44,590 bases of DNA from Halorubrum yunnanense. Its GTDB lineage: Archaea; Halobacteriota; Halobacteria; Halobacteriales; Haloferacaceae. Under the pieces are notes generated by a model, which was given only the letters and a program-made list of their open reading frames with translations, had not been told where the DNA came from and made no database searches. Position numbers and translations under genes: made by a program. Location of the stretch: positions 1-44,590 of the forward strand of contig NZ_JAODIX010000035.1 in NCBI RefSeq assembly GCF_026586675.1. Reading direction: 5' to 3'. Positions 1 to 44,590 of the stretch are shown here, piece by piece; the stretch's first letter is position 1, and each line of letters starts with the position of its first letter.

Positions 1-300
1 CAGCAATAATGAGGTTATCTCACGGGCTCACGCTGTGCCGGCTGTCGAGACCTCGGGGTAAACACATACCGGCTGTACAGTTAGTTACGATTCCAGCGGG
101 AGTAGTATACCTGTACAGGCGTTATAAGAAGGTTGGACTGGCATAAACCAATTGTGTCCATTTATATAGAACGGTCAATACGCACTATTCGTCGTTCGGC
201 TGTTTCAGTCGATAACGTATCCGAAAAAGACGATTACAACAGAGCCTATGTTATCAATGACCGCTTCGCAGTGATGTCCGTCGAATCCGCAGCCGATTGC
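1..300. other. A/T-richer intergenic stretch, no gene seen
   Basis: No reading frame here has haloarchaeal codon use. The base composition is visibly richer in A and T than the genes that follow, and there are scattered TATA-like words such as those near 131-137 and 161-168. It leads directly into repeat copy A. It may be the promoter side of something left of the window or decayed mobile-element flank; neither can be decided from the sequence. Confidence 0.6.
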
Positions 301-637
301 TTATAAATCGTTGCCAGTAGAGCTCCGGTGAAGGCCTCCAAATCTCAGCCGTTTAGCTGTTCACTTTTATTTATAAATGACTGATCGATACCGACACTTC
401 CGAAGCCCCAGCCGCGAGGCGGGCGCACGCTCGCTGCGCTCCTCGTCACTCGCTTCGCTCGTTCCTGTGGTGCTTGCGTCGCCTGCGCCCGCCTCGCAGC
501 TGCCCCTTCGAGTCCCGCCCCGCTCCGCACCGCACCTCGCACCTCCCCAGCCTCGCCGCTCGCGCTTAAAAGCGCTCGCGGCGTCCCTCGCGCGTGCGAC
601 TCGCGCCCTGCGGGCGCTCGTCGGCACGCGCCACCGC
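301..637 (+). repeat. GC-rich structured repeat, copy A (complete)
   Basis: Copy A of a family with copies at 13444-13796 (minus), 38606-39025 (plus) and, in part, 44564-44590 (minus). In order it has a degenerate TATA-plus-leader unit (TTATAAAT at 301-308), a second TTATAAAT at 371-378, the 5' arm of an 18-bp inverted repeat at 410-427 (AGCCGCGAGGCGGGCGCA), a loop of 56 nt, and the 3' arm at 484-501 with one mismatch. A short hairpin GCGCTT-AA-AAGCGC lies near 563-576, another, GCGCCC-TGC-GGGCGC, near 603-617, and the conserved end is at 611-637. Short reading frames across it lack sensible codon use and are not conserved between copies. Function is unknown; a structured RNA or a non-autonomous mobile element are the main options. 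Confidence 0.8.
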
Positions 638-699
638 GTTCATTTATAAAAGCTGTCGCAGACGCTTTTAAATATCGGTCAGAAAAGCGCTCCAGATCC

Positions 700-1980
700 C
701 TACGGCCGCGTCTCGGCGACCCGACGGATCGCGCCGGCGATCACGTCGATACCGATCGCGATGTCGTCTTCGACCACGTCGAAGTCGCTGGTGTGGTGGC
801 CGCCCGGGTGGTCGGTGCCGACGCCGAGGTAGCAGGCGAGCCCGCCCTGCTCTTGGACATGGTTCATCAGGTACGTCGCGTCCTCGGAGCCGCCCAGATC
901 CGCGCTGTCGACGACGTTCGTGACGCCCGCGGTCCCGCCGGCGACGTCGCCGACGATCCCGGCGAGCGCGTCGTCGCTGGTCGCGCTCGGCGCCTCCCCT
1001 TTCGTCGCCACGTCGACCTCGCAGTCGTGCATCGCGGCGGCCGACTCCAAGATCCGGTCGGCGTGGTCGGACATGTACGCGGCCAGCGCCGTCGTCCCGC
1101 CGCGGAGCTCCCCCTCGATGTGCGACTCCTCGGGGATGATGTTCGTCGCCGTGCCGCCCCCGACGAGCCCGGCGTTCACCCGGGTCGGCCCGTCGGCGTG
1201 GCGGGGGATCGCGTAGAGGTTCTGGACCGCCGCGGCCATCGCCTGCACCGCGTTGCGCCCTTGTTCGGGCCGCGCGCCGGCGTGGGCCGGGTCGCCCGTG
1301 AACTCCGCGAGGAAGTGCCGGACCGCGAGGAAGCCGTCGACGCCGCAGACGACCTCGCCGGAGGGGTGATCGAGGCCGACGTGGACCGCGTAGAGGTAGT
1401 CGACATCGTCGAGGTGCCCGGATTCGGCCATCGGCTTCCCGCCCGCCACCTGCTCTTCGCCCGGCTGGAAGAACAGCTTCAGCGTGCCGGAAAAGTCGGA
1501 GTCGAGCACCGCGTCGAGAGTACCGAGGCCCATCGTCGCGTGGGCGTCGTGGCCGCACGCGTGCATGAACCCCTCGTGCTCCGAGCGGAACCCCTCGGCG
1601 GCAGGGACGTGGTCGCCGTCCTCGGACTCGGGGATCGGGAGCGCGTCGATATCGACGCGGAGCCCGATCACGGGGCCGTCGCCGCGCTCGACGACGGCGA
1701 CGCAGCCGGTGTAGCCGCCGGTGAGCTCGTCGACGGTCCCCGGGTCGGCGCCCGCGTCGCGGGCCCGCCGCTCCCACTCGGCCAGCGCATCGTCGTCGGG
1801 GACGTTCATCCGGTCGTCGGTCGCGAGGGCATCGGGGCCAATGTGCAGGTCGGTCAGCTCGCGTTTCCGGAGCTCCTCGACGATCCGGGCGGTGGTGTAG
1901 AACTCGCGCCACGCGGGCTCGGGGTGGCGATGGAGGTCGCGGCGGAACTCCCGGTACGCGTCGGATTCGAGCGCGCTCAT
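700..1980 (-). CDS. M20-family amidohydrolase (AbgA / aminoacylase type)
   Basis: A 426-residue cytoplasmic zinc amidohydrolase of peptidase family M20, which removes acyl or aminoacyl groups from amides such as N-acyl amino acids or aminobenzoyl-glutamate; the substrate cannot be read from sequence. The N-terminal HPEPAWREFYT (19-29) is typical of the AbgA-like branch. Metal-site motifs are all present: an Asp in RVDIDALPI (about 108-116), HACGHDAH (140-147) with the ligand Cys and His, the general-base pair EE at 175-176, His200 and a His pair at 395-396. Length is normal. The start is the Met followed by SALESDAYREF; longer frames upstream have no such similarity. It ends close to repeat copy A and is probably a single-gene unit. 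Confidence 0.87.
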   Translation of the reverse strand: MSALESDAYREFRRDLHRHPEPAWREFYTTARIVEELRKRELTDLHIGPDALATDDRMNVPDDDALAEWERRARDAGADPGTVDELTGGYTGCVAVVERGDGPVIGLRVDIDALPIPESEDGDHVPAAEGFRSEHEGFMHACGHDAHATMGLGTLDAVLDSDFSGTLKLFFQPGEEQVAGGKPMAESGHLDDVDYLYAVHVGLDHPSGEVVCGVDGFLAVRHFLAEFTGDPAHAGARPEQGRNAVQAMAAAVQNLYAIPRHADGPTRVNAGLVGGGTATNIIPEESHIEGELRGGTTALAAYMSDHADRILESAAAMHDCEVDVATKGEAPSATSDDALAGIVGDVAGGTAGVTNVVDSADLGGSEDATYLMNHVQEQGGLACYLGVGTDHPGGHHTSDFDVVEDDIAIGIDVIAGAIRRVAETRP

Positions 1981-2083
1981 GGGCGTGGGTGGCCTCGCGC
2001 GGGCTTAAACGATCGCGTGACTGGGAGGTCGGCGGTGAGTGGTCCGTGACCAGAATCAGACCGGTCGAAATCGGCCGTTCCGC

Positions 2084-2416
2084 TCAGTCGCGCCGGTGGC
2101 CGAGCGGCTTCTTCTGGTCGACCTCGACCTCGACGTGGATCGAGTCGGGGAAGTCGCGACCGACGACCTCGCGGGCGATGTCGTCGGCGCCGTGGATCTC
2201 CATTGAGCGGCGGTACACCGAGTAGCTCCACGGCGAGAACTCGTCGCCGGCGCGGAGCTGCTTATAAAGGGGAACGCGGACGGTCTCGGCCGGCGTGGCG
2301 TGCGGGCCCTTACACTCCGCGCCCTTGCGTTCGAGCGTCGACTTGAGCTCATCGACCGTCTCGGCGAGTACGTCGTGGTCGCCGGAGGCGAAGGAGAGTT
2401 TCGTGACGAAGGTCAT
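2084..2416 (-). CDS. uS10-like ribosomal-protein family protein
   Basis: A 110-residue protein that aligns along its length with the uS10 (S10) fold: an opening beta strand (FVTKLSFASGDHD), a helix (LAETVDELKSTLERKG), the GPHATPAET stretch matching the S10 GP(I/L)PLPT loop, and a closing strand pair (IHVEVEVDQKK). Real S10 is normally encoded next to the elongation factor 1-alpha gene, and none is seen here, so this is probably a paralogue rather than the main ribosomal subunit protein. I chose Met at 2416 because it begins the S10-like part; a longer frame reaching 2587 runs through the likely promoter region (a TATATAAG word near 2501-2508). It may bind RNA; the role is not known. Confidence 0.75.
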   Translation of the reverse strand: MTFVTKLSFASGDHDVLAETVDELKSTLERKGAECKGPHATPAETVRVPLYKQLRAGDEFSPWSYSVYRRSMEIHGADDIAREVVGRDFPDSIHVEVEVDQKKPLGHRRD

Positions 2417-2619
2417 GATTGGGGGTCGTCCGTGCATGGTCGCCCGAGGAGTAAAAACGCATCTACCGAGCGCCCGGGGGACGGTGGCCACGGCCTCCGG
2501 TATATAAGCGCGCGAGCCGGAGCGGAGGGCGCCGCGCAGATCGGTTGAGGGGTGCTGAAACGCCCGATGCGTTCGGGAGTCCGACACCCTCTTTAGGGGT
2601 GGTGGCTTACCTGACGCTA

Positions 2620-3066
2620 ATGACGGTCGAAGCGACCAGTGCCGGAGCCATCCTCTTCCGCGACACCCGCGGCGAACGGGAGTACCTGCTCCTGAAGAGC
2701 CGGCCGGGGGACTGGGAGTTCCCCAAGGGCGGGGTCGAGGGGGACGAGGAGCTCCAGCAGACGGCGATACGGGAAGTCGGTGAGGAGGCCGGGATCGAGG
2801 ATTTCCGGCTGATAGACGGCTTCCGTGAGGAGTACGACTACGTGTTCGAGGCGAACGGCAACACGATCCACAAGACGGTCCACCTGTTCATCGCGCGCTC
2901 GTTCGAGGCGAGCGCCGAGATCTCGAACGAGCACCGCGACCTGCAGTGGCGCGACTACGACCAGGCGCTCAACACGATCACCCAGAACGGGCCCCGCGAC
3001 ATTCTCGAGGACGCCCACGACTACCTCGAGGAGCGCAAAGACGAGGAGACCGGCGACTACGTCTGA
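2620..3066 (+). CDS. NUDIX hydrolase (diadenosine tetraphosphatase-like)
   Basis: A 148-residue NUDIX hydrolase, a family that cleaves nucleoside diphosphates linked to another group. The full NUDIX box GX5EX7REUXEEXGU is present at residues 37-59, starting GGVEGDEE and ending REVGEEAGI, so the metal-binding glutamates are intact. The GDWEFPKGG lead-in and the short length resemble Ap4A hydrolases, which clear alarmone-like dinucleotides; this sub-assignment is inference. The Met at 2620 begins the strand MTVEATSAGAILFR and sits about 28 nt after a CTTTAGG box. A longer frame from 2545 has no support. It is divergent from the S10-like gene, with about 200 bp between the two starts. Confidence 0.88.
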   Translation: MTVEATSAGAILFRDTRGEREYLLLKSRPGDWEFPKGGVEGDEELQQTAIREVGEEAGIEDFRLIDGFREEYDYVFEANGNTIHKTVHLFIARSFEASAEISNEHRDLQWRDYDQALNTITQNGPRDILEDAHDYLEERKDEETGDYV

Positions 3067-3126
3067 GCGGCCGAGAGCGCCTCGACGACCGGGGCGCTCC
3101 GATGCCCGACTCGCCGCGACGCTTCG

Positions 3127-3134
3127 TTTTTAAG
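3127..3134 (+). promoter_or_regulatory. TATA-like box before the DUF5787-type gene
   Basis: TTTTTAAG lies 22-29 nt before a GTG at 3156. This spacing fits a leaderless transcript and was used to pick that GTG over the many upstream in-frame codons inside the NUDIX gene. Confidence 0.6.
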
Positions 3135-3155
3135 CGGTCCCGCGCTATCACGGCC

Positions 3156-4151
3156 GTGACTCCGGACGCCGAGTTCGGCTACGAACTCCTCGTCTGCCGG
3201 TACGCCGAGTTGGCGTGGCACCCGAGCGACGGCTCGCGCCCCGCGATCGTCGCCCGCCAGCTCGGCACCAAGGAGCGCCGCTGGGACACGGTCGTGATCG
3301 AGGTCGACCCGGCGGCGTTCGGCGAGCGCCGCGCCTTCGGCGAGCGGACCATCGACTCGGACCTCCTCCACGTCGTCCGCGGCGCCCCCGCAGAGTGGGC
3401 GTGGTACCGCGACGCGCTCCCGCACCCCGGCTACCCGTGGCGCTACGTGCGGCAGGCGGTCCACCGCGCCGCCGACCGGGACCTGATCGAGAAGCGGCGG
3501 CGGAACGGACGGATCGAGTTCCGCCGGACGCGACCCTATCCCGACTGGGTCGAGCGGATCGTCGCGGTCGAGAACAAGCCCGACCTCGACCGCTCCGCAG
3601 CCGACCGGCTCGCCGACCAGCTGGAACACGACGTCGAGACCGCCCTCGCCGACGAGGCGTGGCTCGCGACCGAGACGACCGGCGAGCGCGTCGAACCCGC
3701 GCTCCTCCGGGAGATACCGGTCGAGGCCGGCATCCTCGCGACCGACTTCTCCGAGGGCGTCCACGGAAACGCGGGGAGCGTGACGTGGCACCCGAGCGAC
3801 CTCTCGCCTGCCGACCGCGAGTGCCGCGATCCCGAAGCCAAGACCCTGCGGCTGGAGATCGCCGAGCGCGCCTACGGGAAGGGGTGGCGCTCGTTCCACG
3901 ACACGATGCGGCCTGACTGCCGCCACTTCGAACTGCGGCGCGAGGGCCGCGCGCTCGTCCCGTACTGCGCGGCGAAGGAGAAGGTCCCCACCGCGCGGGA
4001 GTGCGCCGGCTCCTGCCCGTCGTTCTCGCCCGAGCCGCCTCAGTGGCGGACGAATGGGTGGCCGATCGACGGCGGTCCCGGGAAGGGGTTCGAGCAGGTG
4101 TTGGCCCGACGGCGAGAGCGCGAGCGAGACCGGGCCGAAAGGGTTGAGTGA
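3156..4151 (+). CDS. DUF5787-type haloarchaeal protein, function unknown
   Basis: A 331-residue cytoplasmic protein resembling the halophile-specific DUF5787 family, recognised from memory of its opening (FGYELLVCRYAELAWHP...IVARQLG) and the DTVVIEVDP segment. The middle has ENKPDLD (about residues 140-150), reminiscent of the acid-E-x-K core of PD-(D/E)XK nucleases, so a nuclease-like fold is possible, but this is only inference. The C-terminus carries several cysteines (YCAAKEKVP, ECAGSCPSF), possibly a metal-binding cluster. The start is GTG 3156, supported by a TATA-like box; the open frame extends upstream through the NUDIX gene without protein similarity. Probably transcribed on its own. 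Confidence 0.72.
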   Translation: MTPDAEFGYELLVCRYAELAWHPSDGSRPAIVARQLGTKERRWDTVVIEVDPAAFGERRAFGERTIDSDLLHVVRGAPAEWAWYRDALPHPGYPWRYVRQAVHRAADRDLIEKRRRNGRIEFRRTRPYPDWVERIVAVENKPDLDRSAADRLADQLEHDVETALADEAWLATETTGERVEPALLREIPVEAGILATDFSEGVHGNAGSVTWHPSDLSPADRECRDPEAKTLRLEIAERAYGKGWRSFHDTMRPDCRHFELRREGRALVPYCAAKEKVPTARECAGSCPSFSPEPPQWRTNGWPIDGGPGKGFEQVLARRRERERDRAERVE

Positions 4152-4172
4152 CCGGCGGCGCCAGCCGGCCGT

Positions 4173-4382
4173 ATGCGGTTTCCGAGTCCGTCGCTTTCCC
4201 AGTACGCGATCAACACGCTTGTCGTCGTCCTCACGCTGGCGGTCCTCCAGTACACCGGCTGGCTCTCAGGTGACCCCACCGGACTCGACCCGGCGTTCCT
4301 CGTCGTGGTCGCGGTTACCTTTCCCGCCTTCTCGTATCTGATCGCCCTCGTCGGGGCGAACGTGCGATCGAACGCGGAGTGA
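4173..4382 (+). CDS. Small two-helix membrane protein
   Basis: A 69-residue protein with two predicted membrane helices, about residues 10-29 (INTLVVVLTLAVLQYTGWL) and 40-62 (PAFLVVVAVTFPAFSYLIALVG), joined by a short loop. It begins 21 bases after the preceding gene stops and may be co-transcribed with it. The charged ends are short and no catalytic motif is visible. Small proteins of this shape are common and mostly uncharacterised in haloarchaea. It is likely real because the codon use and hydrophobic pattern hold over the full length. Confidence 0.7.
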   Translation: MRFPSPSLSQYAINTLVVVLTLAVLQYTGWLSGDPTGLDPAFLVVVAVTFPAFSYLIALVGANVRSNAE

Positions 4383-4433
4383 GGGTCGCGCCGGAACCGC
4401 CCGAACCGCCTGTGGACGAGCTGCAGCCTACGC

Positions 4434-7400
4434 CTACGCCAGCGCGGCCGCGAGCTTCTCCACCGGGTGCGGCGGCTCGGGGGCGCTGTCGTCGCGTCCC
4501 TTCAGCTGGGTCCGACAGGAGGCGCCGGGCGCGACCACCTCGTCGCCGTCGCTCTCGTCGATCTGGTCGAAAAGGATCCGGCCGATCGCCTTGCTCATCG
4601 AGTAGTGCTCGGCCTCGTAGCCGAACGACCCGGCCATCCCGCAACAGGAGGAGTCGAGCGGGTCGACGCCGTAGCCGGCGCGCCGGAGCACACCGACGGC
4701 GTGGTGGTCCTTCTTCGTCGCCTTCTGGTGGCAGTGGCCGTGGTAGGTGAGCGACTCCGTGGGCGCGTCGAGGTCGGCCGCCTCGTCGAGCCGGTGGGCG
4801 TCGACGTACTCCATGACCCCGTAGGTGTTCTCGGAGACGGTCGCCACGTCGGCGTCCGGCACGTCGCTGGCGTCGCCGTCGAGCAGGTCGTGGTAGTCGG
4901 TCTGGAGCATCACGGCGTCGGTGGGCTCGACGACGACCACGTCCCAGCCGTCACGGGCGTCGGGAGCGAGCGTCCCGACGGCGTCCTCGGCGGCTTTCCG
5001 CGACTCGTCGAGCATCCCCTTCGAGTGCGGCGGGCGCCCGCTCCCGTCGACGTCCGGGATCTCGACGTGGCAGTTCGCGGCCTCTAACACCCGCACCGCG
5101 GCCTTCCCCGCGCCGGGGTTCGTGTAGGTGGTGTACACGTCGGGGAACAGCAGCACGTCGCGGTCGGCCTCGGCGCGGGGGACGCCGGCGCCGCCCCGAG
5201 CCTCGAACCAGTCGGTCAGGCTCTCAGAGCGGAAGGTCGGGAGGTCTCGTTCCTTCGCGATCCCGAGCACCTTCTCCATGACGAGGCCGGCGCCCGGGAG
5301 CTTCCCGGGGAGGTTCGAGAGCGGGGCGAGCTTCGACCCGAGCGGCGCGAGCGACTCGAAGTTCCCGAGGAGCCGGGTGCGCAGGTCGATCCCGTGCTCC
5401 TCGTGGTGCGCGTGCTCGACCTCGGCCTTCAGCTTCGCCATGTCCACGCCGCTCGGGCAGTCCTTCTTACACCCCTTACAGCCGACGCACAGGTCCATCA
5501 CCTCCGTGACGAACTCGTCGTCGGTGGGGTCGTCGGGCAGCTCGCCGCTGATGGCGCCGCGGAGCATGTTCGCCCGGCCGCGGGTCGTCTGGATCTCCTC
5601 CTCGGCGGCGCGGTAGGTCGGGCACATCACCCCGCCGGTCGTCTCTTGCGGGCCGCGACAGCCGCCGCAGCCGTGACAGAGCTCGACCATCCCCTGCATC
5701 CCGTTGTCGACGGCCCACTCCATGGCGGGGTCGAAGCCGGCGTCGTACTCGTACTCCGAGTCGAACCGGAGGTTCTCGCTCATGTCGTGGTCGCCGCAGA
5801 CGTTCCCGGGGTTGAGCAGCCAGTCGGGGTCGAAGGCGGTCTTCAGGTCGCGGAACGACTCCCAGAGGTCGTCCCCGTACAGCTTCCGGTTCCACTGGGT
5901 CCGGGCGCGCCCGTCACCGTGCTCGCCCGAGACCGACCCACCGAGGCGGACCACCGCGTCGGTGACGCGGTCGGCGATGTCCACCATCGCCTCGACGTCG
6001 TCGACCGCCTTCGTGTTGATCAGCGGCCGGATGTGCAGCACGCCCGGGCCGGCGTGCGCGTAGAACGTCGCGAACGTGTCGTTGTCTTCCAGAATCTCCT
6101 GGAACTCGCGGGTGTACTCGGGGAGGTGCTCCGGGGGGATCGCGCAGTCCTCGATGAAGGAGATGTGCTTCTCGTCGGTGGTGCGCGACAGGAGAATCGG
6201 GAGTCCGGCCTTGCGCATCTTCCAGAACCGGTCGCGCTTCTCGGGATCGTGCGCTTCCATCGCGTGGACCGCGCGGCGCGGCTGGCTCGTCACGTCGGCC
6301 GCGCCCTCGCTCGGGTCCGCCTCCGTCTCGGGGCGGGGCCGGTCGTCAGTCGCGCCGACCCGGTCCGCGACGAGGTCCGCCACCTTCCGTTTCCCCGCCG
6401 CGTCGCCCTCCGCGTAGAACTCGACGAGGAGGACGGAGTCCGTGCCGTCGGGCAGCATTCCGACGACGTCTGCGAACTCGGGGGTGTCGGCCGCGAGCCC
6501 GAGGAGGACGTCGTCCATCACCTCGACCGCGGCGGGGTCGTGGTCGAGGATCGGCGCCACGTCCTCCATCGCGTCGAGGAGGCCGTCGTACGTCAGAAGC
6601 GCGACCGCCTTGGTGTCGGGGATCGCCACGAGCGAGACGGTCGCCTCCGTGACCGTCGCGAGCGTCCCCTCGCTGCCGGCCATGAGCCGGGCGAGGTTGA
6701 CGACGCCCGCCTCGCCGTACTCGCCGCGGTACTCGCCGAGGAGCCGGTCGAGGTTGTAGCCCGAGACGTTCCGCTTCAGCTCCGGATAGCGCTCGCCGAT
6801 CTCGTCGGCGTCCTCGTCGAGGATCCGGACGATCTCGGCGTGGATCCGCGGCAGGAGATCGTCGGCGTCGGGGTCGGCTGACTCGCGGAGGTCGTCGACG
6901 GCGACTTCGCCGAACGTGGTCACCGTCCCGTCCGCGAGTACGACCTCCGCCTCCTCCACGTAGTGGTCGGTCTTCCCGTACTTCAGCGAGTGCGAGCCGG
7001 TGGAGTTGTTGCCGATCGCGCCGCCGACCGCGGACTTGTCGCGCCACGCCGGGTCGGGGGCGAACTTCAGCCCGTGCGGCTCGACCGCCGCGTTGAGGTC
7101 GCCGACGTACGCGCCGGCCTCCACGCGAGCCGTCTCCGCCTCCGGGTCCGTCGAGAGCACCGCGTCCATCGAGTCGGTGAGGTCGAGGATGACCGCCTCG
7201 TTGACCGTCTGTCCGGCGAGCGACGTGCCGCCGCCGCGCGGGAGCACGGGGATCCCCTCAGCGAAGCAGTACTCCTGGACCGCCGCCACGTCCGCCGTCG
7301 ACTCCGGCATGACGACGCCGATCGGCGTGGCCTCGTACGCCGAGGCGTCGGTCGCGTAGAGCCGCTTCGAGTAGTCGTCGAAGCGCACGTCCCCCTCGAC

Positions 7401-7505
7401 CCGGCGGTCGAGCGCGTCCACGAGCTCCGGCCGCTCGACCGCACCGCCCGTGTAATCGAAGTCCCCCCCGTCTTTGGGGTCCGGATCCGGCGTGTTGGTT
7501 GCCAT
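4434..7505 (-). CDS. FAD-linked oxidase fused to Fe-S and CCG domains (D-lactate/glycolate dehydrogenase type)
   Basis: A 1023-residue membrane-associated or soluble flavoprotein dehydrogenase. The N-terminal part (about 50-275) is a PCMH-type FAD-binding domain with VLPRGGGTSLAGQ and VGGAIGNNSTGSHSLKYGK; residues about 290-560 are the FAD-oxidase C-terminal domain (GSVSGEHGDGRART). Two ferredoxin-like clusters follow, CHGCGGC near 610 and CVGCKGCKKDC near 671, and then CCG domains ending in SSCCGMAGSFGYE near 953. This layout (GlcD plus GlpC/LutA-like parts in one chain) is typical of D-lactate or glycolate dehydrogenases that pass electrons to quinone; the 2-hydroxyacid is not certain. It is divergent from lutC and the LutB-LutA fusion, so all three probably serve lactate oxidation. 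The tail is closely similar to the tail of that fusion. Confidence 0.88.
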   Translation of the reverse strand: MATNTPDPDPKDGGDFDYTGGAVERPELVDALDRRVEGDVRFDDYSKRLYATDASAYEATPIGVVMPESTADVAAVQEYCFAEGIPVLPRGGGTSLAGQTVNEAVILDLTDSMDAVLSTDPEAETARVEAGAYVGDLNAAVEPHGLKFAPDPAWRDKSAVGGAIGNNSTGSHSLKYGKTDHYVEEAEVVLADGTVTTFGEVAVDDLRESADPDADDLLPRIHAEIVRILDEDADEIGERYPELKRNVSGYNLDRLLGEYRGEYGEAGVVNLARLMAGSEGTLATVTEATVSLVAIPDTKAVALLTYDGLLDAMEDVAPILDHDPAAVEVMDDVLLGLAADTPEFADVVGMLPDGTDSVLLVEFYAEGDAAGKRKVADLVADRVGATDDRPRPETEADPSEGAADVTSQPRRAVHAMEAHDPEKRDRFWKMRKAGLPILLSRTTDEKHISFIEDCAIPPEHLPEYTREFQEILEDNDTFATFYAHAGPGVLHIRPLINTKAVDDVEAMVDIADRVTDAVVRLGGSVSGEHGDGRARTQWNRKLYGDDLWESFRDLKTAFDPDWLLNPGNVCGDHDMSENLRFDSEYEYDAGFDPAMEWAVDNGMQGMVELCHGCGGCRGPQETTGGVMCPTYRAAEEEIQTTRGRANMLRGAISGELPDDPTDDEFVTEVMDLCVGCKGCKKDCPSGVDMAKLKAEVEHAHHEEHGIDLRTRLLGNFESLAPLGSKLAPLSNLPGKLPGAGLVMEKVLGIAKERDLPTFRSESLTDWFEARGGAGVPRAEADRDVLLFPDVYTTYTNPGAGKAAVRVLEAANCHVEIPDVDGSGRPPHSKGMLDESRKAAEDAVGTLAPDARDGWDVVVVEPTDAVMLQTDYHDLLDGDASDVPDADVATVSENTYGVMEYVDAHRLDEAADLDAPTESLTYHGHCHQKATKKDHHAVGVLRRAGYGVDPLDSSCCGMAGSFGYEAEHYSMSKAIGRILFDQIDESDGDEVVAPGASCRTQLKGRDDSAPEPPHPVEKLAAALA

Positions 7506-7655
7506 GAGAAACCATTACGGTCGAACTACCAAAAATCCCCTGACCCCGCCGCGGGGACGGGAATCCGAACCGGGGGCGGCGGCGACGGAGGCGGGAGGGG
7601 CGAACCGGACGGCGGGCGGCCCGAATCGCTGGCGCGCGGGAACCGGCGCAACACC

Positions 7656-7663
7656 CATATAGG
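7656..7663 (+). promoter_or_regulatory. TATA-like box of the lut operon
   Basis: CATATAGG lies 20-27 nt before the lutC ATG at 7683, fitting leaderless transcription. The 177-bp gap to the divergent dehydrogenase gene is otherwise C/G-rich and should hold control elements for both directions. Confidence 0.55.
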
Positions 7664-7682
7664 TCCCGTCGGATGGTAAGGT

Positions 7683-8222
7683 ATGTCAGTCGCCGACCGC
7701 TCGACGTTCAAGCGTCGACTGGACTCCCTCGGCGTGACCGTCACCGAGGGGCCCGAGAACGAGTGCGCGGAACTGATCGACGAGGCCGCCGGCGACCCGG
7801 CGGTCGGCGTCGCGCTCGACGCGGGCTCGCTCCCGGAGCGCGTCGAGACCGATCCGACCACGGCGGAGCTCCGCGCGGCCCACACCGGGGTCACGGACGC
7901 GGAGCTCGGGGTCGCCGCGTACGGGAGCGTCGCGATCGAGGCCGACCGCGCCGGCACGGAGCCGGTGAGCCTCTTCGTCGACCGGCACGTCGTCGTCCTC
8001 CGCGAGGCCGACCTCGTCCCGGACATGCCCGACGCGTTCGAGTGGCTCGGTCCCAAGGCGCGCGGCGAATCGGCCGACGTGGTGTTCGCGACCGGCCCGA
8101 GCGCGACCGCGGACATGGGCGGCCTCGTCCACGGCGCGCACGGCCCGAAAGAGGTTCACGTGGTGTTGTTGCGGGAGGACGGCGCGGACGCCGCGGACTC
8201 CGAGGTGTCCGCCGATGAGTAG
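7683..8222 (+). CDS. lutC: LutC-like LUD-domain protein
   Basis: A 179-residue protein made of one LUD domain (lactate utilisation, DUF162), as in LutC/LldG. The recognisable core is the central GVTDAELGVAAYGSVAIE segment, the RHVVVLREADLVPD strand and the ATGPSATADM...HGAHGPKEVHVVLL end, which matches the GPS-T-DIE...GVHGP pattern of the family. In bacteria, LutA, LutB and LutC together oxidise L-lactate to pyruvate; LutC's exact role is unclear. The gene overlaps the next by 8 nt (stop at 8220-8222, next ATG at 8215), so the two are translationally coupled. Confidence 0.88.
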   Translation: MSVADRSTFKRRLDSLGVTVTEGPENECAELIDEAAGDPAVGVALDAGSLPERVETDPTTAELRAAHTGVTDAELGVAAYGSVAIEADRAGTEPVSLFVDRHVVVLREADLVPDMPDAFEWLGPKARGESADVVFATGPSATADMGGLVHGAHGPKEVHVVLLREDGADAADSEVSADE

Positions 8223-10449
8223 CGACGCGACGAAGGGGGACCGCATCCGCGAGCTGATGGCGACCGAAGGCGACGCCGTCGCCGAGAACACCCGCGGCTT
8301 CAACGAGGGGCGGATCGAGTCGACGGGGCGCCTCGACGGCTACGAGGAGCTGAAGGCCGACGCCCGCGATATAAAAGAGGACGCGATCGGTCGCCTTCCG
8401 GAACTCATCGAGCGGGTGAGAGAGAGCGTCGAGGCCAACGGCGGTACCGTCTACGTCGCCGACGACGCGGCCGACGCCAACCGCTACATCACCGAGCTGA
8501 CCGCGGAGGAGTGCGACGCCGACCGCCTCGTGAAATCGAAGTCGATGACCTCAGAGGAGATCGAGGTGAACGAGGCGCTGGAGGCCGAGGGCGTCGAGGT
8601 GGTCGAGACGGACCTGGGCGAGTGGGTGCTCCAGCTCGCGGACGAGGCCCCCTCTCACATCGTCGCGCCGGCGATCCACAAGTCCCGCGAGGGCATCTCG
8701 GAGCTGTTCGCCGAGCGGTTCGACCTCGACGATCCGCCGGAGACCGCCGAGGAGCTCACGATGTTCGCCCGCGAGCGGCTCGGCGAGCTGGTTGAGGACG
8801 CCGACGTGGGGATGACAGGCGCGAACTTCATCGCCGCCGACTCCGGCACCATGCTGCTCGTCACGAGCGAGGGCAACGCCCGGAAGTCGGTGACCGCGAC
8901 GGACACCCACGTCGCGGTCGCGGGCGTCGAGAAGATCGTCCCGACCGTCGAGGAGTTCGCCCCGTTCGTCGAGCTGATCGGGCGGTCCGGGACGGGCCAG
9001 GACGTGACCTCGTACATCTCCACGCTGACCCCGCCCGTCGACTCGCCGGTGCCGGACTTCCAGGCCGACGACGAGCCCCTCGCCGACGGATCCGGCGACG
9101 ACCGGGACTTCCACCTCGTCCTGATCGACAACGGGCGCATGGCGATGCGCGAGGACGAGCAGTTGAAGGAGACGCTGTACTGCATCCGGTGTTCCGCCTG
9201 CTCGAACGCCTGCGGCAACTTCCAGAGCGTCGGCGGCCACGCGTTCGGCGGGGAGACGTACTCCGGCGGGATCGCGACCGGCTGGGAGGCGGGTATCGAG
9301 GGGCTCGACACCGCCGCCGAGTTCAACGACCTCTGTACCGGCTGCTCGCGCTGCGTCCCGGCGTGTCCGGTCGACATCGACATCCCGTGGATCAACACGG
9401 TCGTCCGCGACCGGATCAACCGCGGCGAGGCCGACCCCAGCCAGACGGACTGGATGTTCGAAGAGCTCGTCCCGGACGAGGAGCCCGCGGGACTGGACCT
9501 GAGCACCCGGATCGTCGGCAACTACGAGACGCTGGCGAAGCTGGGGAGCCTGACCGCGCCGGTCGCGAACCGACTCACCGACGCGGGACCGGTCCGCGCG
9601 ATCGTCGAGCGCGTCGCCGGGATCGACCGCCGGCGTGACCTCCCCGAGTTCGCGAGCGAGCCGCTCGTGGACTGGTTCGAGGCCCGCGGCGGCGCGGCCG
9701 TCCCCCGCGACGAGGCCGCCCGCGAGGCCGTACTCTACCCGGACACGGCGACGAACTACGTCGACGTCGACCGCGGGAAGGCCGCCGTGCGCGCGCTGGA
9801 GGCGCTCGACGTCCACGTCCGGGTCCCGGACCTCCCCGGAAGCGGTCGGCCGCCGCTCTCGCAGGGGATGATCGCGACGGCCGAGTCGGCCGCCGAGGAC
9901 GTGTACGCCGGGCTCGCGGCCCACGTCGACGCCGACCGCGACGTGGTCGTGATCGAGCCGAGCGACCTCGCGATGTTCCGGAGCGAGTACGAGAAGTTCC
10001 TCCCCGAGGCCTCCCACGAGCGGCTCGCCGAGGCCAGCTACGACGTGATGGAGTACGTCTTCGGCCTGCTGGAGAACGGCGGAGACCCGGCCGCGCTCCG
10101 GGCGCCGGCCGAGGGCACGGGCCCGGTGGCGGCCGGGAAGCGGGTCGCCTACCACCCGCACTGTCAGGGGCGGACGATCGGCGTCAGCGAGCACGCGACC
10201 GCCGTGATGGAGGCGCTCGGCTACGACGTGCGGGTCTCCGACACCGAGTGCTGCGGGATGGCCGGCTCGTTCGGCTACAAGGAAGACTACTACGAGCTGA
10301 GCATGGACGTCGGCGAGCCCATTCGGGAGCAGTTCGGCGACACCGACCGGACCGTCGTCGCCGCCGGCACGTCCTGTACCGAGCAGATCGACGCGCTCCT
10401 CGGCGACGCGCCGATGCACCCCGTGGAGCTCGTCGCGCCGCGGGAGTGA
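8215..10449 (+). CDS. LutB-LutA fusion: LUD, 4Fe-4S and CCG domains
   Basis: A 744-residue iron-sulfur protein of the lactate-utilisation complex. Residues about 60-300 are a LUD domain as in LutB (NFIAADSGTMLLVTSEGNARK). Two ferredoxin-type 4Fe-4S motifs follow, CIRCSACSNACG from residue 323 and CTGCSRCVPACP from 374. The rest carries CCG domains as in LutA: HPHCQG near 646 and ECCGMAGSFGYK near 678. In Bacillus these are separate LutB and LutA chains (about 480 and 240 residues), so the length here equals their sum. It likely receives electrons from lactate and may work with the divergent flavoprotein. The segment from the second cluster to the end closely resembles the tail of that flavoprotein, pointing to a shared duplicated module. 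Confidence 0.88.
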   Translation: MSSDATKGDRIRELMATEGDAVAENTRGFNEGRIESTGRLDGYEELKADARDIKEDAIGRLPELIERVRESVEANGGTVYVADDAADANRYITELTAEECDADRLVKSKSMTSEEIEVNEALEAEGVEVVETDLGEWVLQLADEAPSHIVAPAIHKSREGISELFAERFDLDDPPETAEELTMFARERLGELVEDADVGMTGANFIAADSGTMLLVTSEGNARKSVTATDTHVAVAGVEKIVPTVEEFAPFVELIGRSGTGQDVTSYISTLTPPVDSPVPDFQADDEPLADGSGDDRDFHLVLIDNGRMAMREDEQLKETLYCIRCSACSNACGNFQSVGGHAFGGETYSGGIATGWEAGIEGLDTAAEFNDLCTGCSRCVPACPVDIDIPWINTVVRDRINRGEADPSQTDWMFEELVPDEEPAGLDLSTRIVGNYETLAKLGSLTAPVANRLTDAGPVRAIVERVAGIDRRRDLPEFASEPLVDWFEARGGAAVPRDEAAREAVLYPDTATNYVDVDRGKAAVRALEALDVHVRVPDLPGSGRPPLSQGMIATAESAAEDVYAGLAAHVDADRDVVVIEPSDLAMFRSEYEKFLPEASHERLAEASYDVMEYVFGLLENGGDPAALRAPAEGTGPVAAGKRVAYHPHCQGRTIGVSEHATAVMEALGYDVRVSDTECCGMAGSFGYKEDYYELSMDVGEPIREQFGDTDRTVVAAGTSCTEQIDALLGDAPMHPVELVAPRE

Positions 10450-10523
10450 CGCGGTAGGGCGGGGGCCTCGCGGGGGCCGCCGTCGCTCCGCCGCCGTCTG
10501 ACGGGCGTCGTTCGACAACGAAC

Positions 10524-10533
10524 GCTTAATAGG
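10524..10533 (+). promoter_or_regulatory. TATA-like box of the PRC-barrel gene
   Basis: GCTTAATAGG lies about 22-31 nt before the ATG at 10555, giving a leaderless arrangement. Confidence 0.5.
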
Positions 10534-10554
10534 CGCGCTACTGACCGTACGCGT

Positions 10555-10866
10555 ATGAACGCGGCTCCACAGGAGATCACGTCGCTCGTCGGTCGTGAGG
10601 TGTACTCGAACAACGGCGTTTTCGTCGGCGAGATCGAGGACGTCCGCCTCGACCTCGACGCCCGATCGGTGACCGGGCTCGCGCTCGCGGAGCTCAACCA
10701 CGAGCTGTTCGCGGGGCGCGTCGACGGGAACACCGGCGTCATCCTCCCGTACCGCTGGGTCCGGGCCGTGGGCGACGTGGTGCTGATCAACGACGTCATC
10801 GAGCGGCTCGACACGGGGAGCGAGGAGGAGGAGCCGGAGATCGGCCAGTCCGCGCAGTCTACTTAA
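10555..10866 (+). CDS. PRC-barrel domain protein
   Basis: A 103-residue protein that is essentially one PRC-barrel: EITSLVGREVYSNNGVFVGEIEDVRLDLDARSV at about 6-40, then a second sheet with NTGVILPYRWVRAVGDVVLIND. Archaeal stand-alone PRC-barrels occur widely, and some (CdpB-type) act in cell division in haloarchaea; whether this one does is not known. The last 15 residues are acidic. The gene runs into the convergent gene on the other strand, sharing 4 nt at the stop codons (10863-10866). Confidence 0.87.
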   Translation: MNAAPQEITSLVGREVYSNNGVFVGEIEDVRLDLDARSVTGLALAELNHELFAGRVDGNTGVILPYRWVRAVGDVVLINDVIERLDTGSEEEEPEIGQSAQST

Positions 10867-11189
10867 AAGGGAAGCGCGTCACGGAGGCTGGTCAGGAAGC
10901 TCCCGCCCTCGCGCCGCTTGCGGTCGAACACGGGGTACAGCGCGTCGAGGAACTCGGTCTCGTTCTCGAACTCGGTCTGCGGCACCTCGTCCAGGGCCTC
11001 GGAGAGGCCGACCGTCCGCCCCTTGGCGTCGTAGGGGATCGCGCCGTCGTCGATCGCGTCGACGATCTCCCTGCCGGTCGCGGGAAACGAGACGCCGGCC
11101 TCGTCGATCCGCTCGTCGAGCACGGCGATACCGAACTCGATCGCGTCGGGATCGGCGGAACCGCCGCCGCTGGGTGGGCGTGCTGCCAT
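10863..11189 (-). CDS. Small haloarchaeal protein, DUF5789-like, function unknown
   Basis: A 108-residue soluble protein. After a Pro/Gly-rich start, the body (residues 15-85) has the look of the small DUF5789-type halophile proteins, which may carry a winged-helix-like fold: FGIAVLDERIDEAGVSFPATGREIVD followed by a short helix-rich part. This family call is tentative. A strong TTTTTAA box lies 24-31 nt upstream of the ATG, consistent with a leaderless start. It is convergent with, and overlaps by 4 nt, the PRC-barrel gene. No catalytic motif is visible. Confidence 0.65.
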   Translation of the reverse strand: MAARPPSGGGSADPDAIEFGIAVLDERIDEAGVSFPATGREIVDAIDDGAIPYDAKGRTVGLSEALDEVPQTEFENETEFLDALYPVFDRKRREGGSFLTSLRDALPF

Positions 11190-11212
11190 CGGCGAAACGT
11201 ACTCGCTCGGCC

Positions 11213-11220
11213 CTTTTTAA
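11213..11220 (-). promoter_or_regulatory. TATA-like box (minus strand) of the small DUF5789-like gene
   Basis: On the minus strand, TTAAAAAG sits 24-31 nt before the ATG at 11189. Confidence 0.5.
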
Positions 11221-11274
11221 ACCCATGCTCGCGCGACCGACCGCGAGCGACCCGGTGGCCTCCGCGCGGCGACG

Positions 11275-11688
11275 TCACTCCGGAATCGACTCCTCGGGCG
11301 GAGCCGCGTCGACCGCGGCGAGCCCCATCCCGTCGCCGGAACGGTCGAACGCGGCGACGCTCTCGCCGTCGTACGGCGGGATCGCGACGAGCACGACCGC
11401 GGCGAGGTCGTCCGTCTTCGACACGCCGAGGAACCCCTCCGGGTGCGAGAGGAACCGCGCCCCGCCGTGCCCCGCCGGCGTCCCGAGGTCGACGCCGAAC
11501 ACCGCGTTCACCGACCCGCCGACGTCCGGGGTGAAATGCGTTATCACGGGGGTCTCCGGGTCCAGCCCGGTGTCGCTCTCGAAGTCGCCGGCGCGCGTGG
11601 CCGAGAGGCGAAGGTTCGTCTCGCCGGGGTCGTTCTCGGCGGCGCGCTCGAGCAACACCGTCAACAGGTCGCGCGTGACGTGGATCAC
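11275..11688 (-). CDS. Conserved haloarchaeal hypothetical protein
   Basis: A 137-residue protein starting at a GTG two bases after the stop of the upstream gene, so the pair is co-transcribed and probably coupled. A much longer open frame covers the upstream gene but is its shadow. Visible features are VTHF-type strands (PVITHFTPDVGGSVNAVFGVDLG, about 48-70, written here in two pieces of sense) and ARFLSHPEGFLGVSKTDDL. The HP-x-G step and alternating strands slightly recall JAB/MPN folds, but the catalytic histidine pair is not seen. Function unknown; the tight pairing suggests a role with the MBL-like protein next to it. Confidence 0.62.
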   Translation of the reverse strand: MIHVTRDLLTVLLERAAENDPGETNLRLSATRAGDFESDTGLDPETPVITHFTPDVGGSVNAVFGVDLGTPAGHGGARFLSHPEGFLGVSKTDDLAAVVLVAIPPYDGESVAAFDRSGDGMGLAAVDAAPPEESIPE

Positions 11689-11690
11689 GC

Positions 11691-12389
11691 TCAGATCCCG
11701 ATGGCTGACCGGAGCGTCTTCGCGTAGAGCCCCGGCGCCTTCCCCCGCGAGTTCGAGAGCGCGTCCTCGACCGCGATCGCCGCGCCGTCGAACACGCCGA
11801 CGCCGTGCCCCGTCAGCACGCGGTCCGGGTCGTGGCCCGAGAGCGCTTTCGTCGGCGGTGTCAGCCGCAGCATCGGGTGGACGCCGAGGCGCTCGCGGTC
11901 CCCGCGGAAGTACGACGAGGTGCCGAGCGCCTCCGGGACGATCAGCGTCTCGCCGTCGAAGAACCCGGCCTCCTGCCACGGCGGCAGCGAGGAGTCGCGG
12001 ATCCGGAACGCCTCGAAGCCGGTGTCGGCCAGCCGGTCGCCGAACCGCTCGACCGGCGCGTCGAGCTCGCTCGCGACGCCCGTCATCCACTCGGGGACCC
12101 ACACCGCGACGTCGTGGCGGGTCGCGATCGCGGCGCTGTCGCGCTCGTGGCGGTCGAGGCCGACGACGACGCCGGCGACCTCGCCCAGTTCGGCGAGCAG
12201 GTCGTCGAGGCCAGTCGCGTCCACCGGATCGAACACCCAGACGTCGTCGCTCTCGCCCTCCTCGTTCGGCACCGCCACCGCGTGGCTCGCGCGCTCCATC
12301 GTCTCGTCGGGGTACGCGATCCACCCGACGCCGCCGTCGAACCGATCGATCTCGTGGAGGTCCGCCTCGCCGCCGCTTTTCAGTCCCAT
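11691..12389 (-). CDS. Metallo-beta-lactamase-fold-like protein with degenerate metal motif
   Basis: A 232-residue protein whose order of elements follows the metallo-beta-lactamase fold: a WIAYPDETMERASHAVAV strand pair, an Asp-containing VWVFDPVDATGLDDLL, the segment GLDRHERDSAAIA where active enzymes have HxHxDH, the VAVWVPEWM strand, and a late LTGHGVGVFDG matching the (P)GHG step. The first motif keeps one His and one Asp but has lost the others, so normal two-metal hydrolase activity is doubtful; it may bind a ligand or another protein. The start chosen (12389) begins MGLKSGGEADLHEI; a start 10 codons upstream is possible. First gene of a two-gene operon. Confidence 0.6.
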   Translation of the reverse strand: MGLKSGGEADLHEIDRFDGGVGWIAYPDETMERASHAVAVPNEEGESDDVWVFDPVDATGLDDLLAELGEVAGVVVGLDRHERDSAAIATRHDVAVWVPEWMTGVASELDAPVERFGDRLADTGFEAFRIRDSSLPPWQEAGFFDGETLIVPEALGTSSYFRGDRERLGVHPMLRLTPPTKALSGHDPDRVLTGHGVGVFDGAAIAVEDALSNSRGKAPGLYAKTLRSAIGI

Positions 12390-12483
12390 ACCGACTCTAT
12401 CGGCCCGGATCCCTTTCAACCCGTCTCCGGCGGTGAGGGGGCCTGCCGCGCGTTCGTCGGGACGTCGTCGACACCGACGAGGC

Positions 12484-13044
12484 CTACGCCTCCGGCCACT
12501 TGATCGAGCAGCCGCGGGAGGGTCGGTCGGGGACCTCGACGTCCTCGCCCGCGAGTACCGACTCCACGGCCTCCCGGACGTAGAACTCGGTCGGCTCGTC
12601 GTCGGGGTTCAACGCGTCGTCGAGCCGCCCGTGGTACCTGAGCCGCCACGCGCCGTCCTCGCGGCCGAACAGGAACGGGTCGGGCGTACAGGCCGCCCCG
12701 TACGCCTCGGCGACCGCGCCCGTCTCGTCGCGGAGGTACGCGTCGTAGGCGACCGTCCCGTCGGCGACGCGCTCGCGCATCGCCTCGAACGAGTCGTCGG
12801 GGTACTCGTCGGCGTCGTTGGGGTTGACCCCGACGACGGCCAGGTCGTCGTACTCGGCCGCGAGCTCGTTGAGGAGGGCGAACTTCGCCTGCGCGTACGG
12901 GCAGTGGTTGCAGGTGAAGACGACGAGCAGCGCGTCCGCGTCGAACGAGTCGAGCGCGTGCGTGTCCCCGTCGACGCCGGGCAGTTCGAAGCCGGGGGCC
13001 GCGTCGCCCCGATCGAGCGTCGAGTCGGATTCCTTCATCACCAT
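12484..13044 (-). CDS. Thioredoxin-fold redoxin (AhpC/TSA-like) with CxxC
   Basis: A 186-residue cytoplasmic thioredoxin-fold protein. FELPGVDGDTHALDSFD leads into LLVVFTCNHCPYAQA, which holds the redox pair Cys45-x-x-Cys48, and the later CTPDPFLFG has the cis-proline region. This matches the PRX-like redoxins found in many prokaryotes, thought to reduce disulfides or peroxides; the substrate is unknown. Of three close starts (ATG, GTG, ATG) I took the first, at 13044; a longer frame continues into the mobile element and is not credible. The transposable element starts only 24 bp upstream, so its promoter must lie within or across that element. Confidence 0.85.
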   Translation of the reverse strand: MVMKESDSTLDRGDAAPGFELPGVDGDTHALDSFDADALLVVFTCNHCPYAQAKFALLNELAAEYDDLAVVGVNPNDADEYPDDSFEAMRERVADGTVAYDAYLRDETGAVAEAYGAACTPDPFLFGREDGAWRLRYHGRLDDALNPDDEPTEFYVREAVESVLAGEDVEVPDRPSRGCSIKWPEA

Positions 13045-13067
13045 AGGGGACGCTACCGTCGGCTGGA

Positions 13068-13443
13068 TTGACATCCTCTCCGCCCTGAAGGGCGAAGATT
13101 CCCACGGCACCGCACCGCTGGGTTGGGATGTTGAAGGTTTGTAGACGCCTCGATGACGGCTACTGGCTGTGCCAACCAGCCGTTACTCCTATCCCGGCAT
13201 GGGATTCGGAGGTACTTCTGACTGCCTACACCCTATTTCGACACGGAAGAGGGTGTCTTCCGCTTGAAATGAGGGAATCCCGATATTGTCCGATTAGTGG
13301 GGCGAGTGGACCGCCTCGGTTGCCATTAAATACGTCTCAGGTTACTTAAAACATCTTTTCGGCACGCCGAACGTGGTTCGTGGAGGGTTTGTCGGATTCA
13401 TCCCCGCCGTGAACGGCGAGGCTTTCTCCTCAATTCTCCGTAA
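13068..13443 (+). mobile_element. IS200/IS605-derived non-autonomous element (PATE/MITE-like), copy 1
   Basis: A 376-bp element almost identical to 26865-27240 on the other strand; I count three single-base differences, all transitions. It opens with TTGAC, a plausible IS605-type target site, and then a subterminal hairpin CGCCCT-GA-AGGGCG (about 13081-13094). The other end has the hairpin CGCCGT-GA-ACGGCG (about 13405-13418) and CTTTCTCCTCAATT. Such paired subterminal palindromes are what TnpA of IS200/IS605 elements recognises, and haloarchaeal elements of this kind without a transposase have been called PATEs. No tnpA or tnpB is present. A 73-codon frame inside is conserved simply because the copies are. 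It abuts repeat copy B on the right and the redoxin gene on the left. Confidence 0.82.
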
Positions 13444-13796
13444 GGCCGCGAGTCGCACGCGCGAGGTCGCCGGCGCTACGCGCCGGCTGCCAGAGGGACC
13501 GGAGGTCCCTCGCTGGACGCGGCGACCGGAGGGAGCCGCGAGGTTGGGGAGGCGTGAGGTACGGTTCGGTCGCGGTCGGGTGGGACTCAAAGGGGCAGTC
13601 GCGAGGAGCGCACAGGCGACGTAAGCACTGCAGGGAGTGAGCGAAGCGAACGACCGAAGCGCGCAGCGAGCGTGTGCGCTCCTCGCGACTGGGGCTTTGG
13701 ATGTCTTCAACGCCGATCAGTTGTAATTTGTTTATAAACGATCGGCTGAGAATTCGGAGGCTGTCACCGCCGAATCACAGCGAACCGCTTATAAAT
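13444..13796 (-). repeat. GC-rich structured repeat, copy B (end truncated at the mobile element)
   Basis: Copy B reads on the minus strand. TATA-like words are at 13789-13796 and 13730-13738; the inverted-repeat arms are at 13673-13690 and 13597-13614 (AGTCGCGAGGAGCGCACA and its exact complement, 18 of 18 pairs). Farther on are hairpins GGGACC-TCC-GGTCCC and GCCGGCGC-GTA-GCGCCGGC (about 13469-13510), longer than in copies A and C. It stops at the junction with the 376-bp element, so the conserved terminal 27 bp found in A, C and D is missing. The left flank of that element does not carry the lost piece, so this was not a simple insertion. Confidence 0.8.
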
Positions 13797-13842
13797 GATT
13801 CCAGGTGAGAGCGAGATTCGCCTCACCGGCGGAAACGACCGC

Positions 13843-14463
13843 CTATGAGACGAACTTCAGCAGGTCGTCGCGGTTGTGTTCGTGGAACCGCGTTCGCAGG
13901 CACTCCTCCAGCGCCTCGACGTCGCCCCGCTTGGCGCACATCGGCGCGATCCGGTCGGACCACTGCTGCCACGGTGGGTACAGGCCCAGCCGGTCGCAGA
14001 TCTCGTCGAGCCGCTCGTCGAGGTCGTCGATCTTGTCGGTCTTGTTGACGGCGACGATGGGCTCGACCCCGATGTCCTCGAGGAAGCCGTACATTTCCAC
14101 GTCGTGGGGGATGTTCCCGCGCTCGGTGTGGCGGTCGATGATGTCGACGGCGGCCTTCCCGTCCATCACGACGACGCCCGCGAGGATGGAGTCGGCGTTC
14201 GCCTCCAGGTAGCGGACGATGTTCGTCTTGATTGCCTCGCGGTGCTCCTCCTCGACGCCGGACATGAAGCCGAATCCGGGCAGGTCCGTGAACATGAAGC
14301 TCTCGCTGGCCCAGTCGAAGTGGTTCGGCTGGCGGGTGACCCCCGGTTTGCCGCCGGTCGAGAAGTCGTGGCCCGTCAGCTCGCGCATCAGCGTGGACTT
14401 GCCGACGTTCGAGCGCCCCACGAGGACGACCTCGGCGTCGCGGTCCGGCCGGTCTTCGAACAT
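13843..14463 (-). CDS. engB: EngB/YihA-family GTP-binding protein
   Basis: A 206-residue GTPase of the TRAFAC EngB group, which helps ribosome assembly in bacteria (large subunit) and is conserved in many archaea. All switch motifs are present: G1 GRSNVGKST (16-24), G2 Thr43 in GVTRQ, G3 DLPG (60-63) and G4 NKTD (140-143). Length is normal for the family. The Met chosen begins [16 protein letters not shown], and a TTTTAAA-type box is seen about 25 nt upstream on the minus strand. It stands alone between repeat copy B and the nhaC leader region. Confidence 0.92.
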
Positions 14464-14910
14464 ACGCGTACGTGGGCGGCTGAACGGTTTAAAAGGCGGG
14501 TCGTCGCGCTCGGCCGCCTCGCCGGCGGGGAGCGGGTGCGTGCCCGGCGAGCGGCGACGACGTGCGCTGCCCGATATACTTTCAGACCGACACGCTCCCG
14601 AACGCCTCGTCAGGCGGTTCTCGAACCTGTCGCTACCTCGAATAGAAATTTCATATCTCGAAAATAATTAATATGAATTGTTAAACCTCCGATGCATTTA
14701 TATACTCTGACTGGATGTGAAGCAGCGTAACATGGTCCATCCGACGAGGGCTCGTAACGGTCGTATCGGCCGGACGAAGCCGAGAGGACCCCGTGTCGAC
14801 GCGAGGGAACCTCGTGTCGACGCCTCGGACCGCGTGCGACGAGAGTCGCGATCGTCCGTCGCGGGTCGCTCGTCTCGACCGTGCGCCCCGGGCCGCTCGG
14901 AGGGGGGCGC
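14464..14910 (+). promoter_or_regulatory. Long upstream region of nhaC with structured leader
   Basis: No gene is seen in these 447 bases. An A/T-rich island at about 14640-14705 ends in TTTATATAC (14697-14705), a good TATA box. A transcript from it would start near 14728 and leave a leader of about 180 nt, unusually long for a haloarchaeon. Within the leader a 10-mer, CGTGTCGACG, occurs at 14792-14801 and 14813-14822, flanking a perfect small hairpin CGAGG-GAA-CCTCG (14802-14814). A purine-rich GGAGGGGGG just before the ATG could act as a ribosome-binding site. Confidence 0.45.
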
Positions 14911-16536
14911 ATGACGGGTGCCGAGACGTTCGGCGCCGTCTCGCTGGTCCCGCCGCTTCTGGCGATCGTCCTCGCGATCGTGACGCGGAAACCGGTCCTC
15001 TCGCTGTTCCTGGGGATCTGGTCCGGCGGCGTGATCTTCACGGCGAGCCACGGCGTGGGGCAGACGCTGAGCTGGCTCGTCTCCTCGATCGGCGACAGCA
15101 CGTTCAACGCGAAGATCATGCTGATCGTGTTGTTCCTCGGCGCCGGGGTCGCGCTCATCTGGCGGCTCGGCGGGGCGAACGCCATCGCCGACACGGTGAC
15201 TTCCAGCCTCGACACCCAGCGGAAGGTCGGATTCGCGACGTGGATCTTCGGTATGCTGTGGTTCTTCGACGACTACTCCAACACCGCGATCGTCGGCACC
15301 ACGATGCGAGAGATATCCGACGAGGTGCGGATCTCTCGCGAGAAGCTCGCGTACATGATCGACTCGACGGCCGCGCCCGTCGCGACGTTCGGCATCTCGA
15401 GTTGGGTCGCGTACCAGCTGAGCATGATCCGAGAGGGGTACGAGGCCGCCGGCGTCTCCGTCGAGGCCGGCGAGGTCCCCGACGCGTTCGCGCTGTTCTT
15501 ACAGAGCATCCCGTTCAACATGTACTGCCTGTTCGCGGTCGTGATGGTCGGAATCATCGTGTTCACCGGGCGCGACTTCGGCGAGATGCTCGACGCCGAG
15601 CACCGCTCGGCGACGGAGGGGAAGCTCCTGCGAGACGACGCCGTTCCGATGCAGAGCGCCGAGGACAGCCTCGGAGAGGTGCTCACCGACACGCCGCAGC
15701 TCCGGTACTTCCTCGTCCCGACCCTCTCGTTGATGGCGGTCGTGGTGGGCGGCGCGGCCTACACCGGGCTCGGGGCCTCGGACCCCGGCGCGTCGGTGTT
15801 CCAGATCGCCGGCAACGCCGCGTTCGTCGACGCGCTCTTGTGGGGCACGTTTACGATGGTCGCCGTCGCACTCGTCATGGGCGTCGCGAGCGGGATCGCC
15901 AGCCTCGACGAGGCGATGGAGACGGTCATCGACGGCTTCGGCATGATGCTGACCGCGCTCACGATCCTCGTGATGGCGTGGACGATCGGGACGGTGACCA
16001 CCGCGCTCGGCACGGGCATCTACGTCACGGGGATCGCGGAGAACTTCGTGACGCCGACGTTGCTCCCGGTCGTCGTGTTGGTCGCGTCCGCGTTCATCGC
16101 GTTCTCGACGGGCACCTCTTGGGGGACGATGGCGATCGTTACGCCGATCGCGGTCCCGCTGGCGTGGAGCGTCGGCGGCGCTACGCCGGCGCTACTGCCC
16201 GTCGCGATCGGGACCGTGTTCAGCGGTGCCATCTTCGGGGACCACTGCTCACCCATCTCCGACACGACGATCCTCTCGTCGACGTTCACCGGCGCCGACC
16301 ACATCGACCACGTCCGCACCCAGATGACCTACGCCACGACGGTGCTGGCCGTGGCCGCCACGCTGCTGACGGTGTGGGGCGCCACCCGGATCACGCCGCT
16401 GGCGCTGCTGCCCATCGGCGTGGTGACGCTCGTCGGCCTCGTCTACGTGCTCTCCGAGTTCGACGCGAAACGGAAGGGGTTGCAGGCGACCCGCACGGTT
16501 CAGGTCGGAAAACGGTCGACCAGCGACGACGACTGA
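14911..16536 (+). CDS. nhaC: NhaC-family Na+/H+ antiporter
   Basis: A 541-residue polytopic membrane protein with about 11-13 hydrophobic helices, matching NhaC-type antiporters that expel sodium in exchange for protons. Typical stretches are the conserved FFDDYSNTAIVGTTMR loop (about 115-130), STAAPVATFGISSWVAYQ, the TGTSWGTMAIVTPIAVPLA re-entrant segment and GDHCSPISDTTILSS near residue 450, both diagnostic of the NhaC superfamily. The substrate could instead be an amino acid or lactate/malate exchange, as in some family members. The ATG at 14911 follows a purine-rich tract; an in-frame GTG 30 nt upstream would add only a non-hydrophobic tail. Confidence 0.87.
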   Translation: MTGAETFGAVSLVPPLLAIVLAIVTRKPVLSLFLGIWSGGVIFTASHGVGQTLSWLVSSIGDSTFNAKIMLIVLFLGAGVALIWRLGGANAIADTVTSSLDTQRKVGFATWIFGMLWFFDDYSNTAIVGTTMREISDEVRISREKLAYMIDSTAAPVATFGISSWVAYQLSMIREGYEAAGVSVEAGEVPDAFALFLQSIPFNMYCLFAVVMVGIIVFTGRDFGEMLDAEHRSATEGKLLRDDAVPMQSAEDSLGEVLTDTPQLRYFLVPTLSLMAVVVGGAAYTGLGASDPGASVFQIAGNAAFVDALLWGTFTMVAVALVMGVASGIASLDEAMETVIDGFGMMLTALTILVMAWTIGTVTTALGTGIYVTGIAENFVTPTLLPVVVLVASAFIAFSTGTSWGTMAIVTPIAVPLAWSVGGATPALLPVAIGTVFSGAIFGDHCSPISDTTILSSTFTGADHIDHVRTQMTYATTVLAVAATLLTVWGATRITPLALLPIGVVTLVGLVYVLSEFDAKRKGLQATRTVQVGKRSTSDDD

Positions 16537-16680
16537 GCGTCGCGGTCCCGCGGTCTCCCTGCCACCCGCAGGCGGACGACCGACCGAGTTACGCTCGCGG
16601 CGGGCCGAACCCGGCCCTCTCGGTTGCTCTCCCGTGGCCGCGGTCGGGGCTTACTTGTCGTCTCCAACCTTCCCTGTCGT

Positions 16681-17559
16681 ATGGACAAACAGGCCGTCCG
16701 CGAGGCCGTCTGGGACGCGTTCGAGGCGGGCGATCAGGCCCGGTTCCCGTTCCCGCCCCGCGACCGGATCCCGAACTTCGCGGGCGCGGACGCGGCGTGC
16801 GAGCGCCTGACCGAAACCCCCGAGTGGGCCGCGGCCGCGACGCTCAAGTGCAACCCCGACGCGCCCCAGCTCCCGGTCAGGCGCGCCGCGCTCCGCGCCG
16901 GCAAGACGGTGTACGTCGCGCAGCCGCGACTGCGGGACTCGGACCCGTTCCTCCGGCTCGATCCCGAGGGGCTCGCGGCCGACGACGACGCCGACCTCCC
17001 GACGGTCGACGACGCGACCACCGTTTCCGGCGTCTCGACGCACGGCACGCCGGTCGGGCCCGAGGAGGTCCCCCACGTCGACCTCGTCGTCTCCGGCTCC
17101 GTCGCGGTCACGACCGACGGCGCCCGGATCGGGAAGGGCGAGGGGTACAGCGACCTGGAGTGGGGTGTGCTACGCGAACTCGACGCGGTCGATAGCCAGG
17201 CGCAACGCGCCTCTAGCAGTCGGACACAGTCCGACGATAGCCAGGCGCAACGCGCCTCCGACAGCCGGACGCAGTCCGGCGGCGACGAGACGACGGTGGC
17301 GACCACAGTCCACGAGCTGTCCGTGGTCGACGGGCCGGAGTCGGCGTTGGCCGGCCGGGGAGAAGACGGCGACTCGGCGGTCACGCTTCCCGAGCCGGAC
17401 GCGCACGACGTCCCGCTCGACCTGATCGTCACGCCGGAGCGAACGGTCCGGACCGAGACGCCGTACCCGCGCCCGTCGGGGATCGATTGGGACGCGCTCG
17501 ACTCGGAGCGGCTGGACGCGATACCGGTGCTCGCGGAGCGGGCACCGGGGCGAAAATAG
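16681..17559 (+). CDS. 5-formyltetrahydrofolate cyclo-ligase family protein with hairpin-repeat insertion
   Basis: A 292-residue protein of the 5-formyl-THF cyclo-ligase family, which makes 5,10-methenyl-THF from folinate using ATP. Seen are KQAVREAVWDAFE at the N-terminus, a substrate-loop-like LKCNPDAPQLPVRRAAL, VYVAQPRL, DLVVSGSVAVTTDG and the family's Gly/Lys-rich nucleotide loop IGKGEGYSDLEWG (about 140-152). About 30 residues (171-200) are two copies of a 15-residue unit DSQAQRAS-S/D-SRTQS-D/G, encoded by a 45-nt repeat with hairpins; this lies just after the conserved core and looks inserted. The start at 16681 begins MDKQAVREAV; the longer frame upstream is in the intergenic gap. Activity is plausible but unproven. 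Confidence 0.8.
   Translation: MDKQAVREAVWDAFEAGDQARFPFPPRDRIPNFAGADAACERLTETPEWAAAATLKCNPDAPQLPVRRAALRAGKTVYVAQPRLRDSDPFLRLDPEGLAADDDADLPTVDDATTVSGVSTHGTPVGPEEVPHVDLVVSGSVAVTTDGARIGKGEGYSDLEWGVLRELDAVDSQAQRASSSRTQSDDSQAQRASDSRTQSGGDETTVATTVHELSVVDGPESALAGRGEDGDSAVTLPEPDAHDVPLDLIVTPERTVRTETPYPRPSGIDWDALDSERLDAIPVLAERAPGRK
17191..17280 (+). repeat. Two 45-bp hairpin-bearing repeats inside a coding frame
   Basis: Two units of 45 nt, at 17191-17235 and 17236-17280. Each has two small stem-loops: GGCGC-AAC-GCGCC, then CGGAC-ACA-GTCCG in the first unit and CCGGAC-GCA-GTCCGG in the second. The unit length is a multiple of three, so the reading frame stays open. The second hairpin shows a change that keeps pairing. 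Confidence 0.85.
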
Positions 17560-17595
17560 GAGGAATTCGGCTGTCGGGCGTCGACTACAGACGGC

Positions 17596-17799
17596 TCAGT
17601 CCGCGCGCTGCGGCGACGGCGCGGACCGCTCCGTGCGGTGGTCGGCGACGTGACCGCACTCGGGGCAGACGATGGTGCGCTCGTCGCCGTCGCTGACGAC
17701 GAGCCACCCCTCCGAGACGGGGTTCTGGAAGCTGCACTCCGCACAGAAGAGGACCGACTTCCGGCGGGACGACCGGGAACCGCTGGCGACTGCGTTCAT
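17596..17799 (-). CDS. Small CPxCG-type zinc-finger protein
   Basis: A 67-residue protein with two Cys pairs, FCAEC (Cys19, Cys22) and CPECG (Cys45, Cys48), spaced to form one zinc ribbon, with a basic Ser/Arg-rich N-terminus. It belongs to the large group of small CPxCG zinc-finger proteins of haloarchaea, a few of which influence biofilm formation or swarming, though most have no known role. It is convergent with the cyclo-ligase gene. A TATATAC-like word near 17821-17827 lies about 25 nt upstream of the start. Confidence 0.78.
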   Translation of the reverse strand: MNAVASGSRSSRRKSVLFCAECSFQNPVSEGWLVVSDGDERTIVCPECGHVADHRTERSAPSPQRAD

Positions 17800-17969
17800 G
17801 TTCTACCGTAGTATCCGGACGTATATGGGTCTTGTTCGACCCGATCATTCGGTATATAGCGAACGATAACCGGCGAACGCACGACTACTCGGATCCGGGG
17901 CGATCGTTCGTCTCAGAAGTCTGACTGTATTTTCTCGCGGGCTCCCACCGCGTTTCCGGTCGACGGGGT

Positions 17970-19064
17970 CTACCGCGCCAGCGGCATGTTGTAGCTCGTC
18001 TCCGCGTCCATCACGTGTTCCCACGTCGCCTCGCAGTCGCAGGAGACCTGCTCGAAGACGCTCGGGTCTTGGCGCTTGTCGAAGTCCTTGATCGCGGTCT
18101 GGACGCGGTCGTCGCACTCGCCGCAGTTGTGCGCGCCGCGGTCGGAGCCGTGGCCGACGGGGTCGGAGACGACGATGGCGTCGACGTCGGCCGTCTCCTC
18201 GAGGACGTGCGCGACCGACCAGAGCCACGGCGGGCGGTAGCCGCCCTCGAAGAACAGCTCGTCGACCATCGTGTAGCGCTGGACGTTCGTCGGGTTCATG
18301 GAGACGGTGTGGCAGCCGTCGACGTCGGCGCAGCGCCGGATCGAGTCGACCATGTCGGCAGCGGCCTCGGGCTCCGCGAGGAAGGGCGGCTTCATGAGAA
18401 GGTACGCCTTGATCCCCACGTCGGCGTCGAACTCGGCGTCGGCCGCGGCCGCCTCGGCGCAGGCGTCCTCGAAGTCGGCGAAGTCGAAGTACTTGTTCAC
18501 GCAGTCGTGGCGGACGCGGTCGGTCGCCGTCTCCAGCCCGACCGCGACGTCGGTCGCGATCCCGTGGGCCGCGAAGTCGCCGATCTTCTCCCGGCTCACG
18601 AAGTCCGGCAGCGACTCGACGACGATCCGGTCGCGGTCCGCGAACGTCTCGGCGATGGCTCGGCGGGTCTCCGCGGGCACCTCGCGCTCGTCGAGGAAGG
18701 AGCCGGAGGTGTAGATCTTGATGAGCTCGGCCGGGGCGTCCGCCTCCTCGCGCTCGTGGTCGAGACACACCTCGATCTGGTTCATGAGGGCCTCGTGGCT
18801 GACGCTGCCCCCCTCGACCGACTCCGCGACGTAGCCGCACATGGTGCAGCCGCCGGCGCGGGCCCACCGGCACCCGCCGGTGTTGAGGATGATCGTGAGG
18901 GAGTTCACCACGCCGTCGGGCGTGTTGTCCTCGTCGATCCACACGCGGGTTGGCTGCGTCGGGTCGTACGTCTCCGAGCGCTCGGCGCGGACGTCGCGCA
19001 TCACGGCGTTGTGCGCGTCCATCCCGCGCCCCTGCTCGTACGCGTCGGGGCTCGGCTTGCTCAT
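17970..19064 (-). CDS. Archaeosine biosynthesis radical SAM protein RaSEA
   Basis: A 364-residue radical S-adenosylmethionine enzyme. The cluster-binding cysteines are at 65, 73 and 76 (CRWARAGGCTMC), followed by YVAESVEGG and the KIYTSGSFLD segment; the C-terminal part has CGEC and CDC motifs. This fits RaSEA, which with ArcS converts preQ0-modified guanine-15 of tRNA to archaeosine (the lyase step that releases the amidine). The Met at 19064 begins MSKPSPDAYEQGRGMDAHNA; longer frames overlap the VanZ-like gene. It lies 37 bp downstream of that gene on the same strand, and could share its transcript, although a TAAA-containing box sits between. Confidence 0.88.
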   Translation of the reverse strand: MSKPSPDAYEQGRGMDAHNAVMRDVRAERSETYDPTQPTRVWIDEDNTPDGVVNSLTIILNTGGCRWARAGGCTMCGYVAESVEGGSVSHEALMNQIEVCLDHEREEADAPAELIKIYTSGSFLDEREVPAETRRAIAETFADRDRIVVESLPDFVSREKIGDFAAHGIATDVAVGLETATDRVRHDCVNKYFDFADFEDACAEAAAADAEFDADVGIKAYLLMKPPFLAEPEAAADMVDSIRRCADVDGCHTVSMNPTNVQRYTMVDELFFEGGYRPPWLWSVAHVLEETADVDAIVVSDPVGHGSDRGAHNCGECDDRVQTAIKDFDKRQDPSVFEQVSCDCEATWEHVMDAETSYNMPLAR

Positions 19065-19101
19065 TACCGGGGAAAGCGGCCGCGCGCGTAAAGCCGTGTC
19101 G

Positions 19102-19575
19102 TCATCGCGGACGCTCCCAGGCGAGAATCGCAGCGACGACCGCGCCGACCGCGTTGACGACGGCGTCGCTCCACGCGAACGACCGCCACGGGATCGGCGC
19201 CTGCACGAGCTCGATCCCGAACCCGAACGCGGTCGCCGCGGCAGCCGCCGCGACGACGGCGACGACGCGCGGCTCCCGTCCCGTCGCGGGAACGAGCAGG
19301 GCCGCGAGAATCGCGTAGCCGACGACGTGGAACGGGACGGTGAGTCCGACCCCGGCCGGGAGCGCCCCGACCACCAGGCCGACCGCTCCGTCGACGACAC
19401 CGACGGCCCCGTCGGGGCCCCCCGTCGCTCGCGCGCTCGGGACCGGCACGACCGACGCGACGAAGACGAGGACGCCGACCGCGGCCGCGAGGGGCCGGGA
19501 CCGCGTCGCCGACGCCCGCGGCGACGCGTCTCCCGGGCCGCGGTCCGGTCGTCGCCCTCGGTCGGCGTCCGTCAC
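19102..19575 (-). CDS. VanZ-like membrane protein
   Basis: A 157-residue membrane protein with a charged N-terminal 25 residues followed by four hydrophobic helices. The VanZ pattern is recognisable: VPFHVVGYAILAALL (His and Gly-Tyr of the second helix), FGFGIELVQAPIPWRSFAWSDAVVNAVGA, which matches the ELxQ...R.(F/S)...D...N..G core. VanZ is linked to glycopeptide tolerance in bacteria, but archaeal homologues have no known role. It lies upstream of the RaSEA gene on the same strand. Confidence 0.75.
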   Translation of the reverse strand: MTDADRGRRPDRGPGDASPRASATRSRPLAAAVGVLVFVASVVPVPSARATGGPDGAVGVVDGAVGLVVGALPAGVGLTVPFHVVGYAILAALLVPATGREPRVVAVVAAAAAATAFGFGIELVQAPIPWRSFAWSDAVVNAVGAVVAAILAWERPR

Positions 19576-19852
19576 GCTCGCGGTTCGGTTCGCGGGGAGT
19601 TAGGGCTCACGCCGTCGCGGGCGATCGGCGTTGACGCCGGGAGTCACCGAAACCGCTCGCTCGCACGACCGTCGAGGCGTCGCCCTGACGCCCCCGCGAT
19701 TGGGTCTTCGTCGCCGGATTTCGACGGTTCGGCTCGCGCAGTTCATTTATACTGCTAACCCGTTCATGTTCGGGTCGGCGTAACCGGTATCAGCTACGTC
19801 GGGAGGTGAACAACTAACACGCTACAGTCCGTCTATAATGAACGAGCATTAC

Positions 19853-21784
19853 ATGACTGAAATGGGCGGCTACAGGGACCGAGTTGCACAGGTCGATCTC
19901 GGCCGAGGAGCGGTCGAGTACCGCGGAATCGACGACGAAGACGCGGAGAAGTACATCGGCGCGCGCGGGCTGGGCGTGAAGTACGTCTTCGACGCCGGGC
20001 CGGACGTCGACCCCATGGGACCGGACAACCGACTGGCGTTCATGACGGGCCCCCTCACGGGGACGCAGACCGTGATGAGCGGCCGCATCGCGCTGGTGAC
20101 GAAGTCCCCGCTGACGGGGACGGTCACCGACTCGCACCACGGCGGCTGGTCGGGCGCGCGGCTCAAGTGGGCCGGGCTCGACGGCATCCTGCTGGACGGC
20201 GAGAGCGACGAGCCCGTCTACCTAGTCGTCGAGGACGGCGACGTCGAGGTACGCGACGCCTCCCACCTCTGGGGCCAGGGCGTCCACGACACGATCGACG
20301 ACCTCGGCGAGGAGGTCGAGGGGTCCGTCGGCAAGAACCTCTCCGTGATGGCGATCGGGCAGGCCGGCGAGAACGGCGTGCGCTACGCCTGCGTCATCAA
20401 CGAGGACGACCGCGCGTCCGGCCGCGGCGGCACGGGCGCTGTCATGGGCGCGAAGAACGTGAAGGCCGTCGTCGTGAAATCGGGGACCGACATGCCGAAG
20501 CCCGCCGACTCGGAGACGTTCCAGGAGGGCTACCAGCAGGCGATGGAGGTCATCCGCGAGTCCGACGTCACCGCGCCCAACGAGGGCGGGCTCTCGATGT
20601 ACGGCACCAACGTCCTGATGAACGCGACGGAGGAGATGGACGGTCTCCCGACGAAGAACGCGCAGCACACTTCGACGGAGGCGTACAACGAGGCCGATGG
20701 CGTCGACATCGAGGCGGAGCGCGTCTCCGGCGAGAACGTCCGGGAGAACATCCTCGTCGACGAGCCGACGTGTCACTCCTGTCCGGTCGCCTGTAAGAAG
20801 GAAGTCGACGTCGACGTCACGCACAAGGGCGAGGACCTGAACGTCCGCATGGAGTCGTACGAGTACGAGTCCGCGTGGGCGCTCGGCCCGAACTCCGGCC
20901 ACTCCGACCGCGACGAGATCGCTGTCATGCTCGACCGGTGTAACGACCTCGGCATGGACACCATCGAGGCCGGCAACATGATGGCGATGGCGATGGAGAT
21001 GAGCGAGGAGGGGAAACTCGACGGCGTCGGTCACCTCGACTGGGGCGACTCCGAGACGATGATCGACCTCATCGACGAGATCGGTCACCGGTCCTCGGAT
21101 CTCGGCGACCTCCTCGCGGAGGGCCCCGAGCGCGTCGCCGAGGGGAAAGACGCCCACGACAACAAGCTCTCCGTCAAGGGCCAGACGATGGCCGCGTACG
21201 ACCCGCGCTGCATGAAGGGGATGGGGATCGCGTACGCGACCTCCAACCGCGGCGCCTGCCACCTGCGCGGGTACACGCCGGCCGCCGAGATTCTCGGCAT
21301 TCCGGAGAAGGTCGACCCGTACGAGTGGGAGGGCAAAGGCGAGCTCACCGCCACCTTCCAAGACCTGCACGCGGTGTCGGACTCGTTCGACATCTGCAAG
21401 TTCAGCGCCTTCGCGGAGGGGATCGAGGAGTACGTCCTCCAGTACAACGGCGTGACCGGCCGCGATGTCACCGAAGACGAGCTGTTCGAGGCCGGCGAGC
21501 GGGTGTACAACCTCGAGCGGTACTTCAACAACCTCGCCGGCTTCGACGGCGCGGACGACACGCTGCCGAACCGCTTCATCGAGGGGCACCCGGACGCCAT
21601 CCCCGGCACGGGCGCCAGCGAGGGCGAGCTGGTCGAGCTCGACCAGATGAAAGCGGAGTACTACGAGTCCCGCGGCTGGGTCGACGGCGTCGTCCCCGAC
21701 GAGAAGCTCGCCGATCTCGGGATCGATGTCGGCCCCGGTACCGGCGTCTCCACCGGCGACTCCGCGGCCCCGGCCGACGACTGA
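19853..21784 (+). CDS. Aldehyde ferredoxin oxidoreductase (tungsten/molybdopterin) family protein
   Basis: A 643-residue oxidoreductase of the AOR family, which carries a tungstopterin and one [4Fe-4S] cluster and oxidises aldehydes to acids with ferredoxin as acceptor; the aldehyde is unknown. The N-terminal AOR domain shows GARGLGVKY, MTGPLTGTQTVMSGR and SHHGGWSGARLKWAG. Cluster cysteines are 307, 310 and 314 (CHSCPVAC) and Cys515 in FDICKFS. The C-terminal part DPRCMKGMGIAYATSNRGACHLRG is also typical. I chose the second ATG (19853), where family similarity starts; an ATG at 19838 would add five residues. A TTTATAC box at 19746-19752 gives a leader of about 75-80 nt. No ferredoxin gene is adjacent. 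Confidence 0.9.
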   Translation: MTEMGGYRDRVAQVDLGRGAVEYRGIDDEDAEKYIGARGLGVKYVFDAGPDVDPMGPDNRLAFMTGPLTGTQTVMSGRIALVTKSPLTGTVTDSHHGGWSGARLKWAGLDGILLDGESDEPVYLVVEDGDVEVRDASHLWGQGVHDTIDDLGEEVEGSVGKNLSVMAIGQAGENGVRYACVINEDDRASGRGGTGAVMGAKNVKAVVVKSGTDMPKPADSETFQEGYQQAMEVIRESDVTAPNEGGLSMYGTNVLMNATEEMDGLPTKNAQHTSTEAYNEADGVDIEAERVSGENVRENILVDEPTCHSCPVACKKEVDVDVTHKGEDLNVRMESYEYESAWALGPNSGHSDRDEIAVMLDRCNDLGMDTIEAGNMMAMAMEMSEEGKLDGVGHLDWGDSETMIDLIDEIGHRSSDLGDLLAEGPERVAEGKDAHDNKLSVKGQTMAAYDPRCMKGMGIAYATSNRGACHLRGYTPAAEILGIPEKVDPYEWEGKGELTATFQDLHAVSDSFDICKFSAFAEGIEEYVLQYNGVTGRDVTEDELFEAGERVYNLERYFNNLAGFDGADDTLPNRFIEGHPDAIPGTGASEGELVELDQMKAEYYESRGWVDGVVPDEKLADLGIDVGPGTGVSTGDSAAPADD

Positions 21785-21828
21785 GGACGGCCGCGTCCGG
21801 CCGCCGCGAGCCGCTCGGTTCCGCGTTC

Positions 21829-21837
21829 ATTTTTAAG
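21829..21837 (+). promoter_or_regulatory. TATA-like box of the small membrane-protein gene
   Basis: ATTTTTAAG lies 25-33 nt before the ATG at 21862, so this gene likely has its own leaderless transcript. Confidence 0.5.
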
Positions 21838-21861
21838 TGATTCGCGCCGATAGCGGCGCGC

Positions 21862-22185
21862 ATGGCGCACGACCCGCTCTCTCCCGCCGAAGCCCTCCGT
21901 ACTCGCACCGGGGCCGTCCTCGCAACGGTGAGTCTCCTCGTGCTCGTGTACTCGCTCCTGATCGTCGGACGGGTCCTGTTCGGAGTCGTCGTCGTCCTCG
22001 CGCTCTCGGTCGGTCCGTACATCTCGTACCGCCTGTTCGCCGCGCTCGACGCGCTCGCGGACGGCGCCCAGCGGATCGCCGACGCCCGCGAGCGCGAGGC
22101 CGAACGGGGATCCCGGTTCGGATCGGTGAGCGAGCGCGCGGAGTCGCCCGCGGATCGAGTCACGGAGCGGGAGCGCGAGCGGTAG
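21862..22185 (+). CDS. Small membrane protein with charged tail
   Basis: A 107-residue protein with two adjacent hydrophobic helices at about 19-38 (VLATVSLLVLVYSLLIVG) and 40-58 (LFGVVVVLALSVGPYISYRLF), followed by a hydrophilic, helix-prone tail rich in Arg and Glu (about 62-107). The tail probably faces the cytoplasm. No family is recognised. It has its own promoter box and is followed after 63 bp by another membrane-protein gene with a separate box. Confidence 0.7.
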   Translation: MAHDPLSPAEALRTRTGAVLATVSLLVLVYSLLIVGRVLFGVVVVLALSVGPYISYRLFAALDALADGAQRIADAREREAERGSRFGSVSERAESPADRVTERERER

Positions 22186-22214
22186 CCCGTCTCGCGAACC
22201 GAGAACTCGGCGCG

Positions 22215-22224
22215 TTATTTAAAA
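22215..22224 (+). promoter_or_regulatory. TATA-like box of the four-helix membrane-protein gene
   Basis: TTATTTAAAA is centred about 30 nt before the ATG at 22249. Confidence 0.5.
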
Positions 22225-22248
22225 CGTGAGCCGTCGTCTCGGCGCGTC

Positions 22249-22617
22249 ATGAACGCCCGCCCTATCGCGACGATCGGCGTCGCACTCACCGCGTTCCTCG
22301 TCGTCGCCGCCGTCTTCACCGAGGCGCTCGCGGCTCAAATCGCCTTCTCCGCGCTCGTCGGGCTCCCCGCGGGGCTCGCGGCCGGAGTCGTCGCGGGCGC
22401 GGCGGTCCGGACTCGCCTCTGGCGCTCGCCGAGCGCGCGACCGGCCCTGCTCGGGATCGCCGCGTTCGGCTACGCGCTCCTCGTCGCCGCCGCGGTCTCG
22501 TACGCCGTGCCGCCGGCTCGCGACCTCGTGAGCGTCGCGACCGCGGTCCCGTTCGCCGCGGTCTGCGCGGTCGGGGTCGGGCTCCTGGCGCGGCGCTACC
22601 CGGAACGGGTCAACTGA
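22249..22617 (+). CDS. Four-helix membrane protein, function unknown
   Basis: A 122-residue, almost wholly hydrophobic protein with four predicted helices (about 7-24, 31-52, 65-86 and 92-113) separated by short Arg-rich loops. Composition is dominated by Ala, Val and Leu. I recognise no domain. It is convergent with the azlCD operon, whose last gene ends 28 bp downstream on the other strand. Confidence 0.68.
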   Translation: MNARPIATIGVALTAFLVVAAVFTEALAAQIAFSALVGLPAGLAAGVVAGAAVRTRLWRSPSARPALLGIAAFGYALLVAAAVSYAVPPARDLVSVATAVPFAAVCAVGVGLLARRYPERVN

Positions 22618-22645
22618 AAAGACCGCGTCACACCCCGGCCGCCGC

Positions 22646-22999
22646 TCACGCGAACGCGACGAACCGGAACAGCCACAGCACGCCCATCCCGACCGCGATG
22701 GTCGCGAACACGTTCTCGGTGCGCCAGGCGACGACGCCGGCCACGGCGCCCGCGATCAGCCGCTCGTCGAGTAGCGTCGCCGCGACGGAGGGGCCAAGCG
22801 TCACCAGATCGGGGAGCACCAGCGCGGCGAGCACCGCGGGGGGGACGTACCGCAGGGGGCGCTTTATCGCCGCGGGCACCTCGTCGATCCGGCCGAACAG
22901 GTGGATGAACGAGAGCCGGAACCCGTACGTGGCGACCCCGATGAGGAGGATCGCGATCCAGACGCGCACGGAGGGGGCGGCGGGAAGCGCGCCCGTCAC
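22646..22999 (-). CDS. azlD: AzlD-like branched-chain amino-acid exporter small subunit
   Basis: A 117-residue membrane protein with four helices, matching AzlD: VWIAILLIGVATYGFRLSF, the LRYVPPAVLAALVLPDLV motif (about 50-68), and a final FATIAVGMGVLWLFRF helix. AzlC and AzlD together export branched-chain amino acids or analogues. The start is a GTG at 22999 that overlaps the stop of azlC by 4 nt (GTGA), so the two are coupled. A longer open frame upstream is an azlC shadow. Confidence 0.85.
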   Translation of the reverse strand: MTGALPAAPSVRVWIAILLIGVATYGFRLSFIHLFGRIDEVPAAIKRPLRYVPPAVLAALVLPDLVTLGPSVAATLLDERLIAGAVAGVVAWRTENVFATIAVGMGVLWLFRFVAFA

Positions 23000-23685
23000 T
23001 CGCCGACCACCTCCGCCAGCAGTCCGACGACGATTCCGGAGACCGCCCCGACGAGCAGCCCGAGGTTCAGCGGGAGCCCGGCCGCGACGACGGCGACCGC
23101 GCCGGCCGCGACGCCCGCCGCGGTCGTCGGTCGGTCCTTCATCGCGGGAACGAGCAGCGCGAGGAAGACGAGCGGCACCGCGAAGGTGAGTCCCCACGCG
23201 TCGGGGACGCCGGCGCCGACGACGACGCCGACGACCGTCCCGACCTGCCAGACCACCCACAGCGACGCGGCGGCGCCGAGGTAGTAGCGCCAGCGGCTCC
23301 GGTCGGGGTTCTCGTCGAACTCGGCGACCGAGAGCGCGTACGCCTGGTCGGTGAGCACGTACGCGAGGCCCGCGCGGAGCCGGCGGCCGTACTCGGCGAA
23401 GTACGGCGCGATGGAGGCCGAGTACATCACCATCCGGACGTTGATCACGACCGCCGTCCCGACGACGACCGCGAGCGGCGCGTCCGCCCCGAGCAGGTCG
23501 AGCGCGGCCAGCTGGGAGGCGCCGGCGAAGACGATCACCGACATCCCGACCGCCTCCGCGAGCCCGAGGCCGGCGTCAACCGCGGCGATGCCGGCGACGA
23601 GCGCGAACGGGACGATCCCGAGCATGAGCGGCGACACGTCTCGCACGCCGGCCCAGAGGTCGCCGTCGAGGAGCGAGTCGCTCAC
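22996..23685 (-). CDS. azlC: AzlC-like branched-chain amino-acid exporter large subunit
   Basis: A 229-residue protein with about six hydrophobic helices. The AzlC pattern is clear: PLMLGIVPFALVAGIAAVDAGLGL near the start, VFAGASQLAALDLLG, VVINVRMVMYSASIAPYF (about 85-103) and LTDQAYALS. It forms the large subunit of the AzlCD exporter. Start is a GTG at 23685, two bases after the stop of the upstream methyltransferase gene; the longer frame upstream is that gene's shadow. Position in the operon with an RNA methyltransferase looks incidental. Confidence 0.87.
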   Translation of the reverse strand: MSDSLLDGDLWAGVRDVSPLMLGIVPFALVAGIAAVDAGLGLAEAVGMSVIVFAGASQLAALDLLGADAPLAVVVGTAVVINVRMVMYSASIAPYFAEYGRRLRAGLAYVLTDQAYALSVAEFDENPDRSRWRYYLGAAASLWVVWQVGTVVGVVVGAGVPDAWGLTFAVPLVFLALLVPAMKDRPTTAAGVAAGAVAVVAAGLPLNLGLLVGAVSGIVVGLLAEVVGE

Positions 23686-23687
23686 GG

Positions 23688-24551
23688 CTATCCGTCCCGC
23701 GGGTAGACCGGCTCGTCGTACTTGGCGGCGAGGTGGTCCGCGTGCTCCAGCTTCGCGTTCGCCTTGCGGAACGTCCCCAGGAGCGAGTGGATCTCCCGCT
23801 CGGTCGGGTGCGCGCGTCCGAGCAGCCGGCGCATCAGCAGCGCGTTCTTCTCGCGGACGTGCTCGCGCTGGCCGGTCACCGCGAGGAAGTCGCCGAAAAA
23901 CTCGTGGAAGCGCTCCAGGTCGGCCTCGGGGGCGCGCGTGACCGCCGTGTCCGGGAGCTGCGTCTCGTCGACGGTGAGGTCGCGGAGCTCGTAGAGGAGG
24001 ACGGTCGCGGCCTGCCCGAGGTTCAAGACCGGGTAGTCGTCGGCGGCGGGGATCGAACACACCTCGTCGAGCCGCGAGAGTTCCTCGTTGTTGAGCCCGC
24101 GGCCCTCCCGGCCGAAGACGACGGCCGTGGGGGCGTCGACGGTCTTCAACGACTCCCGGAGCTCGACGGGGGTCTTGAACGGGAAGCGCTCGTGGCTCCG
24201 GTCGTCCTCGCCGGTGATCGCGGTGGTCCCGACGGTGTGGTAGTTCGACACGACCTCGTCGAAGGTCACCGTCTCCGCGTTCGGGAGGACGTCCTCACGG
24301 GCGTGACCCGCGAAGCCGTACGCCTCGCCGCCCTCCTTCAGCTCCGGGGGATCGACCAGCTTGAGGTCCGAGAGGCCAAAGTTCTTCATCGCCCGGGCGA
24401 TGGTGCCGACGTTGCCGGGCGTCTCCGGCTCGACGACGACGACGACCGGCTTGCGGCGGGTCGACCCCTCGGATCCGTCGTCCCCGGCGCTCGCGCTGTC
24501 GCTGTCGACGCTCGCGTCTCGGTCGACGCCCGCGCCCTCGTCGCCGCTCAT
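23688..24551 (-). CDS. trmJ: SPOUT RNA 2'-O-methyltransferase, TrmJ-like
   Basis: A 287-residue SpoU/TrmH-class methyltransferase with the trefoil-knot fold. The three motifs are present: [34 protein letters not shown] and [16 protein letters not shown], the last being the S-adenosylmethionine-binding knot. The family call TrmJ (2'-O-methylation of tRNA position 32) rests on the long C-terminal helical part ([12 protein letters not shown]...[21 protein letters not shown]) and is likely but not certain. The first 34 residues are acidic and Ser-rich and probably disordered. Its ATG overlaps the stop of the upstream gene by 4 nt (ATGA). Confidence 0.85.
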
Positions 24552-25141
24552 CGGTTCGACGGGTAGTCGGTCGAGAGGTCGACGTCCTCGAAGTCGTCCT
24601 CGCTTAGTTCGTCGTCCGCGTCCGCCTCGCCGCCTTCCCCGCCGGCGAGTCCGAGGATGTCGATCCGGTCGCCCTCGAAGTCCCGCTCGACGCGCTCTTG
24701 GATCTCCTCCTGGTCCGGCAGGTCCGGGAGCCCGTCGGGGTCCTCGTCGACGTGCTCGACGGAGCCGTACCCCTCCGGGGCCCCGTTGCCGGCCGCGACC
24801 CACTCGTGGAAGCGGTCGCCGAACTCCAGCTCGCCGGCGTGTTCGCTGCCGCCCTCCTCGCGGAACCAGTAGATCAGGTCGGGCTCGTGTTCGGGGCAGC
24901 AGAGCACCTCGCCGTTGGGTTCCCCGTAGACGATCTCGGCCTGGTTACAGCGGTGGACCTCGCTTTCGCCGTACTCGAGGTAACAGACGTCGCACGGCTC
25001 CTCGACGAGCCCCACGAGCCTGAAGAGGCGCTCTCGGGGCCCCTCGGGGATCTCGTCGAGCGGCTTGAGCTCGCCGTCGTCGGTGAAGATCTCCTCCTCG
25101 TCGAACCGCCACCCGCGGAGGCCGACGCTCACTTTCGCCAT
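24548..25141 (-). CDS. Haloarchaeal hypothetical protein with Cys-rich centre
   Basis: A 197-residue acidic protein, first in an operon with trmJ-like, azlC and azlD. The N-terminal half is ordered ([35 protein letters not shown]); residues about 51-85 hold CDVC, a later Cys and CCPEH, which could make one zinc site. The second half is highly acidic and Gly-rich. The protein is distinct to haloarchaea as far as I can tell, and I do not recognise a named domain. The start at 25141 begins [11 protein letters not shown]; a longer frame upstream is not protein-like. RNA-related work would suit its coupling to the methyltransferase but is only a guess. Confidence 0.68.
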
Positions 25142-25254
25142 GCCAGCGGGTAGGCGAGCCCCAAATAAAAGCGCGTCCTTCCCGGGGCGGGCGGGCGGGC
25201 GTCGGCGAGGCGGCCGCGCGCGCGGTCGGCGGGACGGGGGACCCGTTCGCGGGG

Positions 25255-25262
25255 CATATACC
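25255..25262 (+). promoter_or_regulatory. TATA-like box of the DUF192 lipoprotein gene
   Basis: CATATACC sits 23-30 nt before the ATG at 25285, supporting that start over a GTG at 25273. Confidence 0.55.
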
Positions 25263-25284
25263 CGAGCGCCTCGTGGGTCCGCCA

Positions 25285-25830
25285 ATGCGACGCCGCGAGA
25301 TGTTGGCCGCGATCGGGGGCGGTTCGGTCGGGGGGCTCGCGGGCTGTGTCGGGAGCGGGCCGACCCCGAGCGACGGTGGCTCCGGGGCCGGTACCGACAC
25401 GGACCCCGCGACGGACTGGCCCTCCGGCGCGTACGCCGACTACGACGCGACGCCCGTCGAGGCCCGAACCCCCGACGGCGACCGCCTCGGGACGGTGACC
25501 GCCGCGGTCGCCGAGACCGGCGACCAGCGGTTTCTGGGCCTGAGCGACGCGGAATCGCTTCCGGAGGACGCCGGCATGCTGTTCGTCTTCCCCGCGGAGC
25601 GGGACAGCCTCGCGTTCGTCATGCGCGACATGGCGTTCGGAATCGACATCGTCTACGCCGACGGCGACGGGGGAATAGTCGAGATCCACAACGCGCCGGC
25701 GCCCGGCCCGAACGAGGACGGCGAAGAGCAGCGGTACCCCGGTTCGGGGCGGTACGTGCTCGAAGTCCCGTATAAATGGACCGACCGCCACGGCGTCGAG
25801 GTCGGGGACGCGTTACTGTTCGATTTATAA
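25285..25830 (+). CDS. Tat-exported DUF192 lipoprotein
   Basis: A 181-residue protein. [13 protein letters not shown] has a twin-arginine signal, followed by the lipobox LAGC with the Cys at about residue 21, so it should be exported folded and anchored by a lipid. After a Gly/Ser/Asp linker comes a DUF192 domain (about 48-181) with the usual pattern [38 protein letters not shown] and a final [17 protein letters not shown]. The family is a small beta-barrel of unknown role. The start follows from the TATA-like box and the RR signal. A 14-nt match to the 57-bp repeat lies 16 bp after the stop. Confidence 0.85.
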
Positions 25831-25845
25831 CCGATCGTCGGTCTG

Positions 25846-25859
25846 TTTATAAATAGTCG
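25846..25859 (+). repeat. Fragment of the TATA unit of the GC-rich repeat family
   Basis: TTTATAAATAGTCG just after the DUF192 gene; its last 13 bases match the 57-bp tandem unit at 38628-38697. The sequence around it is not similar, so this is either a short relic or chance use of a TATA box. Confidence 0.35.
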
Positions 25860-26013
25860 TCTCCGGACTCCGGCGTCTCAGGTCTCGGTAGGTCCCGGTC
25901 ACTGAGAGTTCGTCGAAGGCGAGACTGGCGCGGAACGAACAGGAGAGACCGCGAATCGAGAGGGATCGCGGAGAGGCGCGAAACGCCCCTCCGAGAGTGC
26001 GTTCGGTCGGTCG

Positions 26014-26862
26014 CTACTGGCTGCTGTTTCCGCCGTTGCCGTTTCCACCGCCGTTGCCGTTTCCACCGCCGTTGCCGTTGCCGCCGCTGTCGCCGTTGTC
26101 GTCGCCGTCGTCTGACCCGATAAACGGGGTGACAGCGTCGAGAACGGCCTGCTGGGAGAGGGCCGAGTCGAACGCGTTCGGGAAGGGGATCTCGCCGTTA
26201 ATGTGATTGAGGAACGCCGCGTGACGCGCCTCGACGCTGTGGATCGACAGCGCGGCCCCCAGGAGGTCGGGGCTCTCGATGAACGGCGCCGCGCCGGCGT
26301 ACGCCGCGACCCCCGTGTTCTCGAACACCTGGGCGGTCGCCAGGAACCCGTCCACGGTGTCAACCCCGAAGTCGTAGGTGGCCTCGGCGTTGGGCTCCCC
26401 GCCGAGCAGCGCGATCGCCTCGCTGAGGACCTCGACGTGGGTGGCCTCGTGTTCGCCGATCACCTCGACGTAGTCGTACGTCATCTGGACCTCGTTCGAC
26501 GTTTCGCTGCTGAGCTCCGAGAGGGGCATATCGTACTCCGCCCGCGCGAAGTCGTCCGCGCTGAACGTCTCTAACTCCTCGCGATAGAACGCGTTCTCGA
26601 GGTGTTCCAGCGTGAGCGCGTAGTTCAACACGTCGATGTCGGTCCCCTGCACGTCGTCGAAGTCCGCCGTCATCTCCTCCGCAGTGCTGTCCCCGCCCTG
26701 TCCCATCGCGAGGCCCGTGCCACCGCCGAGCGCGAGTACCGTCCCCCCGGCGAGCGCCGAGCGGCTCAGGAAGCTCCGACGGGAATCGCCGCCCTCCGCC
26801 TGTTCTTTCACCGACTCTGCGATTCGTTCCGCGTACGCCTTGGGGTCGTCTATGTCTGTCAT
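26014..26862 (-). CDS. Tat-exported ferritin-like protein with Gly/Asn-rich tail
   Basis: A 282-residue protein. After a 27-residue cytoplasmic head there is a twin-arginine signal (DSRRSFLSRSALAGG, RR at 28-29). The mature part is a four-helix ferritin-like domain with candidate metal ligands in LEHLENAFY, EHEATH (E-x-x-H) and VEARHAAFLN (E-x-x-H), so a di-iron or oxygen-reactive site is plausible. The family resembles desiccation-associated proteins. The last 35 residues repeat GGNGNG, encoded by an 18-nt DNA repeat, a likely flexible tail. The first codon is only 2 bp from the 376-bp mobile element, which therefore occupies the whole upstream region. Confidence 0.83.
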   Translation of the reverse strand: MTDIDDPKAYAERIAESVKEQAEGGDSRRSFLSRSALAGGTVLALGGGTGLAMGQGGDSTAEEMTADFDDVQGTDIDVLNYALTLEHLENAFYREELETFSADDFARAEYDMPLSELSSETSNEVQMTYDYVEVIGEHEATHVEVLSEAIALLGGEPNAEATYDFGVDTVDGFLATAQVFENTGVAAYAGAAPFIESPDLLGAALSIHSVEARHAAFLNHINGEIPFPNAFDSALSQQAVLDAVTPFIGSDDGDDNGDSGGNGNGGGNGNGGGNGNGGNSSQ

Positions 26863-26864
26863 CG

Positions 26865-27240
26865 TTACGGAGAATTGAGGAGAAAGCCTCGCCGTTCACG
26901 GCGGGGATGAATCCGACAAACCCTCCACGAACCACGTTCGGCGTGCCGAAAGGATGTTTTAAGTAACCTGAGACGTATTTGATGGCAACCGAGGCGGTCC
27001 ACCCGCCCCACTAATCGGACAATATCGGGATTCCCTCATTTCAAGCGGAAGACACCCTCTTCCGTGTCGAAATAGGGTGTAGGCAGTCAGAAGTACCTCC
27101 GAATCCCATGCCGGGATAGGAGTAACGGCTGGTTGGCACAGCCAGTAGCCGTCATCGAGGCGTCTACAAACCTTCAACATCCCAACCCAGCGGTGCGGTG
27201 CCGTGGGAATCTTCGCCCTTCAGGGCGGAGAGGATGTCAA
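26865..27240 (-). mobile_element. IS200/IS605-derived non-autonomous element (PATE/MITE-like), copy 2
   Basis: The same 376-bp element as 13068-13443, in opposite orientation, with three base changes in total. Read on the minus strand it begins TTGAC at 27240 and ends at 26865, 2 bp before the ATG of the ferritin-like gene. Inside, near the end that faces this gene, CTTAAAAC (about 26956-26963) could act as a TATA box directed at it, about 95 nt from the ATG; the subterminal hairpin would then be in the leader. Confidence 0.82.
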
Positions 27241-27597
27241 ACCGGGTGATCCCCGGCGTCCGACGGTTCGGGCACATGACTCATAGTTATATACAGGGTA
27301 GAAACAGTACCGCTGCGTTACTTTTGCATAACTGAATAGTACGTTCACAGCGCCGGCAGCGGTCGAGACGACGGGTTCGCGGTGTTCGCGCAGCCGTCGC
27401 CGGCGGCGTCGTCGTCGGCCGTCGGCGGAGCGGTTGGCTCCTGCTTACTCGCGGCCGATAGGTGCTCACGGCACCGCTTAGTCGGGTATTGGTCCCGATG
27501 CCGCACCGGTCGCGCTCGACCCGATTCCGACTCCGGTCTCCCGGCGAGGACGTCGGGTACTCGCCCCGTTTATGTCGCTCGCGCCCGTGGTAACGGT
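27241..27597. other. Intergenic region with a probable displaced promoter
   Basis: No gene is seen. A TATA-like word at 27286-27293 (GTATATAAC on the minus strand) points to the ferritin-like gene, and without the 376-bp element it would lie about 50 nt before that gene's ATG. On the plus strand the folP start at 27598 is preceded by TTTATG (27569-27574), a weak box about 27 nt upstream. The rest is C/G-rich without pattern that I can name. Confidence 0.45.
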
Positions 27598-28848
27598 ATG
27601 CAAAACGTGGACGCCGCGGGGCTCGGAATCGGCGACGATCACCCACCGCGGATCATGGGCGTGCTCAACGTCTCCGCGGAGTCGCCGTACGATCCGAGCG
27701 TGTACGACGACCCGGGCGAGGCCGCCGCGTACGTCGACGAGGAGCTGATCGGCGAGGGCGCCGACATCGTCGACGTCGGCCTCGAATCGGCCAACAAGGA
27801 CCTCGACGTGCTCTCGGCCGAGGGGGAGCTGGACCGCCTCGACACGGCGATCGAGACCCTCGAATCGACCTCCGGCGACGCCGTCTGGTCGATCGAGACC
27901 CGCTATCACGAGGTCGCCGACGAGGCGCTGGCGCGGGGGTTCGACATGGTCAACGACATCTGCGGCTTCGCCGACCCCGAGATGCCCCGCGTCTGCCGCG
28001 AGCACGACGCCGCCGTCTCGAAGATGGCCTCGCCGCCGGACGTGGAGCGGCCGGGGGCGATCGAGGACGTGGACGAGATATACGACGCGCTGTCGATGAA
28101 CGGGCTCACCGACAAGACGATCCTCGACCCCGCCTTCGGCGGGTGGTCCGAGGCGAAGACCCACGCCGACGACCGCGAGACGTTCGACCGCCTGCGAGAG
28201 TTCCGGGGGTACGGCCGCCCCCTGCTCGTCTCGATCAACCGCAAGAGCTTCCTCAAGACGATCGCGGGCCGCTCCACCGAGGAGGCCCTTCCGGTGTCGC
28301 TCGCCGCCACGTCGATGGCGGTCGAGCGCGGCGCACACGTGATCCGCACCCACGACGTCGCCGAGACCCGCGACGCGGCGCTCGTCGGCGCCGAGTTCGC
28401 TCGCGACCGCGTCCGCTCGGGCCGCGACGCGGGCGACGTCGCCGTCGAGGAGCTCGACGTGACGACCGCGCGCGAGGCGAAGCGCCACCTCGACAGGCTC
28501 GGCGTCGACCGCGACGTCGCCGGCGACGCCGCCGTTCGCTCCTACGAACTCGCCGGGCTCCCGGAGCCGGCGGTCGGCGCGCTCCGGGCCGCGACAGCGG
28601 GAGCCGAGGGGGTCGACGGGGCCGCGTTCGCCCTCGCGGGGGCGGCCGACGCGGCGACCGCCGACCCGCCCTCCGCGACCGACGGGGGCGCCGTCGACGG
28701 CGGTGAGGTCGACGAGCCCGCGGGAGCCGGCGGGACCGGGCTCGTGGTCTGTACGCCTGCCGGGCTCGCAGGGATCAGAGACGCGGTTTCCGGTGTTTCC
28801 GCCGCGCTCGACGCCGCGCTCGAAACGATTGACGCCGGCCGGAAGTAA
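27598..28848 (+). CDS. folP: Dihydropteroate synthase family protein
   Basis: A 416-residue protein of the dihydropteroate synthase family, which joins a pterin diphosphate to a p-aminobenzoate-type acceptor on the folate or methanopterin route. The pterin-binding barrel is evident: RIMGVLNVSAESPY (18-31), the GADIVDVGLESANKD strand, ILDPAFGGWSEAKT, INRKSFLK and HVIRTHDVAETRDA near the end of the barrel. The bacterial enzyme is about 280 residues; here about 130 extra residues follow, first a helical part and then an Ala/Gly-rich segment. The Met at 27598 begins MQNVDAAGLG, and the longer frame upstream is not similar. The next gene, mptE, acts just before it in the pterin branch, so the pair makes metabolic sense. 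Confidence 0.85.
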   Translation: MQNVDAAGLGIGDDHPPRIMGVLNVSAESPYDPSVYDDPGEAAAYVDEELIGEGADIVDVGLESANKDLDVLSAEGELDRLDTAIETLESTSGDAVWSIETRYHEVADEALARGFDMVNDICGFADPEMPRVCREHDAAVSKMASPPDVERPGAIEDVDEIYDALSMNGLTDKTILDPAFGGWSEAKTHADDRETFDRLREFRGYGRPLLVSINRKSFLKTIAGRSTEEALPVSLAATSMAVERGAHVIRTHDVAETRDAALVGAEFARDRVRSGRDAGDVAVEELDVTTAREAKRHLDRLGVDRDVAGDAAVRSYELAGLPEPAVGALRAATAGAEGVDGAAFALAGAADAATADPPSATDGGAVDGGEVDEPAGAGGTGLVVCTPAGLAGIRDAVSGVSAALDAALETIDAGRK

Positions 28849-29028
28849 GAGAAAGTTTATGCCGTCGTGCAGACAACCAATCGATCGGACGCCGGAGGGG
28901 CACGCGGGTAGGGGTACTCAGTGCTACTCCGGCCCATACCACATTCGAACCCGCCAGCGACGGCGCCGCGCGGCGCCCGAGCGAGGGCGGAACTGCGACG
29001 TCGGCGGAGTTCACTCGGAGGGGCCCAC

Positions 29029-29736
29029 GTGAACTTCGAGACGTTCGAGCCGACCTACGAGGCGATCCTCGCGGAGTTCGGCTTCGAGCGAGCCGCAGAC
29101 GAGCGCGCCCGCGACGTCGCCGCCGAGCTGGCGACCCCCTTCCCGCTCGACCGGCTCGGCGACTGGCGCGGCGCGACCGTCGCGGTCGCGGGCGCCGCGC
29201 CGCGACTGGTCGAGGACGTCGATATCGCCCGCGACGCCGACGTCGTCGTTGCCGCCTCGACCGCCGTCGACGTCCTCCGCGACCGGGGAGTCGAAGTGGA
29301 CTGCATGGTGACCGACCTCGACAAGAACCCGGAGACGGCCGCGGCGCTGACCCGCGATGGCGTGCCGGTCGCGGCCCACGCCCACGGCGACAACGTCCCC
29401 GCCGTCCGCGAGTGGCTCCCGCGGTTCGCCGACGAGTGGACGCTGGCGACGACGCAGGCGGCGCCGACGGGACCGGTCGTCAACACGGGGGGGTTCACCG
29501 ACGGCGACCGCGCCGCCTTCCTCGCCGACCACGTTGGCGCCGGCCGGCTCGTCTTCCCCGGCTGGGAGTTCGACGACCCCGACGTCGGTCCCATGAAGGC
29601 CAGGAAGCTCGACTGGGCCGCCCGGCTGCTGCGGTGGCTCGAACGCCGCCGGGACGAGCGGTTCGGAATTCTCGACGGGCGGCGAGGGGAGTCGGACGCG
29701 GCGCTCGACCGGATCCTGTCCGGCGGCGATCAGTAG
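29029..29736 (+). CDS. mptE: 6-hydroxymethylpterin diphosphokinase MptE-like
   Basis: A 235-residue protein of the archaeal MptE (DUF115) family, which puts a diphosphate on 6-hydroxymethyl-7,8-dihydropterin, replacing bacterial FolK. Seen are VAVAGAAPRLVEDVD, MVTDLDKNPETAA, AHAHGDNVPAV and VNTGGFTDGDRAAFLA, all typical of this fold. I chose the GTG at 29029, where similarity starts (NFETFEPTYEAILAEFGF). It lies 180 bp after folP on the same strand and supplies that enzyme's substrate. The stop overlaps the end of the convergent creatininase gene by 7 nt. Confidence 0.87.
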   Translation: MNFETFEPTYEAILAEFGFERAADERARDVAAELATPFPLDRLGDWRGATVAVAGAAPRLVEDVDIARDADVVVAASTAVDVLRDRGVEVDCMVTDLDKNPETAAALTRDGVPVAAHAHGDNVPAVREWLPRFADEWTLATTQAAPTGPVVNTGGFTDGDRAAFLADHVGAGRLVFPGWEFDDPDVGPMKARKLDWAARLLRWLERRRDERFGILDGRRGESDAALDRILSGGDQ

Positions 29737-30515
29737 GGCGACGACTCGACGCGCTCCTTCGGCAGCAGCTCCTCGCGGTCGCGCGCCTCCAGCCACTCTA
29801 CCAGCTGCACGAGCTGATCGGTCGCGGCCTCGAACAGCCGCTCGGCCTTCTCCGGCGTCACGTCGGTCGGGTCGCCGAAGGCCCCGTTCGCGGAGTTGTC
29901 GACCGAGTCGTAGAACGTCCGGGCGCCGTGGACGAACGCGTCGGAGTCGCCGAGGTGGACCAGCCCGTCGTCGCGGGCGTTCTCCAGCTGGTCCTCGCGG
30001 ACGAGCTCGGGGGCGATGTGGGTGATCATCGCGGTCTCTTTCGGGCCCGCGTGGGGACCGTTGTGTTCGAACAACTCGTCGACGAGCTCCGGGATCGACT
30101 CGTCCCACATCCACTCCAACGCGTACGTCGTCCCGTCTCGGTGGAGCCGTCGGCCGACCTCGCGGAGGTGCTGGACGTTACCGCCGTGGGCGTTCACGTA
30201 GACGACGCGGTCGATCCCGTGGTACGCGAGGTTCCGGGTGAACGCCTCGACGTACTCTCTGAACTCCGGCGGGTCGACCCACATCGTCCCCGGGAACTGC
30301 CGGTGGTGCGGGCTGACGCCCACCTGTATCGTCGGCGTGCGGATCACGTCGGCCTCCTCGGCGGCCGCGCTCGCGAGCGCCTCGGCGATGAGGTGGTCGG
30401 TCGCCAGCGGGAGGTGCGGTCCGTGCTGCTCGGTGGAGCCGAGGGGGACGACCGCGACGGACTCCTCCGAGAGCCGCGCTCCGAGTTCCGGCCACGTCCG
30501 GTCGGCGAGGTACAT
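29730..30515 (-). CDS. Creatininase-family amidohydrolase
   Basis: A 261-residue metal-dependent amidohydrolase of the creatininase family. The ligands are visible in PLGSTEQHGPHLPLATDH (about 24-41), VNAHGGN and HAGPKETA, which are the Glu, His, Asp and His/Glu sites of the family. Archaeal members include ArfB, which removes formyl from an early intermediate of riboflavin and coenzyme F420 synthesis, and closeness to pterin genes makes this attractive; creatinine itself is unlikely as substrate. The Met at 30515 begins MYLADRTWPEL. Convergent overlap of 7 nt with mptE. Confidence 0.83.
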   Translation of the reverse strand: MYLADRTWPELGARLSEESVAVVPLGSTEQHGPHLPLATDHLIAEALASAAAEEADVIRTPTIQVGVSPHHRQFPGTMWVDPPEFREYVEAFTRNLAYHGIDRVVYVNAHGGNVQHLREVGRRLHRDGTTYALEWMWDESIPELVDELFEHNGPHAGPKETAMITHIAPELVREDQLENARDDGLVHLGDSDAFVHGARTFYDSVDNSANGAFGDPTDVTPEKAERLFEAATDQLVQLVEWLEARDREELLPKERVESSPY

Positions 30516-30621
30516 ATCGGGAGGTGTGCGTCGGGACGTATGAACCCGGCCGTTCCGGCGCGGCTCGCCGTCTCGTCGCGTGTCGCCACCCTTTTTGTGT
30601 CGTCCGGCCGAATTGGCCGTT

Positions 30622-31035
30622 ATGTTCGGAGGCGGCGGCATGAACCCGCGAAAGATGAAACAGATGATGAAACAGATGGGAATCGACGTCGAGGACATCG
30701 ACGCCGAGCGGGTCGTCATCGAGACGGCCGACGGCGACGACCTCGTCTTCGACGGCGCCCAGGTCACCAAGATGGACGCGCAGGGCCAGGAGACCTACCA
30801 GATCGTCGGCTCGCCGGAGGCGGTCGCCGACGCGGGCGCCGGCGGGGGGCCTTCGGCCGTCGAGGCCGACGCGGGCGCGGCGGCGATCGAAGACGACGGC
30901 ACAGATGACGCCGGCGTCCCGGACGAGGACGTGGCGCTGGTCGCCGAGCGCGCCGGCGTGCCGCAGTCGACGGCTCGCGAGGCCCTGGAAGACGCCGACG
31001 GCGACCTCGCCGCCGCGATCGCGGCCCTGGAGTGA
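30622..31035 (+). CDS. nac: Nascent polypeptide-associated complex protein (alpha-NAC)
   Basis: A 137-residue archaeal NAC, a homodimer that binds ribosomes and shields emerging chains. The Met/Lys-rich start [20 protein letters not shown], the NAC domain (about 17-65: [21 protein letters not shown]), an acidic linker and a UBA domain (about 98-137: [35 protein letters not shown], in parts) are all in order. It is followed 10 bp later by trmI, so they probably share one transcript. The start is fixed by the [12 protein letters not shown] motif. Confidence 0.92.
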
Positions 31036-31045
31036 CTGATCCGGC

Positions 31046-31786
31046 GTGACGGACGCCGCGTACCTGCTGGTCCACGACGACCGGGAGTACCTGTTGGAGC
31101 CCGGCGAGGAGTTCGGCACCGACCTCGGCGTGCTCGAAGTTCCCGAGGACGTCGCCGACGGCGACACCGTCGAGACCCACCTCGGCACCGCCTTCGAGGT
31201 CCGCGAACTCCGCGGCCCGGACCTGTTCAACCACCTCGAGCGCACCGGCGCCCCGATGATGCCCCGCGACGTGGGGCTCGTGATGGGCCACACCGGCGCG
31301 TCGGGGGGCGACCGCGTCCTCGACGCCGGCACCGGCACGGGGATCCTCGCCGCCTATCTCGGCCGCGCCGGCGCGGACGTGACGAGCTACGAGGTCGACG
31401 ACGAGTTCGCCGACGTCGCCCGCGCGAACATGGCGACTGCCGGCGTCGCCGACCGCGTCGAGGTCCGCACCGGCGACATCACCGAGGAGCTGGACGCGCT
31501 CGCCGACGGGGACCCCTTCGACGCCCTCACGCTCGACACGGGGGACGCGCCCGCGGTCGTCGAGCGCGCGGACGAGGTGCTCGCCTCGGGCGGCTGTCTC
31601 GCCGTCTACTCGCCGTTCGTGGAGGGGACCCGCGACGCCGTCCTCGCCGCCCGCGAGGCGGGTCTCGACGGGATCGAGACGCTGGAGACGATCCAGCGCG
31701 AGATGGACTTCTCCGACCGCGGCTCCCGCCCCTCCACGGCGGGCGTCGGCCACACCGGCTACCTCGTCTTCGCGCGGGCGCCCTGA
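31046..31786 (+). CDS. trmI: tRNA (adenine-N1)-methyltransferase TrmI
   Basis: A 246-residue class I methyltransferase. The N-terminal small barrel (YLLVHDDREYLLEPG) precedes LFNHLERTGAPMMPRDVGLVMGHTG and the S-adenosylmethionine loop VLDAGTGTGILAAYLGRAGA (about 92-111), then SYEVDDEFADVARAN, all typical of archaeal TrmI, which forms m1A at tRNA positions 57/58. The GTG start at 31046 follows the nac stop by 10 bp. Confidence 0.88.
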   Translation: MTDAAYLLVHDDREYLLEPGEEFGTDLGVLEVPEDVADGDTVETHLGTAFEVRELRGPDLFNHLERTGAPMMPRDVGLVMGHTGASGGDRVLDAGTGTGILAAYLGRAGADVTSYEVDDEFADVARANMATAGVADRVEVRTGDITEELDALADGDPFDALTLDTGDAPAVVERADEVLASGGCLAVYSPFVEGTRDAVLAAREAGLDGIETLETIQREMDFSDRGSRPSTAGVGHTGYLVFARAP

Positions 31787-31940
31787 CCGGCGCAACGCTC
31801 TTTCCGGTTCCGCCGCCACGGACCGTACGGTTTCTCCGGCGGAGAGCGGCGACGGAAACAGAGACAGCGACGGCGCGACCGCCGAGCCCTCCGCGGTCGC
31901 CGTCGCTATCGGCGAGTCCGGCGAGGACTTCACCGACGCG

Positions 31941-32219
31941 TTGGAGTCGGCGCTCGCGGGACGGTCCGGCGTCGTCGCCGTCGGTGTCCCGCTCGGACTG
32001 CTCCCGCCGGTCCTCGCGGCTCGGCGACGGACCGAGAGCGGCGCGTCGTGGCGGGTCGCCTGTCGCCCAGACGCCGTCGACGCGCTCCGCCGGGCCAGGC
32101 CGACCGAGGTGCTCAGCGTGCTCCGGGGGCGGTTCGCGCTCCCGCTCGACGAGGACGGAACCCTCCGCCGCGGTCCCGACGGCGAGGGGCGCCGACCGGT
32201 GTGGGACCGGAAGCGGTGA
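31941..32219 (+). CDS. Small conserved-looking protein with uncertain start
   Basis: From a TTG at 31941 the frame gives 92 residues, MESALAGRSGVVAVGVPLGL... with a hydrophobic stretch VVAVGVPLGLLPPVLA and a basic end. Codons with C or G in the third position continue upstream in the same frame to about 31827 with no ATG or GTG, so the true protein is probably about 130 residues. The codon at 31827-31829 is ACG, one base from ATG and well placed for a start. No family is recognised with confidence. It lies between trmI and the aminotransferase gene and may be a slightly broken gene. Confidence 0.42.
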   Translation: MESALAGRSGVVAVGVPLGLLPPVLAARRRTESGASWRVACRPDAVDALRRARPTEVLSVLRGRFALPLDEDGTLRRGPDGEGRRPVWDRKR

Positions 32220-32291
32220 GCGCCGGTCGAGCGGCTCCGCGGCGGCGCCGACGTGACAAGAACTAACTCCCGGCAGCGCCCCCCAACGAAT

Positions 32292-33413
32292 ATGCCGAAC
32301 TTCTCCGACAGGGTCGAGCGGATCTCCATCAGCGGGATCCGCGAGGTGTTCGAGGCGGCCGGCGACGACGCGATCAACCTCGGGCTCGGACAGCCCGACT
32401 TCCCGACGCCGGAACACGCGCGCCGGGCGGCCGTCGACGCGATCGAGGACGGGAAGGCCGACGCGTACACCGAGAACAAGGGGACCCGGTCGCTCCGGGA
32501 GGCGATCGCGGAGAAACACCGGACGGACCAGGGGGTCGACCTCGACCCCGACAACGTGATCGCCACCGCGGGCGGGAGCGAGGCGCTCCACGTCGCGATG
32601 GAGGCGCATGTGAGCGAGGGCGACGAGGTCGTGATCCCGGACCCGGGGTTCGTCTCCTACGACGCGCTGACGAAGCTCGCGGGCGGCGAGCCCGTCCCCG
32701 CCCCGCTGCGCGACGACCTCACGATCGACCCGGCCGCGATCGAGGAGGCGATCACCGACGACACCGCGGCATTCGTGGTGAACTCCCCGGGGAATCCCAC
32801 CGGGGCGGTCTCCTCCGAGGCCGACGTTCGGGAGTTCGCGCGGATCGCGGACGAGTACGACGTCCTCTGCATCTCGGACGAGGTGTACGAGTACACCGTC
32901 TTCGACGGCGAGCACCGCTCGCCGATGGAGTTCGCGGAGACCGACAGCGTCGTCGTCGTCAACTCCGCCTCGAAGCTGTTCTCGATGACGGGCTGGCGGC
33001 TCGGCTGGGTGTACGGCTCGGACGAGCGCGTGGAGCGCATGCTGCGCGTCCACCAGTACGCGCAGGCCTGCGCGTCGGCCCCGGCCCAGTACGCGGCCGA
33101 GGGCGCGCTCCGGGGCGACCGCGGGGTCGTCGACGAGATGACCGCCTCCTTCGAGCGGCGACGGAACCTCGTCCTCGACGGCCTCGACGAGATCGGCCTC
33201 GACTGTCCCACCCCGCAGGGCGCCTTCTACGCGATGCCGCGGGTGCCGGAGGGGTTCGTCGACGAGTGCCTCGACCGCGGAGTGATCGTCGTCCCGGGCG
33301 AGGCGTTCGGCGAGGGCGGTCGCGGTCACGCGCGGATCTCGTACGCGACCGACGAGAGCGAGCTCCGTGAGGCGCTGGACGTCATGGGCGAGGCGTACGA
33401 GGCCGTCGAGTGA
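32292..33413 (+). CDS. Pyridoxal-phosphate aminotransferase, class I/II
   Basis: A 373-residue fold-type I aminotransferase of the aspartate aminotransferase Ib group. Landmarks: INLGLGQPDFPTPEH (about 30-44), YTENKGTRSLREAIA, ATAGGSEALHVA, VNSPGNPTGAV, CISDEVYEY with the cofactor Asp/Tyr, and NSASKLFSMTGWRLGW with the Schiff-base Lys228; a late Arg in HARISYA binds the substrate carboxylate. Likely substrates are aspartate, aromatic or branched amino acids and cannot be told apart. The ATG at 32292 fixes MPNFSDRVERISISG. The gene stands alone, 93 bp before the S-adenosylmethionine synthetase gene. Confidence 0.9.
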   Translation: MPNFSDRVERISISGIREVFEAAGDDAINLGLGQPDFPTPEHARRAAVDAIEDGKADAYTENKGTRSLREAIAEKHRTDQGVDLDPDNVIATAGGSEALHVAMEAHVSEGDEVVIPDPGFVSYDALTKLAGGEPVPAPLRDDLTIDPAAIEEAITDDTAAFVVNSPGNPTGAVSSEADVREFARIADEYDVLCISDEVYEYTVFDGEHRSPMEFAETDSVVVVNSASKLFSMTGWRLGWVYGSDERVERMLRVHQYAQACASAPAQYAAEGALRGDRGVVDEMTASFERRRNLVLDGLDEIGLDCPTPQGAFYAMPRVPEGFVDECLDRGVIVVPGEAFGEGGRGHARISYATDESELREALDVMGEAYEAVE

Positions 33414-33427
33414 GATCGACCTCGCCG

Positions 33428-33480
33428 AAAGTATAACCTCAAAGCATTACCGGGACGCAGGAGGTTTCCGCAAGTTATAC
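33428..33480 (+). promoter_or_regulatory. Promoter region of the SAM synthetase gene with nested inverted repeats
   Basis: AGTTATAC (33473-33480) is a TATA-like box 26-33 nt before the ATG at 33507. Its GTTATAC mirrors GTATAAC at 33431-33437, and AACCTC (33435-33440) mirrors GAGGTT (33461-33466), giving nested inverted repeats centred near 33453. This could be an operator, or the terminator of the aminotransferase transcript. Confidence 0.5.
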
Positions 33481-33506
33481 TGCGGCCGGCGGAGTACCGA
33501 AAGGTA

Positions 33507-34709
33507 ATGGACCGGAACATTCAGGTCAGCCGCCTCGACCGGCGGGCCGTCGAGGACCAGGAGGTCGAGATCGTCGAGCGGAAGGGTATCGGACACCCTG
33601 ACTCGATCTGCGACGGTATCGCGGAGTCGGTGTCGCGGGCGCTCTCGCAGCTCTACCTGGACCGCGTCGGGAAGGTGCTGCACTACAACACGGACGAGAC
33701 GCAGCTCGTCGCCGGGCGCGCCGCGCCGGCCTACGGCGGCGGCGAGGTCGTCGAGCCCATCTACGTCCTCATCGTCGGGCGCGCCACGAAGGAGTACGAG
33801 GGCGAGCAGCTTCCGGTCAACTCGACCGCGCTGGCGGCCGCCCGCGACTACCTCGCCGAGGCGATCCCAGAGCTGGAGTACGGCACCGACGTCGTCGTCG
33901 ACGCCAAGCTCGGCGAGGGCTCCGGCGACCTCCAGGACGTCTTCGGCGAGGAGACCCAGCAGGTGCCGATGGCGAACGACACCTCCTTCGGCGTCGGCCA
34001 CGCGCCCCTCACGGAGACGGAGACGATCGTCCGCGAGGCGGAGCGCGCGCTCAACGGCCGGTACCACGACGACCACCCCGAGATCGGTCCGGACGTGAAG
34101 ATCATGGGGAAACGCGAGGGCGACCGGATCGATATCACGGTCGCGGCCGCGATGGTCGACGCCTACGTCGACGGGCTCGAGGAGTACGACGACGCGGTCA
34201 AGCACGTCCGCGAGTTCGTCACCGAACTGGCCGAGGACCACACCAACCGCGAGGTGCACGTCGACGTCAACACCGCCGACGACTACGACGACGGCTCGGT
34301 GTATCTCACCGTCACGGGCACCTCGGCCGAGCACGGCGACGACGGGTCGGTCGGGCGAGGCAACCGCGCGAACGGGCTCATCACCCCGAACCGACCGATG
34401 TCGATGGAGGCGACCTCCGGGAAGAACCCGGTCAACCACATCGGGAAGATCTACAACCTCCTGTCGACCCGGATCGCGGAGTCGGTCACCGACGAGATCG
34501 ACGGGATCCGCGACCTGCAGGTCCGCCTGCTCTCGCAGATCGGCCGCCCGATCGACGAGCCGCACGTCGCCGACGCGCAGCTCGTCACGGAGGAGGGCGT
34601 CGCGATCGGGGACATCGAGGCGGCGGTCCTCGAGATCGTCGACCGCGAGCTGTCCGACGTCACCGACGTGACCCGCAGCGTCATCGATGGGGACGTTTCG
34701 ACGTTCTGA
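33507..34709 (+). CDS. mat: Archaeal S-adenosylmethionine synthetase
   Basis: A 400-residue methionine adenosyltransferase of the archaeal type, distinct from bacterial MetK. It makes S-adenosylmethionine from methionine and ATP, feeding the methyltransferases and radical-SAM enzymes elsewhere in the window. Clear motifs: [17 protein letters not shown] (about 24-40), [23 protein letters not shown], and [19 protein letters not shown] with [16 protein letters not shown]. Length equals the family norm (about 400). The ATG is preceded by a TATA-like box and AAAGG. Confidence 0.93.
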
Positions 34710-34779
34710 GCCGGCGCGGGACGGGGTCGGCGGCTAACCGACCGCAACCGATTTGGGGAGCCGACGAGACCGATAGGGT

Positions 34780-35232
34780 GTGACGCGGGTGTGTCTCCTC
34801 GGCGATCCGGACGTCAACCTCACCTACGAGCTGCTGTCGCGCGAGACCGCCCGGGACGCCCTGGCGACGTACGACATCGAGGAGCCGTTCGCGAACGGCC
34901 TCGCCGTCGACACCGTCAGCCTCGGCGCCGCGGTGTCCCTTTTAAACGACCTCAACTGGTATCTCGTGCGCTTCGTCAGCGAGGCGCTCGTCCGCGAGCC
35001 GTCGGTCTCGACCCACGAGTGGCTCTCACGGGACCTCGCCCGCGAGGTGCGCGACGGCGCGGTCCCGCCGGAGGAGACCGACCAGCGCCTGAAGGTGTTC
35101 GGCCTCGTCGACGGCCGGCCGGTCGAGCCGTTGTACGTCCGGCGCACGCAGGGCGAGACGCCCGAGTACGACCTCCGTGACGTCGACGAGACCGTGATCG
35201 TCCGGGTGAGCGAGACCGAGTTCTCGGGGTGA
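34780..35232 (+). CDS. DUF5804 family protein
   Basis: A 150-residue soluble protein matching the halophile-specific DUF5804 family: RVCLLGDPDVNLTYELLSRETARDALATYD at the start, TVSLGAAVSLLNDLNWYLVRF and a C-terminal YDLRDVDETVIVRVSETEF. Its function is unknown. A GTG start at 34780 is chosen because the conserved sequence begins there. It lies 70 bp after the S-adenosylmethionine synthetase gene and may share its transcript. Confidence 0.83.
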   Translation: MTRVCLLGDPDVNLTYELLSRETARDALATYDIEEPFANGLAVDTVSLGAAVSLLNDLNWYLVRFVSEALVREPSVSTHEWLSRDLAREVRDGAVPPEETDQRLKVFGLVDGRPVEPLYVRRTQGETPEYDLRDVDETVIVRVSETEFSG

Positions 35233-35472
35233 CCGGCCGTCGGCCATCGGCGTCGCCGGTCGCGGTGGTCGCGGGCCCGATCGGCCGCATTCGTATATAA
35301 ATAGGCGCCGGCCGTCGGGCCCCGAGACGCGGGACATGGCGCCACGTGCGCTCACCTGCCGGGCGTTCGCAGAACGCTCACCGGCCGAGCGTCCGCGGGA
35401 CGCCCACGAACGGCGTCCCCGTGTTCCACAAGCCAATGTTTATCCCCACATGAAGTGAGTTCCACACGACTG

Positions 35473-37525
35473 ATGCTGCAGAGTCTCGGTGTCGTCGGAC
35501 AGATATACGTCGGCGTCTTCGCGCTCAGCGGTATCGTCTGTTTCGCCGCTATCGGTCGGGCGCGGAAGTTCCAGGACCCCGACGCCCGCCGGGGGTTGGT
35601 GGGGTTGCTCGCCACCGCCGGGGGGTGGGCGCTCCTCAGAGCCGCCGGGTTCCTGCTCCCCGACTCCCTGGGCGTGCCGACGTACATCGTCGGACTCACC
35701 ATCGGCTTCGCCACCGTCTGGGCGTGGCTCTACTTCTGTTCGGCCTACTCCGGACGGAACTACCACCGAGACCCGTCGTTACGACGGGCGAGCGCGGCCG
35801 TCTTTCTCGTCGTGGTCTTGATCAAAGCTACGAATCCGGTCCACGGGGCCTACTTCACGCCGAGGCAGGTGTCGACGCCGTTCGCACACCTCGCGGTGGA
35901 ACACAACGTGCTCCACTGGACCGCGACGGGGCTATCGTACGTGCTGGCGGCGGTGGGGCTGTTCATGATCTTCCAGCTCTTCTTCGAATCGGGGTACGAG
36001 ACCCGACCCCTCAGCGCGCTGTCGGCCCTGATCGGGCTCCCGGTCGTGTTCGACGTCGGCGCTCAGTTCACGCCGTTGGTCATCGACATCATCTACGCCC
36101 CCATCGGGGTGGCAGTGTTTGCAGTCGGCGTGCTGTTCGTCTTCGAACGCCGCTTCCTCGCGGTGCAGCGGGCGTCGTTCGGTGACGATCTCTCCATCTA
36201 CCTCGATGAACGAGGGCGCATCCGCGACCACTCGGCGACCGTCAGGGAGGTGCTGCCGGAACTCGAGGGGGCGACGGGCGACCCGCTCTCCGAGGCCGTT
36301 CCGTCGGTCGCCGAGGCGCTCGAGAGCGACGACCAGATACTCGAACGCGAGCGCCGCCGGCGAACCGCGGTACTACTTCGTCTCGACGAGCACCGCCATG
36401 CTCGGCGACGCCGGGGCCCAAGTCGTACGGCTCTCGGACGTGACCCAGACGGAGCGGCAGCGGCGCCAGCTCGCCGAACGCGAGATCGAACTCAACGAGC
36501 AGAACGAGCTCTACCGGGGCGTCATCGACGCCAGTTTCGGCTTCGTCTTCCGGATCGACGAGCAGGGTCGGTTCACCTTCGCCTCCCCGTCCGTGGCGGA
36601 GTTCCTCGGGTACTCACCGGCGGAACTCGAGGGGGAACCGGTGTCGGTCCTCCTCCCGAACGAGGCGACGGTCGAACGGGCGTGGGACGAAATCGAGCCG
36701 ATATTCGACGGCGAACGCAACCTGGTGCAGGACTTCCCGCTGGAGACGAAAGCCGGGCCGACCGTGTTCACGGACGTGCGCGGCGTTCCCATCTATCGAG
36801 GGAGCGTCCCCGCTGACGAGCGGACAACGGACGACATCGTGGGCATCCAGCTGATGGTGCGTGACGCGACGAAACGCCGGGAGCGCGAGGGGCTCATCAG
36901 CGTCATCAACCGCGTGCTGCGTCACAACATGCGGAACAAGATGGGCATCATCACCGGGTACGCGGGGATACTCGAGGGGCGACTCAGCGGTGAAGACGCC
37001 GAGAAGGCGACGAAGATCAAGGACACGGCCGACCAGTTGCTCGACCTGACCGAGTCGGCCCAGCGTCTCGACGAGTACCGGGAGCTGTCGCCCGAGCTCG
37101 AACCGATCGACATCGCCCCGATGCTCGAGGACACCGTCTCGGAGCTGCGGATGCAGTTCCCTGAGGCGTCGGTGACCGTCGACGCCCCGGACACCGTCGT
37201 CGCGGACACCCACGAGCGTCTTAAGACGGCACTGTGGGAGGTCGTCGAAAACGCCGCGAAACACGGCGGTGACCCACCGGACGTCGAGGTCGACGTAACG
37301 GTCACCGAGGCGGGGGTAGTGATCGCCGTCAGAGACAACGGACCGGGGATCCCCGAGATAGAGCAGGACGTCCTGCAGTCCACCGTGGAGACGCCGCTGG
37401 TTCACGGCGAGGGGCTCGGCCTGTGGCTGATCCACTGGATCGTCACCAGCCTCAACGGCGAACTCGAGACGACGGCGGGAGACGAGGGCACGACGGTCAC
37501 GATTCGCCTCCCGAAGACGTCGTAA
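35473..37525 (+). pseudogene. Membrane PAS histidine kinase split by a one-base frameshift
   Basis: Two overlapping frames join into one kinase of about 683 residues. The first frame has about seven membrane helices in residues 1-225 (LQSLGVVGQIYVGVF onwards; a histidine-kinase 7TM sensor) and then a linker ending LESDDQILERER. The second frame picks up at AGEPRYYFVSTSTAML and holds a PAS domain (ELYRGVIDASFGFVFRIDE), the dimerisation box RVLRHNMRNKMG with the phospho-accepting His near 484, the N box ENAAKHGG (about 592), DNGPGIP and GEGLGLW. Dropping one C from the run GAGCGCCGCCGGCG near 36350-36360 restores one frame, so an extra base there is the likely cause: mutation, sequencing error or, less likely, programmed shift. 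Cysteine-free sensor; the ligand is unknown and no response regulator is adjacent. A GTTTATCC box lies about 30 nt before the ATG. Confidence 0.82.
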
Positions 37526-37811
37526 GGCGCGACCGTCGGCTGTCACGGGCAGGCGTGTCCGAAGACGGTACGGACGATTAGCCGCGGACGCAGTGTCGAC
37601 GTCGACCGTCTGTACCCGACGACCTCGCGGGGAGCGCTCACGAACCCTCGGTTCTCGCTTATAAGTGGTCGATGAGGGGTCGCGGAAAACAACTCCAAAC
37701 CCCGGCCTCGTCGCCGGACTTCCTCCGGCTGCCCCGCCGCTGCGCGACCCGGTACGAACCCCTTCCGGCGCGGAGGCGATCCTACAAGTCAGTTCGGAGA
37801 GCAGGGGGTGT
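37526..37811. other. Intergenic region with a degenerate repeat unit
   Basis: No gene is seen in these 286 bases. At about 37653-37705, CTCGCTTATAAGTGGTCGA, then GCGGAAAACAAC and CCAAACCCCGGC, follow the order of the 57-bp unit at 38628-38684 (CTCGCTTATAAATAGTCGA, GCGGAACGAC, CCAAAGCCCCAGCC). It is probably a decayed copy, 1 kb upstream of the intact array. No stem follows. A good TATA box for the ThuA-like gene is not evident. Confidence 0.45.
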
Positions 37812-38555
37812 ATGGCGCGCGTCACGGTCTGGAACGAGTACCGACACGAGCGCGAGAGCGACGCCGTCGCCGACCGCTACCCCGACGGGATCCACGCGGT
37901 CCTCGCGGACGCCTTCGAGGAGGCGGGTCACGAGGTCCGCACCGCCACGCTCGACGAGGGCCCGGAGCACGGGCTCACGGAGGCGGTGTTAGACGACACC
38001 GACGTGCTCACGTGGTGGGGGCACGCCGCGCACGACGAGGTGCGCGACGTGGTCGTCGACCGCGTCCACGAGCGCGTGCTCGACGGGATGGGCCTCCTCG
38101 TGCTCCACTCCGCGCACTACTCGAAGATCTTCAAGCGGCTGATGGGCACCAGCTGCTCGCTGAAGTGGCGCGAGGCCGGCGAGACGGAGCGGCTCTGGAC
38201 CGTCGAGCCGAGCCACCCCATCGCGGCCGGAGTCGGCGAGTACCTCGAACTCGACGAGACCGAGACGTACGGCGAGCGCTTCGACGTCCCGGCGCCCGAC
38301 ACCCTCGTCTTCACCTCCTGGTTCGCGGGCGGCGAGACGTTCCGCTCCGGCTGCTGTTACCGGCGCGGGAACGGCAAGGTGTTTTATTTTCGGCCGGGCC
38401 ACGAGACGTACCCGATCTACCACGACGACGACGTCAGGCGGGTACTTCGGAACGCGGTCGACTGGGCGGAACCGGGCGACGAGCCGGCCCCCGAGTTCGG
38501 CAACGCCGAGCCGATCGAAGACATCGACGCGAGCGACGACCGGACGGTGCGCTGA
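37812..38555 (+). CDS. ThuA-like protein (trehalose utilisation family)
   Basis: A 247-residue protein of the ThuA family, a class I glutamine-amidotransferase-like fold. Seen are [13 protein letters not shown] at the start, the [25 protein letters not shown] strand-helix pair, [32 protein letters not shown] with a conserved His, and [26 protein letters not shown]. ThuA proteins act in sugar (trehalose, sucrose) metabolism in rhizobia, but the exact reaction is uncertain, and no sugar genes adjoin. The ATG at 37812 starts [10 protein letters not shown]; a longer frame is not similar. Confidence 0.83.
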
Positions 38556-38605
38556 TCGGAGCTGGCGGTTTCGGGGGTAGTTGACCACGGGTCGTCGGTG
38601 AAACC

Positions 38606-38788
38606 CGCCAAAGCCCCAGCCGCTCGCTTATAAATAGTTGACTGCGGAACGACTGCGAACACCGCCAAAGCCCCAGCCGCTCGCTTATAAATAGTCGACT
38701 GCGGAACGACTGCGAACACCGCCAAAGCCCCAGCCGCTCGCTTATAAATAGTCGACTGCGGAACGACTGCGAACACCGCCAAAGCCCC
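38606..38788 (+). repeat. 57-bp tandem repeat array carrying TATA boxes
   Basis: A unit of 57 bp repeats with almost no change: the TTATAAATAG words are at 38628, 38685 and 38742, and full units run 38641-38697 and 38698-38754, with partial units on each side. Each unit includes GCCAAAGCCCCAGCCG followed by CTCGCTTATAAATAG. The last partial unit runs straight into repeat copy C, where the same GCCCCAGCC is the start of the long stem. The repeats are adjacent with no unique spacers, so this is not a CRISPR array. The unit is a multiple of three and makes a repetitive minus-strand frame, which I do not consider coding. Confidence 0.88.
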
Positions 38789-39025
38789 AGCCGGGAGGCG
38801 GGCGCACGCTCGCTGCGCGCTTCAGTCGCTCACTCCGTTCACTCCTTCCAGTGCTTACATCGCCTGCGCCCGCCTCCCGGCTGCCCCTTTGAGTCCCACC
38901 ACACACCGCACAGCACCGCACCTCACACCTCCCCAACCTCGCCGCTTCACGCCCTTCGGGCGTTCGCGGCGTCCCTCGCGCGTGCGACTCGCGCCCTCCG
39001 GGCGCTCGTCGGCACGCGCCACCGC
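38755..39025 (+). repeat. GC-rich structured repeat, copy C (complete)
   Basis: Copy C follows the 57-bp array. The arms at 38789-38806 (AGCCGGGAGGCGGGCGCA) and 38865-38882 pair perfectly over 18 bp. After the second arm come GCCCCTTTGAGTCCC, as in copies A and B, then hairpins ACGCCC-TTC-GGGCGT (about 38949-38963) and GCGCCC-TCC-GGGCGC (about 38991-39005), and the terminal 27 bp at 38999-39025. The reading frame crossing it on the minus strand changes between copies and is not credible as protein. Confidence 0.82.
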
Positions 39026-39298
39026 CCACCTATCTAAGTAATTTCTCCGTCACTCGCTCCTTTAATTATTGTATCGCTGTCGATGTGAGGATTCTACCAG
39101 TGCCGAAGAAACCGACGAGCCGTCGGCTCGCGACTGTAGAGTGACCGCCGCTACGGCGCGGACGTTGAAAGGCGACCGCCTCGCGCGAACGCGAGACGAC
39201 CGGTGTGTCACACGCCGGCGGCCGGTCGAGTAGGCGTCCGCCGCGGCCGTATTTAAACCCTCGTTCACGTGACGGCCGCGAGCGCCGCCGCGGACGAC
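39026..39298. other. Intergenic region, no gene seen
   Basis: Between copy C and the end of the TIM-barrel-like gene there is an A/T-rich stretch at about 39026-39075 (TCTAAGTAATTTC, TTTAATTATTG) and then a C/G-rich part. A TATTTAAAC word at 39250-39258 could be a promoter or, on the other strand, the terminator side of the gene ending at 39299. I see no credible protein. Confidence 0.4.
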
Positions 39299-40159
39299 TC
39301 AGTCCGGCCGGTGGACCTCGCCGTCGCGCCTGTCGGCGTCCTTCCGGCGGAGCGCGGCGGCCGCGTTGTTGGCGTCGTAACCGAAGAAGACGTCCTTCGC
39401 GTACGTCTCGGCGACCTCGGTCGCGTGGACCAGGTCGTCGACGGCGACGTCGACCGCGTACAGCTCAAGCGAGAACGGCGTCTCCGGCGGCGCGCCGTGG
39501 ACGTCGTAGTCGCCGCCGAGCCGCGTGCGGAACCCGCGGGCGATCGTCTCCAGCCAGTAGGTCGTCGCGTACTCGGTGTCGTACAGCGGGACGACAAACT
39601 CGTCGACGTGGTCGGCGAGCCGGTCGAGGTCGATCCCGGCGCGCGCCCTGAGGTGGTCGGGATACGGGTCGGGGTACAGCGTGAGCAGCAGGCGGCCGGA
39701 GACGAGTTCGGCGGCGTCGGCGACGAACTCGGTGATGACGTCGACGCGCCAGTCGTTCCACCGCTCGCGGTCGCTCTCGGCGAACAGCCGCTCGCAGCGG
39801 TCGCACCGACAGAACCCCTCGCGCGGGAACCCCACGTCGTCGAGCCGGACGTCGTCGCTCTCGGCGGCGCAGTCCGCGATTATCTCCATGAGCCCCTCGC
39901 GGTACTCCGGGTGGGTCGGGCAGATGTACGCCCAGTCGAAGTAGTCCCGGTCGCGGGTGGCCGGCTCGCCGCGTTCGTCGACCGGCACGAGATCCGGGTT
40001 CTCGGCCGCCGCGGCGTTGTCGCCGAAACACGACACCATGTTCACCGCGTTCGGCAGGGGGGCGGCGGCCCGCCCCGTGACGTCTTTCACCTCGAAGCAG
40101 CCGAGGTCGAACGGCTCCATCTCGACCTCGTCGGCGTTGCGCGTGACGACCCCGTACAT
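39299..40159 (-). CDS. TIM-barrel-like haloarchaeal protein, glycoside-hydrolase-like
   Basis: A 286-residue soluble protein. Strand-helix periodicity and motifs (FDWAYICPTHPEYREGL, VRLDDVGFPREGFCRCDRC, RLLLTLYPDPYPDH, DEFVVPLYDTEYATTYW) look like the barrel of glycosidase-like proteins; the Asp pair in RLDDVGF sits where acids of such enzymes often lie. The CRCDRC cluster suggests a bound metal. The reaction is not known. A GTAAAAAC box is present about 20 nt before the ATG on the minus strand. It is followed by no gene on the same strand. Confidence 0.66.
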   Translation of the reverse strand: MYGVVTRNADEVEMEPFDLGCFEVKDVTGRAAAPLPNAVNMVSCFGDNAAAAENPDLVPVDERGEPATRDRDYFDWAYICPTHPEYREGLMEIIADCAAESDDVRLDDVGFPREGFCRCDRCERLFAESDRERWNDWRVDVITEFVADAAELVSGRLLLTLYPDPYPDHLRARAGIDLDRLADHVDEFVVPLYDTEYATTYWLETIARGFRTRLGGDYDVHGAPPETPFSLELYAVDVAVDDLVHATEVAETYAKDVFFGYDANNAAAALRRKDADRRDGEVHRPD

Positions 40160-40245
40160 ACCCGTCGCTACGCGAGTGACGGGTAAAAACGGCGGGCATC
40201 CGCCCGCGGGGAGGGTCGGCGGTCGATGCGGTCGGTCGTCCGTCC

Positions 40246-40341
40246 CTACTCGACCGTCACCGGCTCCTTGTCGCCGGCGAACAGGAAGTACGCGAGCGCG
40301 ACGAGCGACACGACCAGGACGAGCTTGACTTTCTTGCTCAT
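40246..40341 (-). CDS. 31-residue single-helix membrane protein
   Basis: A short frame with an ATG at 40341 and TAG at 40246: four basic-leaning residues (MSKKVK), a hydrophobic helix of about 17 residues (LVLVVSLVALAYFLFAG) and a polar end DKEPVTVE. The Lys-rich start and acidic tail suggest an inside-N membrane protein. Codon third positions are nearly all C or G, as in real genes here. It lies between the TIM-barrel-like gene and pyrI on the same strand. I recall similar tiny halophile proteins, but cannot name one. Confidence 0.6.
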   Translation of the reverse strand: MSKKVKLVLVVSLVALAYFLFAGDKEPVTVE

Positions 40342-40433
40342 ATCCAACGCATCGAACGGCGGGCGCTAAAACCTACCGGAGCGTCCGACGCGACACGAAG
40401 CGACGGGGGGCAACCCCGAGGACGGAGCGGGTG

Positions 40434-40892
40434 TTACACGTCGATGTGCTCGGCGATGTCGGCGCGGAGGATCGTCGAGCAGTAGTCGCAGCGGACCCCG
40501 TCGGCGACGACGTCGAACCGCGTCTCGATCGGCTCGTCGGCGTTCGTGATGCAGTTGCGGTTCGGACACGAGAGGACGCCGGTGACGGTGTCGGGGCGAG
40601 TCACCCGGTTCTTCTCGACGACTTCGAAGTCCCGCACGATGTTGATCGTCGCCTCGGGGGCGATGAGCGAGAGCACGTCGACCTCGGACGGCGAGAGCTC
40701 CCGCTCCTCGACTTTCACGATGTCCTTGCGGCCGAGCCGGTCCGAGGGGACGTTCATCCCGACCGAGACGCCGAACCCCTCCGAGCCGTCGATGCCCAGG
40801 ATGGCGAGCACGTTGAGCGCCTGTCCCCCCTCCACGTGGTCGATCACGGTGCCGTCACGGATCTTCGAGACGCGGAGTTCGTGGTCGCTCAT
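40434..40892 (-). CDS. pyrI: Aspartate carbamoyltransferase regulatory chain
   Basis: A 152-residue PyrI, the regulatory chain that binds nucleotides and assembles with PyrB. The N-terminal allosteric domain ([28 protein letters not shown]) precedes the zinc domain, whose four ligands are Cys109, Cys114 (CPNRNC), Cys135 and Cys138 (CDYC). It overlaps the pyrB stop by 4 nt (ATGA at 40889-40892), so the chains are made together, as is usual in archaea. Confidence 0.95.
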
Positions 40893-41830
40893 CGGTCCGC
40901 CTCCGTCTCCTCGTCGGCCTCGGCGTTCTCCATGAGCGTGTCCAGCAGCGCCATCCGCACGGGGATCCCGTTGTGCGCCTGCTCGAAGTAGGTCGCGTGG
41001 TCGGTCTCGTCGACGTCGGGCGCGATCTCGTCGACGCGCGGGAGCGGGTGCATCACGGTGAGGTCGTCTGAGGCGTCGTCGAGCGTCTCGGCGTCGATCT
41101 GATACTCGCCGGCGACGCGGTGGTACTCGTTTTCGTCGGGGAACCGCTCCTTCTGGATCCGGGTGACGTACAGCACGTCGAGGTCGCCGAGCACGTCGTC
41201 CAGGTCGGTGTGCTCGCGGAGTTGCGCGCCGGTCTCGTGGAGGTCGAAGCGCACCGACCGCGGGAGCCGAAGCGACTCCGGGCTGATAAAGTGCTGGTTG
41301 ACGTCGAAGTTCGTCAGGGCCGCGGCGAGCGAGTGGACCGTGCGGCCGTACTTCAGGTCGCCCATGATCCCGACCGTGAGGTCGTCGAGCCCGTGGTTCT
41401 CGCGGATAGTGTGGAGGTCGAGGAGGGTCTGTGAGGGGTGTTGCCCGGCGCCGTCGCCCGCGTTGACGACGGGGACCGAGACGTGCTCGGCGGCCAGCGT
41501 CGCGGCGCCCTCGCTCGGGTGGCGGAGCACCATCGCGTCCGCGTACCCCTCGATGACGCGGACGGTGTCCGAGAGCGACTCCCCCTTCGACACCGACGAG
41601 GAGTCCACGTCGCCCATCCCGATTGTCTCCATGCCGAGGCGTTTGGCCGCGCTGTCGAAGCTCATCCGGGTGCGCGTACTCGGCTCGAAGAAACAGAGCG
41701 CGAGCACGTGCCCGGCGTGCCGGTCCGCGAAGGCGCCGGGGTCGTCGGCGACCTCGCGGGCCCGGTCGAGCACCGCCTCGATGTCATCCCGCGAGAGCTG
41801 CGTCGCGGTGATGAGGTGGTCCTGACGCAT
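40889..41830 (-). CDS. pyrB: Aspartate carbamoyltransferase catalytic chain
   Basis: A 313-residue catalytic chain that condenses carbamoyl phosphate with aspartate in pyrimidine synthesis. The carbamoyl-phosphate motif [12 protein letters not shown] (STRT at 51-54), the [13 protein letters not shown] segment with its catalytic His, and HPLPRVDEI near the C-terminus are all intact. Length is normal (about 310). First gene of the pyrBI pair; no other pyrimidine genes adjoin within the window. Confidence 0.96.
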
Positions 41831-41985
41831 CGTCGGAGTAGGGGGTCGGCAGTATCTTGAATCCCTCGGCTCGGGCGTCGACTCGGGTGTTCACGTGCAT
41901 GCGGATCGCCGCGAGCGGCCGTTTCGAGATTCGCAGAACGCGAGGGGCGTTCACACGGATTTCGCCCGGACGAACGGCGGCCGCA

Positions 41986-41994
41986 CTTATAAAC
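41986..41994 (+). promoter_or_regulatory. TATA-like box of the ASCH gene
   Basis: CTTATAAAC lies 24-32 nt before the ATG at 42018. Confidence 0.55.
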
Positions 41995-42017
41995 CGATTC
42001 GCGTCCTACGTCTGCCC

Positions 42018-42338
42018 ATGAGCGAGACCGATCCGGCCGATCTGCTCCCGAACGACCGCGTGAAGCAGGCGGCGCTCGACGGCGACGTGACGCAGCTTCA
42101 CCGCGGAAATCAGTACGGCGCGGAGGGCGACATCTTCGAGATAGACGGCGTCGACTTCGAGTTGACCGAGGTCACCGAGCGTACCCTCGGCGACATGACC
42201 GACGCCGACGCGAAGCGCGAGGGGTCGCCGTCGCTGGAGGCGTACAAAGAGCGGATGGTGCGCGCCCACGGCGGGAATTTCGACTGGGACGAGGACGCCG
42301 ACGTGGTTCGGCACCGCTTCGAGCGCGTCGAGGAGTAG
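42018..42338 (+). CDS. ASCH-like small protein
   Basis: A 106-residue soluble protein with an ASCH/PUA-like beta-barrel appearance: LLPNDRVKQAALDGDVTQLHRGNQY, GDIFEIDGVDFELTEVTERTLGDMTDADA and an E-A-Y-K-E-R-M helix before a charged C-terminus. ASCH proteins may bind RNA or hydrolyse modified nucleosides; nothing more specific can be inferred. The ATG at 42018 is supported by a TATA box. It is convergent with the ferredoxin gene. Confidence 0.78.
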   Translation: MSETDPADLLPNDRVKQAALDGDVTQLHRGNQYGAEGDIFEIDGVDFELTEVTERTLGDMTDADAKREGSPSLEAYKERMVRAHGGNFDWDEDADVVRHRFERVEE

Positions 42339-42373
42339 GGCGTCGGGGAGCCCGGAGCGTCCCGAGTCGCGTC

Positions 42374-42712
42374 TCAGTCGTCGTCCGCGGCCGCGCCGCC
42401 TTCGCCGACCGCGCTCGCCGCGTCGTCATCGATGCTCGGCGGATACTTCCCGCGGTCGAGTTTCAGGTCGGACTGCGGGCGCGCCATACAGGTGAGCGCG
42501 AACTCCTCGGCCTCCTCGTCGGTGAGGCCGCGGGCCGCCGGCTGGGTCACCTCACCCTCGACTATCTCGGCGGAGCAGGCGAGACACATCCCGACGCGGC
42601 AGGAGTACTCCTGGGCGATCCCCTCGTCAAAGCAGGAACTCAGGATCGTCTCCGTGTCGGACACCTCTATCGTCTCGCCGGTGCCGACGAACTCGACGGT
42701 GTACTCGGTCAT
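42374..42712 (-). CDS. [2Fe-2S] plant-type ferredoxin
   Basis: A 112-residue ferredoxin with cluster cysteines at 38, 43, 46 and 75 (CRVGMCLAC and LTCMARP), the classical C-x4-C-x2-C...C set. The beta-grasp opening MTEYTVEFVGTGETIEVSD and the acidic C-terminus are typical of haloarchaeal ferredoxins, electron carriers for 2-oxoacid and other oxidoreductases, though the longer main type has an inserted acidic domain that this one lacks. The start at 42712 begins MTEYTVEF; a longer frame is out of place. Could serve the AOR in this window, which is inference. Confidence 0.88.
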   Translation of the reverse strand: MTEYTVEFVGTGETIEVSDTETILSSCFDEGIAQEYSCRVGMCLACSAEIVEGEVTQPAARGLTDEEAEEFALTCMARPQSDLKLDRGKYPPSIDDDAASAVGEGGAAADDD

Positions 42713-42812
42713 GACGCCGAGTACCCGCCGACCGGTCAAAAAGGGTTCCCCTCGATCGCGTCGCCGTCGCGGGGACGAAAGGGAACGAAACGGGCGGAAA
42801 TCGTCGCTGGCA

Positions 42813-42822
42813 TTTATAAATA
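42813..42822 (+). promoter_or_regulatory. TATA box of the vapBC operon
   Basis: TTTATAAATA is centred about 28 nt before the ATG at 42846, a leaderless arrangement. The A/T-rich segment around it differs from neighbouring intergenic DNA. Confidence 0.65.
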
Positions 42823-42845
42823 TACACACGTAACTGTGTATTGTG

Positions 42846-43088
42846 ATGTCGACGAAAACGATCTCGCTCGACGAGGAGGCCTACGAGCGTCTGAAATCCC
42901 ACAAGCGGGAGGGAGAGTCGTTTTCCGACGTGGTCAAGCGGATCGCCGGCGAGCGATCGTGGACCGAGGTCGCCGGGATCCTTTCAGAGGACGAAGCCGA
43001 CGAACTCGAATCTCTCGTCGAGGAGGGGCGGTCCCGGTCTCGCGATCGGCGTGAGCGCCTCGATTCGGACGTTCGGAGCGACGAATGA
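42846..43088 (+). CDS. vapB: VapB-type antitoxin
   Basis: An 80-residue protein starting MSTKTISLDEEAYERLKSHKREGESFSDVVKRI, the pattern of COG1753/DUF217 antitoxins: a short DNA-binding ribbon-helix-helix followed by a charged tail that covers the toxin. Its stop overlaps the next start by 4 nt (ATGA at 43085-43088), the usual order of vapB before vapC. The pair should repress its own promoter. Confidence 0.87.
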   Translation: MSTKTISLDEEAYERLKSHKREGESFSDVVKRIAGERSWTEVAGILSEDEADELESLVEEGRSRSRDRRERLDSDVRSDE

Positions 43089-43477
43089 TCGAGGACACGA
43101 CGTTCGTCATCGACGTTCTACACGACGATCGGGACGCAGTCCGATACCTCGATCTCATCGAACGGGAGAGTCGTCCCGAGAAGATTTCCTCGATAACGGT
43201 ACTCGAACTGTACGAAGCGGTCCCACAGTTGAACGCCCCCGAAGACCGCCGTCAAGCGATTCTCGACGTACTCGACACGCGTCACGCGGTCGTCGCCGAC
43301 GAGACCGTGATGCGAAAAGCCGGGAAGATTTCCGGCTCGCTTCGGGCCCAAGGCCAAGAGATCGACAGAGAGGATTGTATAATCGGGGCGACGGCGCTTT
43401 TGAACGACGAACCGGTCGTAACCCGCAATCACGAGCACTTCGAGCGCATCGACGGTCTCGACGTCGAGACGTACTGA
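43085..43477 (+). CDS. vapC: VapC-type PIN-domain ribonuclease toxin
   Basis: A 130-residue PIN-domain protein with the four acidic residues of an active site: Asp4 (MIEDTTFVID), Glu41 (VLELYEA), Asp94/Asp97 (IDREDCIIGATALL) and a polar residue in TRNHEHF. These would bind magnesium or manganese and cut RNA. Full length, no damage, so an intact toxin-antitoxin pair with vapB. Confidence 0.9.
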   Translation: MIEDTTFVIDVLHDDRDAVRYLDLIERESRPEKISSITVLELYEAVPQLNAPEDRRQAILDVLDTRHAVVADETVMRKAGKISGSLRAQGQEIDREDCIIGATALLNDEPVVTRNHEHFERIDGLDVETY

Positions 43478-43550
43478 GCGCTTGCCGACGGGCGCCCCTT
43501 TCCTCCCGCTCATCGCAACGACTAATCCCCCGCCGGACGCTTCCCGAGGT

Positions 43551-44549
43551 ATGACCGAGAAGGCCACCGCGCGAGCCCACCCGATCCAGGGGCTCGTCAA
43601 GTACCACGGAATGCGCGACCCGGAGCTCCGGCTCCCGTACCACGACAGCATCAGCCTCTGTACCGCCCCGACCGCGACGACGACCACCGTCGAGTGGCAG
43701 CCCGACGCGAGCGAGGACGTCTACCGCATCGGCGGCGAGGCGGTCGACGGGCGCGCCGCCGAACGCATCGACATGGTCGTCGACCACGTCCGCGAGCTGG
43801 CGGGCGTCGACGCCGCGGTGCGGCTGGAGAGCGAGAACTCCTTCCCGTCGAACATCGGCTTCGGCTCCTCGTCGTCCGGGTTCGCGGCCGCCGCGCTCGC
43901 GCTCACCGAGGCCGCCGGCCTCGGCCTCTCCCTGCCCGAGGTCTCCACCGTCGCCCGCCGCGGCTCCTCCTCCGCGGCGCGCTCCGTGACGGGCGCGTAC
44001 TCCCGGCTCGACGCCGGGCTCAACGACGAAGACTGCCGCTCGCACCGCCTCGACGTCGGCGTGAGCGAGGACGGCTTCGACCCCGAGGAGGACCTCCGAA
44101 TCGTCGCCGCCCACGTGCCCGCTTATAAAGAGACGGAGGAGGCGCACCGCGAGGCCGCCGCCAGCCACATGATGCAGGCGCGGACCGCCCACGTGCAGGA
44201 CCAGCTCGTCGAGATGACCGACGCGCTCCGCGCGGGCGAGTTCGGCCGGATCTTCGAGACGGCCGAGCACGACTCGCTCTCGCTCACCGCGACCACCATG
44301 ACCGGCCCCGCGGGCTGGGTGTACTGGCAGCCCGAGACGATCGCGGTGTTCAACGCGGTGCGCGAGCTCCGCGAGTCGGGCGTCCCCGTCTACTTCTCGA
44401 CGGACACCGGCGCCTCGGTGTACGTGAACACGCTCGCCGACCACGTCGGCGAGGTCGAGAGCCGAATCGCCGAGATCGGCGTCGACACCGACGTCTGGGA
44501 GGTCGGCGGCCCGGCGCGGGTCCTCGGCGAGAGCGAGGCGCTCTTTTAA
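43551..44549 (+). CDS. mvaD: Phosphomevalonate/diphosphomevalonate decarboxylase
   Basis: A 332-residue GHMP-kinase-fold enzyme of the mevalonate pathway to archaeal lipids. The start ARAHPIQGLVKYHGMRD, the ATP loop PSNIGFGSSSSGFAAAALAL (about 100-120), SSAARSVTGAYSRLDAG and TMTGPAGWVYWQPETI follow the MvaD family. In Haloferax volcanii the homologue was shown to use phosphomevalonate, so that substrate is the more likely one here. The ATG at 43551 begins MTEKATARAHPIQG; a longer frame upstream is not similar. Terminal CTTTTAACTAG precedes repeat copy D. Confidence 0.9.
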   Translation: MTEKATARAHPIQGLVKYHGMRDPELRLPYHDSISLCTAPTATTTTVEWQPDASEDVYRIGGEAVDGRAAERIDMVVDHVRELAGVDAAVRLESENSFPSNIGFGSSSSGFAAAALALTEAAGLGLSLPEVSTVARRGSSSAARSVTGAYSRLDAGLNDEDCRSHRLDVGVSEDGFDPEEDLRIVAAHVPAYKETEEAHREAAASHMMQARTAHVQDQLVEMTDALRAGEFGRIFETAEHDSLSLTATTMTGPAGWVYWQPETIAVFNAVRELRESGVPVYFSTDTGASVYVNTLADHVGEVESRIAEIGVDTDVWEVGGPARVLGESEALF

Positions 44550-44563
44550 CTAGAAGCGGCGGT

Positions 44564-44590
44564 GCGGTGGCGCGTGCCGCCGAGCGCCCG
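44564..44590 (-). repeat. GC-rich structured repeat, copy D (end only, cut by window edge)
   Basis: The last 27 bases, read on the minus strand, match the terminal 27 bp of copies A (611-637) and C (38999-39025) with one difference. It is the end that copy B has lost. The body would lie beyond the right edge of the window. Confidence 0.75.

Follow-up and report, generated by a model that had tools for sequence, protein, structure and literature searches.

A class-wide intergenic repeat of Halobacteria, absent from Rfam, with a single-strand fold that appears to be under selection

Results

The window, by which we mean the whole 44,590-nt stretch of Halorubrum yunnanense DNA analysed here, contains three matches to a covariance model (CM) built from 32 copies of a GC-rich repeat, referred to as copies A, B, and C, and a fourth copy begins 65 bases beyond the window end. 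The core hairpin of copy A, delimited by alignment and consensus fold, lies at 400–518 on the minus strand (CM match of 125 bits; DNA fold z of −4.0 against shuffled sequences). Read 5′ to 3′ on that strand, it consists of the outer pairs of CTCGAAG, GGGG, the P1 arm (484–501), a helix ladder (428–483), the P1′ arm (410–427), GGGG, and CTTCGG, the arms being assigned from sequence and covariation and the ladder from the consensus fold and pair counts. The ladder is made of 2–3 bp helices split by tandem G.A and purine loops and ends in an apical GAA triloop. On the same strand, motif positions place a conserved G-rich linker, GAGGCTGGGGAGG, found in the repeat across genera, at 542–554, and motif positions together with covariation in Halorubrum copies place a 5′ domain, the covarying hairpin GGTGGCGCG...GCGCGAGGGA, at 584–635. 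A near AT box, TTTATAAA, was located by position at 643–650, and degenerate 3′ units with TTTATAA boxes at 300–307 and 370–377 occupy 300–377.

Copy B is on the plus strand, with its core hairpin at 13580–13700 (143.2 bits, DNA fold z of −5.5), preceded at 13461–13579 by a degenerate 5′ domain end and extra hairpin modules, with the linker GAGGTTGGGGAGG at 13540–13552, and followed at 13701–13800 by degenerate 3′ units with TTATAAA boxes. Copy C is on the minus strand, with its core hairpin at 38779–38899 (136.4 bits, DNA fold z of −5.5) and its linker, variable hairpin, and 5′ domain at 38928–39023. Its own 3′ end is repeated in three additional tandem units of 57 bp at 38608–38778, with CTGGGGCTTTGG at 38608, 38665, and 38722 and with TTTATAAG boxes.

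A preliminary description had presented these loci as a GC-rich multi-copy element with a covarying stem. The 18-bp inverted repeats of the three copies lie exactly where it had placed them, with the arms as it had written them, and arm positions 3, 6, 11, 13, and 16 do vary among the copies with the partner changing to match. Copies B and C pair perfectly, and the single mismatch reported for copy A is C·A on the plus strand and a G·T wobble on the other. The interval of about 56–58 nt between the arms was correct in span, but what had been called a loop is a covarying ladder of helices on the opposite strand. The strand also has to be reversed, since it is the complement of the one written that folds (−74 versus −52 kcal/mol for both strands of the same copies), and the 5′ and 3′ arms given for copy A are, as folded, P1′ and P1, respectively. 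The element also extends further, since the unit measures about 300 bp or more and includes another covarying hairpin upstream of the core.

On the folding strand (minus in copies A and C, plus in copy B), the full element reads, 5′ to 3′, AT box TTTATAAA, GGTGGCGCG-hairpin-GCGCGAGGGA, a variable hairpin, GAGGCTGGGGAGG, about 25 nt, GGTGGGACT(C/G)AAAGGGGC, the core hairpin, and GGGGCTTT(G/C). The core is about 120 nt long and ends in GTGGGACTGAAAGGGGC and GGGGCTTTC; the stem is bordered by CAAAG/CTTTG pairs, or CGAAG/CTTCG in copy A. In Halorubrum copies, tandem units composed of the last 3′-arm bases, downstream sequence, and a second AT box stand 3′ of the element in arrays that vary in length between species, and minimal copies of other genera consist of the core alone (e.g., L182). 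The near AT box (−17) was present in 35 of 62 copies compared to 14 of 1328 control windows and a far box (about −50) in 13 of 62, and both are features of the element itself. The boxes were rejected as the element's own promoter, given that the near box is at the wrong distance and the far box is found in only about a fifth of copies. A T-run terminator was found downstream of only 2 of 104 copies.

The G-tracts on both flanks of the core are nearly invariant. On the folding strand, three to four such tracts (GGGG, GGG, GGGG, GGGG) surround the core, both at 400–554 of the window and class-wide, and formation of a G-quadruplex from them at high cellular potassium is conceivable. Many cores of genome G172 are paired head to head, about 180–300 bp apart around the 5′ domain with the GGGGCTTTC ends outward (G172:C1, e.g., L174 1501–1932, L183, and L192). 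At L258 (G037), L211, and L308 (13682–13849), extra small perfect hairpin modules occur within the arms or ladder, as if hairpins had been inserted into hairpins. At five loci of the H. yunnanense genome (L004, L006, L011, L015, and L026), the position of the variable hairpin coincides exactly with N runs or long homopolymers of C or G, which probably reflect failed sequencing or assembly of the structure.

A set of 32 Halorubrum copies was aligned without structure. Standard pairs filled 98.2% of paired cells compared to 88.0% in shuffles, 25 of 39 pairs changed on both sides compared to 11.6 in shuffles (none of 500 shuffles reached 25), and sliding the partner by 1–3 columns lowered pairing to 26–47%. 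On the folding strand, the ladder forms a rod of 2–3 bp helices split by GA/GA, A/A, and GCA/GA loops under a triloop cap, and most of these short helices covary in the same alignment; in genome G022, 91 of 125 copies are capped by a GNA triloop. The 5′ domain hairpin covaries too among Halorubrum copies. In a second alignment, of 40 distinct copies that came mostly from genera other than Halorubrum, low sequence conservation of the P1 arms went together with near-perfect pairing, several columns used all four Watson–Crick pairs, and the covariation score was 0.626 compared to 0.165 for shuffled and 0.06–0.09 for slid partners, an absolute level that leans upward because this alignment was fitted to the model. 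The preliminary description had taken compensatory change as the mark of selection on a stem, whether of RNA or of extruded DNA, and covariation does lie far beyond the controls. Arm changes that fail to pair in a large alignment, or a lack of copies in related genomes, would have spoken against that reading; both were looked for, and the changes were paired and the relatives carried copies.

The pairs that are not Watson–Crick distinguish the two strands. In the structure-free alignment, G·U outnumbered A·C on the folding strand by 34 to 11, and in the separate 5′ domain by 79 to 3, or 33 to 3 leaving out one doubtful column. The asymmetry ran in the same direction in two larger sets, which lean the model's way because they were fitted to the CM. 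Equal counts of G·U and A·C would be expected from a process that does not distinguish the strands, so this asymmetry counts against one. Strand-specific covariation, as used to recognise structured RNAs, was thus found for the repeat, and its single-strand fold appears to be under selection.

An initial sequence search of the H. yunnanense genome returned at least 40 copies, and the 112 matches of the CM at E ≤ 0.001, of which one echoes another copy in antisense, correspond to at least 110 copies. The complete Halorubrum chromosome G022 has at least 181. The repeat is present in 50 of 52 Halorubrum genomes, at 0 to more than 69 copies per genome, and a survey of Halobacteria, even with scoring confined to 14 candidates per genome, gave matches at E ≤ 1e-6 in 54 of 74 genera (163 of 242 genomes); about 30 of these matches were inspected and had the same conserved ends and interior. 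With a second model, built from other genera, 23 of 197 genomes sampled from the phylum matched, all of them Halobacteria, and none outside the class. Plasmid copies are rare (13 records with an other-genus query, 5 with copy A), and in the four plasmid records that were read, the copies are dispersed and intergenic, with no neighbor shared by all four. Two of the plasmid copies (L215 and L216, from Halomarina sp. BCD28 and archaeon DL31) are similarly placed, close to a gene whose annotation is an OB-fold nucleic-acid-binding or DNA-binding protein. Viral spread was rejected, as phage records gave no match at the sensitivity used and the exact 17-mer GTGGGACTGAAAGGGGC was absent from viral contigs.

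Rfam 15 gave no matches in the window and nothing relevant at E ≤ 1 in three loci, and in the literature searched the motif strings of the repeat were found once, in an unrelated viral microRNA paper. The preliminary remark that no named family has this shape is in keeping with these searches, in which no description came to light; the class-wide intergenic repeat is undescribed and absent from Rfam.

Genomic context was tallied for 125 copies in the first 2.0 Mb of G022, with genes called by a simple codon-based script. All but one of the copies (124) were intergenic, occupying 43 of 341 convergent, 66 of 817 tandem, and 15 of 334 divergent intergenic regions. A coding function was rejected from this location and from the one- and two-base length changes between copies. 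In a separate tally, the 3′ neighbors more often presented their own 3′ end to the element. Orientation in tandem gene pairs, derived from the G022 tallies, was near even (about 34 copies with and 32 against the genes), and the 181 copies along the G022 chromosome showed no strand clustering (runs z = +1.2). These two results argue against a 3′-UTR role in cis and against a replication-strand role; a 3′-UTR or read-through role was rejected on the unbiased orientation, and a replication-strand bias suspected from the first G022 hits vanished with all 181 copies.

Most copies are divergent from one another, which argues for caution about present-day movement. Two in G022 are 95% identical over 547 bp, and comparison of orthologous sites shows that copies turn over between species, as observed from presence and absence, which leave gain and loss undistinguished. 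At the site of L182 (genus g23), the element is found in four species and missing in two (G068 and G164), where about 60 bp stand in its place. The H. yunnanense site L005 lacks the element in five close relatives, has it in G037, and in G028 has it in opposite orientation with the core lacking. At another site, H. yunnanense and G036 share an element with different arms while G009 is without it, and orthologous sites can bear entirely different arms. The core was deleted and the remainder kept at L040 and in G036. Compared with three orthologous copies, the hairpin at L241 in G109 has its interior turned around while both arms are intact, indicating that the arms recombine. No clean, precise target-site duplication of the element was found at the sites compared, where the flanks were too diverged.

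A transposon-like family with GGCTCTGTTGAAAT ends and 8-bp target duplications (two exact) was also observed in G022:C1, at 378062–378712 (L286 18062–18712), 427092–427554, 1085238–1086130, 1166475–1167128, and 1201271–1202419. Its interiors differ wholly between copies, being non-coding DNA, ORFs, or the hairpin element, and two copies have nearly identical ends around different cargo.

Discussion

Something in haloarchaeal cells probably reads the fold of this repeat. The reading that we favor, tentatively and with a little less than even confidence, is a non-autonomous dispersed DNA element recognized as a folded single strand by a putative enzyme. The folding strand would become single, for example during replication or repair, and fold, and the fold would be recognized, much like the hairpins of REP, attC, or IS200/605 ends, by a nuclease or recombinase of the haloarchaeal cell, which would then copy or move the element. 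The arms would drift freely provided that pairing is kept, because only folding copies propagate. Insertions within genes would be removed by selection and those at promoters would be rarer, and arm-to-arm recombination and exchange between copies would remodel elements locally. That the repeat is an ancient class-wide mobile element, its sole heritable trait a single-strand fold (hypervariable paired arms, a tandem-G·A ladder, a GNA cap, and flanking G-tracts) and its mover an undescribed, conserved archaeal enzyme that reads shape and not sequence, is possible, and we hold it more tentatively.

On the folding strand, G-U makes up 2.1% of minimum-free-energy pairs, compared to 8.5% in shuffled cores and 9.9% in 41 tRNAs of the same sequence; G-U is therefore far commoner in genuine RNA helices of this organism. 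In DNA, tandem sheared G·A pairs and GNA triloops with a C-G closing pair are exceptionally stable, as in the d(GCGAAGC) mini-hairpin. Short of proof, the low G-U content and the GNA triloops with tandem G·A favor single-stranded DNA. Against this, G·T wobble and G·A pairs occur in RNA as well, the low G-U content could stem from frequent arm-to-arm copying rather than from a DNA nature, and no transposase or recombinase was linked to the repeat.

The main rival is a structured non-coding RNA of about 120–300 nt, selfish or serving the host, transcribed from a promoter of its own or by read-through and selected for its fold as RNA, which we consider possible but rather doubtful. It accounts for a fold specific to one strand, for the preference there for G·U over A·C, for several hairpins joined by conserved purine linkers, and for AT boxes that belong to the element, yet the near box is too close for a full-length transcript, minimal copies have no box at all, and T-run terminators are nearly lacking. 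The scarcity of G-U relative to the tRNAs of the same genome, the prevalence of GNA triloops over GNRA tetraloops, and the unbiased orientation in tandem gene pairs also speak against an RNA.

Pairing could also be restored without function if inverted arms copied each other by quasipalindrome templated repair or gene conversion. The inverted interior in G109, the entirely different arms at orthologous sites, and the almost purely Watson–Crick arms all fit such mutational covariation, but it predicts no strand asymmetry, whereas the mismatches are asymmetric, and it leaves the class-wide conservation of the tandem G·A, the GNA loops, and the interior to be explained. The two-base-pair ladder helices that covary also seem too short for templated repair, and we consider this explanation unlikely. 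Marginally more improbable is a host-serving, REP-like element between convergent genes, acting as a transcription end point, in mRNA stability, or as a gyrase or nucleoid protein site and spread by ordinary duplication. The preference for convergent over divergent regions and for the 3′ ends of neighbors would suit it, but removal of harmful insertions would yield the same convergent preference, no T-run is associated with the repeat, its presence varies between related species, and its copy number differs widely within one genus. That the repeat is cargo of DDE transposons with IS6-like GGCTCTGTTGAAAT ends and an 8-bp target duplication is very improbable, as only 3 of 125 G022 copies lie between such ends (duplications of 8/8, 7/8, and 6/8, the exact one being AAATCGGT) and elsewhere such ends enclose cargo unrelated to it; the same count led us to reject an IS6-like MITE as a general route.

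Returning to the folded DNA element, the closest described things are the PATE/SMR and switch repeats of Haloquadratum and the bacterial REPs. The PATEs, SMRs, and "switch repeats" of Haloquadratum walsbyi are transposase-free, palindrome-bearing haloarchaeal elements with many copies, and they share with the present repeat sites occupied in opposite orientations or by core-deleted copies (PMC3119063). The palindromes of PATEs are near-terminal and similar to IS605 ends (PMC3119063), whereas here the hairpin is the main body. Unlike in PATEs, the interior of the repeat is conserved and its pairs covary across the class, and no link to IS605 emerged from the transposase searches, in which several high-copy genomes lacked TnpA.

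REP/BIME elements with their RAYT (TnpA-REP) share high-copy extragenic hairpins, inverted pairs in some genomes, and single-strand reading. They differ in that a REP is 20–40 nt long with a GTAG/CGTC-type tag, compared to about 120–300 nt and core ends GTGGGACTGAAAGGGGC and GGGGCTTTC, and in that the repeat has a ladder interior, hypervariable arms, and no obligatory Y1 transposase. The Y1 transposase family PF01797 had no matches in seven high-copy genomes (G001, G007, G009, G015, G019, G029, and G045), so this is not a standard REP/RAYT system, and Y1/RAYT mobilization was rejected. Integron attC sites likewise present a strand-specific single-strand hairpin with conserved ends and non-conserved complementary arms; to our knowledge, the conserved motifs of the repeat are unlike attC R boxes. 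The double-hairpin elements of fungal mitochondria are GC-rich dispersed hairpins with compensatory variation between copies, and they differ from the haloarchaeal repeat in size, ends, and host.

Conclusions

Runs of N and homopolymers interrupt several copies in this assembly at their hairpins, which makes the repeat a practical nuisance. With over a hundred divergent copies per genome in many haloarchaea and a class-wide distribution, it also amounts to a natural experiment of unusual depth on how a nucleic acid folds, in which the copies themselves show the pairing rules, the loops that are tolerated, and the strand that folds. If the repeat is an RNA, we know of few structured RNA families that would be as numerous within a genome; if it is moved as a folded strand, it would point to an undescribed enzyme conserved in Halobacteria.
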